Under the pieces are notes generated by a model. It was not told the origin of the DNA, made no database searches, and saw only the letters and a program-made list of their open reading frames with translations. Below are positions 1 to 64,000 of a DNA stretch of 64,000 nt, piece by piece. This DNA is from Nakamurella aerolata. GTDB lineage: Bacteria > Actinomycetota > Actinomycetes > Mycobacteriales > Nakamurellaceae. Position numbers and translations under genes: made by a program. The stretch is from NCBI RefSeq assembly GCF_013002705.1, contig NZ_JABEND010000003.1:186001-250000 (forward strand). Direction: 5' to 3'. The first letter of the stretch is position 1. The number at the start of each line of letters is the position of its first letter.

Positions 1-618
1 GTGATTGTCGATGAGGCGCAGGAGCTTTCCGACCTGCAGTGGCGGGCGATCGCGCGGCGCTGCCCCACCGGCTCGATGACGATGGTGGGTGATGTGAACC
101 AGGTGGAGGCGCCCGGCGGGCACTCCGACTGGTCGGCGGCGCTGACGCCGGTGCTCGGCGAGCGCTGGAGCCGGACCGACCTGACCGTCTGCTACCGCAC
201 CCCGCAACAGGTGATGTCCGTTGCGGCTGAGGCACTTTCGGCTGCCGGCGCCACGGTGGCGCCGCCCCGGTCGGTGCGGCCGGGGCGGGTCGCGCCGTGG
301 CAGCAGCGGGTGCCGGCAGCGAACCTGGCGCGCACCGCCGCCGAGGTGCTGGAGCGCTGGGGTGCCGACTACGCCGGCGGCCAGCTCGCCGTCATCGCCG
401 CTGAATCCCGGCTGCCGGCGCTGGCACCGCTGCAGTCGGCGCAGGTGAGCGTGCTGACACCCCAGCAGAGCAAGGGTTTGGAGTTCGACGCGGTCCTGCT
501 GGTCGATCCGGACGCCATCGCCGATGGACGCCGCGGCGCCAACGCGCTCTACGTGGCGATGACGCGCTGCACCCAGGAGCTCGGCACGCTGCACGTGGAG
601 CCGGCGACCGACCGGTAG
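1..618 (+). CDS. HelD/UvrD-like superfamily 1 helicase, C-terminal part (cut by window start)
   Basis: The frame is open at base 1, and its first residues (IVDEAQ) are a Walker B motif, so the true start lies outside the window and the GTG at base 1 is not a start. About 205 residues remain. VGDVNQ (motif III-like), a YRTP block (motif IV), SKGLEF (motif V) and YVAMTR (motif VI) follow in the order expected of the second RecA fold of UvrD/Rep-type helicases. The closest familiar type is the actinobacterial HelD/HelR family, which recycles RNA polymerase. That assignment is an inference because the N-terminal half is missing. The next gene is convergent. Confidence 0.85.
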   Translation: MIVDEAQELSDLQWRAIARRCPTGSMTMVGDVNQVEAPGGHSDWSAALTPVLGERWSRTDLTVCYRTPQQVMSVAAEALSAAGATVAPPRSVRPGRVAPWQQRVPAANLARTAAEVLERWGADYAGGQLAVIAAESRLPALAPLQSAQVSVLTPQQSKGLEFDAVLLVDPDAIADGRRGANALYVAMTRCTQELGTLHVEPATDR

Positions 619-737
619 GCCAGCACCAGCACCCGGCCCGGGTGCCGGCACCGGCACCGGCGTCACTCAGGTGCGGCCCGGCAGCTTGGCGCTACCGCCG
701 GTTTCGCGCCCGGCTGACCGGCGCGCTGGCCGCCGGG

Positions 738-1301
738 TCAGTGCGTGCGCGCCTGCGAGAACACCGGTGCCCCAGCGTCTTTGGCCGAAACCTGCGCCGG
801 GTTGGCCGGGTCCACCGGCACCGGCCAGCCGATGTTCAGCCCGGGATCGAGCGGGCTGTAGGCCACCCCTGCCATGCCCGGCTTCCACTCGTCGGTGAAG
901 CAGTAAAGGTACTGGCAGTCGGTGACCGCCTGGAACCCGTTGCACACCCCGGCCGGCACCAGCACCTGGGTGCCGGGCCGCAACGGCACCGTCACCACGT
1001 TGCCGTAGGTCGGCGAATCCTCGCGGGCGTCGAGGTAGGCACCGAACGCCTCGCCGGCGACGCAGGCGACGAGCTTGACCATCGCCTCGCCGTGCAGCCC
1101 GCGAATGCCGCCGGCCTTGGTCTCGGTGGCATTGATCTGCTGCCAGGCACCCAGACCAGCCAGCGCGTCGGCGTAACTGGACGCCCGGTACAGCTCGCGC
1201 ACGGTGCCCCGGTCGTCGGTGACCTGTTTCATGGTCAGCACCAGCAGCCCGTCGATGTCGGTGGTCTGGGTGTTCATGTCGATGATCTGCGGACTCGTCA
1301 C
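738..1301 (-). CDS. dTDP-4-dehydrorhamnose 3,5-epimerase-like (RmlC/RfbC family) cupin
   Basis: The protein is 187 residues from the GTG at 1301 or 179 from the ATG at 1277; upstream in-frame codons are repeat-like and unlikely to be coding. The core GIRGLHGE followed by MVKLVACVAGEAFGAY, then VLVPAGVCNGFQ and YLYCFTDEW, matches dTDP-sugar 3,5-epimerases, including the catalytic His of the RGLH motif and the aromatic residue of YLYCF. Such enzymes convert dTDP-4-keto-6-deoxyglucose toward dTDP-rhamnose for cell wall glycans. No other rhamnose gene is adjacent, so its substrate is unproven. It may act on a related dTDP-keto sugar. Confidence 0.85.
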   Translation of the reverse strand: MTSPQIIDMNTQTTDIDGLLVLTMKQVTDDRGTVRELYRASSYADALAGLGAWQQINATETKAGGIRGLHGEAMVKLVACVAGEAFGAYLDAREDSPTYGNVVTVPLRPGTQVLVPAGVCNGFQAVTDCQYLYCFTDEWKPGMAGVAYSPLDPGLNIGWPVPVDPANPAQVSAKDAGAPVFSQARTH

Positions 1302-1323
1302 GGCGTCATCGTAGAGGCCGTGT

Positions 1324-1394
1324 GCCGCCGGGGCGCGGGCCGACGCGGCGCTTGCCTGGGGCCGTGCGCCGCCGGGGCGCGGGCCGACGCGGCG
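1324..1394. repeat. 27-bp direct repeat, two copies 44 bp apart
   Basis: A 27-bp GC-only-rich unit occurs at 1324-1350 and again at 1368-1394, and shorter GACGCGGCG pieces continue to about 1455. It sits between the divergent epimerase and psd genes, so it lies in their shared upstream region. No promoter could be picked out with confidence. Confidence 0.7.
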
Positions 1395-1510
1395 GCGCGT
1401 GCCTGACGCGACGCTGCCGACCCGACGCTTGCCGACGCGGCGCCGACGCGGCGCATGCCCCGGGGCTCGCGGCGCGGGGGCGGAAGGTCCCTGCACTACC
1501 GTGGTGCGCA

Positions 1511-2302
1511 ATGTCGCATTCCGGAAACCACACCGCGCCGCCCGCCGCCCCGCCTGCCACCGCAGACGCCGGCGGCGGTCTGCGGCACACCCTCGAGCTG
1601 GTGCGCTCGGCGGTGCCGCCGCTGCACCCCGGCGGCCGCGGCATCGTGGCCGCAGCGGCCGGTGGCACGCTGCTGGCCCGCACGCTGCTGCGCAGGGTCG
1701 GGCTGCGCCGGGCCGGCGCAGCGGTGGGCCGGTTCGGGCTGGCCGGTACCGCAGCGACCGCGCTGTTCTTCCGGGAGCCGAAGCGGGTACCGCCGGCCGA
1801 CATCGGCGTGGTGGTGTCGGCCGCCGACGGCCTGGTGGCGCTTGTCGACCAGGCCGCTCCCCCGCCGGAGCTGGGTCTGCCCGACACCCCGCGGCCGCGG
1901 GTGTCGGTGTTCCTGTCGCTGCTGGACGTGCACGTGCAGCGGGTGCCGGTGGCCGGGGTCGTCACCGAAGTGGCGTACCGGGCCGGCACCTTCCTGTCCG
2001 CCGATCTGGACAAGGCGTCGGCCGACAACGAGCGCAACAGTGTGGTGATCGCACCGGCCGCCGGCGGCGATCCGGTGGTGGTCGTCCAGATCGCCGGGCT
2101 GCTGGCCCGCCGGATCGTGTGCGACCTGCGGGCCGGCAGCCAGGCGGAGCTCGGCAGCACCTACGGCTTGATCCGGTTCGGCTCCCGCGTCGATGTCTAC
2201 CTCCCGGTCGGCACCACGACGCTGGTGCGGCCGGGGCAGCGGATGGTCGGCGGCGAGACGGTGCTGGCGCGGCTGACGCCGGCGTCCGACAGCGGCGGCT
2301 GA
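1511..2302 (+). CDS. psd: phosphatidylserine decarboxylase proenzyme
   Basis: This 263-residue protein catalyses the pyruvoyl-dependent decarboxylation of phosphatidylserine to phosphatidylethanolamine at the membrane. A hydrophobic patch near residues 45-85 is followed by FFREPKR, a typical start of the catalytic core. SVFLSLLDVHVQRVP carries the conserved Asp-His pair. Near the C-terminus, IRFGSRVDVYLP contains the Gly-Ser bond that small-type Psd proenzymes cleave to create the pyruvoyl group. The ATG at 1511 was chosen because upstream codons are repeat-derived. It lies 6 bp before pssA, which makes its substrate, so the two form one operon. Confidence 0.93.
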   Translation: MSHSGNHTAPPAAPPATADAGGGLRHTLELVRSAVPPLHPGGRGIVAAAAGGTLLARTLLRRVGLRRAGAAVGRFGLAGTAATALFFREPKRVPPADIGVVVSAADGLVALVDQAAPPPELGLPDTPRPRVSVFLSLLDVHVQRVPVAGVVTEVAYRAGTFLSADLDKASADNERNSVVIAPAAGGDPVVVVQIAGLLARRIVCDLRAGSQAELGSTYGLIRFGSRVDVYLPVGTTTLVRPGQRMVGGETVLARLTPASDSGG

Positions 2303-2308
2303 GCCCAG

Positions 2309-3223
2309 GTGGCAATACCTCCCGGCGTGAAGTTCCTGCCCAACGCCATCACCGTGCTGGCGTTGTGCGCCGGGCTGTCGTCGGTGGCGTTCGCTCATCG
2401 CGCCACCATGGAGACCGGCGTCGGCTGGTGGCTGCTGACCGCCGGAATGATTGCCACCGCAGCGATTCTCGACTCCCTCGACGGACCGGCGGCGCGGCTG
2501 CTGAACGCCGAGAGCCGGATCGGCGCGCAACTGGACTCACTCAGCGATTGCGTGAGTTTCGGTGTTGCTCCGGCCATGGTGATGTACCTGTGGGGGCTGG
2601 ATCAGCAGCCGATCGGCTGGGTGTTCTGTCTGCTGTACGCGGTGTGCACCGCGCTGCGGCTGGCCCGGTTCAACTCGGTGCTGGACGACGGACCGCCCCA
2701 GCCATGGGCCAAGGGTTTCTTCACCGGCATCCCGTCGCCGGCCGGCGCGCTGCTGGCCATCTACCCGATGCTGCTCGACACCAGGTTCGGCGACGGCTGG
2801 TGGACCAACAAGTGGCTGGCCGGGCTGTGGATCGGCATCGTCGGGCTGTTGATGGTGTCGCGGCTCCCGTCGATCGCGCTGAAGTCGGTGATCTTCCCGC
2901 CGCAGCTGATCCTGCCGGCGCTGGTGCTGCTGGTGGTCGCCGTCGCGCTGACCTTCTACCAGCCGGTGATCATGGTCGGTCTCGGCCTGCTGGTGTACCT
3001 GGCGCACCTGCCTTATGCGGCCTGGAAGCGCCAGCACATCAGGCATCAACCCGACCTGTGGTACGACAATCGCCGCAGGTCCGCGCTGCGGGCCAGGGCG
3101 CACCGCAACGCGCGGCTGCGGCCCCGGCGGGCATCGGTGCGCAGGGTCGCCGGTCAGCGGCGGCCGCGCCCGGCCGATCCGCAGCGCCCGTCCCGGCCGA
3201 TCGGGCGCCGGCGGTTGCGCTGA
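2309..3223 (+). CDS. pssA: CDP-diacylglycerol-serine O-phosphatidyltransferase
   Basis: This integral membrane enzyme of 304 residues makes phosphatidylserine from CDP-diacylglycerol and serine. The CDP-alcohol phosphatidyltransferase signature is complete: the DGPAAR block, eight residues, then G-x3-D-x3-D, at about residues 58-82. Several hydrophobic helices follow to about residue 235. The last 60 residues are Arg/Pro-rich and probably cytosolic. The start is the GTG at 2309, or the GTG at 2327, which would begin VKFLPNAIT. Coupling with psd upstream gives the full phosphatidylserine to phosphatidylethanolamine route. Confidence 0.93.
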   Translation: MAIPPGVKFLPNAITVLALCAGLSSVAFAHRATMETGVGWWLLTAGMIATAAILDSLDGPAARLLNAESRIGAQLDSLSDCVSFGVAPAMVMYLWGLDQQPIGWVFCLLYAVCTALRLARFNSVLDDGPPQPWAKGFFTGIPSPAGALLAIYPMLLDTRFGDGWWTNKWLAGLWIGIVGLLMVSRLPSIALKSVIFPPQLILPALVLLVVAVALTFYQPVIMVGLGLLVYLAHLPYAAWKRQHIRHQPDLWYDNRRRSALRARAHRNARLRPRRASVRRVAGQRRPRPADPQRPSRPIGRRRLR

Positions 3224-3256
3224 GCTCGCCCGGCGCTTGCTGGGCGATCGGGCAGG

Positions 3257-4036
3257 ATGACCCGCATGGACCTCAACGCCGACCTCGGTGAGTCGTTCGG
3301 CCGCTGGACGCTCGGCGACGACGCGGCCATGCTCGCCATCGTCACCAGTGCCAACGTGGCGTGCGGCTTCCACGCCGGCGACCCAACGGTGTTGCTGCAG
3401 TGCTGCGAGCGGGCCGCCGCGCACGACGTGCGGATCGGCGCCCAGGTCGGTTACCGCGACCTGGCCGGCTTCGGCCGCCGCTTCATCGACGTTGCCCCCG
3501 CCGATCTGGAGGCCGACGTGCTGTATCAGCTCGGCGCGCTGGACGGGCTGGCGCGCGCTGCCGACTCGCGGGTCAGCTACCTGAAACCCCATGGGGCGCT
3601 GTACAACACGGTGGTGCACCACCGGGCGCAGGCGGCCGCGGTTGTCGCCGCGGTGCGCCGGTACGACGCCAGCCTGCCGGTGCTCGGGCTGCCCGGCTCG
3701 GCGCTGCTGGAGCTGGCCGACGCTGCCGGGCTGCGCACCGTCCGGGAGGCGTTCGCCGACCGCGCCTACACCCCGATGGGCACCCTGGTGCCGCGCGCCG
3801 AACCCGGCGCGGTGCTGCACGATCCCGACGAGATCGCCCGCCGGGTGGTCGGTCTGGCACGTGATCACACCCTCACCGCCGTCGACGGCACGGTGTTGAC
3901 GGTGGACGCCGACTCGGTCTGCGTGCACGGTGACAGCCCCGGCGCCGTCGCCATCGCCACCGCGGTCCGCACCGCGCTGGTGGCGGCCGGGCTGGCGGTG
4001 GCCGCCTTCACGCAGCCGGCACCGGGACGGAGCTGA
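3257..4036 (+). CDS. pxpA: 5-oxoprolinase subunit A (LamB/YcsF family)
   Basis: This 259-residue protein (256 if the second ATG at 3266 is used) opens with [13 protein letters not shown], the family signature. [11 protein letters not shown] and LKPHGALYN carry the conserved metal or substrate residues. PxpA works with PxpB and PxpC to hydrolyse 5-oxoproline (pyroglutamate) to glutamate with ATP. pxpB starts 2 bp downstream and pxpC overlaps pxpB, so the three are one translational unit. Pyroglutamate salvage is the expected role. Confidence 0.95.
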
Positions 4037-4038
4037 CG

Positions 4039-4842
4039 GTGCGGGTGCTGCCGATGGGCGACCGTGCGCTGCTGCTCGAGGTGGATTCCGCCGACCAGGT
4101 GGCAGCGCTGGATCAGCTGCTGCGGCAACGGGTTTCCGGGCGGGCATCGTCGGGTTCGGCCACTGCGTCCGAGATCGTCGAAGTGGTGCCGGCGGCCCGG
4201 ACGCTGCTGGTGCGCACCCGCGACGTGCCGTCGGCAGCGTTGTGGGAGGCGCTCGGCGCGCTGGTGCGCGGCGGTGTTGTTGGGGGCAGTGTTGTTGGGG
4301 GCGGTGTCGTTGGCGGCGGGCTCGATGCCGAGCAGCCCAACCCGGCCGCCACCGTTCTGGGCGCCGGCGCCGGGTCCGGCCCGGGGTCAGCCGCTGGGTC
4401 CGGCGCGGAGGCGGACGCTGGTCGTGGCGCGGGGTCGGGCGCGGCTGCCGACCTGCCGGTCGAGATCCCGGTGCGGTACGACGGCGCCGACCTGGGCGAG
4501 GTGGCCGCGCTCACCGGGCTCGGCGTCGCCGAGCTGATTGCCGCCCACACCGACTCCGTGTGGCGGGCAGCGTTCGCCGGCTTCGCGCCGGGTTTTGCCT
4601 ACCTCACCGGCGGTGACCCGCGGCTGGCGGTGCCGCGACGCACCCACCCGCGCACCGAGATCCCCTCAGGCGCAGTGGGTTTGGCCGGTGAGTACTGCGG
4701 CATCTACCCGCGCCGGTCGCCCGGCGGCTGGCAGCTGATCGGCCGCACCGATGCGGTGCTGTGGGACGAGCGGCGCGATCCGCCCGCGCTGCTGACCCCC
4801 GGCACGCTGGTGCGGTTCGTCGCCGTCCGGGACGGTCGATGA
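4039..4842 (+). CDS. pxpB: 5-oxoprolinase subunit B (allophanate hydrolase subunit 1-like)
   Basis: This 267-residue protein starts at the GTG at 4039, 2 bp after pxpA. The C-terminal half carries the family block FAPGFAYLTGGDPRL and the YPRRSPGGWQLIGRT segment of the CT_C_D/AHS1 fold. Between about residues 75 and 135 lies a Gly/Ala/Val-rich low-complexity insert (VVGGG and GAGSG runs) that splits the fold and is absent from ordinary PxpB proteins. The ends of the fold are intact, so the subunit is probably functional with an extended loop. Its stop overlaps the pxpC start (ATGA). Confidence 0.92.
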   Translation: MRVLPMGDRALLLEVDSADQVAALDQLLRQRVSGRASSGSATASEIVEVVPAARTLLVRTRDVPSAALWEALGALVRGGVVGGSVVGGGVVGGGLDAEQPNPAATVLGAGAGSGPGSAAGSGAEADAGRGAGSGAAADLPVEIPVRYDGADLGEVAALTGLGVAELIAAHTDSVWRAAFAGFAPGFAYLTGGDPRLAVPRRTHPRTEIPSGAVGLAGEYCGIYPRRSPGGWQLIGRTDAVLWDERRDPPALLTPGTLVRFVAVRDGR

Positions 4843-5864
4843 CGCCGCCCGCGCAGCTGGACGTCATCAGCACCGGGCCGCTGACGCTGGTGCAGGACTT
4901 GGGCCGCCCCGGCTGGGCGCATCTGGGGGTGAGCGACAGCGGCGCCGCCGACCGGGCCGCGTTCCGGCGCGGTGCCGCGCTGGTCGGCAACGATGTCGGC
5001 CGGCCGGCCCTTGAGGTGGTGCTGGGCGGGTTGGCCGTGCGCGCGGTCGGCGCGGTGCGGGTGGCGGTGACCGGCGCCGGCGTCCCTTTGCGGCATCAGC
5101 GTGCCGCCGATCGCTCGACGCAGCGGCCGAGCTGCGACACGGTGCTGCAGCTGGCGGACGGTGATGTGCTGCGGCTGGGTACTCCGCGATCCGGGCTGCG
5201 CAACTATCTCTCGGTGTCCGGCGGCATCGACGTGCCGGCCGTGCTCGGATCGCGATCCACCGACACGCTGTCCGGTCTCGGCCCGGCGCCGGTGCGACCC
5301 GGCGATCGGCTGCCGGTCGGATCGGCGCCCGGCGAACCGGTTTTCACCGATCCCGTTGGGACCGGCCCGGTTTCTCGCGGCTCTGTTCCCAACAGCGCTG
5401 TCCCCCATCACCCGGTGGCCAGCGATCCGGCGCCCGCGGACAATGCGCGGGCGCTCGACGCCACGGAGGCGCTGACCCTTCCGGTGATCCCCGGCCCGCG
5501 CAGCGACTACCTCGCCGACCCCGACCTGTTGGTGCGTTCGGCCTGGACCGTCTCGCCGCACAGCGACCGGATCGGCCTGCGGCTGCTGCATCCCGGCGGT
5601 GAGAAGTTCGCCAGGGCAACGGGTTTCGCCGATCGTGAGCTGCCGAGCGAGCCGATGCTGCGCGGCGCGATCCAGGTGCCGCCCTCGGGTGAGCCGGTGA
5701 TCCTGTTCGCCGACCACCCCACCACCGGCGGCTACCCGGTGATCGGCGTCGTCGCCGACGCGGGACTGGACGCGCTGGCGCAGCTGCGGCCGGGCGCGGC
5801 GGTGCGGTTCCGCTGGAGCCCCGGCGCCAGTGCCCCCGGCGCCGGTGCCCCCGACATCGGTTAG
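4839..5864 (+). CDS. pxpC: 5-oxoprolinase subunit C (biotin-dependent carboxyltransferase/AHS2 family)
   Basis: The ATG at 4839 overlaps the pxpB stop, giving 341 residues. QDLGRPGWAHLGVSDSGA near the N-terminus, NYLSVSGGIDV, and FADHPTTGGYPVIG near the C-terminus are PxpC/KipA landmarks. It completes the ATP-dependent 5-oxoprolinase. A Ser/Pro/Val-rich stretch around residues 150-205 looks like a lengthened linker. The last 21 codons lie inside the first copy of a 199-bp tandem duplication. The second copy of that tail downstream is untranslated. Confidence 0.93.
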   Translation: MTPPAQLDVISTGPLTLVQDLGRPGWAHLGVSDSGAADRAAFRRGAALVGNDVGRPALEVVLGGLAVRAVGAVRVAVTGAGVPLRHQRAADRSTQRPSCDTVLQLADGDVLRLGTPRSGLRNYLSVSGGIDVPAVLGSRSTDTLSGLGPAPVRPGDRLPVGSAPGEPVFTDPVGTGPVSRGSVPNSAVPHHPVASDPAPADNARALDATEALTLPVIPGPRSDYLADPDLLVRSAWTVSPHSDRIGLRLLHPGGEKFARATGFADRELPSEPMLRGAIQVPPSGEPVILFADHPTTGGYPVIGVVADAGLDALAQLRPGAAVRFRWSPGASAPGAGAPDIG

Positions 5865-5893
5865 CCGACCTCAGCAAGCACCGGCGTCCGTTG

Positions 5894-5933
5894 GCGGAAG
5901 ATCGTGCACCGTAGTCGGTGGCCGATCTTCCGC
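5894..5933. terminator. bidirectional hairpin terminator, copy 1
   Basis: GCGGAAGATCG (5894-5904) pairs with CGATCTTCCGC (5923-5933) as an 11-bp perfect stem, with an inner CACC/GGTG stem in the loop. It sits between the convergent pxpC and ligase genes. There is no long T tract, which is common for actinobacterial terminators. Confidence 0.75.
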
Positions 5934-6092
5934 TATCACGCACGCACCGGTCAGTCGGCTGCGGGCACCAGCGCGCGCACCGCCGCGGCGCGGCGATCCA
6001 GTGCGGCTCCGCTGGAACCCCAGCGCCAGTGCTCCCAGCGCCAGTGCCCCCGACATCGGTTAGCCGACCTCAGCAAGCACCGGCGTCAGTTG

Positions 6093-6132
6093 GCGGAAGA
6101 TCGTGCACCGTAGTCGGTGGCCGATCTTCCGC
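6093..6132. terminator. bidirectional hairpin terminator, copy 2
   Basis: This is the duplicate of the 5894 hairpin, shifted by 199 bp. The same 11-bp arms lie at 6093-6103 and 6122-6132, and stem and loop are conserved. It ends 17 bp before the ligase stop codon on the other strand. Confidence 0.75.
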
Positions 6133-6149
6133 GATCGCGCACGGACCGG

Positions 6150-7706
6150 TCAGTCGGCTATGGGCAGCAACGCACGCAGCGCCTCGATGGTGTCCGCCTG
6201 GTCGGCCGGTTTACCGCTGCCCGGCTCGAAAGCGTCGCTGCGGTAACGCTTGACCCGCGCGAAGCGCAGCGCCACCCCGCCCGGATACCTGGTCGACCGC
6301 TGTACCCCGTCGATGGCTATCTCCACCACCGTTGTCGGCTGCACGAATACCGTCGTGGTGGTTGACCGGGTCTGGATGGTCGGGAAGTACTCCGTCTGCC
6401 ACTCGAGAACCGCGTCGGTGAGTCCCTTGAAGGTCTTGCCCACCATCACGAATCCGCCGGGCGGCCCGAATTGCCCGTCCGGATCTCTGGCTCCGAGGTG
6501 CAGGTTCGACAGCCAGCCCTGCCGACGCCCGTACCCCCACTCCGCCGCCAGCACCACCAGGTCGTAGGTGTGCACCGGCTTCACCTTGATCCACGACTTG
6601 CCGCGCCGCCCGGCCGCGTAGGGCGCCGACAGGTCTTTCACCACGGCGCCCTCGTGCCCGGCGGCGACGGCATCGGCGAACACCCGCTCGGCCTCCGCAG
6701 GGCTCGCCGTCACCTCGCCCGGCATCATTCTGTCGCCGACAATGCGTTGCAGCGCAATCCTTCTGCGCTCCAGCGGCTCGTCGAGGTAGTCGACCCCGTC
6801 GGCGTGCAACACGTCGAAGAACCAGGCCGACAGCTCCGCCGGCCGGACGGCCGTGGCGCCGAACCGCGACATGCTGTCGGCGAACGGGCGGGCCTTGCCG
6901 TCGGCGTCGAGGGTGAGGGTCTCCCCGTCGAGAATCAGGTCGCCGCCGGGAAAGCCGGCCACCATCTCAGCCAGCTCTGGCACCCGCGGGGTGATGTCGG
7001 CGAGGCTGCGGGTGTACGCGGTGACCTCACCTCCGACCCTGTGCACCTGCAGCCGGGCGCCGTCCATCTTGTACTCGACCGACGCCGGCCCGCCGAGCTC
7101 GGCCAGCGCGGCCGTCACCGTCGGGGCGCTGGCGGCCAGCATCGGCAGCACCGGAACGCCGGGGGTGAGTCCGACCGCGCCGAGATCGTCACCGGAAACC
7201 GCCCGCTGCGCCGTCAGCCCAAGGTCGCCGATCAACATGGCCGCCCGGCGGACCCGCGCCGCCGGCAGTTCGGCGGCGCCGGCGACGGCGTCCAGCAGCA
7301 CCCCGTCCAGCGCCCCGGTGCGCATGTCGCCGAGCAGCGCCCTGCGCAGGAAATCCTGTTCGGCTCCGGTGGCCCGGCCGAAAAGCTCGCCAAGCAGTTC
7401 GCCGCGGCGGGCGCCGACGCCGGCGCCGGACTCGACGGACTTGAGTGCCTGCAACGCGTCGTCGACGTCCGGCAGCGTCAGGGTGGCGGCCTCGGCGGCC
7501 GGCGGCGTGACCGCGGACAGCGTGCGCCAGCCGATACCGGTGCGGCCCTGGCGCGGCTTGCCCAGCAGCAGTCCGGTCGCGATCGGCGCCTGGTCCGGCT
7601 CGTCCGCGAGGCGGCGGAGCAGCGCACTCAGCGTGCCCACCTTCGCCAGCCGGGACGGGGTGCCGGCCACCGTCGCGGCCGCCTCGACCACCTCAGCCAG
7701 CAGCAT
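6150..7706 (-). CDS. lig: ATP-dependent DNA ligase (actinobacterial LigB type)
   Basis: The likely start is the ATG at 7706 (MLLAEVVEAA), which resembles mycobacterial LigB; an ATG two codons upstream at 7712 is also possible. That gives about 518 residues. A helical DNA-binding region (1-200) is followed by EYKMDGARLQ, whose Lys near residue 213 is the adenylation site. Downstream are LDGETL, GHEGAVVKD and WIKVKP (motifs III-V) and an OB-fold tail. It seals nicks using ATP, probably in repair, beside an NAD-dependent replicative ligase elsewhere. The final codons lie in the duplicated pxpC/lig junction. Confidence 0.95.
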   Translation of the reverse strand: MLLAEVVEAAATVAGTPSRLAKVGTLSALLRRLADEPDQAPIATGLLLGKPRQGRTGIGWRTLSAVTPPAAEAATLTLPDVDDALQALKSVESGAGVGARRGELLGELFGRATGAEQDFLRRALLGDMRTGALDGVLLDAVAGAAELPAARVRRAAMLIGDLGLTAQRAVSGDDLGAVGLTPGVPVLPMLAASAPTVTAALAELGGPASVEYKMDGARLQVHRVGGEVTAYTRSLADITPRVPELAEMVAGFPGGDLILDGETLTLDADGKARPFADSMSRFGATAVRPAELSAWFFDVLHADGVDYLDEPLERRRIALQRIVGDRMMPGEVTASPAEAERVFADAVAAGHEGAVVKDLSAPYAAGRRGKSWIKVKPVHTYDLVVLAAEWGYGRRQGWLSNLHLGARDPDGQFGPPGGFVMVGKTFKGLTDAVLEWQTEYFPTIQTRSTTTTVFVQPTTVVEIAIDGVQRSTRYPGGVALRFARVKRYRSDAFEPGSGKPADQADTIEALRALLPIAD

Positions 7707-7820
7707 CGGCACAGGTTAGCGGGGACGGCCGACGGCAGACCCTGCTGCCTGCGAGAACGCCGCGGCGCGCGCCGCCGGGTACCGGGCCGACTTCGACAGG
7801 ACCGGGGTCAGTCGTCGCGG

Positions 7821-8129
7821 TCAGTCGTCAATGCCGAGTCGCCGCTTGGAGCGGGCGGCCTGCCTGGACGCGCGCATCCGGCGGAGCCGGCGCACCAGCA
7901 GCGGGTCGTGGGCCAGCGCTGCCGGGTTGTCGATGATCTCGTTCAGCACCTGGTAGTAGCGAGTGGGCGACAGGTCGAACATGTCTTTGATGGCCTGCTC
8001 CTTGGCGCCGGCGTACTGCCACCACTGCCGCTCGAACTGCAGGATGTCGCGGTCGCGACGGTTCAGCCCGTCGGGTACCTGCTCCGCCCCGAGCTGCTCG
8101 GCGGTGTTGTCGCCCGTGTTGCCTGCCAT
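7821..8129 (-). CDS. DUF3263 domain protein
   Basis: This is a 102-residue protein. Residues 22-70 (RDRDILQFERQWWQYAGAKE followed by AIKDMFDLSPTRYYQVLNE) match DUF3263, a small actinobacterial helical domain with a helix-turn-helix-like look. The C-terminus is basic (RRLRRMRASRQAARSKRR), which would suit nucleic acid contact. Its function is unknown. Confidence 0.88.
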   Translation of the reverse strand: MAGNTGDNTAEQLGAEQVPDGLNRRDRDILQFERQWWQYAGAKEQAIKDMFDLSPTRYYQVLNEIIDNPAALAHDPLLVRRLRRMRASRQAARSKRRLGIDD

Positions 8130-8512
8130 GCGTCCCTCCGCCTGCTGCCGGTCCGTGCCGCTCGTGCCAAGGGAGCCGGATTCACCTGCCGGACGCCGAT
8201 CGCCCCGGCCCGGTCTCTCCGGATCAGGCCGTGCCGGGCCCTGAGCCCGGTCTTGGGTCCAGTTCCGGTCCGATTTCGTTCCGGTCGCGATCCCGGCGGC
8301 GCCGGAATCACATCCGTGTAACTCCCGGGGTCATTGCACCATCGTTGCGACGTCGCGGTCCAGCCCGGCGCGGAGTGTCGCACCGCTGGATCGTCAGCGT
8401 GTCGCGCGGTTGTCGCAGGTCTCGTGACGTGTGGGATTGTTGTTACTGGAGTGCCTGTTGAGCCCACCCGGGCGCCTGGAATGTTTCTTGACACGTCAAC
8501 GTTAGGAGAGAC
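8130..8512. other. 383-bp divergent intergenic region
   Basis: This is the shared upstream region of the DUF3263 gene and the interrupted monooxygenase gene, with no credible ORF. Near the right end is a near-palindrome, TTGACACGTCAA (8488-8499, 10 of 12 symmetric), just before the AGGAG ribosome-binding site (8504-8508) of the monooxygenase. It could be an operator. The -35/-10 elements are not clear. Confidence 0.5.
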
Positions 8513-8764
8513 ATGAAGGCATTCGGATTTCTCTCGTTCGGTCACTATCAAGACGTGCCGGGTTCGGCGACTCGAACCGCGGCAGACATGATCAAGCAGT
8601 CCATCGAGATCGGCGTTGGGGCGGATGAGATCGGCGTCAACGGCGCCTACTTCCGGGTCCACCACTTCGCCCCGCAGCAGGCCTCGCCGATGCCGCTGCT
8701 GACCGCGATCGCGGCCAAGACCTCGCGGATCGAGGTGGGCACCGGCGTCATCGACCTGCGGTAG
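8513..8764 (+). pseudogene. LLM-class flavin monooxygenase, 5' fragment (split by integrative element)
   Basis: Eighty-three codons begin MKAFGFLSFGHYQD and run to KTSRIEVGTGVIDLR before a TAG contributed by the inserted element. This is the N-terminal beta-barrel part of a bacterial luciferase-like, F420- or FMN-dependent oxidoreductase. The missing remainder begins at 18259 (RYENPLQLAEEAAALD). Joining base 8760 to base 18261 gives an uninterrupted frame of about 367 codons, a normal length for the family. AGGAG at 8504-8508 is a good ribosome-binding site. The fragment alone should be inactive. Confidence 0.92.
8752..8760 (+). other. attL core (host/element junction, left)
   Basis: CGACCTGCG here matches CGACATGCG at 18252-18260 in 8 of 9 bases; TGCG is identical. 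The crossover lies in or next to TGCG because host coding sequence stops here and resumes after the right copy. Such short core identity is typical of serine integrase sites. Confidence 0.75.
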
Positions 8765-8770
8765 CTTATA

Positions 8771-8788
8771 TCGCGGTTGCAACACTCG
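8771..8788. repeat. left inverted repeat of the element (attP arm)
   Basis: TCGCGGTTGCAACACTCG is the exact reverse complement of bases 18237-18254. In the circular form the two arms would face each other across 16 bp that include the TGCG core, giving a dyad of 52 bp. That is the size of a serine integrase attP. Confidence 0.9.
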
Positions 8789-8807
8789 TTCACGTAAGCT
8801 TGGTTGC

Positions 8808-10244
8808 ATGGTTGAACTGGTATCGCTGAGGAAGACGAACGAGGTCGCCGCGTACGTCCGCGCCTCGATGGATCGCAAGGGCGACCGGTGGACGGTCGAG
8901 ACCCAGTTGCGGAAGATCAGGGCTCTCGCCGAGGCCAAGGACTGGGAGGTCGTCGAGGTCTACGACGACAACGCTGTGTCGGCGACGAAGAAGCGCCGCG
9001 CTGGCACCCGGTGGGCCGAGATGCTGGACGACGCCCGCGCGGGCAGGTTCTCGATGGTCGTCGCCGTGGACATGGACCGCCTCCTGCGCAGCACGAAGGA
9101 CCTGAACACGCTGATCGACCTCGGCCTGCGCGTCGTCACCGTGGACGGCGAGATCGACCTCTCGACGGCGGACGGCGAGTTCCGGGCGACGATGCTCGCC
9201 GCTCTCGCGCGGTTCGAGGCGCGCCGCAAGGCGGAGCGTCAGATCAGGTCGAACGAGCGCCGCCGCGCCGAGGGCATCCCGGCGTCCTCCTGGAAGGCGT
9301 TCGGCTGGACGAGGGAGGGTGAGCTGATCGAGGCGGAGGCCGACGCCGTACGGCGGGCCTTCGATGCGTTCCTCGGCGAGCCGTCGCTGTCGATCCGTCG
9401 CATCCGCGAGGACCTGAACAGCGCCGGTCATCTGACCGCGCGCGGGTCGGCGTTCTCCGTCGATGCCGTGCGGTACCTGCTGGCGAACCCGCTCTACGCT
9501 GGCTACATCAAGCACTACGCCTCGGGCGAGCTGTACCCGGTGCAGGGCGACGCGTTCCCGCCCATCGTTGGCGAGCAGACGTGGCGGGCCGCGGTGGCAA
9601 AGCTGGAGGACAACGTGCGGAGGTCGGCGAGGCAGGGCAACCAGCCGAAGTACCTCCTGTCCACGATTGGCCTGTGCGGGAAGTGCGGCGCGACGCTCGT
9701 CTCGGGGACCAACAGCCGCAAGCAGCCGACGTACCGCTGCGGCGAGCAGTTCCACCTCACCCGCCAGCGCGAGCCCGTCGATGCGATGGTCACCGAGGCG
9801 GTGCTCACCCGCCTGTCGTCGGTGGACGTGCACGACCTCGTGATGCCGCAGGAGGACGACGGGCCGGACCGCGAGGCGCTGCTGACCGAGCGGAACGCTC
9901 TGGTCGAGCGCGTCAAGGAGCTGAGCCCGCTGCTGCTGGACGTGCGCCAGCCCGTCCTGGAGATCACGGAGGCGATCAGGGGCGGAAAGGCCCGCATCGA
10001 CCAGATCGACGCGGAGATACTCGACCGCTCGGTGTCGGTGGCGGCGAAGCTGCTGGGGGACGTGGACGAGTCGCTCGGCACCATGGAGCGCCGGGAGGTC
10101 GTCGAGTCGAAGTGGAAGGCCTTGGACATGGACCGCCGCCGGATGCTCGTGGACGAGCTGGTAACGGTGACCATCGAACCCATCGCGCCGGGTCACGTGA
10201 AGTTCGACCCCGACCTCATTCGAATAGAGCCGCGTCGCGACTGA
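8808..10244 (+). CDS. large serine recombinase (site-specific integrase)
   Basis: This 478-residue protein starts 20 bp inside the left repeat. Residues 12-150 form a resolvase domain: YVRASMDRKGD carries the catalytic Ser20, and VAVDMDRLLRS and FEARRKAERQ carry the conserved Asp and Arg residues. A recombinase domain follows (SIRRIREDLNSAGHLT, LLANPLYAGYIKHY), then a zinc-ribbon with CGKCG near residue 289 and YRCGE, and a coiled-coil C-terminal part. Such enzymes integrate circular DNA at a roughly 50-bp attP and a shorter attB. The gene is adjacent to attL as expected. Excision would normally need a directionality factor, for which the small downstream ORFs are candidates. Confidence 0.95.
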   Translation: MVELVSLRKTNEVAAYVRASMDRKGDRWTVETQLRKIRALAEAKDWEVVEVYDDNAVSATKKRRAGTRWAEMLDDARAGRFSMVVAVDMDRLLRSTKDLNTLIDLGLRVVTVDGEIDLSTADGEFRATMLAALARFEARRKAERQIRSNERRRAEGIPASSWKAFGWTREGELIEAEADAVRRAFDAFLGEPSLSIRRIREDLNSAGHLTARGSAFSVDAVRYLLANPLYAGYIKHYASGELYPVQGDAFPPIVGEQTWRAAVAKLEDNVRRSARQGNQPKYLLSTIGLCGKCGATLVSGTNSRKQPTYRCGEQFHLTRQREPVDAMVTEAVLTRLSSVDVHDLVMPQEDDGPDREALLTERNALVERVKELSPLLLDVRQPVLEITEAIRGGKARIDQIDAEILDRSVSVAAKLLGDVDESLGTMERREVVESKWKALDMDRRRMLVDELVTVTIEPIAPGHVKFDPDLIRIEPRRD

Positions 10245-10425
10245 CACGCGAGTCGACTCGTCAGTGGACTGGTGAGTCGAGTCATGGGAGAATGGTTGCA
10301 GACAAGAAGATCCCACCGGGGCCGCGACTTAGAAGCGCGGGTTCTACTCCCGGATGAGTAGCCGGTCAAACAGCCCAACTACCGTGGCGGGGAACCGGAA
10401 GCACACTCATGTTTGAGGACTTCCG
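10245..10425. other. structured non-coding segment between integrase and small ORFs
   Basis: GACTC/GAGTC complementary pieces around 10253-10280 could form a weak terminator for the integrase. Around 10338-10352 CGGG-TTCTACT-CCCG resembles a tRNA T-arm, but no acceptor or anticodon arms fit. The stretch might hold the promoter of the next genes or the transfer origin; neither could be shown. Confidence 0.3.
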
Positions 10426-10638
10426 ATGTCTGTCGTTATCGACGCTCCCCGCGCCTCCGCGCTGGACCGTCCTGGGCTCGACCAGGACCTGATCCCCGCT
10501 TCGCAAGCTGATGGGCTCGATCCCGTCATCGCCGTTGCCCTCGCCGCCGGTCGTCGTGCCGGTGAGCGCCTGACCAGCACGCCGCTGACCCCGCGCCAGC
10601 GCGCCGCCGTCGCCGCCGTGATGGGTGGTGGTCGCTGA
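10426..10638 (+). CDS. small uncharacterised protein of the element (70 aa)
   Basis: The ATG at 10426 opens a 70-residue frame whose stop overlaps the next ATG (TGATG). The sequence ends in PLTPRQRAAVAAVMGGGR, and the middle contains an Ala-rich helix (DPVIAVALAAGRRAGERL). No known domain was recognised. Its place between integrase and Rep, and its coupling to an HTH protein, suggest a role in element control, possibly as a directionality or copy-control factor. This is inference only. Confidence 0.55.
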   Translation: MSVVIDAPRASALDRPGLDQDLIPASQADGLDPVIAVALAAGRRAGERLTSTPLTPRQRAAVAAVMGGGR

Positions 10639-10886
10639 TGAGCGCCAACTCCGCTGCCTTCGACCACGTGAACGGCTTCCGCTGGCGTCTGGGCGATCCC
10701 ACTCTCGCCGACGCGGAAGCGCATCTCTACGACCTCGGCGTGCTCCGCTCCGTGCTGGAAGAAGCCGTCGAGATCGCCGTCGCCGACGCCCGCGCCGATG
10801 GGGTGACCTGGGCGAGGATCGGCGATGCCCTCGGCGTCACGCATCAGGCCGTCATCAAGCGCTACCGCAAGGGCGGTGCCCGATGA
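10638..10886 (+). CDS. small helix-turn-helix protein of the element (82 aa)
   Basis: Eighty-two residues overlap the preceding stop by one base. The C-terminal part, VTWARIGDALGVTHQAVIKR, has the spacing of a helix-turn-helix of the sigma-like or AsnC-like kind used by small regulators. The N-terminal part (VLRSVLEEAVEIAVADARAD) is a plausible dimerisation helix. A role as a repressor or excision factor is possible. It is translationally coupled on both sides (TGATG before, ATGA after). Confidence 0.7.
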   Translation: MSANSAAFDHVNGFRWRLGDPTLADAEAHLYDLGVLRSVLEEAVEIAVADARADGVTWARIGDALGVTHQAVIKRYRKGGAR

Positions 10887-11230
10887 GCACCACCGACTGC
10901 ACCAGCGCCCTCGTGTCCGCCGACCTGACCCCGCCCGGAGGGCCTGCCCTGGCACCCGCCGGAGGCGGGCTGCCCGTCGTCGTGATGACCGCCGGAAGCC
11001 GTGTTCCGCACTCCAAGAGTTTCGGGAGCTTCATTCGTTCCTACGGGCGCGGCAAGGGCTTGTCGATTGCCGCGCCATGCACCAACATGCCTGGTCAGGA
11101 GCCGGTTCCGCCCTCGCACCGCCGCGTGACCTCGCGGGATCATTTGGGGTCTCATTTGGGGGTCAATAGGGGGTCATTTAAGGCGCCGCACGCTCCTTAC
11201 GATGTCGCGGGCGGTGGTCGCCGTGGCTAA
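10883..11230 (+). CDS. possible 115-aa ORF overlapping the putative replication origin
   Basis: An ATG at 10883 overlaps the previous stop (ATGA) and gives 115 codons running into the rep gene. The composition is Pro/Gly/Ser-rich with no domain. From about 11046 the same bases hold a perfect hairpin and the iterons, so the second half looks constrained by DNA structure rather than protein. It may be a short real peptide, or just an open frame through the origin. Confidence 0.3.
   Translation: MSTTDCTSALVSADLTPPGGPALAPAGGGLPVVVMTAGSRVPHSKSFGSFIRSYGRGKGLSIAAPCTNMPGQEPVPPSHRRVTSRDHLGSHLGVNRGSFKAPHAPYDVAGGGRRG
11046..11076. other. perfect hairpin, candidate nick locus of a rolling-circle origin
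   Basis: GGCGCGGCAA (11046-11055) pairs with TTGCCGCGCC (11067-11076) across the 11-nt loop GGGCTTGTCGA. It lies 63 bp upstream of the iterons. In pMV158-like replicons Rep nicks in a hairpin loop some 80 bp from the repeats it binds. The loop does not match the pMV158 nick sequence, so the nick site is inferred from layout only. Confidence 0.5.
11140..11184. repeat. four 11-12 bp iterons, candidate Rep-binding locus
   Basis: Units begin at 11140 (TCATTTGGGG), 11152 (TCATTTGGGGG), 11163 (TCAATAGGGGG) and 11174 (TCATTTAAGGC), spaced 12, 11 and 11 bp. They end 18 bp before the rep ATG. Direct repeats of 11 bp are the binding locus of pMV158 RepB, the family to which the Rep endonuclease domain here belongs. 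They may also let Rep regulate its own promoter. Confidence 0.65.
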
Positions 11231-12638
11231 GCAGGAGAACAACCCCACGAGCATCGGACTCACGCAGTACCTCGATCCGTCGTACTGGACCTGGGCTGCC
11301 GAGGATGCGAACGGGGCCGCGCTGCTCCAGCAGGGGGCCGGGCCGATCCTCACCTACATCGTGCAGCGGCTCGAGGCGGTCGGCTGCGAAGTCGTCGAGG
11401 CCTACGGCATCGTGCACGACAAGGACGAGCGCGAGGTCTGGAGCGACACGGAGAAGGCACTCGTGGTCGAGCCGAAGCCGGATCACCTGCACGCGGTGAT
11501 CAAGTTCGCCAGTCGTTCGAAGAGCGCGCCGCTGGATCGGCTCGCGTTCGGCATCGGCGTCGAGCCGCAGTACGTCGAGAAGCCCGGTCGCGGACGCTAC
11601 GCCTTCGACAACATGCTGTCGTACCTGACGCACGTGAAGTACGCGGACAAGCACCAGTACGCCCCTTCGGAGGTCGCCACGGTGCGCGGGCCGGACTACC
11701 TCGGCATCGACGCCCTGCGCCGGGAGACGTGGCTCAAGGGCCGCGCCCACGTGAAGAAGAAGGTCGTCGCCGAGAACTTCGAGGACATGCGCGAGCGGGT
11801 GCTCCAGGGCGAGATCACGCGCGATCAGATCATGCTCACCGATGGCCTGTTCGACATCTACTCGCGGCATCAGCGGGAGATCGACGACGCACTGTCGGCC
11901 TATGGTCAGCGCCGCGCGTATCGGGCGGCAGCGAAGCTCCGCGCCGGTGATTTCTCAACGCATGTGGTGTTCGTCCACGGGGATGCCGGGATCGGCAAGA
12001 CGCGGTTCGCAACGGACTTCATCATGGCGGCGATTGACGCGGCGAACGCGAACGGCGAGCGGTGGCAGGTCTACCGGGCCGCGACGGGCAACCCGCTCGA
12101 TGACTGGCGCGGGGAGGAGGTTCTGCTGCTCGACGATCTGCGGGCTTCGGCGATGGATGCGAACGACTGGCTGTTGCTGCTCGATCCGTACAACGCCTCC
12201 CCGGCGAAGGCGCGTTACAAGAACAAGGGCGAGGTGGCTCCGCGACTGATCGTCATCACGGCCACCATCGAGCCGGTCGAGTTCTTCTTCTACGCCCGCC
12301 AGAAGGGCAACGTGGACGAGGCGCTGGACCAGTTCATCCGTCGCCTGGCATCGGTCGTGAAGGTGTTCCGCGCCGACGATATCAACCGCTACCTCGTGCA
12401 GCACATCGGGAAGATCGAGCCCTACGAGTGGCATCAGTGCAGCCTTCCGGCGGCCGCGCACACGCCGGGCGTCAACGGCAACTCGTACCACCAGCAGGTG
12501 GCTCCGTCGCGCGAGCTCACCTACGGTCCGGAGACCTCCGCGGAGCACGACGCCGAGAGCGCGGTTGTCGAACTGCTGAGCGGGCTCGCGGTGCGCAGCC
12601 CGGACGTGCCGCTGGCGCTGATCGGAGGTGCGGCATGA
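11202..12638 (+). CDS. rep: rolling-circle replication initiator: HUH endonuclease fused to SF3-type helicase
   Basis: The protein has 478 residues from the ATG at 11202; a GTG at 11223 is an alternative start. Residues 65-160 hold the endonuclease: GIVHDKDE, the metal-binding PDHLHAVIKF (His95 and His97) and YLTHVKYADKHQY, with a likely nucleophile Tyr141. This is the pMV158 RepB/Rep_2 pattern. Residues 250-400 hold an ATPase: Walker A GDAGIGKT (260-267), Walker B EEVLLLDDL (305-313), and VITATIEP as a sensor. HUH plus SF3 is the architecture of CRESS-DNA viruses and related bacterial and phytoplasma plasmids. It should nick and unwind the origin at 11046-11184. Its stop overlaps mobC. Confidence 0.88.
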   Translation: MSRAVVAVAKQENNPTSIGLTQYLDPSYWTWAAEDANGAALLQQGAGPILTYIVQRLEAVGCEVVEAYGIVHDKDEREVWSDTEKALVVEPKPDHLHAVIKFASRSKSAPLDRLAFGIGVEPQYVEKPGRGRYAFDNMLSYLTHVKYADKHQYAPSEVATVRGPDYLGIDALRRETWLKGRAHVKKKVVAENFEDMRERVLQGEITRDQIMLTDGLFDIYSRHQREIDDALSAYGQRRAYRAAAKLRAGDFSTHVVFVHGDAGIGKTRFATDFIMAAIDAANANGERWQVYRAATGNPLDDWRGEEVLLLDDLRASAMDANDWLLLLDPYNASPAKARYKNKGEVAPRLIVITATIEPVEFFFYARQKGNVDEALDQFIRRLASVVKVFRADDINRYLVQHIGKIEPYEWHQCSLPAAAHTPGVNGNSYHQQVAPSRELTYGPETSAEHDAESAVVELLSGLAVRSPDVPLALIGGAA

Positions 12639-13225
12639 GCGCCGATCAGCACCCGCTCTTCCAGGGGATCGAAGGGGGCGGAGCCCCCTCGCAAGCAGGG
12701 CTGGAGGACACGAGCGTCAGCGATGTGTCCGACAGGCCTACTGCTTGCCACTCTGGCGTACAGGTGGAGCAGCAGGCCGACTCCCAGGTGAAAACCGGTC
12801 GGGCTGATGCGGAGGCTGTGCGCCAGAGTCACGGCGGCGCGAAGCGTCGTCGTGGGGGCGGCGGGCGGCTTGATACGCGCTTCGATGAGGCCACGCTCGG
12901 GGCGCTGCGCACTCGTGCGGAGCGGCTCGGGCTGGCTCCGAGCACCTGGGTGCGGAGCGTCGTGCGCGATGCTCTGCACGCCTCCCGGAGCGAGGAGCTG
13001 GACGCCGCCGTGGCCGCGCACCTGCTCGGCGTCGAGGCGCGCGTGCAGGCCTCGGCGGACGCCCGGGAGCTTGCCGCGCAGGTGCGCCCGCTGGCGATCA
13101 ACGTCAACGACCTGGACCGCCGCGCGCGGGCCGGCGAGGCGGTCGCGCTGTCGGCGGAGGTGCCCGAGCTGATCGAGCTGCTGCGCGAGGTCCGGACCCT
13201 GCTCGGGGATCGGACGGCCTCATGA
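12635..13225 (+). CDS. mobC: MobC-like relaxosome accessory protein
   Basis: This 196-residue protein is coupled to rep and to the relaxase by ATGA overlaps at both ends. The first 65 residues are low-complexity. RLDTRFDEATLGALRTRAER followed by LGLAPSTWVRSVVRDAL is a ribbon-helix-helix-type DNA-binding segment. QVRPLAINVNDLDRRARAGEAV resembles the IGNNLNQIAR motif of MobC proteins. Such proteins bind near oriT and help the relaxase melt and nick DNA. Position directly before a relaxase supports the call. Confidence 0.8.
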   Translation: MSADQHPLFQGIEGGGAPSQAGLEDTSVSDVSDRPTACHSGVQVEQQADSQVKTGRADAEAVRQSHGGAKRRRGGGGRLDTRFDEATLGALRTRAERLGLAPSTWVRSVVRDALHASRSEELDAAVAAHLLGVEARVQASADARELAAQVRPLAINVNDLDRRARAGEAVALSAEVPELIELLREVRTLLGDRTAS

Positions 13226-14508
13226 GCACCACGCACTACAGCCCGAGCACCAGCGTCGGAGACACGGAGCGCTACATCCGTGGCAAGGAGGACGAGCGCG
13301 GGGTCGCGATCACGTGCGACGTGCCGGGAGGCCCCGGCGCATTCTCGGCCCGCGCCCGCGCGCTCACGCAGAACACGAAGCGCGACGTCGAGGCACTGCA
13401 CTACCGGCAGTCGTTCAGCGACGAGGAGTTCGACTCGAGCAGCCCGGAGGACGTGCAGCGGGTGAACGATCTGGGCTACCAGCTCGCGAAGAAGATGCAC
13501 CCGGACTCGGACTGCCTCGTGGTCAGCCACGTGGATGGTCGGGGCAAGAAGCCGCACAACCACATCCTCGTGATCAATCACAGCAACCGGACCGGAAAGG
13601 CCCTCTCGGATTACCGCACGTTCCACGACCGCAAAGCCGGGAACCAGCGGGGCGTGCAGTCGGCGAACGACGAGTTGATGCGCGATCACGGCCTCTCGGT
13701 CGTGAAGCGGCTGGAGCACGCCCCGAAGGACTGGGAGCTGCGCCGCGAGGACTTCGCCGAGGGCGGTCTCGACCGCGAGATGGGCGACCGGATGAGCGCC
13801 GCCCTGGCCGATCCCCGGTCGGTGGACAAGGCCGGTCTTGAGGCGGTGATCGCGGAGCAGAACCAGCAGCTCGGCGGCGACGGGGAGCGGGTGCCGCGGA
13901 TGCGCCTGCACAGCCCAGTCAGCAAGAAGGGCAAGCGCGCCGGTCAGGAGACCTGGACGCTCTACATCGAGGACCGCCGCGGCGAGTCCGGGCGCGCTGA
14001 GCGCCGCAAGCGCACGAGTGCGCTCTCGGCGGATTTCACACCGGAGGGCGCAGCCGCGTTCTTCGACTACCACCAGCAGCAGAAGGAGCAGGAACATGAG
14101 CGCAGCGCTCGACAGGCTGAAGCAGCAGAACGCGCACGAGCAGCCGCCGCAGCAGCTCGGCAGTCCGGCGACGATGGAGGTGTTGACCTCGATCCTCACC
14201 GCCGTCGAGGCGCAGAACGCGAGGCTCGACCGGCTGGCCGAGCAGCAGAAGAAGCTCGCGGGGTTCGTGAAGGTCATGGACGAGGAGACGACGAGGCGGC
14301 TGGAGAGGATCGCGGCCCCGGCGTCGACCTCCTCGCCCTCCAGCGACGTGTCCGCGAGGATCGCGAGTATCGAGAGCAGGCAGAACGAGATCGCGAGCAC
14401 GCTCGGCGAGTTCGCGCGGAGTCTCAACGGCGAGAGCTTGAACGCCGCGTCGCGGAGCTTGGTCGCGGAGGCGCAGAAGAATCACGCGGCTACGGCCTCG
14501 GCGATTGA
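13222..14508 (+). CDS. MOBP-type relaxase
   Basis: This 428-residue protein has VEALHYRQSFSDEEF, then LAKKMHPDSDCLVVSHVDG and KKPHNHILVINH. His103, His112 and His114 form the metal-binding HUH triad. The nucleophilic tyrosine is probably Tyr6 or Tyr18. The C-terminal 150 residues are charged and coiled-coil-like (REDREYREQAERDREHARR). Relaxases nick oriT and pilot the strand into a recipient. The last 413 bp overlap the next gene in another frame, as mobA/mobB genes do in ColE1-type plasmids. Confidence 0.88.
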   Translation: MSTTHYSPSTSVGDTERYIRGKEDERGVAITCDVPGGPGAFSARARALTQNTKRDVEALHYRQSFSDEEFDSSSPEDVQRVNDLGYQLAKKMHPDSDCLVVSHVDGRGKKPHNHILVINHSNRTGKALSDYRTFHDRKAGNQRGVQSANDELMRDHGLSVVKRLEHAPKDWELRREDFAEGGLDREMGDRMSAALADPRSVDKAGLEAVIAEQNQQLGGDGERVPRMRLHSPVSKKGKRAGQETWTLYIEDRRGESGRAERRKRTSALSADFTPEGAAAFFDYHQQQKEQEHERSARQAEAAERARAAAAAARQSGDDGGVDLDPHRRRGAEREARPAGRAAEEARGVREGHGRGDDEAAGEDRGPGVDLLALQRRVREDREYREQAERDREHARRVRAESQRRELERRVAELGRGGAEESRGYGLGD

Positions 14509-14998
14509 GGGGCTCAAGGCGCAGGCCGCAGCGAACCAGAAGCTCGTGAGCCAGGTCGGCGGAGCCGTGCAGCGGATCGAGAAGCGCACCGAGGAGCGGG
14601 TCGAGAAGGCCGTCGAGCAGGTCACCGGGGAGGCCTCGGCGACGATGACGGCAAACCTCGACGCGTCGAACGAGCGGGCCGAGCGGATCATCGCCGCCAC
14701 GGCGAAGCTGGAGACCCGTCAGCTCTGGTCGGCTGCCGCCGCGATGTGCCTCGCACTCCTGCCGGTGGTCGTGGTCATCGCTGGGCTCTGGATGGGCATC
14801 GCCGGGCTCATCACGGGCGCTCAGTGGGCGCTGGACGTAAACGGGAGCGTGTGGCTCGGAATCGGGCGCTGGCTCGTGGTCGGTGTGGGCCTCGCCGGGG
14901 CCAGCTACGGGCTCTTCGCGTCCGTCCGCTGGGTCGCTGGCCTCGTGGAGACCTGGAAGGACCGCGGGCTGCCGAAGTGGCCGCGCTGGCGAAAGTAG
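14096..14998 (+). CDS. membrane-anchored coiled-coil protein nested over the relaxase 3' end (MobB-like)
   Basis: The ATG at 14096 follows a good AAGGAG ribosome-binding site inside the relaxase gene and gives 300 residues. Residues 30-205 are heptad-rich coiled coil (VEAQNARLDRLAEQQKKLAG, ERVEKAVEQVTGEAS). Two membrane segments follow, about residues 212-240 (LLPVVVVIAGLWMGIAGLI) and 262-285. The tail is basic. The layout recalls MobB proteins that tether the relaxosome to the membrane or coupling protein. Sequence homology to MobB was not established. Confidence 0.78.
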   Translation: MSAALDRLKQQNAHEQPPQQLGSPATMEVLTSILTAVEAQNARLDRLAEQQKKLAGFVKVMDEETTRRLERIAAPASTSSPSSDVSARIASIESRQNEIASTLGEFARSLNGESLNAASRSLVAEAQKNHAATASAIEGLKAQAAANQKLVSQVGGAVQRIEKRTEERVEKAVEQVTGEASATMTANLDASNERAERIIAATAKLETRQLWSAAAAMCLALLPVVVVIAGLWMGIAGLITGAQWALDVNGSVWLGIGRWLVVGVGLAGASYGLFASVRWVAGLVETWKDRGLPKWPRWRK

Positions 14999-15002
14999 GC
15001 GA

Positions 15003-15049
15003 CCAGGGTTCCCGAGGGCAAGCGCGCGGAGCGCGTGCGGCAGCCCTGG
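15003..15049 (+). terminator. hairpin after the mobilization genes
   Basis: CCAGGG (15003-15008) pairs with CCCTGG (15044-15049), enclosing a GCGCGC/GCGCGT inner stem. It separates the mobilization unit from the cmtR promoter. Confidence 0.5.
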
Positions 15050-15053
15050 CGAG

Positions 15054-15099
15054 TCGACAATAAGTCAGCCAACACTGTATAGTTCAGTGCATGCTGACT
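15054..15099 (+). promoter_or_regulatory. cmtR promoter and operator dyad, probably leaderless
   Basis: TCGACA (15054-15059) and TATAGT (15078-15083) form a sigma-70-like promoter with an 18-bp spacer. Transcription would begin at or within a base or two of the cmtR ATG at 15091. Two nested inverted repeats share the dyad centre 15081: AGTCAGC/GCTGACT (15063-15069, 15093-15099) and CACTG/CAGTG (15073-15077, 15085-15089). The dyad covers the -10 element and start codon, so bound CmtR would block polymerase until metal releases it. Confidence 0.7.
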
Positions 15100-15450
15100 G
15101 TTGCTTCTCGTCTCGACGTCATGAACCGGCTCGGCCGGGCCATGGCGGACCCGACGCGCTCCCGGATTCTGATGACCCTGCTCGACGGCCCGAGCTACCC
15201 GGCCGTGCTCTCGCGCGAGCTGGAGCTGACTCGCTCGAACGTCTCCAACCACCTGACCTGTCTGCGCGACTGCGGCATCGTCGTCGCCGAGCCGGAGGGG
15301 CGGCAGACGCGCTACGAGATCGCCGACCCGCATCTGGCGGCGGCGCTCACCGCACTGGTGGACGTGACGCTCGCTGTCGACGAGCACGCGCCCTGCGTGG
15401 ACTCTTCGTGCACAGTGCCGGGTTGCTGCGGGACGGGGGCGGGCGAGTGA
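15091..15450 (+). CDS. cmtR: CmtR, cadmium/lead-sensing ArsR-family repressor
   Basis: This 119-residue winged-helix protein closely follows mycobacterial CmtR: LGRAMADPTRSRILMTLLDG, then LTRSNVSNHLTCLRDCGIVV and EGRQTRYEIADPHLA. The three metal ligands of CmtR fall at the same positions here, Cys57, Cys61 and Cys102. It should release DNA on binding Cd(II) or Pb(II). Four more cysteines near the C-terminus (107, 112, 113 and nearby) are extra. It heads a four-gene operon in which every junction is an overlap. Confidence 0.93.
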   Translation: MLTVASRLDVMNRLGRAMADPTRSRILMTLLDGPSYPAVLSRELELTRSNVSNHLTCLRDCGIVVAEPEGRQTRYEIADPHLAAALTALVDVTLAVDEHAPCVDSSCTVPGCCGTGAGE

Positions 15451-17360
15451 GCGCGGCGTGCGGCTGCGAGCACGACGAGCCTGAGACCACTTCGGGAGAG
15501 GAAGCCGAGGAGGCGGCGCGTCCCTGGTGGCGGGACCGCGGGATCATGGTCCCGGTCTTCTCCGGCGTCGCGTTCCTGACCGGCCTGGTGCTGGAGTGGG
15601 CGGGGCTGGAGGTCCCGGCGCTGGTGCTGTTCTGGATCGGTCTGCTGTTGGGCGCGTCGACCTTCACCCCGGGCGCGATCCGGAAGCTGTTCAAGGGCAA
15701 GCTCGGCATCGGCCTGCTGATGACGATCAGCGCGGTCGGCGCGGTGATCCTCGGGTATGTCGAGGAGGCCGCCGCCCTGGCGTTCCTGTACTCGATCGCT
15801 GAGGCGCTGGAGGACAAGGCCATGGACCGTGCCCGCGGCGGGCTGCGGGCGCTGCTCAAGCTCGTCCCGGAGACCGCGACCATCCGCCGCGACGGAGCAT
15901 CGGTCGAGGTCCCGGCGAAGGACCTGGCTGTCGGTCAGCTGATGCTGGTGCGGCCGGGTGAGCGGATCGCGACCGACGGCATCGTCCGCACGGGACGCTC
16001 CAGCCTGGATACGTCCGCGATCACTGGCGAGTCGATCCCGGTCGAAGTCGAACCCGGCGACACCGTCTCCGCGGGCGCGATCAACACCGCTGGGGCGCTC
16101 GAGGTCGAGACGACCGCGGCGGGCACCGACAACTCGCTGACCACGATCGTCGACCTGGTGGAGAAGGCGCAGGCAGAGAAGGGCGACCGCGCCCGCCTCG
16201 CCGACCGCATCGCCCGGCCCCTCGTCCCGGGCGTGCTGATCCTCGCCGCCCTCGTCGCGATCATCGGGTCGCTGCTCGGCGACCCGGAGCTGTGGATCAC
16301 CCGCGCCCTCGTCGTGCTCGTGGCGGCATCTCCCTGCGCGCTGGCGATCTCGGTGCCGCTGACCGTGGTGGCCGCGATCGGGTCGGCGAGCAAGTTCGGC
16401 GTGATCATCAAGTCCGGGGCCGTGTTCGAACGGTTCGGCGTGATCCGCCACGTCGCCGTCGACAAGACCGGCACCCTGACCCGCAACGAGCCCGCCGTCA
16501 CCGCCGTCCTCACCGCCGAGGGCGTGACCGAGAAGCAGGCGCTGGCCTGGGCCGCCGCGCTCGAGCAGCACAGCACCCACCCCCTTGCGGCCGCGATCAC
16601 CGCCGCGGCCCCCGGGGCCCCCGCGGCTGACGGTGTGACCGAGCAGGCCGGGCACGGCATCGAGGGAACCCTCGACGGTGCGCGGATCACGGTCGGCAGC
16701 CCGCGCTGGCTCGACGCCGGGACGCTCGGCGAGCAGGTTGCTGGGCTGGAGGAGCAGGGCATGACGGTCGTGATCGTGCACCGCGACGGCACGCCGGTCG
16801 CCGCGATTGGCGTCCGCGACGAGCTGCGTCCCGAGGTCCCCGAGGTCGTCCGCACCCTCGCCGCACAGGGCATCGGGGTCACCATGCTCACCGGCGACAA
16901 TGCTCGCACCGCCCGCGCCCTCGCCGCCCAAGCCGGGATCGGCGACGTGCGTGCCGAGCTGCGCCCGGAGGACAAGGCCGCCGCGATCGCAGAACTCGGC
17001 GAGAAGGGGGCTGTGGCGATGATCGGCGACGGCATCAACGACGCTCCCGCCCTCGCCGCTGCCGACATCGGCATCGCGATGGGCGCGACCGGCTCGGATG
17101 CCGCGATTGAGTCCGCCGACGTCGCGTTCACCGGCCACGACCTGCGCCTGCTGCCGCGTGCGTTCGACCACGCCCGCCGCGGACGGCACATCATCAACCA
17201 GAACATCATCCTTTCGCTGCTGATCATCACCGCCCTGCTCCCGCTCGCCCTCTTCGGCGTCCTGGGGCTCGCGGCCGTGGTGCTCGTGCACGAGATCGCC
17301 GAGGTCGTCGTGATCCTCAACGGCCTGCGGGCTGCCCGGACCCCGAAGAGCGCCGCGTGA
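15447..17360 (+). CDS. P1B-4 type heavy-metal transporting ATPase (CtpG/CadA-like)
   Basis: The GTG at 15447 overlaps the cmtR stop and gives 637 residues. There is no N-terminal HMA domain, only a Cys-His-rich start (CGCEHDEPE). TGES actuator loop, SPC in the transport helix (AASPCALAISVP), DKTGTLTRNE near residue 338, HP locus (STHPLA), GDGINDAPALAAADIGIAMG and HEIAEVVVILNG follow. SPC with HEIAE is the P1B-4 pattern seen in mycobacterial CtpG, which is also paired with CmtR. It should export Cd, Co or related divalent ions. Confidence 0.92.
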   Translation: MSAACGCEHDEPETTSGEEAEEAARPWWRDRGIMVPVFSGVAFLTGLVLEWAGLEVPALVLFWIGLLLGASTFTPGAIRKLFKGKLGIGLLMTISAVGAVILGYVEEAAALAFLYSIAEALEDKAMDRARGGLRALLKLVPETATIRRDGASVEVPAKDLAVGQLMLVRPGERIATDGIVRTGRSSLDTSAITGESIPVEVEPGDTVSAGAINTAGALEVETTAAGTDNSLTTIVDLVEKAQAEKGDRARLADRIARPLVPGVLILAALVAIIGSLLGDPELWITRALVVLVAASPCALAISVPLTVVAAIGSASKFGVIIKSGAVFERFGVIRHVAVDKTGTLTRNEPAVTAVLTAEGVTEKQALAWAAALEQHSTHPLAAAITAAAPGAPAADGVTEQAGHGIEGTLDGARITVGSPRWLDAGTLGEQVAGLEEQGMTVVIVHRDGTPVAAIGVRDELRPEVPEVVRTLAAQGIGVTMLTGDNARTARALAAQAGIGDVRAELRPEDKAAAIAELGEKGAVAMIGDGINDAPALAAADIGIAMGATGSDAAIESADVAFTGHDLRLLPRAFDHARRGRHIINQNIILSLLIITALLPLALFGVLGLAAVVLVHEIAEVVVILNGLRAARTPKSAA

Positions 17361-17911
17361 CTGCGCAGGACGCCGTTGTCGTCGAGTCGACGGGCGGGGC
17401 ATCCACGAGGAGCAGGCAGGCGCTCGTCGTCGCCCTCGTCGTCGCGGCGCTCGCTCTGGCGATCGATCAAGGCTCGAAGGTCCTCGCCGCGGCGCAGCTG
17501 ACCCAGGGCGAGCGGATCCCGCTGGTCGGCGACCTGTTCGGGCTGTCGCTGGTCTACAACCCCGGAGCCGCGTTCTCGATCGGTTCCGGGGCCACCTGGA
17601 TCTTCGCGATCAGCGGCCTCCTCGCCGCCGTGGCGGTGGTCGTGTTTGCCGCACGGATGCGCGGGGCGCGGTGGGGCGTCGCGCTGGGGCTGGTCCTCGG
17701 CGGCGCGGTCGGCAACCTCGTCGACCGGCTCGTGAACTCGCCCGCGTTCGGGCAGGGGCACGTCACGGACTTCCTCGCCTACGGCGACCTGTTCGTCGGG
17801 AACGTCGCCGACGTCTTCGTCGTCGCCGGTGTCGGCCTGGTATGTCTGAACCTCCTCACGCAGACCCCTCGCACGACAGCTGAGGGTGAACGAACGGAAG
17901 AAGCTTCATGA
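17357..17911 (+). CDS. lspA: signal peptidase II (lipoprotein signal peptidase), element-borne
   Basis: This 184-residue protein has four membrane helices. The catalytic aspartates are Asp123 in GNLVDRL and Asp152 in GNVADVF, with the usual VYNPGAAFS block between. It cleaves prolipoprotein signal peptides. The GTG start overlaps the ATPase stop, so it is made with the metal pump. LspA copies recur in cadmium cassettes of Gram-positive bacteria, but no lipoprotein substrate is encoded in this element. A second, chromosomal lspA is expected elsewhere. Confidence 0.93.
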   Translation: MTAQDAVVVESTGGASTRSRQALVVALVVAALALAIDQGSKVLAAAQLTQGERIPLVGDLFGLSLVYNPGAAFSIGSGATWIFAISGLLAAVAVVVFAARMRGARWGVALGLVLGGAVGNLVDRLVNSPAFGQGHVTDFLAYGDLFVGNVADVFVVAGVGLVCLNLLTQTPRTTAEGERTEEAS

Positions 17912-18234
17912 AGGTGGAACTGCTGCACATCGCCGACTGCCCGAACACGGGAATCGCCGAAGCCAACGCACGGGCAGCGCTGGACGCTCTCGGACTCGGG
18001 GCCGTGCCTGTCGAGCTGGTGACGATCGGGACCGAGGCCGAAGCGGCGAACACTGGGTTCGGAGGCTCGCCTACGATTCTCGTCGACGGCATCGACCTGT
18101 TCCCGACAACACTCGTTCACTCACTGGCGTGCCGTGTCTATGTGGCTGAGAACGGGTTCGCCGGCGCACCGGCGGCAACACAGATCGATGAGGCGTTGCG
18201 CGACCGCATGCAAGGCGGCGAGAGCGACCGATAA
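17908..18234 (+). CDS. thioredoxin-fold protein of cadmium cassettes (often annotated alkylmercury lyase-like)
   Basis: This 108-residue protein overlaps the lspA stop (ATGA). It begins MKVELLHIADCPNTGIAEAN and has GFGGSPTILVDGIDLFP, the cis-Pro region of a thioredoxin/glutaredoxin fold. Only one cysteine sits at the would-be active site (Cys11 in ADCPN), and a second is at LACRVY. It is too short and lacks the catalytic layout for true MerB. A role in metal binding or thiol chemistry is likely, judged by its operon. Confidence 0.75.
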   Translation: MKVELLHIADCPNTGIAEANARAALDALGLGAVPVELVTIGTEAEAANTGFGGSPTILVDGIDLFPTTLVHSLACRVYVAENGFAGAPAATQIDEALRDRMQGGESDR

Positions 18235-18236
18235 GG

Positions 18237-18254
18237 CGAGTGTTGCAACCGCGA
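18237..18254. repeat. right inverted repeat of the element (attP arm)
   Basis: CGAGTGTTGCAACCGCGA is the exact reverse complement of bases 8771-8788. It ends one base before the ATG that reopens the interrupted host gene. Confidence 0.9.
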
Positions 18255-18260
18255 CATGCG
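18252..18260 (+). other. attR core (element/host junction, right)
   Basis: CGACATGCG pairs with the attL copy CGACCTGCG at 8752-8760. Host coding resumes at CGC (18259-18261), which restores Arg-Tyr-Glu-Asn-Pro of the monooxygenase. Confidence 0.75.
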
Positions 18261-19116
18261 CTACGAGAACCCGCTGCAGCTGGCCGAGGAGGCCGCCGCA
18301 CTGGACATCATCGCCGACGGCAGGGTGGCGCTGGGCGTCAGCCGTGGATCACCCGAACCGGCACTGCGCGGCTACGAGGCCTTCGGTTACACCGGGTCGA
18401 AGGACCCGCGCGGCGCCGATCTGGCCCGCGACAAGTTCGACCTGTTCATGCGGGCGGTGGACGGCGACGACGTTGCCGACGCCGACCCGAACCAGTACGG
18501 ACCGGGCGTCCGGCTGCCGATCGAGCCGCATTCGGCGGGACTGCGCGAGCACATCTGGTGGGGATCGGCGACCAGGGATTCGGCCAAGTGGACCGGCGAG
18601 ATGGGCGTCAACCTGATGTCGTCCACGCTGCTCACCGAGGACGCCGGCGTGCCGTTCCACCAGCTGCAGGCGCAGCAGATCGAGACCTTCCGCAAGGCCT
18701 GGAAGGACGCCGGGCATCCGGGCGATCCGCGCGCGTCGGTCAGCCGCAGCATCTTCCCGATCATGGACGCCACCGACGCGGCCTACTTCGGCATCCGCCG
18801 CGGCGGGATGGACGCCCACGACACCGTCGGCATCATCGACGGCTACCGCTCGACGTTCGGCAAAACCTATGCGGCGGAACCGGATCAGCTGATCGAGCAG
18901 CTCAAGGCCGACGACGCGGTGATGAGCGCCGACACCGTCATGCTCACCATCCCGAACCAGCTCGGCCCCGAGTACAACCTGCACATCCTCGAGTCGTTCG
19001 CCAAGCACGTCGCGCCGGCGCTGGGCTGGCAGCCGAACACCGACGGTCCCGTCACCGGCTACCCGATCGACCAGGCCATCGCGGCCGGAGCAGACACCGT
19101 CAGCACCGTAGGCTGA
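18256..19116 (+). pseudogene. LLM-class flavin monooxygenase, 3' fragment (split by integrative element)
   Basis: From ATG 18256, which straddles the junction, 286 codons continue the 5' fragment at 8513: RYENPLQLAEEAAALDIIAD, then VSRGSPEP and HIWWGSATRDSAKW, typical of luciferase-like oxidoreductases. The reconstructed enzyme is about 367 residues. The element supplies a potential start codon but no good ribosome-binding site, so expression of this fragment is doubtful. The flavin barrel lacks its first strands and would probably be inactive. Confidence 0.9.
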
Positions 19117-19142
19117 CGCCGCTCGCGATTCATCACCTGGTG

Positions 19143-19191
19143 CAACAGTGGGCGATGTCCGGGTCACCATCCCGGATATCGCCCACTGTTG
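19143..19191. terminator. strong hairpin terminator
   Basis: CAACAGTGGGCGAT pairs with ATCGCCCACTGTTG, with CCGGG/CCCGG inside and the 7-nt loop TCACCAT. It follows the monooxygenase 3' fragment and faces the convergent P-loop kinase gene. Confidence 0.85.
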
Positions 19192-19308
19192 TTGTCTCTG
19201 ATGAATGTTGCGGTGAAGGTGCCGATGGACGCGGCGCATCCCTGCCGCCGCGTCGTGGCGTCGGCCGCACGGCCAACTCAGCTCACCGTTTCAGCCGAGC
19301 TCACCGCC

Positions 19309-19845
19309 TCAGCCGAGCTCAGCGATCCGGGCGAGCAGGGACGCCACGTCCACGGGCTGGCCGGTGTCCACCACCAGCACCCGCCAACCCCCGGCGAGGG
19401 GTCGCAGTTGGCGCTCGGCGTAGAGCTCGCCGGGACGCCGCTGGGCGTCGAAATGGCCAGGGTGTCGATCGGTGCGCTGTTGATACCGTTGCCAGGCAAC
19501 CTCTTTCGGCACTCGGCAGAACAGCTCCACCACCGACTCCGGGGCGCCGGGCAACGCCAGCAACTCGGCGACGGCGTAGTCCGCGGGCCAGGCATTCTCC
19601 AGCACCGCCGCCGGAGCCTGCCGAGCCACGGCCAAGATCACCTGAGCGGCGGCCCGGCCCAGCCGACTGGACTGCGCCACCGAGTCCACCGGCAGCTGGT
19701 CCATCAACGTCTCCTTGACCACATCCTTACTCAGCAGCACCCGGCCGGTCCGATCGGCGAGTTCGGTTGCCAGCGTTGACTTTCCGGACCCAGGCGGCCC
19801 GGACACCACCAGGTAGCGCGGCAGCTGCGGCGGGGGGTCGGCCAT
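19309..19845 (-). CDS. P-loop kinase-like ATPase (AAA_33/zeta-toxin-like fold)
   Basis: This 178-residue protein starts at the ATG at 19845. Walker A is GPPGSGKST near residue 16. SKDVVKETLMDQL resembles the substrate-binding helix of small-molecule kinases, and VLENAWPADYA and a late Arg-rich region (RYQQRTDRHPG) suit a lid. The fold phosphorylates small molecules or nucleotides, but the substrate is unknown. It stands alone and is co-directional with the TIGR03086 gene. Confidence 0.75.
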   Translation of the reverse strand: MADPPPQLPRYLVVSGPPGSGKSTLATELADRTGRVLLSKDVVKETLMDQLPVDSVAQSSRLGRAAAQVILAVARQAPAAVLENAWPADYAVAELLALPGAPESVVELFCRVPKEVAWQRYQQRTDRHPGHFDAQRRPGELYAERQLRPLAGGWRVLVVDTGQPVDVASLLARIAELG

Positions 19846-19938
19846 CCCTGCATCTTGCCGCAGGTGATCCGGCGCACGGGCGATCCGGCCCGCAGATGAT
19901 CCGCGGGTGATGCTGCCGCAGGGCCGGTTCCGAGGCGG

Positions 19939-20601
19939 TCAGCGACTGCTGCGGCCGAGGAAGTTGGCCAGCCGCTCGGTGGGGCCGGCGTCGGCGGCGG
20001 GCTCGACGCGCGGCCCGAACGGCACCTCGGGCAGCAGCCGTACCTCGTCGGGCAGCATGCCCTGGTAGCTGCGCAGAGCCAGCTCGGCCAGCGCCGGATC
20101 AGCCTCCGCCGGTTGACCGGTGGCGACGGCGAGATCCCAGCCGTGGGCGACGTTTTCGGCGACGTAGCCTGCCACCGCGGCGAACCCCGGGACGGTCCCC
20201 CACGGCAGTTGGTAACTGGCCGTCAGCGCGTCGTCGCCGGACCAAGCCCGCTGCGTGCGCGCCGCCGCAGCGCGGAACGCCGCGGCCACCGTTGCGCCGT
20301 CTTCGGGGAGCGGCAAGCTGGTCGGCGAGCCTTCGATCGAGCCGGTCTCGGCAACCACCGCGATGCGGTTCTGCACCGCCAGCAGGTGTTCCAGCAGCTG
20401 TCGCACGGTGAACTCGGTGCACGGCGTCGGATTGTCCAGCTGCTGCTGGTCGATGCCGTCGATCAACCGCGCCACCCACTGTTGCGCGGCCGCGAGCTCG
20501 GCCCGCTGGTCGACCGGTGCCGTTTCAGAATCGGTGCCAGTACCGGGATGGGAACCGGAACCGGGACGGGGGTCGGAGCTGGACGTCGGGGACATCGGCA
20601 T
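19939..20601 (-). CDS. TIGR03086 family protein (DinB/mycothiol-dependent isomerase-like fold)
   Basis: This 220-residue protein has a Gly/Ser/Asp-rich first 35 residues. NPTPCTEFTVRQLLEHLLAV is the TIGR03086 signature, and VAENVAHGWDLAVATGQP carries the second conserved block with a possible metal-ligand His. Proteins of this fold include mycothiol-dependent maleylpyruvate isomerase; the reaction here is unknown. It is divergent from a WYL regulator across 203 bp, an arrangement that suggests it is the regulator's target. Confidence 0.85.
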   Translation of the reverse strand: MPMSPTSSSDPRPGSGSHPGTGTDSETAPVDQRAELAAAQQWVARLIDGIDQQQLDNPTPCTEFTVRQLLEHLLAVQNRIAVVAETGSIEGSPTSLPLPEDGATVAAAFRAAAARTQRAWSGDDALTASYQLPWGTVPGFAAVAGYVAENVAHGWDLAVATGQPAEADPALAELALRSYQGMLPDEVRLLPEVPFGPRVEPAADAGPTERLANFLGRSSR

Positions 20602-20804
20602 TCCTTTCGTTGCGGTGTATCCATCGGGGTGTTCCGCCCGGTGCTTCCGATGCGACCCTCCAGCGGCACTTGAAGCGGTCGTTGCGTTGGCGAGTTCCGA
20701 TGCAGGTCACTGGTGCCCGATGGCGCCGCGCGGTGCGGCTGGCTTTCACCCTGCAACCCAATATCTGCCAGCTTGTGACAGGTATTTGCGCAAGAATCCT
20801 TGCC

Positions 20805-21779
20805 ATGCGCGCAGATCGGCTGTTGTCGGAGGTGGCGCTGCTGCGCACCCACGGCCGGCTCAGCGCAGCCGAGCTGGCCAGACGCGTGGAGGCGTCACCC
20901 CGAACCGTGATGCGCGACATGGAAGCGTTGTCGGCGGCCGGGGTGCCGGTGTACGCCGAACGCGGCCGCACCGGCGGGTTCTCGTTGCTGCCCGGCTATC
21001 GGCCGCCGGCCGAAGACCTCACCGCGGACGAGGCCAAGGCCTTGTTCGTGGCCGGTGGCGCCGGCGTCGCGGACGCACTCGGCATGGGGTCGTCCTTCGC
21101 CAGCGCCCTGCGCAAACTCACCGCGGGCCTTCCCGATCGGCAGGCCGGGGCGGTCGGCGAGATCGCCTCACGCATCGTCATCGACCCGACGGGTTGGGGT
21201 GGCGCGGCCGCGCCGCCGCCGCTGCTGTCGACCGTGTTGGACGCGGTGCTGAGCGACCGCCGGCTGCTGATCGGCTACCGCTCGCCGTCCAGTGGCACCG
21301 CGGGACACCGCACCGTCGATCCGTGGGGGCTGGTGTTGGCCGGGACGGCCTGGTACCTGCTCGGCGCCCATCGCGGCCGGCCGCGCAGCTACCGGTTGAC
21401 CAGGATGACGTCGGCGCGCCGCATCGATCAGCCGTGCCGCAAACCGGCCAACCTCGATCTGCTGGCGCAGTGGCGCGACCGGCAAGCGGTGTGGCGGGCG
21501 GCCAGGCCGGGGCATCGGATCACCGTGCGGGTGGTGGCGAAACAGAGCGACCCGCTGGTGCAACTGCTCGGCATCGCGCTGGTCGCGCCGCCGCGAGTGG
21601 CTCCGGACGGCGACGGTCACGACCTGGTCACCGCGCAGGTCTCCACCCTGCGCGGCGCCGTCGGGGTGATGCTGGGGTTCGGCGACTGGCTGGAGGTGTT
21701 GGAGCCTCCCGAACTGCGGGAGCTGATGCGCAGCACGGCCGAAACGGTCAGCCGCACCTATCGACGCCGCGGCTCCTAG
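20805..21779 (+). CDS. YafY-type HTH-WYL transcriptional regulator
   Basis: This 324-residue protein starts at the ATG at 20805 (MRADRLLSEVALLRTHGRLS). The N-terminal winged helix is AAELARRVEASPRTVMRDME. YAERGRTGGFSLLPGY is the family linker. The WYL domain spans about residues 145-230 (VDPWGLVLAGTAWYLLGAHR), followed by the C-terminal WCX-like part. WYL domains sense ligands, sometimes nucleotides or nucleic acid. The longer frame starting at 20517 has no homology in its extra residues. Confidence 0.88.
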   Translation: MRADRLLSEVALLRTHGRLSAAELARRVEASPRTVMRDMEALSAAGVPVYAERGRTGGFSLLPGYRPPAEDLTADEAKALFVAGGAGVADALGMGSSFASALRKLTAGLPDRQAGAVGEIASRIVIDPTGWGGAAAPPPLLSTVLDAVLSDRRLLIGYRSPSSGTAGHRTVDPWGLVLAGTAWYLLGAHRGRPRSYRLTRMTSARRIDQPCRKPANLDLLAQWRDRQAVWRAARPGHRITVRVVAKQSDPLVQLLGIALVAPPRVAPDGDGHDLVTAQVSTLRGAVGVMLGFGDWLEVLEPPELRELMRSTAETVSRTYRRRGS

Positions 21780-21788
21780 CATGACGGG

Positions 21789-22910
21789 GTGAGCACACCG
21801 TGGCAGCCGGCCGGCCTGAGCGAGGTCTTCGCCGAGGCGCAGCGCAACGCCGAGCCGGACGCCTGGGCGTATTACCAGGCGATGGCCGGCGATCCGATGG
21901 CCCCGGCCGCCACCGACACCGAACGCGCGGCCTGGGATCGCTATCTGCTGCGCCCGCGCTACCTGCGTGGGCTGCCTGACATCGACACCGCCATCACCTT
22001 CCGCAACAGCACCGGCGCCGGTGCCGGCACCGAGATCACCCTCCCCACACCGGTTTTCGTCGCGCCCACCGCCGCGCACGGACTGGTCCATCCGGACGGC
22101 GAGGTCGCCACCCACCGCGGCGCCGGCGACGCGCTGTACATCTACTCGAACTCGGCCACCCGCACCCCTGCCGAGGTGGGCGCGGCCGCCGCCGGCCCGT
22201 GGTGGGCGCAGCAGTACCTGCTCACCGACCGCGGCCGCAGCCGGCAGTTCCTCGACGAGGTGCGCGAGGCCGGCGCCGGTGCCATCGTGCTGACCTGCGA
22301 CTTCGGCGGCCGGATCGGCTGGTCCCGGTTCCGGTCGGTGGTGCAGTCGCGCCTGGTCACCGACTCCGGTGCCTATCCCGACCTCGGCTGGCACCGGATG
22401 AGCCGCCAGGTGGAGCAGGCACTGGCTCCCGACGACATCGCCTGGGTGGCCGACAACAGCGGACTCCCGGTGTGGGCCAAGGGATTGCTGCACCCCGGCG
22501 ATGCCCGCAATGCGGTCGCCGCGGGCGCCGCCGGGGTGATGGTCTCCAACCACGGCCGCCGCCAGTTGGACGGGGTGATGGCAGCGGTCGATGCGCTCCC
22601 CGCGGTGCTGGACACGGTCGGCGCCGACGTACCCGTTTTGGTAGACGGTGGGGTGCGCAGCGGCGCGGATGTGGTGCGCGCCTTGGCCTTGGGCGCCGCA
22701 GCGGTCGGCATCGGCCGGCCAGCACTATGGGGATTGGCCGCGCGCGGCGCCGACGGGGTGCGGGCGGTGCTCGACCTGCTCACCGACGAGTTCGCCACCG
22801 CGCTGGCATCCAGCGGTGCCGCTACGGCCGCGCAATTGACCCGGGATCTGTTGGTACCGGCGCCTTCTCCCCTTCCGACTCCGCTTCCGGCTCCGCTTCG
22901 GGGGCACTGA
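21789..22910 (+). CDS. FMN-dependent alpha-hydroxy-acid oxidase/lactate 2-monooxygenase-like
   Basis: This 373-residue TIM-barrel flavoenzyme begins at the GTG at 21789, 10 bp after the WYL stop. VFVAPTAAHGLVHPDGE, VWAKGLLHPGDA (with the flavin-contacting Lys) and MVSNHGRRQLDG, which holds the catalytic His and substrate Arg, are hallmarks of the hydroxy-acid oxidase family. DGGVRSGADV and GIGRPALWGLA bind FMN phosphate. Substrate may be lactate or another 2-hydroxy acid. Its last 89 bp overlap the convergent ccdA gene, and the extra tail is a Pro/Ala-rich extension. Confidence 0.9.
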   Translation: MSTPWQPAGLSEVFAEAQRNAEPDAWAYYQAMAGDPMAPAATDTERAAWDRYLLRPRYLRGLPDIDTAITFRNSTGAGAGTEITLPTPVFVAPTAAHGLVHPDGEVATHRGAGDALYIYSNSATRTPAEVGAAAAGPWWAQQYLLTDRGRSRQFLDEVREAGAGAIVLTCDFGGRIGWSRFRSVVQSRLVTDSGAYPDLGWHRMSRQVEQALAPDDIAWVADNSGLPVWAKGLLHPGDARNAVAAGAAGVMVSNHGRRQLDGVMAAVDALPAVLDTVGADVPVLVDGGVRSGADVVRALALGAAAVGIGRPALWGLAARGADGVRAVLDLLTDEFATALASSGAATAAQLTRDLLVPAPSPLPTPLPAPLRGH

Positions 22911-23745
22911 CCGAGCGGCGGCCGCGCCGGGAGATCACCAGCACCCTGATCAGCAGGCCCGCCAACACCAGCGCCGCGACGATCCACCACACCAACGCGT
23001 CGCTGAGGCCACGGCTCACCCGCTGCACCACTGCCTGCCACTGGAACTGGGTGTCGACGCTGCTGAACCCGCCGAGGTTCGCGGTGCCATCGGTGAGCAC
23101 GAACAACGTCCCGATGCCGACAAACAGCAGCCCACTGATCAGGCTGGTGGTGTGCGTGGTGATCGGCCCGAGCCGAAGTTGCCTGCCGCGCAGCCATTTT
23201 CGCTCGCGCAGCTGCAGTCGATCCCACAGCAGCGCGAGCGTAAGCAGCGGCACCGTCATGCCCAGCGCGTAAACAGCCATCAGCAGCCCGCCGTAGCCAG
23301 GATCGGCGCCGGTGGCGGCAATGGTGAGCACGCTGCCGATCAACGGACCCGAGCAGAACCCGGCCAACCCGTACAGGGCACCGAGAGCGAGCACCGACAG
23401 CGACGACCCGAGCCGCAGCCGGCCGAGCCAACGCCCGGCCGCGTCCAGCCGGAAGCCCCAGCCGAGCATGGTCGCAACGCCCAGCGCGATGATCACGAAG
23501 CCGCCGATCGTCGTCACCGTGGTGCGGTAGCGGGTCAGCGCGGCGCCAACGGCGCCGACGCCGGCCCCGAGCGGCACCAGCACCAGCGCCATGCCGAGGT
23601 AGAACACCGCGGTGCGCGCCACCAACGTTCCGGTACGGGTGAAGGCGTACGAGAGGAACGACGGCAACAACAGCGCCGCGCACGGGCTGATCAACGCCAG
23701 CAGACCACCGAGAAACGCGCCGGCCACACCGATCTGCGGTGTCAT
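22822..23745 (-). CDS. ccdA: cytochrome c biogenesis protein CcdA
   Basis: This 307-residue membrane protein has six to seven helices. LISPCAALLLPSF and AGFCSGPLIGSV carry the paired redox cysteines that pass electrons from cytosolic thioredoxin across the membrane. It lies 42 bp after a secreted CPFC thioredoxin gene, its likely electron acceptor. The charged C-terminal tail overlaps the end of the oxidase gene on the other strand. Confidence 0.9.
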   Translation of the reverse strand: MTPQIGVAGAFLGGLLALISPCAALLLPSFLSYAFTRTGTLVARTAVFYLGMALVLVPLGAGVGAVGAALTRYRTTVTTIGGFVIIALGVATMLGWGFRLDAAGRWLGRLRLGSSLSVLALGALYGLAGFCSGPLIGSVLTIAATGADPGYGGLLMAVYALGMTVPLLTLALLWDRLQLRERKWLRGRQLRLGPITTHTTSLISGLLFVGIGTLFVLTDGTANLGGFSSVDTQFQWQAVVQRVSRGLSDALVWWIVAALVLAGLLIRVLVISRRGRRSVSAPEAEPEAESEGEKAPVPTDPGSIARP

Positions 23746-23787
23746 CGCTGCTCGGTCATCGCTGCTGGCTCAACTCTTTCGGAGTCG

Positions 23788-24771
23788 CTACTTGAGGGTC
23801 TGGACGGTGTCGATCAGCCGGGTGAACTCGGCCAGCGGCTGCGAACCGACCAACGGGTAGCCGTTGATGATGAACGCCGGGGTGGACGGCACGCCGATCT
23901 GGTTGGCGGCATCCAGCTCCGCCATCACGTCCTTGCGGGTGCCGGCATCGGCGAGGCCGGCCCGGAAGGCCGAAAGATCTTTGACGCCAGCGGTTGTCGC
24001 ATACCGCACCAGTGCGTCGTCGGTCAGGTCGGGGTGCCCGGTCTTCGGGGCATCGGCGTAGACCGCCGAAGTGAACTCCCAGAACCGGCCCTGTTCGCCG
24101 GCCGCCCGCCCGGCCATCGCGGCCTTGATCGACTGCTCGCCGAAGATCGGTGCGTCCCGCCACTCGATGCGCAAAGTGCCTGGGGTGACGTATTTGTCGA
24201 CCAGCTTCTGCTCGGTGTCGCGGCTGAACTGCGCGCAGAACGGGCAGCGGTAGTCGGAGTACATCACCATCACGACGGGCGCGTCCCGCTTGCCGAGCGC
24301 GCGCGGATCGTCCGGCTGCCGACGGGCCAGGTCGCCGAACGGCCCGATCTTCGGCGCCTTGCTCGCCGCGGTGCTCGCGGCCACCGGCGTCGATCCGGCG
24401 ACGCCAGCCTCCGGCGCGTCACCCAACGACACCCCCGCCTGGTCGGTCGCTGAATCGCCCGCCGAAGTGTCGGCGGAGCTCACCGCCGATCCGAGCGCGC
24501 CGGAGCCGTTCGTCACGGCCGAACCGGGCGCTGCTTCCGACCCGCCGGCCGCGCCAGGTGTGGCCGAAACCGCAGGCGGGGCAGTCGATCTCACCGGCGC
24601 CGCGCTTCCGGCGCTTCCCACACCCGCTGTGTTGGCCTGGCGAGAAGAGTTCGAACTGTCGGTGGCGGCCGGCCGGACCAGCAGGTAGATCCCGAGCCCG
24701 ATCACCACGGCGGCCACCACCGCGATCACGCCCCAATCGCGCGCGGAGACGGTCGTGCGTCGGGCGCTCAT
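23788..24771 (-). CDS. membrane-anchored DsbA-family thiol oxidoreductase
   Basis: This 327-residue protein has an N-terminal anchor helix (WGVIAVVAAVVIGLGIYLLV), then about 110 residues of Ser/Ala/Gly-rich spacer, then a thioredoxin_4 domain. The redox motif is CPFC near residue 175 (YSDYRCPFCAQF). VPSTPAFIINGYPLVG holds the cis-Pro. It should form or shuffle disulfides outside the membrane and be kept in the right redox state by CcdA next door. The start overlaps the GntR stop by ATGA. Confidence 0.9.
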   Translation of the reverse strand: MSARRTTVSARDWGVIAVVAAVVIGLGIYLLVRPAATDSSNSSRQANTAGVGSAGSAAPVRSTAPPAVSATPGAAGGSEAAPGSAVTNGSGALGSAVSSADTSAGDSATDQAGVSLGDAPEAGVAGSTPVAASTAASKAPKIGPFGDLARRQPDDPRALGKRDAPVVMVMYSDYRCPFCAQFSRDTEQKLVDKYVTPGTLRIEWRDAPIFGEQSIKAAMAGRAAGEQGRFWEFTSAVYADAPKTGHPDLTDDALVRYATTAGVKDLSAFRAGLADAGTRKDVMAELDAANQIGVPSTPAFIINGYPLVGSQPLAEFTRLIDTVQTLK

Positions 24772-25715
24772 GCCGACGTCTCCGCAGCCGCGGCCGGTAC
24801 CGGATCGGGAGCCAGGTCCGGCACCGGCTCGGGCGCTGCCGCGCCGACACCGCTTTCCACCGGGGTGAACTGGTACCGGTGCTGGGTGAATCGCGCCGTC
24901 AGGCTGAACCGGTCGGCGCGGATCAGGGTGTGCCGCCACTCGACGGGCCGCTGCGCCGAGCAGCCGAGCCGGTCGATCGACAGCCCGGCGACGTCGGCGC
25001 CGCAGGCCAGCAACCGGCGGTGCTCCTGGCTCAGCACCGCGGCCGAGATCTCTTCGCTACCGCCGGTCAGCCGCACCCCGCAGGCCAACCAGAGTTGGTT
25101 GTACAGCGAGGTTCTGGAGAAGTCGAGCTGCAGCAACGGCCGGGCGACCGCGGCCGGCAACCACACCCGATCGAGCGCCAACGGCGCCTCGTCCAGCAGC
25201 CGGATGCGTTCCAGATACACCAGTTCGGCGTCCTCCGGCAGCTCCAGCCTGGCGGCCGCCGCCGGATCGCGGCGGGCGTCCAGCGTGAGCACTCGGCTGC
25301 GCTGGGTGTGACCCTGCGACTCGACCGACGCGAACAGGCTGTACAGCGCACCCAGCGGTTGCCTGATCTGATCCGGCGCGGCCAGCTGGGGGTGCCGTCC
25401 CCGACTCGCGGTGACGGTGCCGTCGGCGCGCAGCTCGCGCAGCGCCTCCCTGACGGTGTGCCGACTCACCCCGAACTGCTCGGCCAGCGCCAGCTCGCCG
25501 GGAAAGGCGTCATCGAAGTCGCCGGCGAGCACGCGGTCCCGCAGATGGTCGCGCAGCCGGGCCCACAGCGGGCCGGCCCCAGGCGGAATCGACGGCGCCG
25601 ACGTGGGCAGCGGCGCTTGCGTTGTGGGGTCAGCGGGCGGCGGGGCCGGAAGCGGGGCGGCGGCCAGCGGTTCGGCGGGCAGCGGTTCGGGCGGCAGGGC
25701 GGCGGCGATCGTCAT
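24768..25715 (-). CDS. GntR/HutC-family transcriptional regulator
   Basis: This 315-residue protein has a Pro/Ala-rich first 45 residues. The winged helix is ELALAEQFGVSRHTVREALR, followed by an UTRA ligand domain (YLERIRLLDEAPLALDRVWL, and YNQLWLACGVRL). The HutC subfamily senses small metabolites. It is the first gene of the GntR-DsbA-CcdA unit, so it probably regulates this operon. The last 25 residues are again Ala/Pro-rich. Confidence 0.88.
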   Translation of the reverse strand: MTIAAALPPEPLPAEPLAAAPLPAPPPADPTTQAPLPTSAPSIPPGAGPLWARLRDHLRDRVLAGDFDDAFPGELALAEQFGVSRHTVREALRELRADGTVTASRGRHPQLAAPDQIRQPLGALYSLFASVESQGHTQRSRVLTLDARRDPAAAARLELPEDAELVYLERIRLLDEAPLALDRVWLPAAVARPLLQLDFSRTSLYNQLWLACGVRLTGGSEEISAAVLSQEHRRLLACGADVAGLSIDRLGCSAQRPVEWRHTLIRADRFSLTARFTQHRYQFTPVESGVGAAAPEPVPDLAPDPVPAAAAETSA

Positions 25716-25779
25716 CAGCTCCGGGAATGTACGGACATTTGCCCGTCACGGTACCGAGAGATCGGCTGCAGTTCCAGAC

Positions 25780-25880
25780 CTACCCGGATGTCCCGGAACT
25801 ACCCCGATGTCCCGGAACTACCCTGCTCCCGGAATCCCCTTGTCCCGGAATCCCGTTGTCCCGGAATCCAGATGTGCCGC
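25780..25880. repeat. degenerate minisatellite, unit about 16-19 bp
   Basis: TGTCCCGGAA(C/T) recurs at about 25789, 25808, 25841 and 25857, with a variant GCTCCCGGAAT near 25825; the last units keep a 16-bp period. It fills the gap between the GntR start and the FMN reductase stop and touches the end of the reductase gene. Confidence 0.75.
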
Positions 25881-25882
25881 AA

Positions 25883-26443
25883 TCAGGAGGCGGGAACCAG
25901 GTCCTTGCCCAGCGCCGGGCCGGCGGCGGTGAGCTGCTCGCGGTAGGGCGCGACCACCGCGGCCGGGTCGGCCAGCCGCCAGTCGACGTAGGCGTCCCGC
26001 GGGATGGTGATCTCGACGTTGTCGGCCGCCATGCGCATCTTGACGAACTCGGTGACGGCGCGCAGCTGGGCGCCCCCCATACCGCCGCCGAAGGCGCCGT
26101 AGCTGACGATCAGCGCGGGCTTGGCCTGCCACTCGACGTACAGATAGTCGATGGCGTTCTTCAGCCCGGCCGGGTAGCCGGAGTTGTACTGCGGCGTCAG
26201 GAAGACGACCGCCTCGGCGTCCTTGACCAGCTCGCTCCAGGCCTTGGTGTGCTCGTGCGCATAGTCGATGCTGGCGCCGGCCATCACCGGCTCGTTCAGC
26301 AGCGGGAGGTCGAGTTCGGCCAGGTCGACGACCCGCACCGGCAGCCCGGCGCCCTCGCTCAACAGCGGGGCGATCTGCTCGGCGAGCTGGTCGCCGACGC
26401 GGACCGGCCGGGTACTTCCGACCACCAACAGGATGTGGGCCAT
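25883..26443 (-). CDS. NADPH-dependent FMN reductase-like flavodoxin-fold protein
   Basis: This 186-residue protein has ILLVVGSTRPVRVGDQLAEQ for the FMN phosphate loop, FLTPQYNSGYPAGLKNAIDY for the isoalloxazine site, and SYGAFGGGMGGAQLR. This is the NADPH_FMN_red family, which reduces quinones, azo compounds, chromate or supplies reduced flavin. It could serve a flavin-dependent monooxygenase, but none is adjacent and intact. Confidence 0.92.
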   Translation of the reverse strand: MAHILLVVGSTRPVRVGDQLAEQIAPLLSEGAGLPVRVVDLAELDLPLLNEPVMAGASIDYAHEHTKAWSELVKDAEAVVFLTPQYNSGYPAGLKNAIDYLYVEWQAKPALIVSYGAFGGGMGGAQLRAVTEFVKMRMAADNVEITIPRDAYVDWRLADPAAVVAPYREQLTAAGPALGKDLVPAS

Positions 26444-26474
26444 ACGAATCCTCTTCTTTCAGGTTCTGCTCAGG

Positions 26475-26514
26475 ACGTTTCAGCTGCGCTGGACACGTTT
26501 CAGCTGCGCTGGAC
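26475..26514. repeat. 20-bp tandem duplication upstream of the FMN reductase
   Basis: ACGTTTCAGCTGCGCTGGAC is repeated exactly at 26475-26494 and 26495-26514. It lies 32-71 bp upstream of the reductase start and may contain duplicated regulator sites. Confidence 0.85.
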
Positions 26515-26606
26515 GCCACTCGGACGGGGTGCTCGTTCGCGATCCGTGCGCCGGCCGCGGTCAGCGGGCCGCCCGGCCACGCCGCCGAGTTGCTTGAAGG
26601 ATCAAG

Positions 26607-26623
26607 AGTTCACAATGTGAACT
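26607..26623. promoter_or_regulatory. 17-bp perfect palindrome in the reductase/DUF4032 divergent region
   Basis: AGTTCACAATGTGAACT is a perfect dyad with 8-bp arms about one central base, 43 bp before the DUF4032 start. Such AT-richer dyads are typical operators of TetR-, GntR- or CRP-like regulators. No regulator gene is adjacent. Confidence 0.6.
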
Positions 26624-26665
26624 ATTTGCCGGGTATTCCACCCGTAGCTCCCCTAGGCTGGTTCG

Positions 26666-28033
26666 GTGCGGATGCAATTCGCGGCGGGACCGGATCCCAC
26701 GGACCTGTTGACGCTCCCCTGGTCCACCCCGCTGGAGGACTGGCCGCGGGACAAGCTGGTGAGCCTGCCCCGCGGCATCTCCCGGCACGTGGTCCGGTTC
26801 GTTCGCATCGGCGGCATCGTCTACGCCGTCAAGGAGATCGACACCGACCTCGCCCAGCGCGAGTTCGACCTGCTGCGCGCCCTGGCGAAGACCGGGGTGC
26901 CGGTGGTGGAGGCGGTCGGCGTCGTGGCCGGGCGCACCACTCCGGACGGTGAGCCGCTGAACGCCGCGTTGGTCACCAAGCACCTGCGCTTCTCGTTGCC
27001 TTACCGAGCACTGTTCTCCCGCCGGCTGGACCCCGACCTGGAGAACAAGCTGCTCGACGCGCTGGCCGAGCTGCTGGTCCGGCTGCACCTCGTCGGCTTC
27101 TACTGGGGCGATTGCTCGCTGTCCAACACGTTGTTCCGCCGCGACGCCGGCGCTCTCGCCGCCTATCTGGTTGACGCCGAGACCGGGTCCATTCGCCCCA
27201 CGCTGTCCGACGGACAACGGTTGGGAGACTTGGACATTGCCGAGACCAACCTGGCCGGGGAGCTGCTCGATCTGCAGATGTCAGGGCTGCTGCCGGAATC
27301 GGTGGACCCGGTCGAGACCGCCCAGTCGGTGGTCACCCGCTACAACAACCTGTGGCGCGAACTCACTGCGCCGCAACAACTCGGCGACGACGAGTGGTGG
27401 CAGGTGGAGCGAAAGATCCGTCGGCTCAACGAGTTGGGCTACGACGTCGGGCAGATTCAGATCAATGAGGACGGCGAGAACGGTGGCCAGCAGTATCTGC
27501 AGACGCAGGTGGTGGAGGCCGGTCACCATCGCCGCCGGTTGATGCAACTGACCGGACTCGACGTGCAGGAGAATCAGGCGCGGCGGATCCTCAACGACCT
27601 CGACACCTTCCGCGGCCAGGCCGTGATGCCGGACACCGACGTCGACGAACTGACGGTCGCGCACCACTGGCTGACCGACGTGTTCGAGCCCGTCATCGAG
27701 GCGATCCCGCCGGAGCTCAGCAACAAGCTGGAGCCCGCGGAGATTTTCCACGAGGTGCTCGAGCACCGCTGGTTCCTGTCCGAGGCGGCCGGTCGCGAGG
27801 TGTCGATGGCCGACGCCACCCGCTCGTACATCGACAACGTGCTGCCCTACCGTCCCGAGGAGGCGGCGCTGCTCGACCCGGCGCTGATGGGCATCGGCTC
27901 GGTCGACGACGTGCCGGACGATCAGGACACCACCGCGCCGAAGACCGTCGGCGGGTTCGCGGCCGCGCAGGCCCAACCGGCGGCCAACAACCCCACCGAC
28001 AACGGCAGCGGGCCTGCGAGCGGCAACCCGTAA
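26666..28033 (+). CDS. DUF4032 protein with kinase-like N-terminal domain
   Basis: This 455-residue protein starts at the GTG at 26666 or the ATG at 26672. YAVKEIDTDLAQREFDLLRA resembles the VAIK lysine and C-helix of protein-kinase-like folds. LHLVGFYWGDCSLSNTLFRR resembles the catalytic loop (D followed by N), and YLVDAETG the DxE/DFG position. The C-terminal half is the actinobacterial DUF4032 domain, and the end is disordered (Ala/Gln/Asn-rich). It could be a lipopolysaccharide-kinase-like phosphotransferase; the substrate is unknown. Confidence 0.85.
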   Translation: MRMQFAAGPDPTDLLTLPWSTPLEDWPRDKLVSLPRGISRHVVRFVRIGGIVYAVKEIDTDLAQREFDLLRALAKTGVPVVEAVGVVAGRTTPDGEPLNAALVTKHLRFSLPYRALFSRRLDPDLENKLLDALAELLVRLHLVGFYWGDCSLSNTLFRRDAGALAAYLVDAETGSIRPTLSDGQRLGDLDIAETNLAGELLDLQMSGLLPESVDPVETAQSVVTRYNNLWRELTAPQQLGDDEWWQVERKIRRLNELGYDVGQIQINEDGENGGQQYLQTQVVEAGHHRRRLMQLTGLDVQENQARRILNDLDTFRGQAVMPDTDVDELTVAHHWLTDVFEPVIEAIPPELSNKLEPAEIFHEVLEHRWFLSEAAGREVSMADATRSYIDNVLPYRPEEAALLDPALMGIGSVDDVPDDQDTTAPKTVGGFAAAQAQPAANNPTDNGSGPASGNP

Positions 28034-28053
28034 TTGCTGGATGGTGAAGCGGA

Positions 28054-28125
28054 GCCACCAGACGGACTCGAACCGTCAACCTTCGCTTTACAAGAGCGCT
28101 GCGCTACCGATTGCGCCATGGTGGC
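28054..28125 (-). tRNA. tRNA-Thr (anticodon UGU)
   Basis: A 72-nt cloverleaf reads on the minus strand. The 7-bp acceptor is GCCACCA/TGGTGGC, the D-stem GCGC/GCGC, the anticodon loop CTTGTAA with TGT at 34-36, and the T-arm GACGG-TTCGAGT-CCGTC. The anticodon stem has one end mismatch. CCA is not encoded. It lies between two genes and has no neighbouring tRNA. Confidence 0.93.
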
Positions 28126-28164
28126 CGGCCACGCCGAACCTGCGCCCGGCGGCCAGCACCAAGA

Positions 28165-28887
28165 CTAACGGCCGGGACGCCGCGCGAATTGCGGTGTGTG
28201 ACGCGCGGGATCCCGCAGGCCGGACAGTTCGGCCGACGGCCGCGGCATCCGCGCCCCGGCACCGCCGGCCCCAGCTCCACCGGCACCGGCGCCGCCGACA
28301 CCCGAACCGCCGACACCAGCGCCACCGGCGGCGGATCTGACAGCCGACCCGGGGGCCCGCGAGCCGGCCGCGGTACGTTCCGCCTCGCCCGCCGAGCCGG
28401 CGACGGCCAGATCGATGAGGCGGGCCCTGCACTCGGGCACCGTCATCCCCATCAGGTGCGCGAGCGCCTTCAACGCGCCCTCGCCGAGACTTTCGGTGAC
28501 GCCGTCCACCGCGCCCTCCGGGTGCCGGATGGAGAACCAGCGGCGCACCGGCGCCAGCACCTCGTCGGTGGTGGCGAGCACGTCGGCCACCCGTAACGAG
28601 ATGGTGGCCCGGCCGCTGAGCTGACCGGCCGGCACGATCGACCGCTCCGCCGCGGCGATCAGCGCTCCGCAGTCTTCGCCGAGCGCCCTGGCGATCACCC
28701 AGAACACGTCGACTCGCAGCGAGCGGTGCCCGGTCTCGTAGTTGGCCAGCGCGGCCTTCGACACCAGTCCATTGGTGCGGGTGGCGACTTGCGCCTGGGT
28801 AAGACTCTGGCGGCGGCGAGACTCACGCAATTGCGCACAGAGCGCTGCGGCGAATCCAGCCTGCTGATCGGCGTCCAGCGGCGGCAC
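28165..28887 (-). CDS. XRE-family DNA-binding protein with Gly/Ala-rich tail
   Basis: This 240-residue protein starts at a GTG (28887). Residues 18-75 form a HTH_3 domain (LTQAQVATRTNGLVSKAALA, NYETGHRSLRVDVFWVIARA). A helical middle part (residues 95-160) is followed by a low-complexity tail of GGAGVGG and GAGAGG units. It is divergent from def across about 120 bp and could regulate itself. No ligand domain was recognised. Confidence 0.82.
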   Translation of the reverse strand: MPPLDADQQAGFAAALCAQLRESRRRQSLTQAQVATRTNGLVSKAALANYETGHRSLRVDVFWVIARALGEDCGALIAAAERSIVPAGQLSGRATISLRVADVLATTDEVLAPVRRWFSIRHPEGAVDGVTESLGEGALKALAHLMGMTVPECRARLIDLAVAGSAGEAERTAAGSRAPGSAVRSAAGGAGVGGSGVGGAGAGGAGAGGAGARMPRPSAELSGLRDPARHTPQFARRPGR

Positions 28888-29006
28888 GGGCTCACATCCA
28901 TCCGACGGGGTAACAGAGCGGCAATTCGATAGGCAGGAACATTACACCAAATAGGTGAGACGCTCTCGGGAGGATCACTCTCAGTGACCCATCTTATGCT
29001 GCTGAC

Positions 29007-29579
29007 ATGACCGTGCGCCCGATCGTGATCTACGGCGAACCCGTGCTGCATCGCGCCACCACCCCGGTGACCGTGTTCGATGACGAGCTCAAGCAATTCG
29101 TCGACGATCTGTTCGAAACCAACACAGCGGCACACGGAGCCGGACTGGCGGCGAACCAGGTGGGTGACGACCGCAGGGTGTTCATCTACGACTGCCCGGA
29201 CGACGAGGGCGTCCGCCACAAGGGCTACGTCGTCAACCCTGTGCTGCAGACCAGCGAGATCCCGGAGACCATGCCCGATCCCGACAACGATTGGGAGGGT
29301 TGCCTTTCCGTCCCGGGAGAGAACTACCCGACCGGCCGGGCCAGCTGGGCCAAGGTGACCGGCGTCGACGCCGACAACAACCCGATCGAGGTGGAAGGCA
29401 CCGGCTACTTCGCCCGCTGCCTGCAGCACGAGACCGATCATCTCGACGGGTTCGTGTACCTGGACCGCCTGGTCGGCAGGTACGCCAGGGCCGCCAAGAA
29501 GATGGTCAAGGCCAACGGCTGGACGGTGCCGGGCAACAGCTGGCTCCCCGGTTCGGTGCCCGACCCGTTCGGGCACTGA
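29007..29579 (+). CDS. def: peptide deformylase
   Basis: This 190-residue enzyme removes the formyl group from new N-terminal methionines. All three motifs are present: [10 protein letters not shown] (44-53), EGCLSVPG with the metal ligand Cys99, and QHETDHLDG with His141, Glu142 and His145. The length and C-terminal extension ([17 protein letters not shown]) match actinobacterial type 1 enzymes. TATGCT at about 28994 is a possible -10 close to the ATG, suggesting a very short leader. Confidence 0.96.
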
Positions 29580-29685
29580 GCGCCTCGTTCGGTCCAACGG
29601 CCGGCTCGCTCCCGTCGCCGGAGGGACCCTCGCCCGACTGCCCACCAACGGTGCTCAGCCCCCGCGATCACTAGACTCGGCAGTT

Positions 29686-32052
29686 GTGAGCAAGGACAGC
29701 AGCGAACGAAAAGCCAAGCAAGACAAGGCCACCGCAGGATCAGGCAAAGCGGCTAAACCGTCCCGCAAGCTCCATCCGCTCGACTCGACGACGGCCCCCG
29801 CCCCGGACGAACGCGCCAACATGGTGGTGGTCGCGAACCGGTTGCCGTTCGACCTGAAGAAGCAGCCGGACGGCAGCACCAAGGCCACCCAGGCGCCGGG
29901 GGGTCTGGTCACCGCGCTCGCCCCGATCCTGTCCCGCCGGGAAGGCGCCTGGATCGGCTGGCCGGGTGACGCCGACGTCGCGCTGGAACCGACCACCACC
30001 GACGGACTCACCCTCTACCCGGTGCCGTTGAGCCACGACGAGGTGGAGAATTACTACGAGGGCTTCTCCAACGCAACGCTGTGGCCGCTGTACCACGACG
30101 CGGTGGCCGAACCGGAGTTCCACCGGCACTGGTGGGACGCCTACCAGCGGGTCAACCGCCGCTTCGCGGAGAAGGCCGCTGCGGTCGCCGCCGAAGGGGC
30201 GACGGTCTGGGTGCACGACTACCAGCTGCAGCTGGTGCCGGCCATGCTCCGGCAGCTGCGGCCCGATGTGCGGATCGGGTTCTTCCTGCACATCCCGTTC
30301 CCGCCGGCTGAGCTGTTCATGCGGCTACCGGCCCGCGCGGCCATCATGGAGGGCCTGATGGGTGCCGACCTGATCGGTTTCCAGGTGCCGGGCGCCGTCC
30401 GCAACTTCACCAGGCTGGCCCGCACGCTGCTGGACGCCGAGGTCACCGGCACCACGCTGCGCTACGACGACAGGCAGATCAGGGTGGGGGCTTTCCCGAT
30501 CTCGATCGACAGCGAAGCGCAGAGCGAACTGGCCACCCAGCCGCACGTCACCGAGGCTGCCGCCCAGTTGCGCGAGGATCTGGGCCTGCCCCGCAAGATC
30601 ATCCTCGGCGTCGACCGGCTCGACTACACCAAGGGCATCAACGTGCGGCTGCGCGCCTTCGGCGAGTTGCTGGCCGAACGCGACCCGGCGGTGGACGACG
30701 CGGTGATGATCCAGATCGCCACGCCCTCGCGGGAGCGGCTGGGTTCGTACGTGCGCACCCGGGAGGACATCGAGCGTCAGGTCGGCGCACTGAACGGTGA
30801 CTACGGACGGATCGGCCGGCCCGCGGTGCACTACCTGCACCAGTCGTTCCCGCGGGAGGACCTTGCCGCGTTCTACGTCGCGGCCGACGTGATGGCGGTG
30901 ACCCCACTGCGCGACGGAATGAACCTGGTGGCCAAGGAATATGTGGCCTGCCGGTCCGCCGGCGACGGGGTACTGCTGCTCAGCGAGTTCACCGGGGCCG
31001 CGAACGAGCTCAAGCAGGCGCTGCTGGTGAACCCGTACGACACCAACGGCGTGAAACAGGCGCTGCGTCGCGCGCTGCAGATGCCGATGACGGAGCAGAA
31101 GAAGCGGATGCGGGCGATGCGGCGGCAGGTCGCCACCCACGACGTCGATGCCTGGGCGCGCTCGTTCCTGTCCACCCTCGAGGACACCCGCGATCCCGCA
31201 GGGGCGGCCCTGCGGCGGCTGCCGAGCGACATCGTCGAGGTGATCGACCAGCTCGCCGCCACCCCGAACCTGTTGGTGGGGACGGACTTTGACGGGGTGC
31301 TCGCGCCGATTGTCGACGACCCGGCTTCGGCCCGGCCGCTGCCGGACTCGGTGCAGGCGCTGCGCACCCTTGCGATGCTGCCGAACACCTCGGTCGCGGT
31401 GATCTCCGGGCGGCAGCTGGAATCGTTGCGGGCGCTGCTCGGCGACGCCGGCCCGGTGTACATGATCGGCTCGCACGGCGCCGAGGACGCCGGCATTCTC
31501 GGGGTGCCGCAACCACAACAACCCGCCGAGGCCGGTCCGACCCCGCCGACGCTGACCGCAGCGCAGCAGGATCTCAAGGACAGGGTCGAGGCGGAGACCG
31601 CGAGCATCGCCGAGCAGTTTCCCGGGGTCAGGCTGGAGCACAAGCCGACCGGCGTGACGGTGCACGTACGCGGGTTGCCGGCCGAGGTGGAGAAGCAGGT
31701 GGACCAGCGGGTGCGCGAGGGTGTCGGCAGCTGGGACGGGGTGCGGCTGCTCCCGGGCAAGAAGGTGCTTGAACTGTCCGTCGTGTCCGCAGACAAGGGC
31801 GCGGCACTTGCTGCCCTGAAGAACGGTTTGTCTTCCAGCGCAGCGCTTTTCGTCGGCGACGACGTGACGGACGAGCACGCCTTCGCGGTGCTGGACGTGC
31901 ACGACGAACCGCAGGCGCAGGGCCCGGACATCGGCATCAAGGTGGGCCCGGGCGACACCATCGCGAAGTTCCGCATCGACAATCCACGACGGGTGGCCGA
32001 TCTGTTCACCGCCCTGGCCGCGGCTCGGCAGCGGCACCTGCGGATAAGCTGA
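29686..32052 (+). CDS. otsA: bifunctional trehalose-6-phosphate synthase/phosphatase (OtsA-OtsB fusion)
   Basis: This is a 788-residue protein starting at a GTG. After a Lys/Ser-rich leader of 45 residues comes a GT20 synthase: [25 protein letters not shown], the [10 protein letters not shown] block, [10 protein letters not shown] and [13 protein letters not shown]. From about residue 525 comes a HAD phosphatase: [14 protein letters not shown] with the nucleophilic Asp, [22 protein letters not shown] and [12 protein letters not shown]. One chain would therefore make trehalose from UDP-glucose and glucose-6-phosphate for osmoprotection. In many bacteria the two are separate genes. Confidence 0.95.
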
Positions 32053-32057
32053 CCCGC

Positions 32058-33497
32058 ATGCCCAAGCAACCCGTGGTGACCCCGCGCGCCCAAGATTTCC
32101 CGCGCTGGTATCAGGACGTCATTGCCAAGGCCGAGCTGGCCGACAACGGCCCGGTGCGCGGCACCATGGTGATCCGACCGTACGGCTGGGCGATCTGGGA
32201 GCGGATGCAGGCGGCGATGGACGCCCGCATCAAGGCCGCCGGCGCCGAGAACTGCTATCTGCCGCTGTTCATCCCCGAGTCGTACCTGTCACGCGAGGCC
32301 GAGCACGTCGAGGGCTTCTCGCCAGAGCTGGCGGTGGTGACCCACGCCGGCGGCAAAGACCTGGAAGAGCCGGTGGTGGTGCGACCCACCAGCGAGACGG
32401 TGTTCGGCGAGTTCATGGCCAAGTGGGTGACCAGCCACCGCGATCTTCCGCTGCTGCTGAACCAGTGGGCCAACGTGGTGCGCTGGGAGATGCGGCCGCG
32501 AGTGTTCTTGCGTACCAGTGAGTTTCTGTGGCAGGAAGGACACACCGCGCACGCCACCGAGGCGGACGCCAGTGCCTATGCCAGGCGCATCCTGCACGAG
32601 GTGTATGCCGATTTCATGCGCACCGAGTTGGCGATGCCGGTGCTCGCCGGACGCAAGACCAAGCGGGAACGCTTCGCCGGCGCCACCAACACCATGACGC
32701 TGGAAGCCATGATGGGCGACGGCAAGGCGCTGCAGATGGGCACCAGTCACGAGCTCGGCCAGAACTTCGCGCGCGCCTTCGACATCGGCTTCACCGATGT
32801 GGATCAGCAGCGCCAGCTGGCCTGGACCACCTCGTGGGGTACCTCCACCCGGATGGTCGGCGGGCTGATCATGTGCCACGGCGACGACGCCGGCCTGCGG
32901 ATACCTCCGCGGCTGGCCGCCACCCAGGCACTGGTGACCATCGTCAAGTCAGCACCGGAGGTGGATTCGACTGCGGCACAGCTGGTTTCGGAACTGGCCG
33001 CGGCCGGTGTGCGGGTCAGGCTGGACGACAGGGTGGACACCCCCTACGGCCGCCGCGCGGTGGACGCCGAGCTCAAGGGCATCCCGGTGCGGGTCGAGGT
33101 GGGGCCGCGTGATCTCGCCGACGGCCAGGTGACGCTGGTTCGCCGGGTGCCGGGCAGCAAGGAGCCGGTGCGGGTGGGAGAGGTTGCCCAGCAAGTGGTT
33201 TCGGCACTGGCCGCCGATCACCAGGCACTCTACGACGAGGCGCTGCAGCGCCGCGATGCCGCCACCGTCGACGCCGGCTCGGTGGACGAGGCCGTCGACG
33301 CGGCGCAGACCGGCTGGGCTCGGCTGCCGTGGAAGCTGCTGGGCGACGAGGGCGAAGCGCGGATCGCCGGGCAGGGCATCACGGTGCGCTGTCTGGTGGT
33401 GCCGGACGCCGACGTCGAGGGCGGATACCGGGTGCCGGACACCGACGACGTTGCGGTGGAACCGGAGCTCACGGCGATCGTCGCCCGCGCCTACTGA
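32058..33497 (+). CDS. proS: prolyl-tRNA synthetase, type 3 (archaeal/eukaryotic-like)
   Basis: This 479-residue class II synthetase starts 5 bp after otsAB. RGTMVIRPYGWAIWE, VVRPTSETVF, RTSEFLWQEGHTAHAT and the motif 3-like SWGTSTRMVGGLIMCHGDD establish the ProRS core. The compact length without an INS editing domain, and the C-terminal zinc-less extension after the anticodon-binding domain, define the type 3 form. It charges tRNA-Pro in the cytosol. Confidence 0.95.
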   Translation: MPKQPVVTPRAQDFPRWYQDVIAKAELADNGPVRGTMVIRPYGWAIWERMQAAMDARIKAAGAENCYLPLFIPESYLSREAEHVEGFSPELAVVTHAGGKDLEEPVVVRPTSETVFGEFMAKWVTSHRDLPLLLNQWANVVRWEMRPRVFLRTSEFLWQEGHTAHATEADASAYARRILHEVYADFMRTELAMPVLAGRKTKRERFAGATNTMTLEAMMGDGKALQMGTSHELGQNFARAFDIGFTDVDQQRQLAWTTSWGTSTRMVGGLIMCHGDDAGLRIPPRLAATQALVTIVKSAPEVDSTAAQLVSELAAAGVRVRLDDRVDTPYGRRAVDAELKGIPVRVEVGPRDLADGQVTLVRRVPGSKEPVRVGEVAQQVVSALAADHQALYDEALQRRDAATVDAGSVDEAVDAAQTGWARLPWKLLGDEGEARIAGQGITVRCLVVPDADVEGGYRVPDTDDVAVEPELTAIVARAY

Positions 33498-33554
33498 GCG
33501 CGCTTCGCAGCGGGCCGACCAGCGTCGCCGCCGCGGGCGGGCAACAGCTCGCAG

Positions 33555-33971
33555 CTAGCTGTGTCGGGCGGGCTCCACCAAATGTTCACGCCCGGCCGGT
33601 GGCTGGTACGGCTCCGGCCAGAACTCGGTGATGCCGGTGATCAGCCCGGACGAGTCGAAGGTGAAAAAGCTGACAGCAGGCAGGGTTTCGGCGCCGACCT
33701 CCATGTCGATTCGCGAGACCGCACCCTCGGCGTCGGCCACAACGGTCCGCACGGTGGCATGCCAGATGTCGGGATACTCGGTGTTGAACCGCAGGTACCG
33801 CTCAGCACCACGGATGGTCTCGCCGGTCTGCGGCAGGTGATACACCACGTGCGGGTGCAGCAACTCGGCGTAGCTGCCCCACTGTCTGGCCTCGGCCAGC
33901 CGCCAGTACTCGTGCACCAGCGCACGATGCCGTTCCGCCGCACCGTCATCGGAACCGATCGGTTCAGTCAT
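33555..33971 (-). CDS. SnoaL-like/NTF2-fold protein
   Basis: This 138-residue protein starts at the ATG at 33971 (MTEPIGSDDG). The pattern ALVHEYWRLAEARQWGSYAE, then LHPHVVYHLPQTGETIRGAE and a beta-sheet rich C-terminus (GLITGITEFWPEPYQPP), is that of small SnoaL/NTF2 folds. Members include ketosteroid isomerase-like enzymes and binding proteins. No function can be assigned from its neighbours. Confidence 0.8.
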   Translation of the reverse strand: MTEPIGSDDGAAERHRALVHEYWRLAEARQWGSYAELLHPHVVYHLPQTGETIRGAERYLRFNTEYPDIWHATVRTVVADAEGAVSRIDMEVGAETLPAVSFFTFDSSGLITGITEFWPEPYQPPAGREHLVEPARHS

Positions 33972-34072
33972 GATCGGCACCGTAACGCCGGCCACCGACA
34001 CACCACCTGCTCGCGCCGCTCGTCACTGCGCTTCTCTCGCTTGCGCACCTGCTGCTCGCGCATCTGCGCCTT

Positions 34073-34090
34073 GCGCTTCCGCGGAAGCGC
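34073..34090. repeat. perfect 18-bp palindrome, family copy 1
   Basis: GCGCTTCCGCGGAAGCGC lies between the SnoaL-like and LacI genes. It is one of at least seven copies of the core GCTTCCGCGGAAGC in 34-47 kb. Confidence 0.95.
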
Positions 34091-34156
34091 CGAGGCCGGT
34101 GCGCATCCGCGCTACCACTGCCAACGCCGGCAGCCGCGGGCGTCCGGGCAACAGCG

Positions 34157-35236
34157 TCAGCCGTGATGCGGCGCGGTGGAGGTGCCAGCGACGAACGTCG
34201 TCGGGAGCATCACCTGCCGGGCGCGGTGCCGCACCGCCGGATCTAGCAGCAGACGTCCGGCCTCGCGGCCCTTGGCGGTGACCGGCTGCGACACGGTGGT
34301 GACGCCGGCGTCGAGGGCCGCCTTGACACCGTCGAAGCCGGTCACCGAGATGTCCTGCGGCACCCGCTTGTGCCGGCGCCGCAGTTCGCCGATGGCGCCC
34401 ATCGCCAACACATCAGAGGTCGCGACCAGCGCGGTGATGCCGGGGTCGAGCTCCAACACCTGGCCGGCGGCCGAGGCTCCGGCAGCGATCGAATGGTCGA
34501 AGCGTTCGACCACCGGGATCCGGTCCCAGGCCACCCCCGCCGCCTCGAAACCGTCGCGCAGACCGGCCAACCTGTTGCGCTGCACGTGATATCCCGCGCC
34601 CTCTTGGCGGCGCTCGTCCACCACGCCGTTGTGCTGATCTCGGCCCAGCCGCATACAGATCACGCCGATCCGCTTGTGCCCCAACGAGATCAGGTGATCG
34701 GCCATGTTCCGCATGGCCGCTCTGTCGTCGATGCCGACCAGATCGGCAGCGTCGGTCGCCGGCTGGTCGGAGATCACCGTCGGCACCGGCCGGGCCAGCA
34801 TCGCCGCCAAGAACGGGTCGTCCTCGGGCATCGAGTAGGCGACGAAGCCGTCGACCGCGGCGCGGGTAACACTGCGGACGTCGTCGGAATCGGGGCTGGC
34901 AGGCACCAGCAGCAGCCCGATGCCGGCGCGATCGCACTCCAGCGTCAGGCCCTCGAGAAACGCCACCGCCGCCGGGTCGCGGAAGGCGTACGAGACCTGC
35001 TCGGTGAGCAGCAGACCGATGGCACCGGCCTTGCGGGTCCGCAACGACCTGGCCACCGGATCGGGTCCGGCATAGCCGAGCCGCTCCGCGGCCTTCATCA
35101 CCCGTTCGCGCAGCGCGGGCGAGAGTTGATCCGGCCGGTTGTAGGCGTTGGACACCGTGGTGCGAGACACCCCGAGTTCCCGCGCCAGCGACGCCAGGGT
35201 GGCTCCCCCGCGCCCGACCAGCCGACCCGAATGCAT
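34157..35236 (-). CDS. LacI-family transcriptional repressor
   Basis: This 359-residue protein starts at the ATG at 35236. The N-terminal HTH is TLASLARELGVSRTTVSNAY, followed by the hinge helix (SPALRERVMKAAERLGY) and a periplasmic-binding-like sugar domain (GFVAYSMPEDDPF, ISVTGFDGVKAAL). It faces an MsmK-type ATPase gene, and a perfect LacI-type operator lies between them at 35305-35320. The inducer is probably a sugar or sugar phosphate. Confidence 0.92.
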   Translation of the reverse strand: MHSGRLVGRGGATLASLARELGVSRTTVSNAYNRPDQLSPALRERVMKAAERLGYAGPDPVARSLRTRKAGAIGLLLTEQVSYAFRDPAAVAFLEGLTLECDRAGIGLLLVPASPDSDDVRSVTRAAVDGFVAYSMPEDDPFLAAMLARPVPTVISDQPATDAADLVGIDDRAAMRNMADHLISLGHKRIGVICMRLGRDQHNGVVDERRQEGAGYHVQRNRLAGLRDGFEAAGVAWDRIPVVERFDHSIAAGASAAGQVLELDPGITALVATSDVLAMGAIGELRRRHKRVPQDISVTGFDGVKAALDAGVTTVSQPVTAKGREAGRLLLDPAVRHRARQVMLPTTFVAGTSTAPHHG

Positions 35237-35304
35237 CCCAGCACGGTAGCGGAGCCGCCGGAGCACCCGTCCGGCGCGCTCCTCGGCGCCCGAACGGGTG
35301 ATTC

Positions 35305-35320
35305 TGGAAAGCGCTTTCCA
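35305..35320. promoter_or_regulatory. LacI-type operator
   Basis: TGGAAAGCGCTTTCCA is a perfect 16-bp palindrome with the central CG typical of LacI-family sites. It lies 69 bp upstream of the LacI start and 107 bp upstream of the ABC ATPase start, so it can control both. No second copy was seen before the sugar transporter operon at 48.96 kb. Confidence 0.85.
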
Positions 35321-35426
35321 AGCCGCTCTTCCGTGTCGGCAATCGGGTGGTTAGCGTGGGTGGTGCCGCAATCGGCACGCGCACTCGCTTGCGTGGCACT
35401 CCCAGAGTCGAGAGGAACCCCACCCG

Positions 35427-36602
35427 ATGGCAGACGTCATTTACGACAGCGCATCCCGCATCTACCCCGGTAACCCGCCGGTCCGCGCCGTCGACAAGCT
35501 CAACCTGAACATCGCCGACGGCGAGTTCCTGGTGCTGGTCGGCCCGTCCGGTTCCGGAAAGTCGACGGCGCTGCGCATGCTGGCCGGCCTCGAGGACGTC
35601 AACGAGGGGCGCATCCTGATCGCCGACCGCGACGTCACCAACGTGCCGCCGAAGAACCGCGACATCGCCATGGTGTTCCAGAGCTACGCGCTGTACCCGC
35701 ACATGACGGTCGCCGAGAACATGGGCTTCGCGCTGAAGCTGCGCGGCGTGTCCAAGAGCGAGATCGCCACCAAGGTCAAGGAGGCCGCCGGCCTGCTCGA
35801 CCTGGAGAAGTACCTCGACCGCAAGCCGAAGGCCCTCTCCGGCGGCCAGCGCCAGCGTGTCGCGATGGGTCGCGCCATCGTTCGCGAGCCTTCCGTCTTC
35901 CTGATGGACGAGCCGCTGTCGAACCTTGACGCCAAGCTGCGCGTCGAGACCCGCGCCAACATCGCCGAGCTGCAGGCCCGGCTCAAGACCACCACCGTCT
36001 ACGTGACCCACGACCAGGTCGAGGCGATGACCATGGGCGACCGGGTGGCTGTGCTGAAAGACGGTCTGCTGCAACAGGTTGACACCCCGCGCGCGCTCTA
36101 CGACCGTCCCGCCAACGTCTTTGTCGCCGGCTTCATGGGGTCGCCTGCGATGAACATCATGACGCTGCCGCTGGCCGACAACGGCGTCAAGCTGGGCGAG
36201 ACCATCGTCCCGCTGCCGCGCGACATTCTGTCCGAGGCGTCGTCCGAGGGCCTCAAGGAGGTCACCTTCGGTGTCCGCCCGGAGAACCTGCGCCTGGGCA
36301 GCGAGGGCGTGCCGGTGACGGTCGACCTGGTCGAGGAGTTGGGCGCCGACTCGTACGTGCACGGGCACGGGCCGGACGGCGAACGCCTGGTGATCCGCAC
36401 CGACGCCAGGGTGCAGCTCACCCAGGGCGCCACCGTGCGCGCCACCGTGCAGGACGGCGACCACGTCCACGTGTTCAACCCGACCAACGGCGAGCGGCTG
36501 AAGTCGTCGTCGGCGGTCCCGGCCGCAGACGGGCCGGCCGGTGCGGCGGGCGCCGTGCAGACCGGCGGCACCCAGCCGGCATCGCTGAGCAAGGACGCCT
36601 GA
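35427..36602 (+). CDS. MsmK/UgpC-type sugar ABC transporter ATPase
   Basis: This 391-residue protein has Walker A GPSGSGKST, Q-loop VFQSYALYPHM, signature LSGGQRQRVAMGR, Walker B VFLMDEPLSNLD and H-loop YVTHDQ. A TOBE domain follows after residue 240 (EVTFGVRPENLRLG). Such ATPases energise one or several CUT1 sugar importers. The CUT1 operon at 48.96-54.1 kb has two permeases and a binding protein but no ATPase, so this gene is its likely partner. Confidence 0.95.
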   Translation: MADVIYDSASRIYPGNPPVRAVDKLNLNIADGEFLVLVGPSGSGKSTALRMLAGLEDVNEGRILIADRDVTNVPPKNRDIAMVFQSYALYPHMTVAENMGFALKLRGVSKSEIATKVKEAAGLLDLEKYLDRKPKALSGGQRQRVAMGRAIVREPSVFLMDEPLSNLDAKLRVETRANIAELQARLKTTTVYVTHDQVEAMTMGDRVAVLKDGLLQQVDTPRALYDRPANVFVAGFMGSPAMNIMTLPLADNGVKLGETIVPLPRDILSEASSEGLKEVTFGVRPENLRLGSEGVPVTVDLVEELGADSYVHGHGPDGERLVIRTDARVQLTQGATVRATVQDGDHVHVFNPTNGERLKSSSAVPAADGPAGAAGAVQTGGTQPASLSKDA

Positions 36603-36663
36603 GCACACGGCCTGGGCACGGCCTGACCACACAGCCTGAAATAACAGCAGTACCGCCGAGCAG

Positions 36664-36699
36664 GGGCGGTCACCATCGGACTTCCGGTGGTGGCCGCCC
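36664..36699 (+). terminator. terminator after the MsmK-type gene
   Basis: GGGCGG (36664-36669) and CCGCCC (36694-36699), with inner CACCA/TGGTG, form a hairpin followed by TTGTTGGTTT, close to a classical intrinsic terminator. Confidence 0.8.
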
Positions 36700-36705
36700 T
36701 TGTTG

Positions 36706-36835
36706 GTTTCTCCTGACGACGGTTCTTCTGATGGCGAGTTCTGCTGACGGCGGGTTCTTCGGGCGCTTGATTCGTCGGGCGCTTGGTTCCCTTGCGCGCT
36801 TGCGTCTTGGGCGCTTGGTTCCTCAAGAACCGTCG
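36706..36835. repeat. degenerate 16-bp minisatellite upstream of znuA
   Basis: About eight 16-bp units can be laid out between the terminator and the Zur-type site. The clearest are the GGGCGCTTGGTT-containing units around 36776-36825; earlier units read CTGACGACGGTT and CTGCTGACGGCGGGTT. No ORF here is credible. Confidence 0.6.
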
Positions 36836-36845
36836 AGGTGCTAGT

Positions 36846-36870
36846 GTTAATGGAAACCATTCCCATTAAC
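36846..36870 (+). promoter_or_regulatory. Zur-type zinc-uptake operator
   Basis: GTTAATGG (36846-36853) and CCATTAAC (36863-36870) are perfect 8-bp arms around AAACCATTC. The AT-rich dyad stands 24 bp before the znuA start. Zur boxes of actinobacteria are dyads with TAATG/CATTA arms, so zinc-loaded Zur should repress znuACB here. Confidence 0.75.
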
Positions 36871-36893
36871 TGTCATTCGCCCAGGAGAGCTGC

Positions 36894-37904
36894 GTGCACC
36901 CGCCCCACCGTCGAACCGCGCTGCTCGCGCTGGCCACCACGCTCGGCCTGCTGGTCGCCGGCTGTGGCAGCGCCGAGTCGGCCACTAGCGGCGCCTCCAG
37001 CAGCGGCGCCGGTGGTGGCCAGTTGTCGATCGTGACCACCACCAACGTGTACGCGGCGATCGCTCGCGCGGTGGCTGGCGACCGCGCGCGGGTGACGGCG
37101 ATTCTGGACGATCCGTCGGCCGATCCGCACTCGTTCGAGGCCACCCCCGCCGACCAGGTCGCCATCGGCAAGGCGAACGTGGTGATCGCCAACGGCGGCG
37201 GGTACGACGATTTCGCCATGAAGATGGTGGAGGCGGCGCCGTCACATCCCGCGTTGCTCGATGCCGTCGAGATCTCCGGGCTGGACGCGGGTGGCCACCC
37301 GCACGCATCCGCCGATGCCGCCTCGGGCGCCGGCGAACCAGCCGGGCACGACCACGGCGTGTTCAACGAGCACGTGTTCTACAGCTATCCGGCAATGGCG
37401 AAGCTGGCGAATGCCCTGGCGGACAAGCTTTCTGCTGACGATCCGGCCGGCGCCGCGGCGTTCAGGAAGAATGCCGCCAGCTTCACTGCCGGTCTGGACA
37501 AGCTCACCGCTCAGGCAACGGATGTCGGCAAGAAGTACCCAGGACGCAGGGCGGTGGTCACCGAGCCGGTGGCCGGATACCTGCTCGACACCATCGGCAT
37601 CGCCGACGCCACCCCGGAGAGCTTCGCCGAGGCCGTCGAAGAAGAGAACGATCCTTCGGTGAAGGACGTCGCCGCGGTGTCTGATCTGCTGAAGCAGCAC
37701 CAGGTTTCGCTGCTGGTGTACAACGATCAAACGTCCGGCCCTGTCACCGACCAGGTGCAGCGCACGGCCGAGTCCGCCGGGATTCCGGTGGCGCCGGTGA
37801 GCGAAACCCTGCCGCCGGGTGTCGACAGCTACCTCACCTGGCAGCAACGGACCATCGGCGGCCTTGCGTCGGCATTGGCGGCGGCACCGGAGGCCGGCCG
37901 ATGA
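36894..37904 (+). CDS. znuA: zinc ABC transporter substrate-binding lipoprotein
   Basis: This 336-residue protein starts at a GTG after an AGGAG site. The lipobox LVAGC places the lipid on Cys24. Cluster A-I features include VTTTNVYAAIARAVAG, DPSADPHSFEATPAD and a short His-rich loop (GGHPHASAD, GHDHG) that would collect zinc. VFYSYPAMAKLANALA and LLVYNDQTSGPVTDQV complete the fold. It delivers Zn(II) to the ZnuB permease. Confidence 0.93.
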   Translation: MHPPHRRTALLALATTLGLLVAGCGSAESATSGASSSGAGGGQLSIVTTTNVYAAIARAVAGDRARVTAILDDPSADPHSFEATPADQVAIGKANVVIANGGGYDDFAMKMVEAAPSHPALLDAVEISGLDAGGHPHASADAASGAGEPAGHDHGVFNEHVFYSYPAMAKLANALADKLSADDPAGAAAFRKNAASFTAGLDKLTAQATDVGKKYPGRRAVVTEPVAGYLLDTIGIADATPESFAEAVEEENDPSVKDVAAVSDLLKQHQVSLLVYNDQTSGPVTDQVQRTAESAGIPVAPVSETLPPGVDSYLTWQQRTIGGLASALAAAPEAGR

Positions 37905-38767
37905 CAGAGCGTCCGGCGGTCCAGCGGCTGGCCAACGATCACGCGCTGGCGGCCAGCAATCCCACTCCGGCGGTGCATCTGCGGGACGCCGGCCTGACGT
38001 TCGGCGACCGAACCCTGTGGGATCACTTGTCTTTGGACATCGCGCCGGGTGAGTTCGTCGCGGTGCTCGGACCGAACGGCGCGGGCAAGACCAGTTTGCT
38101 GCGGGTGCTGCTCGGCATGCAGAAGCTGACCACCGGTTCGGTGACCGTTGACGGACGTCCGGTGAACCGCGGGTCGCGTCGGATCGGATACGTCCCGCAG
38201 CAACGGAACTTCGACCCGACGCTGCCGGTGCGGGCACGCGATCTGGTGTCGTTCGGCGTCGACGGTCACCGTTGGGGCATTCCGTTGCCGTCGCGCAGCC
38301 GCACCGCTGCGGTCAACCGGGCGTTGGCGCAGGTCGGCGCCACCCGCTACGCCGACGCCCCGGTCGGCATGCTGTCCGGCGGTGAGCAGCAGCGGCTGCG
38401 GATCGCGCAAGCGCTGGTGACCGATCCGTCCGTGCTGTTGTGCGACGAACCGCTGCTCAGCCTCGACCTTGCCCACCAGCAGGCGGTGGCCGACCTGATT
38501 GACAAGCGCCGCAAGGAGTTCGACACAGCGGTGGTGTTCGTCACGCACGAGATCAACCCGATCCTGCCGATGGTCGACCGGGTGCTGTATCTGGTGGACG
38601 GGCGGTTCCGGATCGGGGCGCCGGACGAGGTGATGACGTCGTCTGTGCTGAGCGAGCTGTACGGCGCGCCGATCGATGTGCTGCACGCCGGCGATCAGAT
38701 CGTGGTGCTCGGCACCGATCACCATGCCCATCACGGCGAACACGATGTGGTGAAGGCGATTCCATGA
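37901..38767 (+). CDS. znuC: zinc ABC transporter ATP-binding protein
   Basis: This 288-residue protein overlaps znuA (ATGA). Walker A is GPNGAGKTS, signature LSGGEQQRLRIAQ, Walker B VLLCDEPLLSLD and H-loop FVTHEI. The C-terminus is His-rich (GTDHHAHHGEHD), which could bind zinc and gate transport. It powers ZnuB. Confidence 0.94.
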   Translation: MTERPAVQRLANDHALAASNPTPAVHLRDAGLTFGDRTLWDHLSLDIAPGEFVAVLGPNGAGKTSLLRVLLGMQKLTTGSVTVDGRPVNRGSRRIGYVPQQRNFDPTLPVRARDLVSFGVDGHRWGIPLPSRSRTAAVNRALAQVGATRYADAPVGMLSGGEQQRLRIAQALVTDPSVLLCDEPLLSLDLAHQQAVADLIDKRRKEFDTAVVFVTHEINPILPMVDRVLYLVDGRFRIGAPDEVMTSSVLSELYGAPIDVLHAGDQIVVLGTDHHAHHGEHDVVKAIP

Positions 38768-39735
38768 TGTCGACCAGCCTGCTGATGCCGTCCGCGCTGC
38801 CAGATCCGTTGCGGTCAGAGTGGTTCTCGTTGCCATCGATCTCCGAGCAACTGCCTTACGTGCACGGGGCGCTGATCGCCGGGCTGATTCTCGGGGTGCT
38901 CGGCGGGTTGATCGGCCCGTTGATTCAGGCGCGGGACTTGGCTTTTGCCGTGCACGGCACCTCGGAGATGTCGTTCGCGGGGGGCGCGGCCGCGCTGTTG
39001 TTCTTCGGCCAGGGCGTCGCCGCCACGGGCACCATCGTGGCGACCGGTTCGATTGTCGGGTCGGTGTTGGCGGCCGTGTTGTTCGGGGTATTGGGACAGC
39101 GAGCTCGTGATCGCAACTCCGCGATCGGGGTGATCCTGCCGTTCGGGCTCGGGCTGGGCGTGTTGTTCCTGGCGCTGTACCCGGGGCGCTCGTCGAACAA
39201 GTTCGGGTTGTTGATCGGGCAGATCGTGTCAGTATCGGACAATCAGCTGTGGTTGCTGTCCGGCGTGGCGGTGGTGGTGATCGCCGGGCTTGCGGTGATG
39301 GCGCGGCCGTTGCTGTTTGCCTCCGTCGACCCCGATGTTGCTGCGGCACGCGGAGTTCCGGTTCGCGGGCTCACCCTGGTGTTCATGCTGCTGCTGGGGC
39401 TGACGGTGGCGATGACGGTGCAGGTGGTCGGTGCGTTGTTGGTGCTGGCGCTGCTGATCACGCCGACCGCGGCGGCGGCCCGCATCACCGCGTCGCCGTT
39501 GTGGGTCACCGTGTGGTCGGTGATCTTCGCGGTGGTCAGCGCGGTCGGCGGCATCATTCTCTCGCTGACGCCTGGGCTGCCGACGTCGCCGTTCATCACC
39601 TCGCTCGCATTCGCCATCTACTTGGTGTGCAGGGTGATCGGTGCGATCCGGGTGCGCCGTGGTTGGAGCAAGCGTGGTGCCGGGTCGCTCACGCCGGTGG
39701 CAGTTGCTGCCGGGTCTGCCCAGCCGTCCCATTGA
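38764..39735 (+). CDS. znuB: zinc ABC transporter permease
   Basis: This 323-residue ABC-3 family membrane protein has eight or nine helices (LIAGLILGVLGGLIGPLIQ, and VVGALLVLALLITPTAAAA as the family signature). It overlaps znuC by ATGA. The C-terminal codons run into a 16-bp minisatellite, so the last few residues (AGSAQPSH) may be repeat-derived. Confidence 0.94.
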   Translation: MMSTSLLMPSALPDPLRSEWFSLPSISEQLPYVHGALIAGLILGVLGGLIGPLIQARDLAFAVHGTSEMSFAGGAAALLFFGQGVAATGTIVATGSIVGSVLAAVLFGVLGQRARDRNSAIGVILPFGLGLGVLFLALYPGRSSNKFGLLIGQIVSVSDNQLWLLSGVAVVVIAGLAVMARPLLFASVDPDVAAARGVPVRGLTLVFMLLLGLTVAMTVQVVGALLVLALLITPTAAAARITASPLWVTVWSVIFAVVSAVGGIILSLTPGLPTSPFITSLAFAIYLVCRVIGAIRVRRGWSKRGAGSLTPVAVAAGSAQPSH

Positions 39736-39891
39736 TCAGCCCTCCCATTGATCAGCCGTCCACCTGACCAGCCGTCGACCTGACCAGCCGTCCACCTGAC
39801 CAAGTCGTGCGCGCCGTTCGACTGACCAACCGTGCACCTGCTCAGCCGGCCACCTGTCCAGCCGTCCAACTGACCAAGTCGTGCGCGCCGT
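39718..39891. repeat. 16-bp minisatellite at the znuB/glycosidase convergent ends
   Basis: Units of the form CAGCCGTCCACCTGAC repeat about nine times with a 16-bp period. A longer unit, CTGACCAAGTCGTGCGCGCC, appears twice, near 39797 and 39869. The array starts inside the znuB stop region and ends inside the 3' codons of the glycosidase-like gene, where it is read as the AHDLVSWTAGQVAG tail. Confidence 0.85.
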
Positions 39892-40900
39892 CCGGGCGGG
39901 GCGCCTCCGCGTAGAACCTCAGTCCCCCACCGGGTTCCGCCACAACGCTGACGTGCCGCACCGGCCAGGTCTGACCGCCGGCGCCGGCGCGCATGCCGGA
40001 CTCGAACGGCACCGATGCGTAGCGCCGGCCGTCCCACCGGGCCAGTCCGGTGGTCTCCTCCCAGTTCGACTCGGCGTCGGGACGTCCGTCGTACAACAGG
40101 TAAGGCGGCATGGCGCCGACGCCGGATTCCGTTGCGACGTCTAGCGTTTCGGTTCCGTCAGCGGTGCCCGCACCGGCGGGATCACCCGCATCGGCACCGT
40201 GGCCAGCCCCGGCGCGGGCATCGGGACCGGCACCGCGGCCGGCATCCTGCGTCATCGGCGGTAGCACCGCGGTGGCCCGCGCCCCGTGCTCGTCCCAGGC
40301 GCCCGGCCGTCCCGCGAGCACGTCGCCGCGGTCCGACCAGCCGAGCCCGTCCGCACTGGTGTACAGCCGCGTGGTCATCCGGTCTTCGGCGTCCGGGATG
40401 TCGAGCGGGTGGCAGGTGACCAGCATCAGCCAGCCGGTGCCGTCGTGCCAGATCACCGGGTCCTTCACGCCGACCTCGTCGCTGCCGGGAAGCACCACGA
40501 GACGATCGGCGGTGGACGCGAGCTCGCGGGCAGTCGCTGCGGTCCTTGCCTCGATCCACCAGTGCTTGGAATCCCTTGTGGCACAGGACAAGTAGAGTCG
40601 CAGCCGCCCGTCGGCGAGCCGTACCAGCGCCGGACGCTCCAGCGACGCCGGCCGTAGATCGTCCGGAAAATCGTCGACGGTGACGCTGCCCTCGGTCTCG
40701 AAGTTGACGCCGTCGGAGCTGACGGCAACGTGCGCCGCGACGCCACGGCCGGCGTGCAGCGGCCGCCGCTCTCGCCACGTCAGCCAGTACCGCCCGTCGA
40801 GGACGGCAGCGCTGGCCGCACCGGACCAGTTGCCCTCACCGGACGCCGGCGCTGGCACGACAACCGTGGTCTGCTCGGGTGGGGTCAGCGGGATACTCAC
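39842..40900 (-). CDS. glycoside hydrolase-like beta-propeller protein (GH43/GH32-like)
   Basis: This 352-residue protein starts at the GTG at 40900, preceded by AAGGAGAT. Repeated beta-blade motifs (DGRYWLTWRERRP, DGRLRLYLSCATRD, GTGWLMLVTCHPL) and acidic residues in GVKDPVIW and WDEHGARATAV suit a five-bladed glycosidase active site. A Gly/Ala/Asp-rich insert (about residues 215-255) interrupts the fold. The C-terminus ends in minisatellite sequence. There is no signal peptide, so it may act on imported oligosaccharides. Confidence 0.6.
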   Translation of the reverse strand: MSIPLTPPEQTTVVVPAPASGEGNWSGAASAAVLDGRYWLTWRERRPLHAGRGVAAHVAVSSDGVNFETEGSVTVDDFPDDLRPASLERPALVRLADGRLRLYLSCATRDSKHWWIEARTAATARELASTADRLVVLPGSDEVGVKDPVIWHDGTGWLMLVTCHPLDIPDAEDRMTTRLYTSADGLGWSDRGDVLAGRPGAWDEHGARATAVLPPMTQDAGRGAGPDARAGAGHGADAGDPAGAGTADGTETLDVATESGVGAMPPYLLYDGRPDAESNWEETTGLARWDGRRYASVPFESGMRAGAGGQTWPVRHVSVVAEPGGGLRFYAEAPRPDGAHDLVSWTAGQVAG

Positions 40901-41202
40901 CGGATCTCCTTCTGTTCGTGCCCGTTCGCGATGCCCTGTCTTCCGCTCGTCGGGTCGGTCCGATCACGTCTCACTCGGACGATCCCGCCCCCTCCAGTGC
41001 GTGGCATCTGTTGCGCAACACCTCCAGTGTGCGCGGCGAGTCCGGTCCGCGCGCACCCGCGACGGTGCCCGGCGTGTGCGGCCCTGCCTCCGTTCGCATC
41101 GTCGCGCTTGCGTGGAAGCGCCTGGTCGGCGGGTTGAGCGTGGTCACCTGGGGTGTTCTCTCTGGTTGCGCGGCGTGAGATCGACCTGGGACGGGTGCCG
41201 GG
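40901..41202. other. 302-bp intergenic region
   Basis: No gene was seen. It holds the upstream region of the glycosidase-like gene and, at 41104-41121, GCGCTTGCGTGGAAGCGC, a degenerate member of the palindrome family (two mismatches). Confidence 0.6.
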
Positions 41203-41655
41203 TCAGTCCCCTGCCTCGACGAGCGCCGCACGTAGCTTGCGTAACAACCGATTCAGCGTGTCTTGCTCCCGCAGGGTGAGACCGCGCAGAAACTCGCGTT
41301 CGCTCCCGGTGGCCGAGCTTGCCAGTCGCTCAGCTGTTCTTCGGCCCTTGGGTGTCAGGTCGATCAAGCGCCGTCGGCGGTCTGACGGGTCGACTGCTCG
41401 CCGGACCAGTCCCCTCGATTCGAGGCTGTCCACTATCGGCACGACGTTGCGCGGATCGACCGCGATGTATCTGGCCAGCGCCTGCTGGCCAACCTGGTGG
41501 TGAGACTGCAGGGCGAGCAGCACTGCGTGCTCGTGAGGGCTGAGGCCGTGGGTTTGCAGCATCGCCTGCCAACTGCGCGTCGCCATCGATCCGAGCCGTG
41601 CGAGTAGGAATCCCGTTGCCGACTCAAACGGGAGTGCGTCTTCAGCCATGGACAT
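41203..41655 (-). CDS. MarR-family transcriptional regulator
   Basis: This protein has 150 residues from ATG 41655, or 148 from ATG 41649. The winged helix is LSPHEHAVLLALQSHHQVGQ, then LARYIAVDPRNVVPIVDSLE and LVRRAVDPSDRRRRLIDLT, a standard MarR pattern. It is divergent from an SDR gene with a 21-bp perfect dyad over the shared start region, so it most likely represses both. Base composition of this pair is lower in GC than the neighbours, hinting at acquisition. Confidence 0.92.
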   Translation of the reverse strand: MSMAEDALPFESATGFLLARLGSMATRSWQAMLQTHGLSPHEHAVLLALQSHHQVGQQALARYIAVDPRNVVPIVDSLESRGLVRRAVDPSDRRRRLIDLTPKGRRTAERLASSATGSEREFLRGLTLREQDTLNRLLRKLRAALVEAGD

Positions 41656-41659
41656 ATTC

Positions 41660-41684
41660 TATGATAGACATGGAACATGTCTAT
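41660..41684. promoter_or_regulatory. MarR operator and SDR promoter overlapping the start codon
   Basis: ATAGACATG-GAA-CATGTCTAT (41664-41684) is a perfect dyad with 9-bp arms. TATGAT (41660-41665) is a good -10 for the SDR gene, which would start nearly leaderless at ATG 41677, inside the dyad. Confidence 0.8.
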
Positions 41685-42552
41685 CTTCCGGACGTACCTC
41701 GTCACGGGCGCTACCAGCGGGATCGGCCACGCGCTCGCGCGCCGACTCGCGAGCACCGGAAGGTCAGTTCTCCTCGGAGCGAGGACCACCGAGAGTGGGC
41801 AGCTGGCGGCCGAGCGGATCCGCACCGACATCCCTGACGCAAGTCTCAGCGTCGTCAGCGGTGACCTGTCAGAGATGACGCAAGTGCGGGCGCTCGCAGA
41901 GCAAGTCCGCGAGGCGGTCCCTCGGTTGGACGGAGTCGTCCTCAACGCGGCGGAGGTCCGAACCACGCGCGTGATCACTCCCGACGGCTTCGAGACCAAC
42001 TTCGCCACGAACTATCTCTCAGGGTTTCTGCTGACCGAACTGCTCATGCCGCTCCTGAAACGGTCGCGTCCCGCTCGCATCGTGACCGTCTCGTCGTCCA
42101 ACCACTCGCACATCAAAACGATCGACCTCGAGGGACTTGCCACTGCCCCGGACTTTCGGCACGCCAACAGCTACTCGACTTCGAAGCTGCTCAACGTCTT
42201 GCACGCCACCGCCCTCGCGCCTCTTCTGACAACGAGCGGCGTGACGATCAATGTTGCTGATCCCGGCTTCGTCCGAACAAATCTCGGAAGACACGCGACT
42301 GGAGGATTCGCACTCTTCCTGAGGATGGCTGGGATCTTCCAGGACTCACCCGAGAAGGCAGTGCAGACTCCCTACCACCTCGTGACAGCACCCGAGTTCG
42401 CAGACACCAACGGCCAGTACTTCACGAAGGGCAAACCCGGAAAGCCAAGCAGACTGTCGCGGGACGCAGAACTCGCCTCAACTCTCCGGGACTTCAGCAT
42501 CAGCCTGCTCATCGACAACCAGCTCGCTACCAGCGGCGAGTTCCTAGTTTGA
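41677..42552 (+). CDS. short-chain dehydrogenase/reductase
   Basis: This 291-residue Rossmann protein has the NAD(P) motif TGATSGIGHALA, NAAEV in place of NAG, and the catalytic SYSTSK (Tyr and Lys) preceded by VTVSSSNHS. The layout resembles retinol-dehydrogenase/WW-oxidoreductase-like SDRs. Control by a divergent MarR suggests a role in detoxifying an aldehyde, quinone or phenolic inducer; that is inference. Its GC content is visibly lower than the surrounding genes. Confidence 0.92.
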   Translation: MSIFRTYLVTGATSGIGHALARRLASTGRSVLLGARTTESGQLAAERIRTDIPDASLSVVSGDLSEMTQVRALAEQVREAVPRLDGVVLNAAEVRTTRVITPDGFETNFATNYLSGFLLTELLMPLLKRSRPARIVTVSSSNHSHIKTIDLEGLATAPDFRHANSYSTSKLLNVLHATALAPLLTTSGVTINVADPGFVRTNLGRHATGGFALFLRMAGIFQDSPEKAVQTPYHLVTAPEFADTNGQYFTKGKPGKPSRLSRDAELASTLRDFSISLLIDNQLATSGEFLV

Positions 42553-42563
42553 CGAGAAACTAG
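42544..42563. terminator. hairpin at the SDR stop codon
   Basis: CTAGTTT (42544-42550) and AAACTAG (42557-42563) form a stem over the TGA stop, followed by TTTGG. Confidence 0.65.
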
Positions 42564-42664
42564 TTTGGCGAGAGACACAGATGGCGAGGGATGCAGCACA
42601 ACAGATGCCGGCAGCCCGACGGCTTACTGGCGCCGGAAGGGCGTCTGAGAGTGAGCGTGTCCTG

Positions 42665-42678
42665 CTTCCGCGGAAGCG
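42665..42678. repeat. 14-bp palindrome, family copy 2
   Basis: Perfect GCTTCCGCGGAAGC; the outer bases of the 18-bp form are not conserved. Confidence 0.95.
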
Positions 42679-42768
42679 CGACACGGGCGGACCATCGGGC
42701 CGGTCCCCACCGGGTGCGCGTCGGCCCGCAACCGGACCTTCACGGGCACGCACCGTCCACTCGATAAT

Positions 42769-42782
42769 GCTTCCGCGGAAGC
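42769..42782. repeat. 14-bp palindrome, family copy 3
   Basis: Perfect GCTTCCGCGGAAGC, 104 bp from copy 2. Confidence 0.95.
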
Positions 42783-42915
42783 GCGGCAGGCGTGGTCACA
42801 CGAGACCCCGGTGACCGGATTTTCTTCCGCCCGCAGCGATTGATCCTTCCTGGCGCGCACACCGCTTCTCCGGCGAGCGCACCGCTTCTTTGGCGAGCAC
42901 CACCGGCCGTGCCGA

Positions 42916-42933
42916 GCGCTTCCGCGGAAGCGC
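42916..42933. repeat. 18-bp palindrome, family copy 4
   Basis: Perfect 18-bp form GCGCTTCCGCGGAAGCGC, 134 bp after copy 3. Confidence 0.95.
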
Positions 42934-43190
42934 CCTGGGCGTGAGATCGTCCGGCATCCCAACGGTTCACACCGCAGCGCACGGACCGCGATACACGAAT
43001 ACTTCCGTGAAGCACCACTCATGCGGACGGTCGGCCCTCCTCATTGATCTCGACGGCCGGACCTTCATCGGTGCGCAGACGGAACATCACTGCCGGGCGG
43101 TACCCGTGCCGCAGGTCTTACCCGCCAGCAACCGCATGCGACCTTCCACCGGCCTCCACAGCGCCCCACCGCCAAACCCGGGCCATCTGG

Positions 43191-43208
43191 GCGCTTCCGC
43201 GGAAGCGC
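43191..43208. repeat. 18-bp palindrome, family copy 5
   Basis: Perfect 18-bp form, 223 bp before the DUF222 start. Confidence 0.95.
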
Positions 43209-43430
43209 CCGATGCGGTGGTGGCCACCGGCACCGCTGATGGGGTGCAATCTGGTCAGCACCCAAGCGTCGAAGCCGCTGTTTCAATTCTGCCTTCCTAG
43301 CTGGTCAAACCGGCAGTGTCGGTGCTGTGTTCTAGCGTGTGGGTCATGACGAAAGCGCGTGGGCTCCGTGGCAATCGGGTCGCCGGGAGCCGCGTCGCGC
43401 GCCGACCCATCGATCCAGGGAGAACAGCAG

Positions 43431-45379
43431 GTGGCACTCAGCACCGTTCACAAGCAGACCGACCGATCGCCGGCCGACTCCATCACGCCAGTGCCCGGCT
43501 CGCCACCGAGCGAGAACGCGGCGCCCGGGTTCGCTGACCTCAGCGACGATGCGCTCGGCGGCCGGATCTGTGAGCTGGCCGGGCGAATAGCCGAGGCCAC
43601 CTGCCGCTGGTTGGAGATGATTGCCGAGTTCGACCGCCGGCACGGCTGGTCGGGTGCGGGCATCAAGTCCTGCGCCCACTGGCTGGCATTGCACTGCAGC
43701 GTCGCGCCGAACACAGCGCGGGAGCACCTGCGGGTGGCGCGAGCGCTCGGCGAACTGCCCAAGATCAGCGCCAGCTTCCGTCGGGGCGAGCTCTCCTACT
43801 CGAAAGTGCGTTCCCTGAGCAGGGTGTCGGACCGGATCGCGGAAGACACGTTGCTCAATCTCGCTGCGGCGGCGACCGCGTCACACTGGAACGCACGGTT
43901 CGCGGATTCCGCAAGGGCGAGGGCCAACGGTTGGCTCAGCTGCAACGCCGGTCGGTGCGCTGGCGCACGGAGGACGACGGCACCGTCGTGCTCACCGCCG
44001 AGTTGCCGTCCGAAGAGGGTGCAGTGCTGATCGCGGCGTTGGAGGCCGCGACAGATCAGCTGCAGCGCGCCAGCAGTTCCGCTGTCATCGCTCCTTCTGA
44101 CAACCCGCCTGTTTCCACCGCTTCCGTTGCTCGACTTGCCTCCGCCGCCCCCGCCGCTCCGGCTGCGGACGTGCACACCGGCGGCGCGCCCGCGACTGCG
44201 AGGGTCGCTACCGACGTCGGCACAGCGCCCGAGTCTGAGCCCGAACCCAACAGTGGCAGGTCCGGAACCGACATACCCGCCGCCGGACCCACCGGACCCA
44301 CCGTACCCGCTGAACCCACTGAACCCGATGGCACCGGCGGCATCTGGCCCCTCACCGACGGGGCACGCCACCGTCGCGGAGAGCCGCTGGCCGACGGGGA
44401 GCATCGGAGTCGCCCGGCTGTGGTGCCAGCGGCGGAGGCACTGCTGCACGTGGCCGAGCAGTTCTTGGCCGCGACGCCGATCGACCGCTCCGGAGCTGAC
44501 ACCACCATGATGGTCGTCCACGTGGACGCCGCCACCCTTGCGGGCGTGGAGCCGGCCACCGCACATCCCAGCGCTCGTGGCACCGTTCAGCCCTCGACCG
44601 ACCCCATCAGCCCGGACCTCGGCGTGCCCGTCGCGGCCGCCGTCGCCGGCACCCTGCCCAGCACCGGACTCTGCCAGATCACCGGTGTCGGCGGCATCAG
44701 TGCCGGTGCCGCTCAACAACTTTCCTGCGACGCGACGGTGGTCGGTGTGCTGCGGGATAGTCGCGGAGCCGTTCTCGCCCACGGGCGGCAACGACGGCTG
44801 GTGAGTGCGGCGCAACGCCGCGCGCTGGCGATCCGCGACGGTTGCTGTCAATTCCCTGGGTGCGACCGGACGCGGCGGCTGCAAGCGCACCACGTTGTGC
44901 CCTGGTTCGCCGGCGGCCGCACCGATCTCGACAATCTGGTCCTGCTGTGCGGTTACCACCATGCGGCCATCCATGAGGGCCTGGCTCGAATTGAATCTGT
45001 CGACGGCGGGCCGGCCGGTGCCGACACCACCCGCTGGCGGTTCCTGTTGCGCATGAAGAACAACCGCTGGGTCGACCCACGTCGTCAGCCGCCACCCCGA
45101 GCTGACGATGACGGTATGCGACTGTGGGCTCGGCTCCGCGCGGCAGGCATGGATGATCCTGCGGCGCAACCGATCCGGCCGGGCTGGGCCGGTGAAGACT
45201 TCGATCTGGACCACATCGTCTGGGTACTGTTCCAGTACCCCCGGGAGCCCGCGCCGCCCTCCGACGATGGCGGAAAGCCGGTGCGCCGCAAGGCATCAGA
45301 GGCCGGAGCCGGAGCCGGCGCCATCGACGGATCTGCCGGAGTGGCCGCTTCCGCGGAGGCACATGATGACGCCGCCTGA
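43431..45379 (+). pseudogene. DUF222/HNH endonuclease (13E12-type), split by a one-base deletion
   Basis: From GTG 43431 the first frame encodes a DUF222 domain (LAGRIAEATCRWLEMIAEFD, LPKISASFRRGELSYSKVRS) and runs off at about 43886. There CAC-TGG stands where the family expects CAC-CTG-GAA (His-Leu-Glu). One base later the correct frame resumes (LERTVRGFRKGEGQRLAQLQ) and continues to 45379 with the HNH block CQFPGCDRTRRLQAHHVVPW. A Pro/Ser-rich linker lies between. The end contains a degenerate palindrome (45347-45360) read as ASAEA. It is either a true pseudogene or a sequencing error. Confidence 0.85.
45347..45360. repeat. degenerate palindrome copy inside the DUF222/HNH gene
   Basis: GCTTCCGCGGAGGC differs from the family core by one base and is translated as part of ASAEA near the C-terminus. 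Confidence 0.8.
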
Positions 45380-45428
45380 ACCACCCGGCACCGGGGCAGG
45401 TCCCGCCGCGCCGGCGAGAGGTCGGGCC

Positions 45429-46562
45429 CTAGCCTTCGCGGCGCCGGCGCGCCACCTCGGCCAGTACAACGCCGGTCGCCACCGAGGCGTTCAACGATTC
45501 GACGGTCCCAGCCATCGGGATGGAAACCGTTGCATCACAGACGGTTTTGGTCAGCCGCGACAGTCCCCGGCCCTCCGAACCGACCACCAGCACCAAGGGG
45601 CCGGTAGCGAGTTCAAAGTCGTCCGTGCTCATGGTGCCGTCAGCTTCGAGCCCGACGATCATCAAGCCGTCGTCGGCCCACTTCTTCAGCGCCTGTACCA
45701 GGTTGGGGACGCGAGCGACGCGCAGCCGAGCCGCCGTTCCGGCCGAGGTCCGCCATGCCGATGCCGTCATACCTGCGGACCGACGCTGCGGCACCAACAC
45801 CCCGTCGGCACCGAACGCCGCTGCCGACCGGACGATGGCCCCGAGGTTCCGCGGGTCGGTGACGCCGTCCACGGCAACCAGCAGCGGCGGCTGCCCAGAC
45901 TCGTTGGCGAGCGCCAGCAGATCGTCCGGGTGCGCGTAGTCGTACGGGGGCACCTGCAGGGCGATGCCCTGGTGCAGGGCGCCGCCGGTCAACCGGTCCA
46001 TTTCGTTGCGGGAAACTTCCAGCAGGGCAATGCCTCTGGCAGCTGACTCCTGGATGGCCTCGGTGATGCGCTCGTCGGTGGCGACGCCCTGCGCGAGGTA
46101 CATCGCGGTGGCCGGCACGCCGGCGCGCAACGCCTCAACCACAGGGTTCCGGCCGACGACGGTCTCCGGCAGATTGTCGTGCTTGGCCGGACGGTTGCTC
46201 GACACTCGGGCGCCGCCGCGACCGGTTCCGGAACGACCGGTAGCACCACGCGCCGAGCCACGCGACGCGGAGCCGCCACGGGCCGAGATGCCCCGCGCTG
46301 CACCGCTTCCGGAACCACGTCCACCGGCACCGGACCGGCCGGCGCCCTGGCCACCGCGGCCGCCTGGTCCGCCGCCGGAGCCGCTGCCGCTCTTTCCGGT
46401 ACGCGCCGCGCGGCGACTGGCAGGATGCCCGGTGCGTTCCTCCGCCGACGGGGTCGGGCCCTTGCCGCGCAGCGCTCGACGCGCCTGACCGCCAGAACCG
46501 ACGGAAGAGCCCTTCTTCGGGTTCTTGCGGATCGCGCCGCGACGCTGGGAGTTTCCGGGCAT
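45429..46562 (-). CDS. rlmB: 23S rRNA 2'-O-ribose methyltransferase (TrmH/SpoU family, RlmB-like)
   Basis: This 377-residue protein has about 130 N-terminal residues that are basic and Gly/Ser/Arg-rich and probably disordered. The SpoU substrate-binding domain ([14 protein letters not shown]) follows, then the knot: [35 protein letters not shown] and [20 protein letters not shown] (motifs 1-3). It methylates the ribose of G2251-equivalent in 23S rRNA. It begins directly after the cysS stop, in the same direction. Confidence 0.93.
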
Positions 46563-48368
46563 CTACTTGGCTCCTTGCTGGCTGGCGTCCTGATGATCCG
46601 CGTCTGACTGACTGGTGTTGGGCTGACCGGTGTCATAGTCGCGGCGGCTGCTGCGCTGCTCGGTGTCCGGCCGATCGGCCGTCGATTGATCGGCCCGCTG
46701 CTCGGTGACACCCTGCTGACCGACGTTCGGCTGGCCGGCCGGCTGCTCGTTGGGATCCTGCTGGCCGGGACCACGCTGGCTGGTGACGCTCCACGTGGAG
46801 CCCTGCGGGCCGTCCTTGACGACGATCCCCGCCGCGGTGAGCTGGTCACGGATGGCGTCCGCGGCGGCGAAATCCTTTGCCGCCCTGGCTTGTTGGCGCT
46901 GTTGCAGCAAGGCGGTCACCAACGCCTCGACGGCGTCGGTCAGCGCACGGGTCTGCCCGGAGTCAGCGGCGCCCTCGGCGCCGGCGCGCCAAGGCGCTGC
47001 CGCCGGGTCGAGCCCGAGCACGCCGAGCATGGCGCGCACCGCTTCCGCGGAAGCGCGAGCCGCCTCGAAGTCCCCCGCGTCGAGCGCTGAATTGCCGGCA
47101 CGCACGGTGTCGTGGACGACGGCGAGGGCCCGGGGCACGCTCAGGTCGTCGTCCATCGCCGCAGCAAACGCGGGCGGCACCTGCCGATGGGTCTGCGGCC
47201 GGCCCGGTTCGACATCACGAGTCTCCGCGCGCGCTTCCGCGGAAGCGCCGGCGGACTCGGCATTCGGGGTGCCGCCGCTGAATCCGGCGCTGCTCGGGGC
47301 CGCACTCCTCGGGTCCGCAGTGCTCGCGACTGCACTGCTCGGGTCGGCACTACCCGGGTGAGCACCACGCGGGTGGGCAGCGGGCAGGAGCTCGACGGCT
47401 CGGTCGAGGAAGGCTTCGATCCGGCGAAAAGCCTTGGCGGCGTCGTCCAGCGCACCGGGTGAGTATTCGATCACCGAGCGGTAGTGCACGCTCACCAGGT
47501 AATAGCGCAGCTCGATCGGCCGCACCCGCTCGGTGATCGCCTCCACCGACAGGGTGTTGCCGAGCGACTTCGACATTTTCTCGCCGCCCATGGTCACCCA
47601 GAACGAATGCATCCAATAGCGGGCGAACTCCAAGCCGGCGCCCTCACTCTGCGCCGCCTCGTTCTCGTGGTGCGGGAACACCAGGTCAAGGCCGCCGCCG
47701 TGAATATCGAAGGCGTCGCCCAAGTACGTGCGGGCCATCGCCGAGCACTCGATGTGCCAGCCCGGACGCCCCGGCCCCCACGGTGAACCCCACGACGGCT
47801 CACCAGGTTTGGCCGCCTTCCACAACGTGAAGTCGGCGGGGTCCTTCTTGCCCTGACCCTCGGTCTCGCCCTGGTTCATCTCGTCGATCTTCTGCCCGGA
47901 CAGGAATCCGTACCGCGGGTCGGCGCGGACGTCGAAGTACACGTCGCCGGCCGCGGCGTAGGCCTTACCCGCGTCGATCAGTTCGCCGATCAGCGCATGA
48001 ATCTGCGGGATGTGCCCGGTCGCCCGCGGCTCGACGGTGGGCGCCAGGCAGCCCAACAGTTCGTAAGCGGCGGTGAAGGCCCGCTCGTTCTGCGCCGCCC
48101 ACGCCCACCACGGCACACCGGCGTCGGCGGCCTTGGCCAGGATCTTGTCGTCGATGTCGGTGACGTTGCGGACCTGGGTGACCCGGTAGCCGGAGTACTC
48201 CAGCCAGCGGCGCAGCACGTCGTAGACAATGGCGGCACCGCGCAGATGCCCAATATGTGGAGCCGCCTGCACCGTCGCGCCGCAGTGATACAGCGACACC
48301 TCCCCCGGCACGATCGGCTCGAAAGGCCGGACGCTGCGGGTCGCGGTGTCGTACAGGTGCAAAGCCAC
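46563..48368 (-). CDS. cysS: cysteinyl-tRNA synthetase with internal repeat insert and Gln-rich tail
   Basis: At 601 residues it is some 130 longer than usual. [18 protein letters not shown] (HIGH), the zinc ligands in GWHIECSA and [10 protein letters not shown], and [11 protein letters not shown] (KMSKS) define the enzyme. Between about residues 325 and 390 a Ser/Ala/Asp-rich insert includes six 15-bp units and an ASAEA palindrome copy. A second palindrome copy is translated in [10 protein letters not shown]. The last 70 residues are Gln/Asp-rich. The catalytic core is intact, so the inserts appear to be tolerated. Confidence 0.95.
47041..47054. repeat. 14-bp palindrome inside cysS
   Basis: Perfect GCTTCCGCGGAAGC, in frame as ASAEA within the anticodon-binding helical region of CysS. 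Confidence 0.95.
47231..47248. repeat. 18-bp palindrome inside cysS
   Basis: Perfect GCGCTTCCGCGGAAGCGC, in frame as GASAEARAE inside the CysS insert. Confidence 0.95.
47290..47379. repeat. six 15-bp in-frame units inside cysS
   Basis: CTGCTCGGGTCGGCA-type units repeat six times without gaps, giving five-residue repeats on the minus strand ([20 protein letters not shown] and relatives). Because the unit is a multiple of three it changes length without breaking the frame. Confidence 0.85.
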
Positions 48369-48955
48369 AGGCCAAAGGGTACTGACCCACCACCTTCGGG
48401 ACGTACCAGTTATCCGCTACCAGTTATCCGCTACCAGTTGCCCGCTCAGTTTTCGGCGTCAGGGAATCAGGGTGGTTGTCCACCGGTGCAGCCCACCCCC
48501 ACCAGCGCAGCCCTCCCCCACCAGCGCAGTCCCCGACCACCAGCGCAGTCCCCGACCACCAGCACAGCCGTCCACCGCCAGCGCACCGTCCATCACCAAC
48601 ACACCGTCCCCCACCGGCGCGGGCCCCGGCCACCAGCGCCTCCGCCCACCACCAGCACAGCCGCGCACTTCCAGCCAGCCGGAGCAACCCCTCGCTCACC
48701 CGCGAGATCACAGCCGAACAGCACAATTCGGTTGCAGTACTGGTGCCCGGCGGCGTCGGCGCTGGCCCCACGATTCGGGGTACAGCAGAATCCCTGTCTT
48801 GACAGACGCAGTGCCGACCAGTGACGATGCAAGAAGTTGCGCGGTTGGACTCGGAAATGGCCAGTACTGCGCACGTCAGGGCACTTCCGACCGGCGGTGC
48901 TCGAATGGCACGTCCAGCAATGGACCGGGTCAGAACTGGACAACGGAGGCTTTCA
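48369..48955. other. 587-bp intergenic region between cysS and the sugar transporter operon
   Basis: It begins with three copies of TACCAGTTATCCGC (period 14, about 48404-48440) and then a 19-bp minisatellite. The remainder (48660-48955) should hold the operon promoter; TTGACA at 48799-48804 is a candidate -35, but no convincing -10 or LacI-type site was found. Confidence 0.55.
48503..48606. repeat. 19-bp minisatellite
   Basis: CAGCGCAGTCCCCGACCAC-like units start at 48503, 48522, 48541, 48560, 48579 and 48597. Looser units continue to about 48660. Confidence 0.85.
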
Positions 48956-50377
48956 ATGCGGAAATCCCTACCCCTGATCGCCACAGTGGTGGCGGGCGGG
49001 CTGGTGCTCGCTGCCTGTGGTGGCAACAGCGACACCGCCAGTACGACGAACTCGCCGGCCGACACCGGCTCCACCGACACCGGAGCCGCCGCGGGCGGTG
49101 ACTCCTCCGCCGGAGGGGATTCCTCCGCCGCCGCTGGTGGTGACTCGTCCGCCGCTGCCGGCGGGGACTCGTCCGCACCCGCCGGCTCCAACGCGAGCGG
49201 TGGTGGCGCCGCGGCGATGCCCGAGCTGCCGGCCACCACCATCAAGATTCTTGCCCCGTCGTACATGGACTCGTCCGAGGCCGACTGGAAGAAGATCATC
49301 GACGCCTTCGGCAAGGTGCAGCCGAACGTCAAGGTCGAGCTGCAGATCGCCCCGTGGGACAACTTCACCTCGGTGGTGCAGTCGCGGATTCAGGCCCAGG
49401 ACATGCCGGACATCCTGAACGACAACAACTATGGCGTCGCGGCCGACGGTCTGCTCTACCCGATCGACGAGGTCACCAGCCCGGAGACGCTCAAGTCCAT
49501 CGAGCCGTCGCTGCTGAAGAACGGCATGGGCGCCGACGGAAAGCAGTGGGCGGCACCGGATATCGCCACCTCGCGACTGCTGATCTACAACACGGACCTG
49601 TTCTCCAAGGCCGGCATCACCACCCCGCCGAAGACCTGGGACGAGATGTACGCCGCCGCCGAGAAGATCTCCAAGCTGGGCAACGGCGTCGCCGGCTACG
49701 GCATGCCGCTCGGCACCGAAGAGGCACAGGCCGAATCCACCGTCTGGGTCTGGGGCGCCGGTGGCGACTGGGTCACCGACGGCAAGCTGAACGCCGATAC
49801 CCCAGCGGTGACAGCAGGTTTCGACGAGATGAAGAAGTTCATCGACGGCAAGGTCACCCAGCCGAACGTCGGCTCCTCCAACCGGCAGGACGTCGCCGAC
49901 CTGTTCAACCAGGGCAAGATCGGCATGTACGTCGGCCACTCCGGGTTGACCCAGGTGACCCGCGAGAAGTTCCCGAACATCAAGTTCGATGTTGCGCCGA
50001 TCCCGTCCAAGTCAGGCGAGCCGCTGAGCTACGGCGTCACCGACTTCATCCTGGCGTTCAACAACAAGGACGACAACCGTAAGCAGGCCACCAAGGCGTT
50101 CCTCGACTTCTTCTACACCCAGGACCAGTACACCCCCTGGTACAAGGGCACCGGCCTGCTGCCGGTGACCACCGACGCGATCACCGCCGCCACCAAGGAC
50201 GACGCCGTGAACGCCCCGTTCTACGAGGCGCTGAAGACCGTGCGGTTCACCCCCAGCGGTGACCCGGACTGGAGCAAGCTGCAGTCGGCGCTGCAGTCGA
50301 CGGCCGGCAAAATCGCCGACCAGCCGGCTGCCGATGTGCTCAAGCAGATCCAGGCTCAAGCGCAGGCGGGTGGCTGA
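48956..50377 (+). CDS. CUT1-type sugar ABC transporter substrate-binding lipoprotein
   Basis: The ATG at 48956 follows GGAGG (48945-48949) and gives 473 residues. The lipobox LVLAAC puts the lipid on Cys21. A flexible linker of GGDSSA repeats (residues 45-75) precedes a family 1 solute-binding fold (TIKILAPSYMDSSEADWKKI, WAAPDIATSRLLIYN, GKIGMYVGHSGLTQV). It should capture a sugar or amino sugar outside the cell. The permease start overlaps its stop. Confidence 0.94.
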   Translation: MRKSLPLIATVVAGGLVLAACGGNSDTASTTNSPADTGSTDTGAAAGGDSSAGGDSSAAAGGDSSAAAGGDSSAPAGSNASGGGAAAMPELPATTIKILAPSYMDSSEADWKKIIDAFGKVQPNVKVELQIAPWDNFTSVVQSRIQAQDMPDILNDNNYGVAADGLLYPIDEVTSPETLKSIEPSLLKNGMGADGKQWAAPDIATSRLLIYNTDLFSKAGITTPPKTWDEMYAAAEKISKLGNGVAGYGMPLGTEEAQAESTVWVWGAGGDWVTDGKLNADTPAVTAGFDEMKKFIDGKVTQPNVGSSNRQDVADLFNQGKIGMYVGHSGLTQVTREKFPNIKFDVAPIPSKSGEPLSYGVTDFILAFNNKDDNRKQATKAFLDFFYTQDQYTPWYKGTGLLPVTTDAITAATKDDAVNAPFYEALKTVRFTPSGDPDWSKLQSALQSTAGKIADQPAADVLKQIQAQAQAGG

Positions 50378-51344
50378 GCTGACCGCGGCTCCTACCCCCT
50401 CGGCGATCGCCGCCGGTGACCAATCCGGCGATACCGGCGGCGGCGCAAGAGGTTCGGGATCTGGCGGGGGGCTGCGGCGGCTGGCCGCCGCGGCCCCCTG
50501 GCTGCTGCCCGCGGTGATCCTGATCGCCGGCGTGGTGCTGTACCCCGCGTACTTGATGATCTACAACGCGTTCCGCAAGTACTCGAAGTACGGCTTCGAC
50601 CAGGGCGCCGCCGGCTGGGACAACTTCAAGCTGGCGCTGACTTTCCCCGGCGTGCCGATCGGCCGGATCCTGATCAACACCGTGGTCTGGGTGGTGGTCG
50701 TGGTGGCCGGCACCCTGCTGATTTCCCTTGCGCTCGCACAGTTTTTGAACAAGACGTTCCGCGGCCGCAAGCTCGTCCGGCTCGCCGTCATCGTGCCGTG
50801 GGCGGCGTCCGTGGTGATGACCTCGTCGATCTTCCTGAACGCGCTGAACCCCAACTACGGTCTGGCCACCAGATTGCTCCGGTCGATCGGGCTGCTCGGC
50901 CAGGACACGGCGCTCACCCAGCAGCCGATGACGGCGTTCTGGGTGGCGGTGGTGGTGGCGATCTTCGTGTCGCTGCCGTTCACCACCTACACGCTGCTCG
51001 CCGGGCTGCAGGCGGTGCCGCACGACGTACTGGAGGCGGCGCACGTCGACGGCGCCGGCTCGGCCGCCATCTACCGCCGCATCGTGCTGCCGATCCTGCG
51101 GCCGGCCATTGCGGTGGCCGCGCTGGTGAACATCATCAACGTGTTCAACTCGCTGCCGATCCTGCAGATCCTGAACCAAACCGCCGGCTACAACGAAGGT
51201 CTCACCACCACGCCGCTGGTGTTCCTGTACAAGAACAACCTCGGCCCAGGGGTCTCGTCGGCGCTGTCGGTGATCAACTTCGGCTTCTGCCTGGTGATCA
51301 TCGCGATCTATCTGATCGTCGTGAAACCGACGAAGCAGCAGTGA
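50370..51344 (+). CDS. sugar ABC transporter permease 1 (MalF/UgpA-like)
   Basis: This 324-residue protein starts at the GTG at 50370, overlapping the binding-protein stop by 8 bp. Six membrane helices follow a Gly/Ser-rich leader. The EAA loop is EAAHVDGAGSAAIYRRIVLP near residue 225. It pairs with the next permease to form the channel. Confidence 0.94.
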   Translation: MAELTAAPTPSAIAAGDQSGDTGGGARGSGSGGGLRRLAAAAPWLLPAVILIAGVVLYPAYLMIYNAFRKYSKYGFDQGAAGWDNFKLALTFPGVPIGRILINTVVWVVVVVAGTLLISLALAQFLNKTFRGRKLVRLAVIVPWAASVVMTSSIFLNALNPNYGLATRLLRSIGLLGQDTALTQQPMTAFWVAVVVAIFVSLPFTTYTLLAGLQAVPHDVLEAAHVDGAGSAAIYRRIVLPILRPAIAVAALVNIINVFNSLPILQILNQTAGYNEGLTTTPLVFLYKNNLGPGVSSALSVINFGFCLVIIAIYLIVVKPTKQQ

Positions 51345-51357
51345 GGGGGCACACGTC

Positions 51358-52281
51358 ATGACCACAACAACCGACCAGGTCCCCGAGCCGGCACCGGCCG
51401 GCAGCCAGGCCACCGGTGGCAACGCCAAGCCCAGTGCCCGCGGCATCGGACCGAACCGCCGCCCCAACCCGATCGGCATCATCATCGGCGCGGTGCTGAT
51501 CGTGGTGGTGTTCATCGCGCCGTACATCGTGATGCTGCTCGGGTCGCTGAAGACCCAGGCGGAGATCACCAAGGTGCCGCCGCCGTTCGGACTGCCGACC
51601 GGACCACACTTCTCCAACTACGTCGACGTCTGGTCGTCGTCGGTGAAGCCCCTGAACGGGTTGATCGCCACCGCGGTGATCTCCGTCGGCGCCACCCTGT
51701 TGGTGCTGCTGATCGCCACCCCTGCGGCGTACTACCTGGCGCGCTTCCGATTTCCCGGCCGGATGGCCTTCCTGTTCCTGGTGCTAATCACCCAGATGCT
51801 GCAGCCGACGGTGCTCGCCATCGGTCTGTTCAAGGAGTTCCTCAACTGGAACGGCTACCTGAGCTGGGTCGCGCTGATTCTGGTCAACGGGGCGTTCAAC
51901 CTGGCCTTCGCGATCTGGATCATGCAGGCGTTCTTCGCATCGGTGCCCAAGGACATCGACGAGGCGGCGGTGGTGGACGGCGCCGGCAAGTTCCAGGTGC
52001 TCACCAAGATCTCGCTGCCGCTGGTCTGGCCCGGCATCGTGACCGCGATCGTCTTCGTGTTCGTCAACTCGTGGAACGAGTACGCCGCCGCTTCGGTGAT
52101 GGTGCGGGACAACAACTTGCAGCCACTGACGGTCTCGCTACCGAAGTTCTTCGGCTTCTACACCCAAGACTGGCAATACGTGTTCACGGTGACGACGGTC
52201 GCCATCGTTCCGGTGGTGATCCTGTTCGGCTTCATCGAGAAACGATTGATCGGCGGGTTGACCGCCGGCGCCGTCAAGTAG
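51358..52281 (+). CDS. sugar ABC transporter permease 2 (MalG/UgpE-like)
   Basis: This 307-residue protein lies 13 bp after permease 1. Six helices and the EAA loop EAAVVDGAGKFQVLTKISLP are present. The ending FGFIEKRLIGGLTAGAVK is the classic MalG-type C-terminus that contacts the ATPase. No ATPase follows in the operon. Confidence 0.95.
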   Translation: MTTTTDQVPEPAPAGSQATGGNAKPSARGIGPNRRPNPIGIIIGAVLIVVVFIAPYIVMLLGSLKTQAEITKVPPPFGLPTGPHFSNYVDVWSSSVKPLNGLIATAVISVGATLLVLLIATPAAYYLARFRFPGRMAFLFLVLITQMLQPTVLAIGLFKEFLNWNGYLSWVALILVNGAFNLAFAIWIMQAFFASVPKDIDEAAVVDGAGKFQVLTKISLPLVWPGIVTAIVFVFVNSWNEYAAASVMVRDNNLQPLTVSLPKFFGFYTQDWQYVFTVTTVAIVPVVILFGFIEKRLIGGLTAGAVK

Positions 52282-52298
52282 CTCCCGCGGTACCCGGC

Positions 52299-52334
52299 AA
52301 GCACAAGCACTCAAGCACTCAAGCACTCAAGCAC
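52299..52334. repeat. 8-bp simple repeat just upstream of the SIS gene
   Basis: AAGCACTC is repeated three times exactly with partial units on both sides, ending at the GAAGGA ribosome-binding site of the next gene. Slippage here would change the leader length but not the frame. Confidence 0.85.
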
Positions 52335-52345
52335 GAAGGAATCAC

Positions 52346-53275
52346 GTGACCCAACCAGCGCAGTTCGTCACCGAAGAGATCGCCTCCCAGCCGCAGATGT
52401 GGCGGCAGGCGGCCGAGTTGGCCCCGACCGTTGCCGGCGCGCTACCGGGCGCCGGTGAACGGATCGCCGTGGTCGGCTGCGGCACCAGCTGGTTCATCGC
52501 GCAGGCCTACGCGGCCTATCGGGAAGAAGCTGGGCAGGGCGTGACGGACGCGTTCGCCGCCTCGGAGTTCCCGGCCGGCCGCGCCGGGGAGTACGCACGG
52601 ATCGTGGCAATCACCCGCTCCGGCACCACCACGGAGGTGTTGCAGCTGCTGCAGCAGTTGGGATCGGCCGCCCCGCGCACCGTGCTGGTGGGCGATCCGG
52701 ACTCGCCCGCCGCGACCGACACCACCCTCAGCGAACACCGGGTGGTGCTGGACTTCGCCGACGAAAAGTCGGTGGTGCAGACCAGATTTGCCACCAGCGC
52801 GCTCGCGCTGCTGCGCGCCGGGCTCGGCGAAGACCTGACCGCCGCCATCGCCGACGCCGAAACGGCGCTGGCGGCGCAGCTGCCGATCGGTTGGCAGGAC
52901 AAGCGGCAGTTCGTCTATCTCGGGCACGGCCCGACGGTGGGGCTGGCCAACGAGGCCGGGCTCAAGATGCGCGAGGCCGCGATCGCCTGGGCGGAGAGCT
53001 ATCCGGCGTACGACTTCCGGCACGGCCCGATCGCGGTGCCGGACGCACAGTCGCTGGTCTGGATTCTGGGCGAGACCCCCGACGGTCTGGTCCCGCAGAT
53101 CGACGCCACCGGCGCCACCGTTGAGCACGGCTCGCCGCTCGACCCGATGGCCGAGCTGGTCAGGGCGCAACGACTGGCGATCGCACTGGCCCTGCACCGC
53201 GGGTACGACCCGGACACCCCCCGCAACCTGACCCGCTCCATCGTGCTCGACGGCGCCGCGCAGGGCAGCCGCTGA
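52346..53275 (+). CDS. SIS-domain sugar isomerase/deaminase (AgaS-like)
   Basis: This 309-residue protein starts at the GTG at 52346. Two SIS domains are visible: VVGCGTSWFIAQAY with ITRSGTTTEVLQLL, and FVYLGHGPTVGLANEAGLK with AESYPAYDFRHGPI. This is the arrangement of GlmS isomerase halves and of AgaS, which deaminates galactosamine-6-phosphate. Placement between a sugar transporter and a class II aldolase supports amino-sugar catabolism. Deacetylase and kinase genes are not in the window. Confidence 0.88.
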   Translation: MTQPAQFVTEEIASQPQMWRQAAELAPTVAGALPGAGERIAVVGCGTSWFIAQAYAAYREEAGQGVTDAFAASEFPAGRAGEYARIVAITRSGTTTEVLQLLQQLGSAAPRTVLVGDPDSPAATDTTLSEHRVVLDFADEKSVVQTRFATSALALLRAGLGEDLTAAIADAETALAAQLPIGWQDKRQFVYLGHGPTVGLANEAGLKMREAAIAWAESYPAYDFRHGPIAVPDAQSLVWILGETPDGLVPQIDATGATVEHGSPLDPMAELVRAQRLAIALALHRGYDPDTPRNLTRSIVLDGAAQGSR

Positions 53276-54135
53276 TGCCGCTGGTCGGCAGTGAGCTGCT
53301 GCGCACCGCACGGGCCGAGCGGCACGGCGTCGGGGCTTTCAACGTGATCGGCATCGACCACGCCGAGGCGCTGGTGGCCGCGGCCGAGGCGGCGCAGCTG
53401 CCGGTGATCCTGCAGGTCTCGGAGAACGCCGCGAAGTACCACGCCGCCACCGGCGCGCCCGGACTGGCACCGATCAGCAGGGCCACTGCCGAGATCGCCG
53501 CTGCCGCGAGCGTTCCGGTGGTGCTGCACCTGGATCACGCCATCGACGAGGCGCTGATCGACGAGGCACTCGGTCTTGGTTTCGGCTCGGTGATGTTCGA
53601 CGGGGCGCACCTGCCGGACGCCGAGAACATCGAACGCACCGCCGCGGTGGCCCAGCGCGCACACGCCGCCGGTGTCTGGGTGGAGGCCGAGCTCGGCGAG
53701 GTCGGCGGCAAGGAACACCAGCCGCGGTCGGCACATGAGCCCGGGGTCAAGACTGATCCGTTGCAGGCCAAGGAGTTCGTCGAGCTGACCGGGGTGGACG
53801 CGCTGGCCGTCGCGGTCGGCTCGCAACACGCGATGACGGAACGCTCGGCGGCGCTGGACACCGAGCGGATCGCCGCGATCGCCGACGCCGTCCCCGTGCC
53901 GCTGGTGCTGCACGGCTCGTCCGGTGTGCCGGACGCCGAGATCGTCGCCGGGGTGGCCGCCGGGTTGACGAAGATCAACGTGTCGACCCATCTGAACAAG
54001 GTGTACACCGGCGCGGTGCGAAAGTACCTGGCGGACAACCCGACCGTGGTGGATCCGCGCAAGTACACCACCGCCGCGCGCGCCGCGATGCGCGACGAGA
54101 CCGCGCGGCTGCTGCGTCTCATCCACGGCGCCTGA
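53275..54135 (+). CDS. class II (zinc) ketose-bisphosphate aldolase
   Basis: This 286-residue TIM barrel overlaps the SIS stop (TGATG). GAFNVIGIDHAEALVAAAE, VVLHLDHAIDEALIDEAL with zinc ligands, VEAELGEVGGKE and VPLVLHGSSGVPDAEI with GLTKINVSTHL match KbaY/GatY/FbaA enzymes. In this operon it would cleave tagatose-1,6-bisphosphate or a related ketose bisphosphate to trioses. Confidence 0.93.
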   Translation: MPLVGSELLRTARAERHGVGAFNVIGIDHAEALVAAAEAAQLPVILQVSENAAKYHAATGAPGLAPISRATAEIAAAASVPVVLHLDHAIDEALIDEALGLGFGSVMFDGAHLPDAENIERTAAVAQRAHAAGVWVEAELGEVGGKEHQPRSAHEPGVKTDPLQAKEFVELTGVDALAVAVGSQHAMTERSAALDTERIAAIADAVPVPLVLHGSSGVPDAEIVAGVAAGLTKINVSTHLNKVYTGAVRKYLADNPTVVDPRKYTTAARAAMRDETARLLRLIHGA

Positions 54136-54246
54136 TCCACCAAGCCTAATCCACGGCGCCTGATCCACCGTTGCGCCGCGGCCTAGGCGCCGGGCCGCGG
54201 CGGAAGCGCCGACAGCAACGCAGCAGACCGCACACCCGGCCGGGCG

Positions 54247-55104
54247 TCAGCTCAGGTGCAGCCGGGCGAAGGCCAGCGATTCGGCGAGGTCCTGTTCGCG
54301 CTTCGCCCGGCCGGCGCCACGGGTGGAGATCTCGACGCAGACGCTGCCGGTGAAGCCCGCCTCTGCATGAAACTCCCCGCGCCGCAAGCGATTCAACAGC
54401 TCCGCTGCCGGCTGCGTACCGCGTCCGGGCACCAGATGCTCGTCGCGGGCGGCGCCCGACCCGTCGGTCAGATGCAGATGTGCCAACCCAGCACGGTCGT
54501 TACCGGACATCTGCTCGGCAAGCTGCAACGCGTCCACCCCGGATGCCGCGGCGTGCGACAGGTCCAGTGTGTAATAGGCGTGACCGCTGGGTACCGGGTT
54601 CCAGTGCGGCCGATACCCGTTGACCAGCAAAGGACCTCGGCGCACCGGGTACATGTTCTCCACCGCGATCTTCACCTCGGTGCGCTGCTGCAGCTCAGCC
54701 ACCGACGCGGCGAAATCACTGGCCGCGGTTCGCTGCCAGACGAACGGCGGGTGTACCACCACCACCTGCGCACCCACTCGCTCCGCCAGCTCGAGCGAGC
54801 GAGCCAGCTTCACCAGCGGGTCGGTTGACCACACCCGCGCCGTCAGCAGCAGACACGGCGAGTGGATGGAGGTGATCGGCAGCTGGTGTCGATTCATCAA
54901 GCGCAGCAACGCGTTCGCGTCTTGGGTGACGGGATCGGCCAGCACCATCACCTCCATCCCGTCGTAGCCCGCGTCGGCCGCCATGGCGAACGCGGTGCCG
55001 ACGGTCTCCGGGTACGCCGACGACGTGGAGAGGGTGACCCTGGTCTGCGGACGCGGCGGCCGGTGATCCGGGTAGCCGTCCGGTCGCCCCTGCCCCGGGC
55101 TCAT
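54247..55104 (-). CDS. sugar phosphate isomerase/epimerase-like TIM barrel (xylose isomerase-like)
   Basis: This 285-residue protein starts at the ATG at 55104, overlapping the upstream gene by ATGA. Features are GYDGMEVMVLADP, SIHSPCLLLT, VVVHPPFVWQ, KIAVENMYPVRRGP, YTLDLSHAAASG and LAHLHLTDGSG, giving the His/Glu/Asp metal site of the AP_endonuc_2 family. Substrate is unknown. The pairing with a Ppx/GppA gene is common in actinobacteria and does not reveal function. Confidence 0.88.
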   Translation of the reverse strand: MSPGQGRPDGYPDHRPPRPQTRVTLSTSSAYPETVGTAFAMAADAGYDGMEVMVLADPVTQDANALLRLMNRHQLPITSIHSPCLLLTARVWSTDPLVKLARSLELAERVGAQVVVVHPPFVWQRTAASDFAASVAELQQRTEVKIAVENMYPVRRGPLLVNGYRPHWNPVPSGHAYYTLDLSHAAASGVDALQLAEQMSGNDRAGLAHLHLTDGSGAARDEHLVPGRGTQPAAELLNRLRRGEFHAEAGFTGSVCVEISTRGAGRAKREQDLAESLAFARLHLS

Positions 55105-56153
55105 GCCTTGCCCCGGCCGGCGCCGGAGGACTTCCGAGCGCGGGCTCTGCTCCCAACATCGCTGCCGGACTCCGAGCCCGCATCGGTGCCGGATTCGGAG
55201 TCCGGATCGGAGTCGGCGAACGCCAGCTGATCCAACCGCCGCAGGATCAGGCCCTCGCGCAGCGCCCACGGGCAGATGTGCAGCTCGGTGATTTTCAGCG
55301 CGGTGACCGCCGCCTCGGCCACCAGCGCGGCGACCGCGGTCTGCTCGGCACGGTTGGCCGAAACCCCGTCCAGCGCACCGATGTCGGATGCTGCCATCCG
55401 GGTGACGAACGCGGTGATCTGCCGCAACGCTCGCGCACTGAGGGTGCGGGGTACCAGCGGCCCGGCGCTCGACGGCGCCGCTCCCGCCAACCGGGCCAGC
55501 GTCCTGAAGGTCTTGGAGGTGCCGACCGCTCGGTTGAACGGCCCGGCCGAACGGATCTTCTTGGCCGGCCCGGCCAGCTGCGCGACCAGAAACTCCTCCG
55601 CCGTCGAGAGTTGTTTCAGCGTCGGCGGATCGGACAGCTTCAGGTCGCGGCGCAGCCGGCCGGCTCCCAGCGGCAGCGACAGCGCCACCGCCGGCTCCTC
55701 GTCCTGGCCGCCGGCCAGCTCCAGTGACCCGCCACCGATGTCCAACACCACCATGTCGCCGGCCGAGTAGCCGAACCAACGGCGAGCGGCGAGGAACGTC
55801 ACCCTGGCCTCGTCCGACCCGGACAGCACCTGCAGGTCAACGCCGGTCAGCGCGCGCACCTCGTGCAGCACCTCGGCGGAGTTGGTGGCATCCCGCAGCG
55901 CCGAGGTGGCGAACGCGAGCAGCTCGTCACAGCCCAGCCTGGCGGCTGAGAGGGCGGCCTGGCCGACGATGCGCACCAGCTCGCTGACGCCGTACTCGGT
56001 AATGGCACCGTCGGCGTCGAGGTGGCCGGCCAGCTTCAGCGGTTCCTTCTCCGACAGCTGCGGCGTCGGGTGTCCACCGCGGCGGGCATCAACCACCAGC
56101 AGATGGACGGTGTTGGAACCGACGTCGAGCACTCCCAAGCGCATGGGCTCCAC
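55101..56153 (-). CDS. Ppx/GppA exopolyphosphatase family protein
   Basis: This 350-residue protein (347 from the second ATG) has an ASKHA fold: LGVLDVGSNTVHLLVVDA for phosphate 1, LAFATSALRDATNS, and VVLDIGGGSLELAGG for phosphate 2. It hydrolyses polyphosphate or pppGpp. The C-terminus is a Ser/Asp/Glu run followed by a basic tail. It lies upstream of and is coupled to the TIM-barrel gene, and is near regX3-senX3, which links to phosphate metabolism. Confidence 0.92.
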   Translation of the reverse strand: MEPMRLGVLDVGSNTVHLLVVDARRGGHPTPQLSEKEPLKLAGHLDADGAITEYGVSELVRIVGQAALSAARLGCDELLAFATSALRDATNSAEVLHEVRALTGVDLQVLSGSDEARVTFLAARRWFGYSAGDMVVLDIGGGSLELAGGQDEEPAVALSLPLGAGRLRRDLKLSDPPTLKQLSTAEEFLVAQLAGPAKKIRSAGPFNRAVGTSKTFRTLARLAGAAPSSAGPLVPRTLSARALRQITAFVTRMAASDIGALDGVSANRAEQTAVAALVAEAAVTALKITELHICPWALREGLILRRLDQLAFADSDPDSESGTDAGSESGSDVGSRARARKSSGAGRGKA

Positions 56154-56159
56154 TGTGCC

Positions 56160-56422
56160 GCATCAGCGACCCCGCGGTACCCGACACGGCGGCTGCGGCA
56201 GCATGCGCGTCCGACCCCAGGGCCCAGCTGCTGGCCGCCACCGCATCCGCCACCGACCGGGTGAAAGCCGGGCAGCGGCACCGGCAGCAATGGTTGCGGG
56301 AACGGCTCGGCCGCTGGCCCGCCGGGGAAGCGGCCACCCTGGCGACGCTGCTGGAGAAGTTCAACCAGACGCTGCCACCATCAGTTCCACCGCGCTCGGG
56401 TCCAGCGGGCGGCCGGCGGTGA
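56160..56422 (+). pseudogene. MarR-family regulator, C-terminal remnant
   Basis: One plus-strand frame reads SDPRAQLLAATASATDRV, then RQQWLRERLGRWPAGEAATL and ATLLEKFNQTL up to the TGA at 56420-56422. This is the wing and C-terminal dimerisation helices of a MarR regulator. No start codon or HTH precedes it because the Ppx gene begins there. It is probably a leftover after a rearrangement. Confidence 0.6.
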
Positions 56423-56424
56423 TC

Positions 56425-56505
56425 AGTGCAGCCCCTGCACCGCCCGGCTGAGATGCTGCAGCCGGGCGACCCGCTGGAAGTACGTGAAGGTCAGCAGGTC
56501 CATGG
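56425..56505 (-). pseudogene. possible LysR-family N-terminal remnant
   Basis: A minus-strand frame begins MDLLTFTYFQRVARLQHLSR and stops after 26 residues, resembling the first helix of LysR regulators. It is too short to be certain and could be chance. Together with the MarR remnant it fills the 366-bp gap between Ppx and regX3. Confidence 0.3.
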
Positions 56506-56519
56506 CTGTCGCCCTCCGG

Positions 56520-57203
56520 TCAGGCCTCCAGCTTGTAACCCAAGCCGCGCACGGTGATCAGGTGCTGCGGGGTTGCCGGGTCGGGTTCGATCTTGGCGCG
56601 CAGTCGTTTCACGTGCACGTCAAGGGTTTTGGTGTCGCCGACGTAGTCGCTACCCCAGACCCGATCGATCAGTTGCCCGCGGGTGAGCACCCGACCGGCG
56701 TTGCGCATTAGGTACTCGAGCAGGTCGAACTCCTTGAGCGGCAAGGTGATCTCCTCGCCGCCGACGTTCACCACGTGCCGCTCCACGTCCATCCGGACCG
56801 GTCCGGCCGCCAGCACCCCCTCGTCGTCGAGCTCGTCCGGCTCGGCACCGCGCCGCAGCACAGCGCGGATCCGGGCGATCAACTCGCGCGCCGAGTACGG
56901 CTTGGTGACGTAGTCGTCGGCACCCAGCTCCAGCCCGACCACCTTGTCGATCTCGGAGTCGCGGGCGGTCACCATGATCACCGGCACCGACGACCTGGCG
57001 CGCAGTTGCTTGCAGACCTCGGTGCCGCTCATGCCGGGGAGCATCAGATCCAGCAGCACGATGTCGGCGCCGCTGCGGTCGAATTCGGCGAGGGCCTCGG
57101 GTCCGGTCTCCACCATGGTGGTGGTGAAGCCCTCCTTGCGCAGCAGGAACGCCAGCGGTTCGGCGAGCGACGGCTCGTCCTCCACGATCAGCACCCTGGT
57201 CAC
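56520..57203 (-). CDS. regX3: response regulator RegX3
   Basis: This 227-residue OmpR-type regulator has phospho-acceptor Asp52 (LLDLMLPG), acidic pocket EDE at 8-10 and Lys101 (VTKPYS). The winged helix covers residues 130-225 (LPLKEFDLLEYLMRNAG, RVWGSDYVGDTKTLDVHVKR). With SenX3 it controls the phosphate-starvation response in actinobacteria. The ATG overlaps the senX3 stop. Confidence 0.95.
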   Translation of the reverse strand: MTRVLIVEDEPSLAEPLAFLLRKEGFTTTMVETGPEALAEFDRSGADIVLLDLMLPGMSGTEVCKQLRARSSVPVIMVTARDSEIDKVVGLELGADDYVTKPYSARELIARIRAVLRRGAEPDELDDEGVLAAGPVRMDVERHVVNVGGEEITLPLKEFDLLEYLMRNAGRVLTRGQLIDRVWGSDYVGDTKTLDVHVKRLRAKIEPDPATPQHLITVRGLGYKLEA

Positions 57204-58462
57204 GATGCTCCTTCCGGTTGCAGTTCTGATGACGGTCCCGATGACGGTTCGGTGCGCTCGACGGCGCTGGTGGCCAGCTGCGGCAGGCGCAGGGTGAAGG
57301 TGGAGCCGGTGCCAGGACGGCTGAACAGCAGCGCCTGCCCGCCGTGGTTGGCGGCGACGTGCTTGACGATCGCCAGCCCGAGCCCGGTGCCGCCGGTCGC
57401 CCTCGAGCGGGCCGGATCGACCCGGAAAAACCTTTCGAACACCCGCTTCTGGTGTTCCGGCGCGATGCCGATGCCGCGGTCGGTGACGGCGATCTCCACC
57501 TGCCCGCCGCGCACCGCCCGGCTCACCGAGACGGTGGTGTGGGCCGGCGAGTAGCTGATCGCGTTGTCGATCAGGTTGGTCAGCGCGGTGACCAGCAGGG
57601 TGTGGTCCCCGCGCACCAGCAGCCCGGAATCGTCGTCGGAGACCACGTCGATGCCCGCGGTCTCGGCGACCATGGCGAGCCGGGCGGTGGCCTCGTCGAC
57701 CACCGCGTCGACCTGGACCACGCTCTGATCCTGGCTGGGCAGCCCACCCTGCAGCCGGGACAGCGCGATCAATTCGGTGACAAGGGTGCCGAGCCTTGTC
57801 GATTCGGCGAGCATCTTGCCGGCGAAGTGCCGCACCGCCTCCGGGTCGTCGCTGCCGTCGATGATGGCCTCGGCCAGCAGCGCCATCGCCCCCACCGGGG
57901 TCTTGAGTTCGTGGCTGACGTTGGCGACGAAGTCACGGCGGATCACCTCGACCCTGCGCGCCGCCGACTCGTCCACCGCGCTCACCAGCAGCAGGTCGTC
58001 CGGCCCGGCCCCGGCGGCACCGGGGTAACCGGCACCGGGAAACCGCAGCGGGCGGGCCACCGCATGCACCACCGAAGCGCCGGTCGGTGCCGATCCGGCA
58101 GCCCCACCCTGCTCGCCGTCCAGCGAGCCAAGATCCAGCGCGACCGGCTCGCCCGAGGTGGCGGCCCTGGCGATGGCGTCGGTGATCTTCTCGTCGGCCA
58201 GCCCGGCGCGGACGACGCCCAGCTCCTTGGCCCGGTTGTTGGCGAGCAGCACGTTCGCCTGCCGGTCGGTCACCAGATAGCCGCTGTCGGACTGCCGCAC
58301 CACCTCGGCGGCCAGCGCCGCGTCAGCGTTGGTGCTGTCGGACCGGGGGCCGTCGACGCGCCGGATGACGATCGCGGCGAGCATCCAGCCCAGCAGCAGC
58401 CCCACCACGGCAGCGGCGAGGATTCCTACCCACGGCACGTGCTCATGGTAGGGCTCGCGCAC
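57200..58462 (-). CDS. senX3: sensor histidine kinase SenX3
   Basis: This 420-residue protein starts at the GTG at 58462 or at the GTG at 58438. One membrane helix (VGILAAAVVGLLLGWMLAAI) is followed by a PAS-like domain, then the H box FVANVSHELKTPVG with His184, the N box LIDNAISYSPA, and RGIGIAPEHQ and GGTGLGLAIVKH (G boxes). It phosphorylates RegX3 when phosphate is low. The gpmA-senX3-regX3 order is conserved in mycobacteria. Confidence 0.95.
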   Translation of the reverse strand: MREPYHEHVPWVGILAAAVVGLLLGWMLAAIVIRRVDGPRSDSTNADAALAAEVVRQSDSGYLVTDRQANVLLANNRAKELGVVRAGLADEKITDAIARAATSGEPVALDLGSLDGEQGGAAGSAPTGASVVHAVARPLRFPGAGYPGAAGAGPDDLLLVSAVDESAARRVEVIRRDFVANVSHELKTPVGAMALLAEAIIDGSDDPEAVRHFAGKMLAESTRLGTLVTELIALSRLQGGLPSQDQSVVQVDAVVDEATARLAMVAETAGIDVVSDDDSGLLVRGDHTLLVTALTNLIDNAISYSPAHTTVSVSRAVRGGQVEIAVTDRGIGIAPEHQKRVFERFFRVDPARSRATGGTGLGLAIVKHVAANHGGQALLFSRPGTGSTFTLRLPQLATSAVERTEPSSGPSSELQPEGAS

Positions 58463-58539
58463 CGGCGTCCGGCGCCCGCGGCGGCCAGCACGTGCCGGAC
58501 GTGCCTGGTGTTTTCGGCGCGTTCACGCTGCGTTCATCG

Positions 58540-58645
58540 CCGCCGATCCGCGCGCCCGGTGCCGCCGATCCATCGCGCGCCCGCCGGCGATCTGCAGCGG
58601 ACTCGGTGCCGCCGATCCGCGGGGTCGGCGCCGCCGATCCGCCGC
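58540..58645. repeat. minisatellite between senX3 and gpmA
   Basis: GTGCCGCCGATCC-like units occur about five times with roughly 22-bp spacing, filling the 187-bp gap. No terminator or promoter was picked out. Confidence 0.7.
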
Positions 58646-58649
58646 GGGT

Positions 58650-59417
58650 TCAGCGGCCCTGGTTCGCCACCGCCTTGACCGCCTCGGCGGCCGCCTGCGG
58701 GTCGAGGTACTCGCCACCGGGGTTGAGCGGCTTCAGCGTCGGCCCGGCGACGTCCACCTGGTACACCAGCGGGATGCCGGTGGGGATGTTGAGCGCGGCG
58801 ATGGCCTCGTCGCTGACGTTGTCCAGCAGCTTGACGACGGCGCGCAGCGAGTTGCCGTGCGCGGCGACCAGGACGGTCTTGCCGGCCGCAAGGTCGTCCT
58901 TGATGGGGCCGTTCAGGTACGGCTCCAGCCGCGCCACCACGTCGGCGAGGCATTCGGTCTGCGGTGCGGCATCGCCCAGCTCGGCGTAGCGCGGGTCGCC
59001 GGCCTGCGAGTACTCGTTGTCCGCCGAGATCGGCGGCGGCGGGGTGTCGTAGCTGCGCCGCCAGAGCATGAACTGCTCCTCGCCGTAGGTCTCAAGGGTC
59101 TGTTTCTTGTCCTTGCCCTGCAGGTCGCCGTAGTGCCGCTCGTTCAGCCGCCAGTGCCGGCGCACCGGAATCCAGTGCCGGTCGGCCTTGTCGAGCGCCA
59201 GGTTGGCAGTGGAGATGGCGCGCCGCAGCACCGAGGTGTGCACCACGTCCGGCAGCAGGTTGCGCTCGGCGAGCAACTCACCGGCATGGGTGGCCTCGGC
59301 AACACCCTTGTCCGACAACGGGACGTCCACCCATCCGGTGAACAGATTCTTGGAATTCCAGGTGCTTTCGCCGTGGCGCAGCAGGATCAGCGTTCCGGTG
59401 GGTGTGGTCGAGGTCAT
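58650..59417 (-). CDS. gpmA: 2,3-bisphosphoglycerate-dependent phosphoglycerate mutase
   Basis: This 255-residue protein starts at the ATG at 59417. The catalytic block is [12 protein letters not shown] (His15), with [17 protein letters not shown] and [15 protein letters not shown] for the second His and the phosphate pocket. It interconverts 3- and 2-phosphoglycerate in glycolysis. The upstream ORF extension has no homology. The start overlaps the DUF4349 stop by ATGA. Confidence 0.96.
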
Positions 59418-60718
59418 GACTCCATAGTGCCCCGCTGCGGTTGCTGCGCCGACGACGGGTCGGTGGCAGCAGCTGGGGCGGACGGCCAGTGCTGCGGCTG
59501 CTGCGAGTTCAGCGGCCGGCGGGTCTGCAGTGCCCGTTGCGGGTGCTGGCGCCGCCACCGCACGGCCAGCAGCACGATTGCGGCGAGCACCGCCAACACC
59601 GGCAGCAGCGGGATCAGCGCGCCGGCCAGCACGGCCAGCGCCGCGCCGATGCCCTTGACGAATCCCCAGGCACCGGAAAGGCCGGCGGCGAACCCGGACT
59701 TCTCCGGCTCGGCCGGGGCCGGAGCGGCCGCGGGTGGTGTCCCGACGGCGCCGGTGATGGCGAACACGATGGTGGACATCGCGGCCTGGTCACCGACCGA
59801 GGCCCGTTGCCGCAGCACGGATTCCAGCTCCTGCTCGCGCCCGTTCAGCTCGTCCTCGATGGTGATGATGTCTTCGATCTTGGTGGCCTTGGCCAGCAGC
59901 TGCCGCACCCTGGTGATGCCGTCCTGCATGGTCTTGATCCGGCCGTCCATGTCGGCCAGTTGGCCGGTGACGTCCTGGCTCGATTCGGTTCCGGTGACGT
60001 CGCCCAGCTCGCGCAGCTGCGCCATCGCCGAGTCGTATTTGGCGACCGGCACCCGCAGGGTGATCGAGTAGCTGGTGCCGGTGGCCTCGGAGTCCGCGGT
60101 CTGCCCGCCGGCGGCGGTGGCGACGTTGCGTACCTTGACGGCGATGCCGTTCACCTTGTCGCGCAAGGCTTTTTCGTCTTTGTCGCGGTTCGCCGTTACG
60201 GTGGCCGGGTCGGCGCCCGCCGGTGTAGCGGTGGGCTCGACGGTGACGGCAAGCGCCAGGTTCGCGGTCTTGACGATCTGCCGCTGCGCCGCCTCGGGCG
60301 CGACCCGGGCGCCGGTCGACCCCTCGTTGCGATCGGCACCTCCCGTCGCTGCCCCGGCCGTCGCTCCCGCGGTCGCCGGTGCGGTTTCCCCCGCCGCTCC
60401 CGCTGCCCTGTCTCCCGCTGCCCCGTCGGTCGCGGTTCCATCGGCTGCGTCCCCGTCTGTTGCGGCCCCGGCTGATGCTGCCCCTGCGGCGCTGCCGGCA
60501 GCCGCGCCGTAGTCGCCGCCGGCGTAGGTCTCTTCGGTCGCTGTGAGCGGCAAGCCGGCGCTGGTGTCGCTGCTGGAGTTGGTGCAGCCGGACAGCAGTA
60601 CCCCGCCGGCCAGCAGCGCCGCCGCCAGCGCCGCTGTCGGTGCGCGCCACCGACGGGCCGGGCGGGCGGCCCGCGGCGGGCCTGCGGGGGTCGGTGTGGT
60701 GTCTGTTGGGTTCGTCAT
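59414..60718 (-). CDS. DUF4349 lipoprotein
   Basis: This 434-residue protein has a lipobox LLSGC with the lipid at Cys45. About 90 residues of Ala/Gly/Thr-rich linker come next, then the DUF4349 domain ([33 protein letters not shown], coiled-coil [20 protein letters not shown]). A membrane helix near the C-terminus ([20 protein letters not shown]) and a cytosolic basic tail end it. It would sit in the cell membrane with its bulk outside. Function is unknown. Confidence 0.9.
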
Positions 60719-60801
60719 GGCCGTTCGACGGAGTGCGGGCCGCGGTGGGATGCTCGAAGCTACGTCACGAACCGGTCACGATCCGTCCCGAGGAGCGCTC
60801 C

Positions 60802-61986
60802 ATGCCGCGTACCAGCACCGCCGTCATCTCCCGCAGCAAGGGCGCGCCGGTGGAAACGGTCACCATCAACGTGCCCGACCCCGGCCCTGGCGAGGCGGTG
60901 GTGCGGGTGCAGGCCTGCGGCGTCTGCCACACCGACCTGCACTACCGCGACGGCGGCATCGGCGACGACTACCCGTTCCTGCTCGGTCACGAGGCGGCCG
61001 GCATCGTCGAGCAGGTCGGCGACGGTGTCACCGAGGTGGCGCCCGGCGACTACGTTGTCCTGAACTGGCGGGCCGTGTGCGGCGAGTGCCGGGCCTGCCG
61101 CAAGGGCAAGCCCTGGTACTGCTTCAACACCCACAACGCCGAACAGAAGATGACCATCGCGGAGCCCGACCCGGACGCCGGTACCGAACTGACTGCGGCA
61201 CTTGGCATCGGCGCTTTCACCGATTACACACTGGTCGCGGCCGGGCAGTGCACCAAGGTGAACCCGGACGCCCAGCCCGAGGTGGCCGGGCTGCTCGGCT
61301 GCGGGGTGATGGCCGGGCTGGGCGCGGCCATCAACACCGGCGGGGTGGGCCGCGGTGATTCCATCGCGGTGATCGGCTGCGGCGGCGTCGGAGTGGCGGC
61401 GATCGCCGGGGCCCGGCTGGCCGGTGCGACCACCATCATTGCGGTCGACATCGACCCGCGGAAGCTGGACAAGGCCACCGAACTCGGCGCAACGCACACC
61501 GTCAACAGCTCGGAAACCGATGTGGTGCAGGCGGTTCAGGAGTTGACCGACGGCAACGGCGCCGACGTGGTGGTGGATGCGGTCGGCCGGCCGGAGACCT
61601 GGAAGCAGGCCTTCTACGCCCGCGACCTGGCCGGCACCGCGGTGCTGGTTGGGGTGCCGACACCCCAGATGACGGTGCCGGAGCTGCCGCTGCTGGACGT
61701 GTTCGGGCGCGGCGGTGCGCTGAAATCGTCGTGGTACGGAGATTGCCTGCCGTCCAGGGACTTTCCGATGCTCATCGACCTCTACCTGCAGGGCCGGCTG
61801 CCGTTGGACGCGTTCGTCTCGGAGACCATCGGCCTCGGTGACGTCGAGGCGGCGTTCGACAAGATGCGCTCCGGCGAGGTGTTGCGCAGCGTTGTGGTGT
61901 TGCCGGACAGCGAGCAGGGCGGCGCACCGGCCGACCGGGCAAACGACGCGGCAAGCAACCGGACCACCGCGGAGGCAGGCAGATGA
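60802..61986 (+). CDS. mscR: S-(hydroxymethyl)mycothiol dehydrogenase / S-nitrosomycothiol reductase (zinc ADH family)
   Basis: This 394-residue protein starts at the ATG at 60802 after AGGAG (60791-60795). [14 protein letters not shown] and LLGHEAAG form the catalytic zinc site, and [15 protein letters not shown] the structural zinc site. The coenzyme loop is [13 protein letters not shown], with VDIDPRKL favouring NAD. The [14 protein letters not shown] region resembles MscR/AdhE2. It should oxidise formaldehyde bound to mycothiol and reduce S-nitrosomycothiol. Confidence 0.93.
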
Positions 61987-62621
61987 GCGCCCGCATCGAC
62001 CACGGCGTCGCGTCCGGCACGTTCTCGCTCGACGGCGAGACCTTCGACGTCGACAACAACATCTGGGTGGTGGGCGACGACACCGAGTGCGTGGTGATCG
62101 ACGCACCGCACTCGGTGGAGGCGATCATGCAGGTGGTGGGCGACCGGACGGTGCGCGCCATCGTCTGCACCCACGCCCACGACGATCACGTTCGCGTCGC
62201 TCCCGAGTTGGCCGCGGCCACCGGTGCTCCGATCTGGCTGCACCCGGCTGATCTTCCGGTGTGGCAGCTGACCCATCCCGATCGCCGCCCGGACGCCGAA
62301 CTTGTTGCCGGGCAACGCATCGACGTCGGCGGCACCGAGCTGCGGGTGCTGCACACGCCCGGCCACAGCCCTGGCTCGGTGTGCCTGGCCGCGCCGCAAC
62401 TGGGAGCGGTGTTCACCGGCGACACCCTCTTCGCCGGCGGGCCGGGCGCGACCGGGCGCAGCTTCTCCGACGCCGATCTGATCGTCGCCTCCATCCGCAA
62501 CCAGCTGCTCACCCTGCCGGCCGACACCGTGGTGCACACCGGCCACGGTGACGACACCACCATCGGCGCGGAAGCCCAAGGGCTGCAACCGGATCAGGGG
62601 CAGGGCGGCGAGTCCGGCTGA
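61983..62621 (+). CDS. MBL-fold metallo-hydrolase paired with mscR
   Basis: This 212-residue protein overlaps mscR (ATGA). The metal motif is THAHDDH, then [21 protein letters not shown] and HTGHGDDTT. The fold resembles glyoxalase II. Coupling to mscR suggests it hydrolyses the S-formyl mycothiol product or a related thioester; this is inference from context. Confidence 0.92.
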
Positions 62622-62631
62622 CGGCCGGCGG

Positions 62632-63186
62632 CTACGGCTGCACCAGGTGCCGGAAGGCCTCCAAGTTCTTCACCGGTTGACCGGTTCGGGTACGCCAGGC
62701 CCATTCCCGGCGGATCGCCGAGGCGAAGCCACGTTCCAGGATCGGGTTGAAGTCGGCGTCGGAGGTGTCCAGCACGGTGCCGAGCAGGGTGTCGATCTCG
62801 GCCGTCGTCACCCCGTCCAACCCGAGCCGCCCGACCAGGTGGATGTCGCCGCTGGAGTCGAGCGCGTAGCCGACGCCGCGCAGAGACGCGTTGCGCTGCA
62901 ACAAGTACCGGTAGACGCCCTCGGCGTTCTCGTCCGGTTGCCTGCACACGAACGACTCCACCAGCAGCTCGTGGGTGCCGACCAGCAGCCACACCAGGGT
63001 GCGGTGCCTGCGCTCGCCGGGCAGGGTGACGAGGAAGGCGCCGTCACCCTCTGCGGTGTAGGGCACCTCCAGCTCGTCCAGCGCGGCCCGCAGCCGGCCG
63101 GCCGTCAGCCGGCCCCGGCCACCGGGCTCCGCCGCCTGGTCACCGCCGGAGGCGCTCAACTGCCCAGCGCCGACAGGGTTTTCCAC
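62632..63186 (-). CDS. YbjN-domain protein
   Basis: This protein has up to 184 residues from the GTG at 63186, overlapping the upstream gene by 31 bp; a shorter start is possible. The central region (LVWLLVGTHELLVESFVCRQ, VYRYLLQRNASLRGVGYALD, DIHLVGRLGLDGVT) matches the YbjN or type III chaperone-like fold common in actinobacteria. These small proteins may act as chaperones or regulators, and the partner is unknown. Confidence 0.87.
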   Translation of the reverse strand: MENPVGAGQLSASGGDQAAEPGGRGRLTAGRLRAALDELEVPYTAEGDGAFLVTLPGERRHRTLVWLLVGTHELLVESFVCRQPDENAEGVYRYLLQRNASLRGVGYALDSSGDIHLVGRLGLDGVTTAEIDTLLGTVLDTSDADFNPILERGFASAIRREWAWRTRTGQPVKNLEAFRHLVQP

Positions 63187-64000
63187 TCCTCGTAGGTGTA
63201 GGCCCAGTCGTAGATGTAATCCTTCGGGCTCATCTTCACCTCGGTGCCGGTCACGTCGACCGGGTCGCCGTAGAGGGTGGCGTCGTACAACTCCTTGCCG
63301 TCTTTCAGGCTCATGTTGACGCAGCCGTGCGAGACGTTCTTCTTACCGAGGAAGCCGGCCTTCTCGGTGGCCTCGTTGGAGTGGATGAACTCGCCGTTGT
63401 TGTTGATGCGCTGCGCCCACTTCTCCGGCAGGTTGTAGTAGCCGAACTGCGGGTTGGACATCTTGAACACCGGGTACTTCTCTTGAATGATGTGCATCCC
63501 GGAAACGGTGATGGTGCCCTTCTCGGTGGTGCGGCCGTACGAGACCGGGTAGTTCCGCCAGATCTTTCCGTCCTTCCAGACCACCAGGTGGAAGGAGTTC
63601 ACGTCGGCGACGATGCGCAGGTCGCGGCCGATGTTGACGCTGCGGGTGAAGTCCGACTTGCCCCACTGGCCGCCGCCCATGTCGACACCGGCGAGCTTGG
63701 CGGTGATGGTGACCTTGGTGTTGGCCGGCCAGAAGGCCTTCGGCCGGAAGTGCACCTGCGACTGCTTGTAGCCCTTGCCGGTGAAGTCTTCGTCCTGCAC
63801 CCAGCCCCACGAGCCCTCGATCTTGCCGCGGCTGGTCATCACCGACAGCGCTTTCTCCGCCTCGGCCTTGTTGGTGATGGCGGGGAAGAACGTGATGATC
63901 AGCGGCGCCGCCACTCCGACGGTGGCGTTCTCCGGCAGCTGCACCACGGCGGTGGTGAAGTTCTTCGGCTTGACGGTGCTGAAGGTGCCGGCGATCTTCT
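63156..64000 (-). CDS. L,D-transpeptidase with Ig-like domains (cut by window end)
   Basis: About 280 C-terminal residues are present and the frame stays open to base 64000. An Ig-like/CAD domain (SVMTSRGKIEGSWGWVQDED, VHFRPKAFWPANTKVTI) is followed by a YkuD catalytic domain ending in KNVSHGCVNMSLKDG with the active Cys. This is the Ldt(Mt2) layout that makes 3-3 peptidoglycan cross-links outside the membrane. The signal peptide or lipobox would lie outside the window. Confidence 0.93.
   Translation of the reverse strand, partial: KIAGTFSTVKPKNFTTAVVQLPENATVGVAAPLIITFFPAITNKAEAEKALSVMTSRGKIEGSWGWVQDEDFTGKGYKQSQVHFRPKAFWPANTKVTITAKLAGVDMGGGQWGKSDFTRSVNIGRDLRIVADVNSFHLVVWKDGKIWRNYPVSYGRTTEKGTITVSGMHIIQEKYPVFKMSNPQFGYYNLPEKWAQRINNNGEFIHSNEATEKAGFLGKKNVSHGCVNMSLKDGKELYDATLYGDPVDVTGTEVKMSPKDYIYDWAYTYEEWKTLSALGS

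Follow-up and report, generated by a model that had tools for sequence, protein, structure and literature searches.

The window is a 64,000-nt stretch of the Nakamurella aerolata genome in which a luciferase-like monooxygenase gene is split by a 9,500-bp element carrying metal-resistance genes; all genes and half-sites given below lie on the + strand. The 5' part of the interrupted gene (8513..8763, Pfam PF00296) includes the dinucleotide TA at 8762-8763, the core and crossover point at attL, and the 3' part (18262..19116, PF00296) begins with the second copy of this core, the TA at attR (18262-18263). The TA at attL was placed by its fixed distance to the integrase start in relatives and by the direct repeat in the window, which was counted as exactly 2 bp. 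The 25-bp P' half of attP (8764..8788) contains an 18-bp arm (8771-8788) and is followed by the gene for a large serine recombinase (integrase) of 478 aa (8808..10244; PF00239, PF07508). A small helix-turn-helix protein of 82 aa (10638..10886) matched PF13384 with an E value of 1.1e-4, under the Pfam cut-off, and is, from its position only, a candidate excision factor. A replication protein with a Rep origin-binding domain and a helicase (11202..12638; PF01719, PF00910) is followed by an open frame directly before the relaxase gene (12635..13225) that had no Pfam or NCBIfam match and possibly encodes a mobilization accessory protein, a guess from its position. The relaxase is of the MobA/VirD2 type (13222..14508; PF03432, E 1.5e-12) and its gene is overlapped by another open frame whose start is uncertain (14018..14998; no Pfam match for 14078-14995). 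Further along are the genes for CmtR, a Cd(II)/Pb(II) sensor (15091..15450; NF047906, 181 bits against a cut-off of 150), a P-type ATPase of the cadmium family with an uncertain start (15528..17360; TIGR01512, 491 bits against 313.5), the lipoprotein signal peptidase LspA (17357..17911; TIGR00077, 82.8 bits against 73.95) and a DF-family protein of 108 aa (17908..18234; NF049942, 57 bits, under the cut-off of 70). The 25-bp P half of attP (18237..18261), which contains the second 18-bp arm (18237-18254), borders the TA at attR.

Judged by its gene content, with Rep and relaxase genes, the element looks like an integrative mobilizable element. It encodes its own integrase (PF00239) and its own relaxase (PF03432), and no conjugation-system match was found among the larger element ORFs, 10 of which were compared with Pfam and 9 with NCBIfam. 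Two of the element ORFs had no match at all in the Pfam and NCBIfam scans made, and Rfam returned nothing at the gathering score in 8400-19200. The cargo from CmtR on (15091-18234) was 83-89% identical to plasmid stretches of Cryobacterium, Microbacterium and Paenarthrobacter, suggesting that the cargo moves between element types.

The PF00239 match of the integrase (E 1.6e-23) corresponds to an N-terminal resolvase-type catalytic domain with the serine present. This residue, S20 in the motif AYVRAS, was invariant in 14 of 14 aligned sequences and is presumably the nucleophile of the window integrase. The PF07508 recombinase domain (residues 176-269, E 1e-11) comes after the catalytic domain. 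C290, C293, C311 and H316 were also invariant (14/14), and Zn-ribbon models gave no match at E 0.001. An AlphaFold2 model of the protein had a pLDDT of 45, too poor to judge a zinc ribbon or coiled coil. Over the catalytic domain, the relatives of solved structure found with phmmer include the TP901-1 integrase, and the protein is also weakly like the IS607 serine transposase, below threshold.

The arm sequence CGAGTGTTGCAACCGCGA at 18237-18254 (+) has its perfect reverse complement at 8771-8788, exactly where the earlier note had described 18-bp perfect inverted arms. Even with 3 mismatches allowed, CGAGTGTTGCAACCGCGA matched nowhere in the window but at these two arms; 100 shuffles gave a mean of 0.14 arm matches, with two matches in 1 of the 100. 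Joining the element ends as a circle reproduced the predicted 52-bp attP with 16 bp separating the arms. The joined site is composed of 25 + TA + 25 with TA as the exact dyad centre; 22 of the 25 positions are identical between P and reverse-complemented P'. The site has the features of a serine integrase att system, an attP of about 50 bp with a dyad and a 2-bp core common to attP and attB, and its proposed identity as a serine integrase attP is supported. The span first assigned to the site, 8752-8788, does hold the arm but extends about 10 bp into host sequence; the element side starts directly after the TA at 8762-8763. The TGCG that the earlier note had pointed out in the 16-bp spacer lies away from the middle and is not where the crossover takes place, the dyad centre being TA.

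A single integrase scan of 84,980 genomes gave 51 related loci from many actinobacterial genera, with integrases 82-100% identical to that of the window in the best segment. Further genome searches found the integrase in no genome but that of the window, among 17 of the genus (absent from the 16 others at E 1e-60) and among 396 of the phylum, so the orientation count given below has no held-out set. The DNA of the relatives matched the window element to a varying extent, many of them covering most of the first 6.2 kb. Several loci, among them L007, L009, L031 and L036, lacked any match longer than 150 bp in the region of the Rep gene (window positions of about 10.9-12.6 kb). In L015, L016 and L021 the unmatched gap also took in most of the relaxase gene. 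This pattern suggests that the integrase end is common to all and that the rest is modular. Cargo varied, with an apparent mercuric reductase in one group and an MFS transporter in others (translations read by eye). The nearest copy, L002 from Gordonia spumicola, had 15 differences in 9,498 positions compared to the window element, and this near-identity points to recent transfer of the element, probably between genera, as the family of the window host comprised one genus with 17 genomes, presumably other than Gordonia. In the search for a free plasmid or phage form, plasmids gave no match at E 1e-40, 10 pattern-matching stretches in viral contigs included none encoding a relative, and the 95 matches in phage records at E 1e-30 were all below 60% identity (33-34% for 15 listed of the 95). 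Neither a circular form of the element nor a joined attP was detected.

The crossover was mapped by comparing the element ends of these loci. Junction patterns required TA and, for right ends, target likeness; left ends were taken at the fixed distance and reading frames were used as a check. Right ends were located with target-like patterns and in 12 loci also with a P-half pattern, so that the number of ends lying in other genes may be too low. TA was at its fixed place in 46 of the 51 loci, the distance from the element start to the start codon of the integrase being 43-44 bp; one of the 46 (L011) has no host flank. No left end could be located in the other five: L045 and L050 begin at or beside a contig end, and L046, L051 and L052 (Schaalia odontolytica, Actinomyces oris) have only a C-terminal integrase match, with the right end in the target. 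Both ends lay in the target gene in 36 loci, window included, and joining of the flanks restored the reading frame in 36/36 as (G/A)V(I/V)D(M/L/K)R-Y(E/A/S)(N/S)P. For 20 of the 36, attL and attR shared TA and nothing more. The shared stretch was longer in the remaining 16, growing leftward in 6 forward loci and rightward in 10 reverse loci, with the forward locus L005 also sharing 1 bp on the right. As the growth was leftward in forward and rightward in reverse insertions, TA is the sole part common to all 36.

The target codons of the relatives were GVIDMR-YENP in the luciferase-like monooxygenase gene, and the joined flanks of the window read GVIDLRYENP. The right part of the gene was matched at E 1e-60 in 9 of the 16 other genomes of the genus, all nine of which had an uninterrupted site reading VIDMRYENP with TA at the matching place. 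The attB of the window host has CTG (Leu) where these nine sites have ATG. Taken in the window host alone this difference would fit a crossover further left; the comparison with relatives settles the crossover at TA.

Element orientation was then counted at the same codons. Among the 36 loci with both ends in the target, 13 were forward, 23 reverse and none mixed (two-sided binomial p = 0.13 for 23 versus 13), leaving a mild bias toward reverse as a possibility. At least one end lay at the target codons in 48 of the 51 related loci; counted on this basis, 20 of all 52 loci were forward (window included) and 29 reverse. Three loci were not placed for orientation: L011, which has no flank, and L044 and L049, which are at other sites. 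Taking L044 as reverse would give a 20:30 split (p = 0.20); it was not counted because its joined flanks, LLYVVPMI, are unlike the target, and it was taken as a secondary site. Judging from this distribution the orientation of the element is not set, as relatives face both ways at the same codons.

Orientation was also compared with integrase ancestry. Identical 1,434-nt integrase genes were found in L005 (forward) and in L006, L008, L010 and L037 (reverse), and again in L035 (forward) and L036 (reverse). The integrase tree comprised 43 genes, 41 of them labelled (26 reverse, 15 forward), with L011 and L012 present without a label. L043-L046 and L048-L052 were excluded for having no full open integrase in register, L033 was labelled reverse by hand since both of its ends are in the target, and L034, L035 and L036 were added by hand. 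The tree needed 12 orientation changes, compared to a mean of 11.8 with shuffled labels, and 342 of 500 shuffles of the reverse label were as low; the starred branches alone force 11 changes. Identical integrases facing both ways, and changes as frequent as with shuffled labels, suggest that orientation keeps no memory of ancestry.

Several loci had unusual ends. In L012 (Kocuria carniphila) the right end (~18499) was in the monooxygenase gene in forward orientation and the left end (~9955) was in an unrelated gene that by eye resembles a repeat protein, with TA kept; this is possibly a rearrangement, perhaps by the same integrase. In L017 (Rothia kristinae, ~18502) the left end was in the target and the right flank, rearranged or deleted, departed from the target soon after TACGAG. 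L044 (Thermocrispum municipale, ends 9955 and 16065) occupied another site, in a gene that looked membrane-protein-like by eye, again at TA. L049, from a Gordonia MAG (~6595), was likewise at another site, in a membrane-protein-like gene (by eye) and at TA, with its right end not found. L041 (Brevibacterium sp. S22) had a P-like half-site with TA at ~17053, a flank unlike the target and more window-like DNA beyond. It may mark a right end at a different site or be a remnant inside the element; the element may continue past ~17053, and this possible right end outside the target was left out of the count.

The arms were compared across the 35 relatives in which both ends were read (L002 excluded, L012 included). 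Agreement was 5-13 of 18 positions for the arms and 11-19 of 25 for the whole half-site, as against 18/18 and 22/25 in both the window and L002. L003 has the same P' half as the window, its right end lying outside the locus. As the 35 relatives are placed alike, perfect arms are not required for placement. The earlier note had asked the right question when it took the perfect arms to raise the problem of how orientation is set, but their perfection is not what decides it.

We consider it very probable, from the comparison of these loci, that this integrative mobilizable element integrates either way round at one target because its overlap TA is palindromic. The integrase would recombine the 52-bp attP with an attB in the monooxygenase gene at the codons GVID(M/L)R-YENP, and the 2-bp overlap exchanged would be TA, its own reverse complement. 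A serine integrase aligns attP and attB either way, with only the pairing of the 2-bp overhangs after subunit rotation discriminating between the two alignments. TA overhangs would pair in both, leading to integration in either direction. According to the excerpted text of PMC3783163, attP and attB synapse equally in parallel and antiparallel and only the parallel synapse gives efficient strand exchange. The reason is the polarity of the 2-bp core. For A118, the excerpts of PMC3556126 give 35.5% and 47.5% inversion products, alongside deletions, with symmetric engineered cores. A palindromic core should make the attP x attB reaction orientation-blind as for these engineered sites; by analogy the natural TA core should act like the symmetric A118 cores, and the distribution of the relatives agrees. 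The sequences themselves show the sites, the TA boundary, the common target and the two orientations of the relatives; in the proposed mechanism the window integrase itself would perform either-way integration, both orientations would arise at integration and not from later flipping, and excision would keep its order owing to the different half-site layouts of attL and attR.

A crossover at TGCG (or at GAC) would instead provide a non-palindromic core that fixes orientation, and it accounts for TGCG being common to attL and attR of the window and for the ATG of all nine uninterrupted same-genus sites being the same as at the window attR. However, TGCG is missing at the attL of reverse insertions, which typically read GGGTTCTC[A/G]-TA, and it lies off the dyad centre. 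The bases before TA at attL are ATGCGT in L002 and CTGCGG in the window, and this difference between near-identical elements (15/9,498) indicates that the bases there are host-derived. Leu at the target codon also occurs in other hosts (L006, L009, L010, L015, L027, L038). A TGCG or GAC core was excluded by the reverse insertions and L002, and we hold it to be highly improbable. It is also improbable, if less so, that integration is oriented and that the integrase later flips the element in place by recombining attL with attR, TA to TA. The products of such a flip would have the same sequence as those of reverse integration, and a palindromic core would permit it. In the structural model, as given in the excerpts of PMC3783163, antiparallel attL x attR however brings P to P' and B to B', with the parallel alignment taken as productive. 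In-place flipping also leaves unexplained why attP x attB with a TA core should be oriented.

The window arms are perfect inverted repeats across which host homologous recombination might flip the element, though the 7 bp separating each arm from TA would not move in such a flip. At the integrase end these inner 7 bp were identical or 1 base different between forward and reverse copies (7 lineages; L002, forward, versus L003, reverse), and the 35 relatives have only the partial arm matches described above. Arm-mediated flipping is contradicted, as the inner 7 bp travel with the element, and we find it scarcely credible. The 18-bp inverted ends with TA on both sides also resemble a DDE transposon with TIRs and a TA duplication that happens to carry a recombinase gene, and IS630/mariner-like transposons do duplicate TA. 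Among the 10 element ORFs compared with Pfam and 9 with NCBIfam, however, the sub-threshold IS607 likeness was the only transposase match, and in 48 of the 51 relatives an end falls on a single codon position in a single gene family rather than on scattered TA sites. A DDE transposon was dismissed, with no DDE match among the scanned ORFs, and has next to no probability. Either-way integration at a palindromic TA is the reading that we prefer. A broader version, in which the family has preserved a palindromic core in many genera of actinobacteria and its elements, besides integrating either way, may also invert where they sit, seems unlikely; if it were true, the promoter of the interrupted gene would read into either element end by turns.

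The site resembles that of the Listeria phage A118, for which excerpts of the published work describe a minimal attP of 50 bp that is imperfectly palindromic with a 2-bp core at the crossover, a 25-bp half-site in the structure (PMC3556126, PMC3783163) and recombination both ways with engineered symmetric cores (PMC3556126). In contrast to the native TA found here, with both orientations in nature, the native A118 core GG is asymmetric and fixes orientation; the window element has no such core (TA; 13 forward and 23 reverse of 36). Bxb1 and phiC31 integrases are likewise large serine recombinases. Their native cores, GT and TT, are asymmetric, and the orientation of Bxb1 is said to be set solely by the central dinucleotide. 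Firmicutes integrative mobilizable elements with serine recombinases (Tn4451 and others) similarly combine a single serine recombinase with mobilization genes and direct repeats that are very short; several of these elements interrupt a gene that is dispensable, and Tn4451 exchanges at 2-bp identical sequences (PMC5704250, in excerpt). Unlike these, the window family belongs to actinobacteria, carries a Rep gene and uses another target, and Tn4451 has low target specificity in the same excerpts (PMC5704250). The words orientation and dinucleotide are absent from that review (PMC5704250). Streptococcus ICEs with serine integrases also insert within genes with 2-8 bp repeats (PMC4701971, in excerpt), and S. 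suis elements are described in a luciferase-like monooxygenase gene as well (excerpts of PMC7168690 and PMC9652813). Both orientations occur in the window family, unlike in the Streptococcus ICEs as presented in the excerpts of PMC4701971. Neither a native palindromic core with both orientations nor the window element is the subject of any open-licence paper that the searches listed, judging by titles and the openings of abstracts. PMC10083194 surveys thousands of serine integrases; the word palindromic is absent from its text, and its data may contain the window family.

Serine integrases are described as orientation-specific owing to an asymmetric 2-bp core, and their usual insertion is one-directional. 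The symmetric cores in the literature examined are laboratory mutants and the window family appears to be a natural case. Such a family would amount to a replicated natural experiment on whether orientation is set by the dinucleotide alone, as the rule has it. A further question is why the core stays TA if, as we infer, one base change in both sites would restore polarity. The target may be the reason, as TA is the start of a conserved Tyr codon (TAY) and attP must match the gene.
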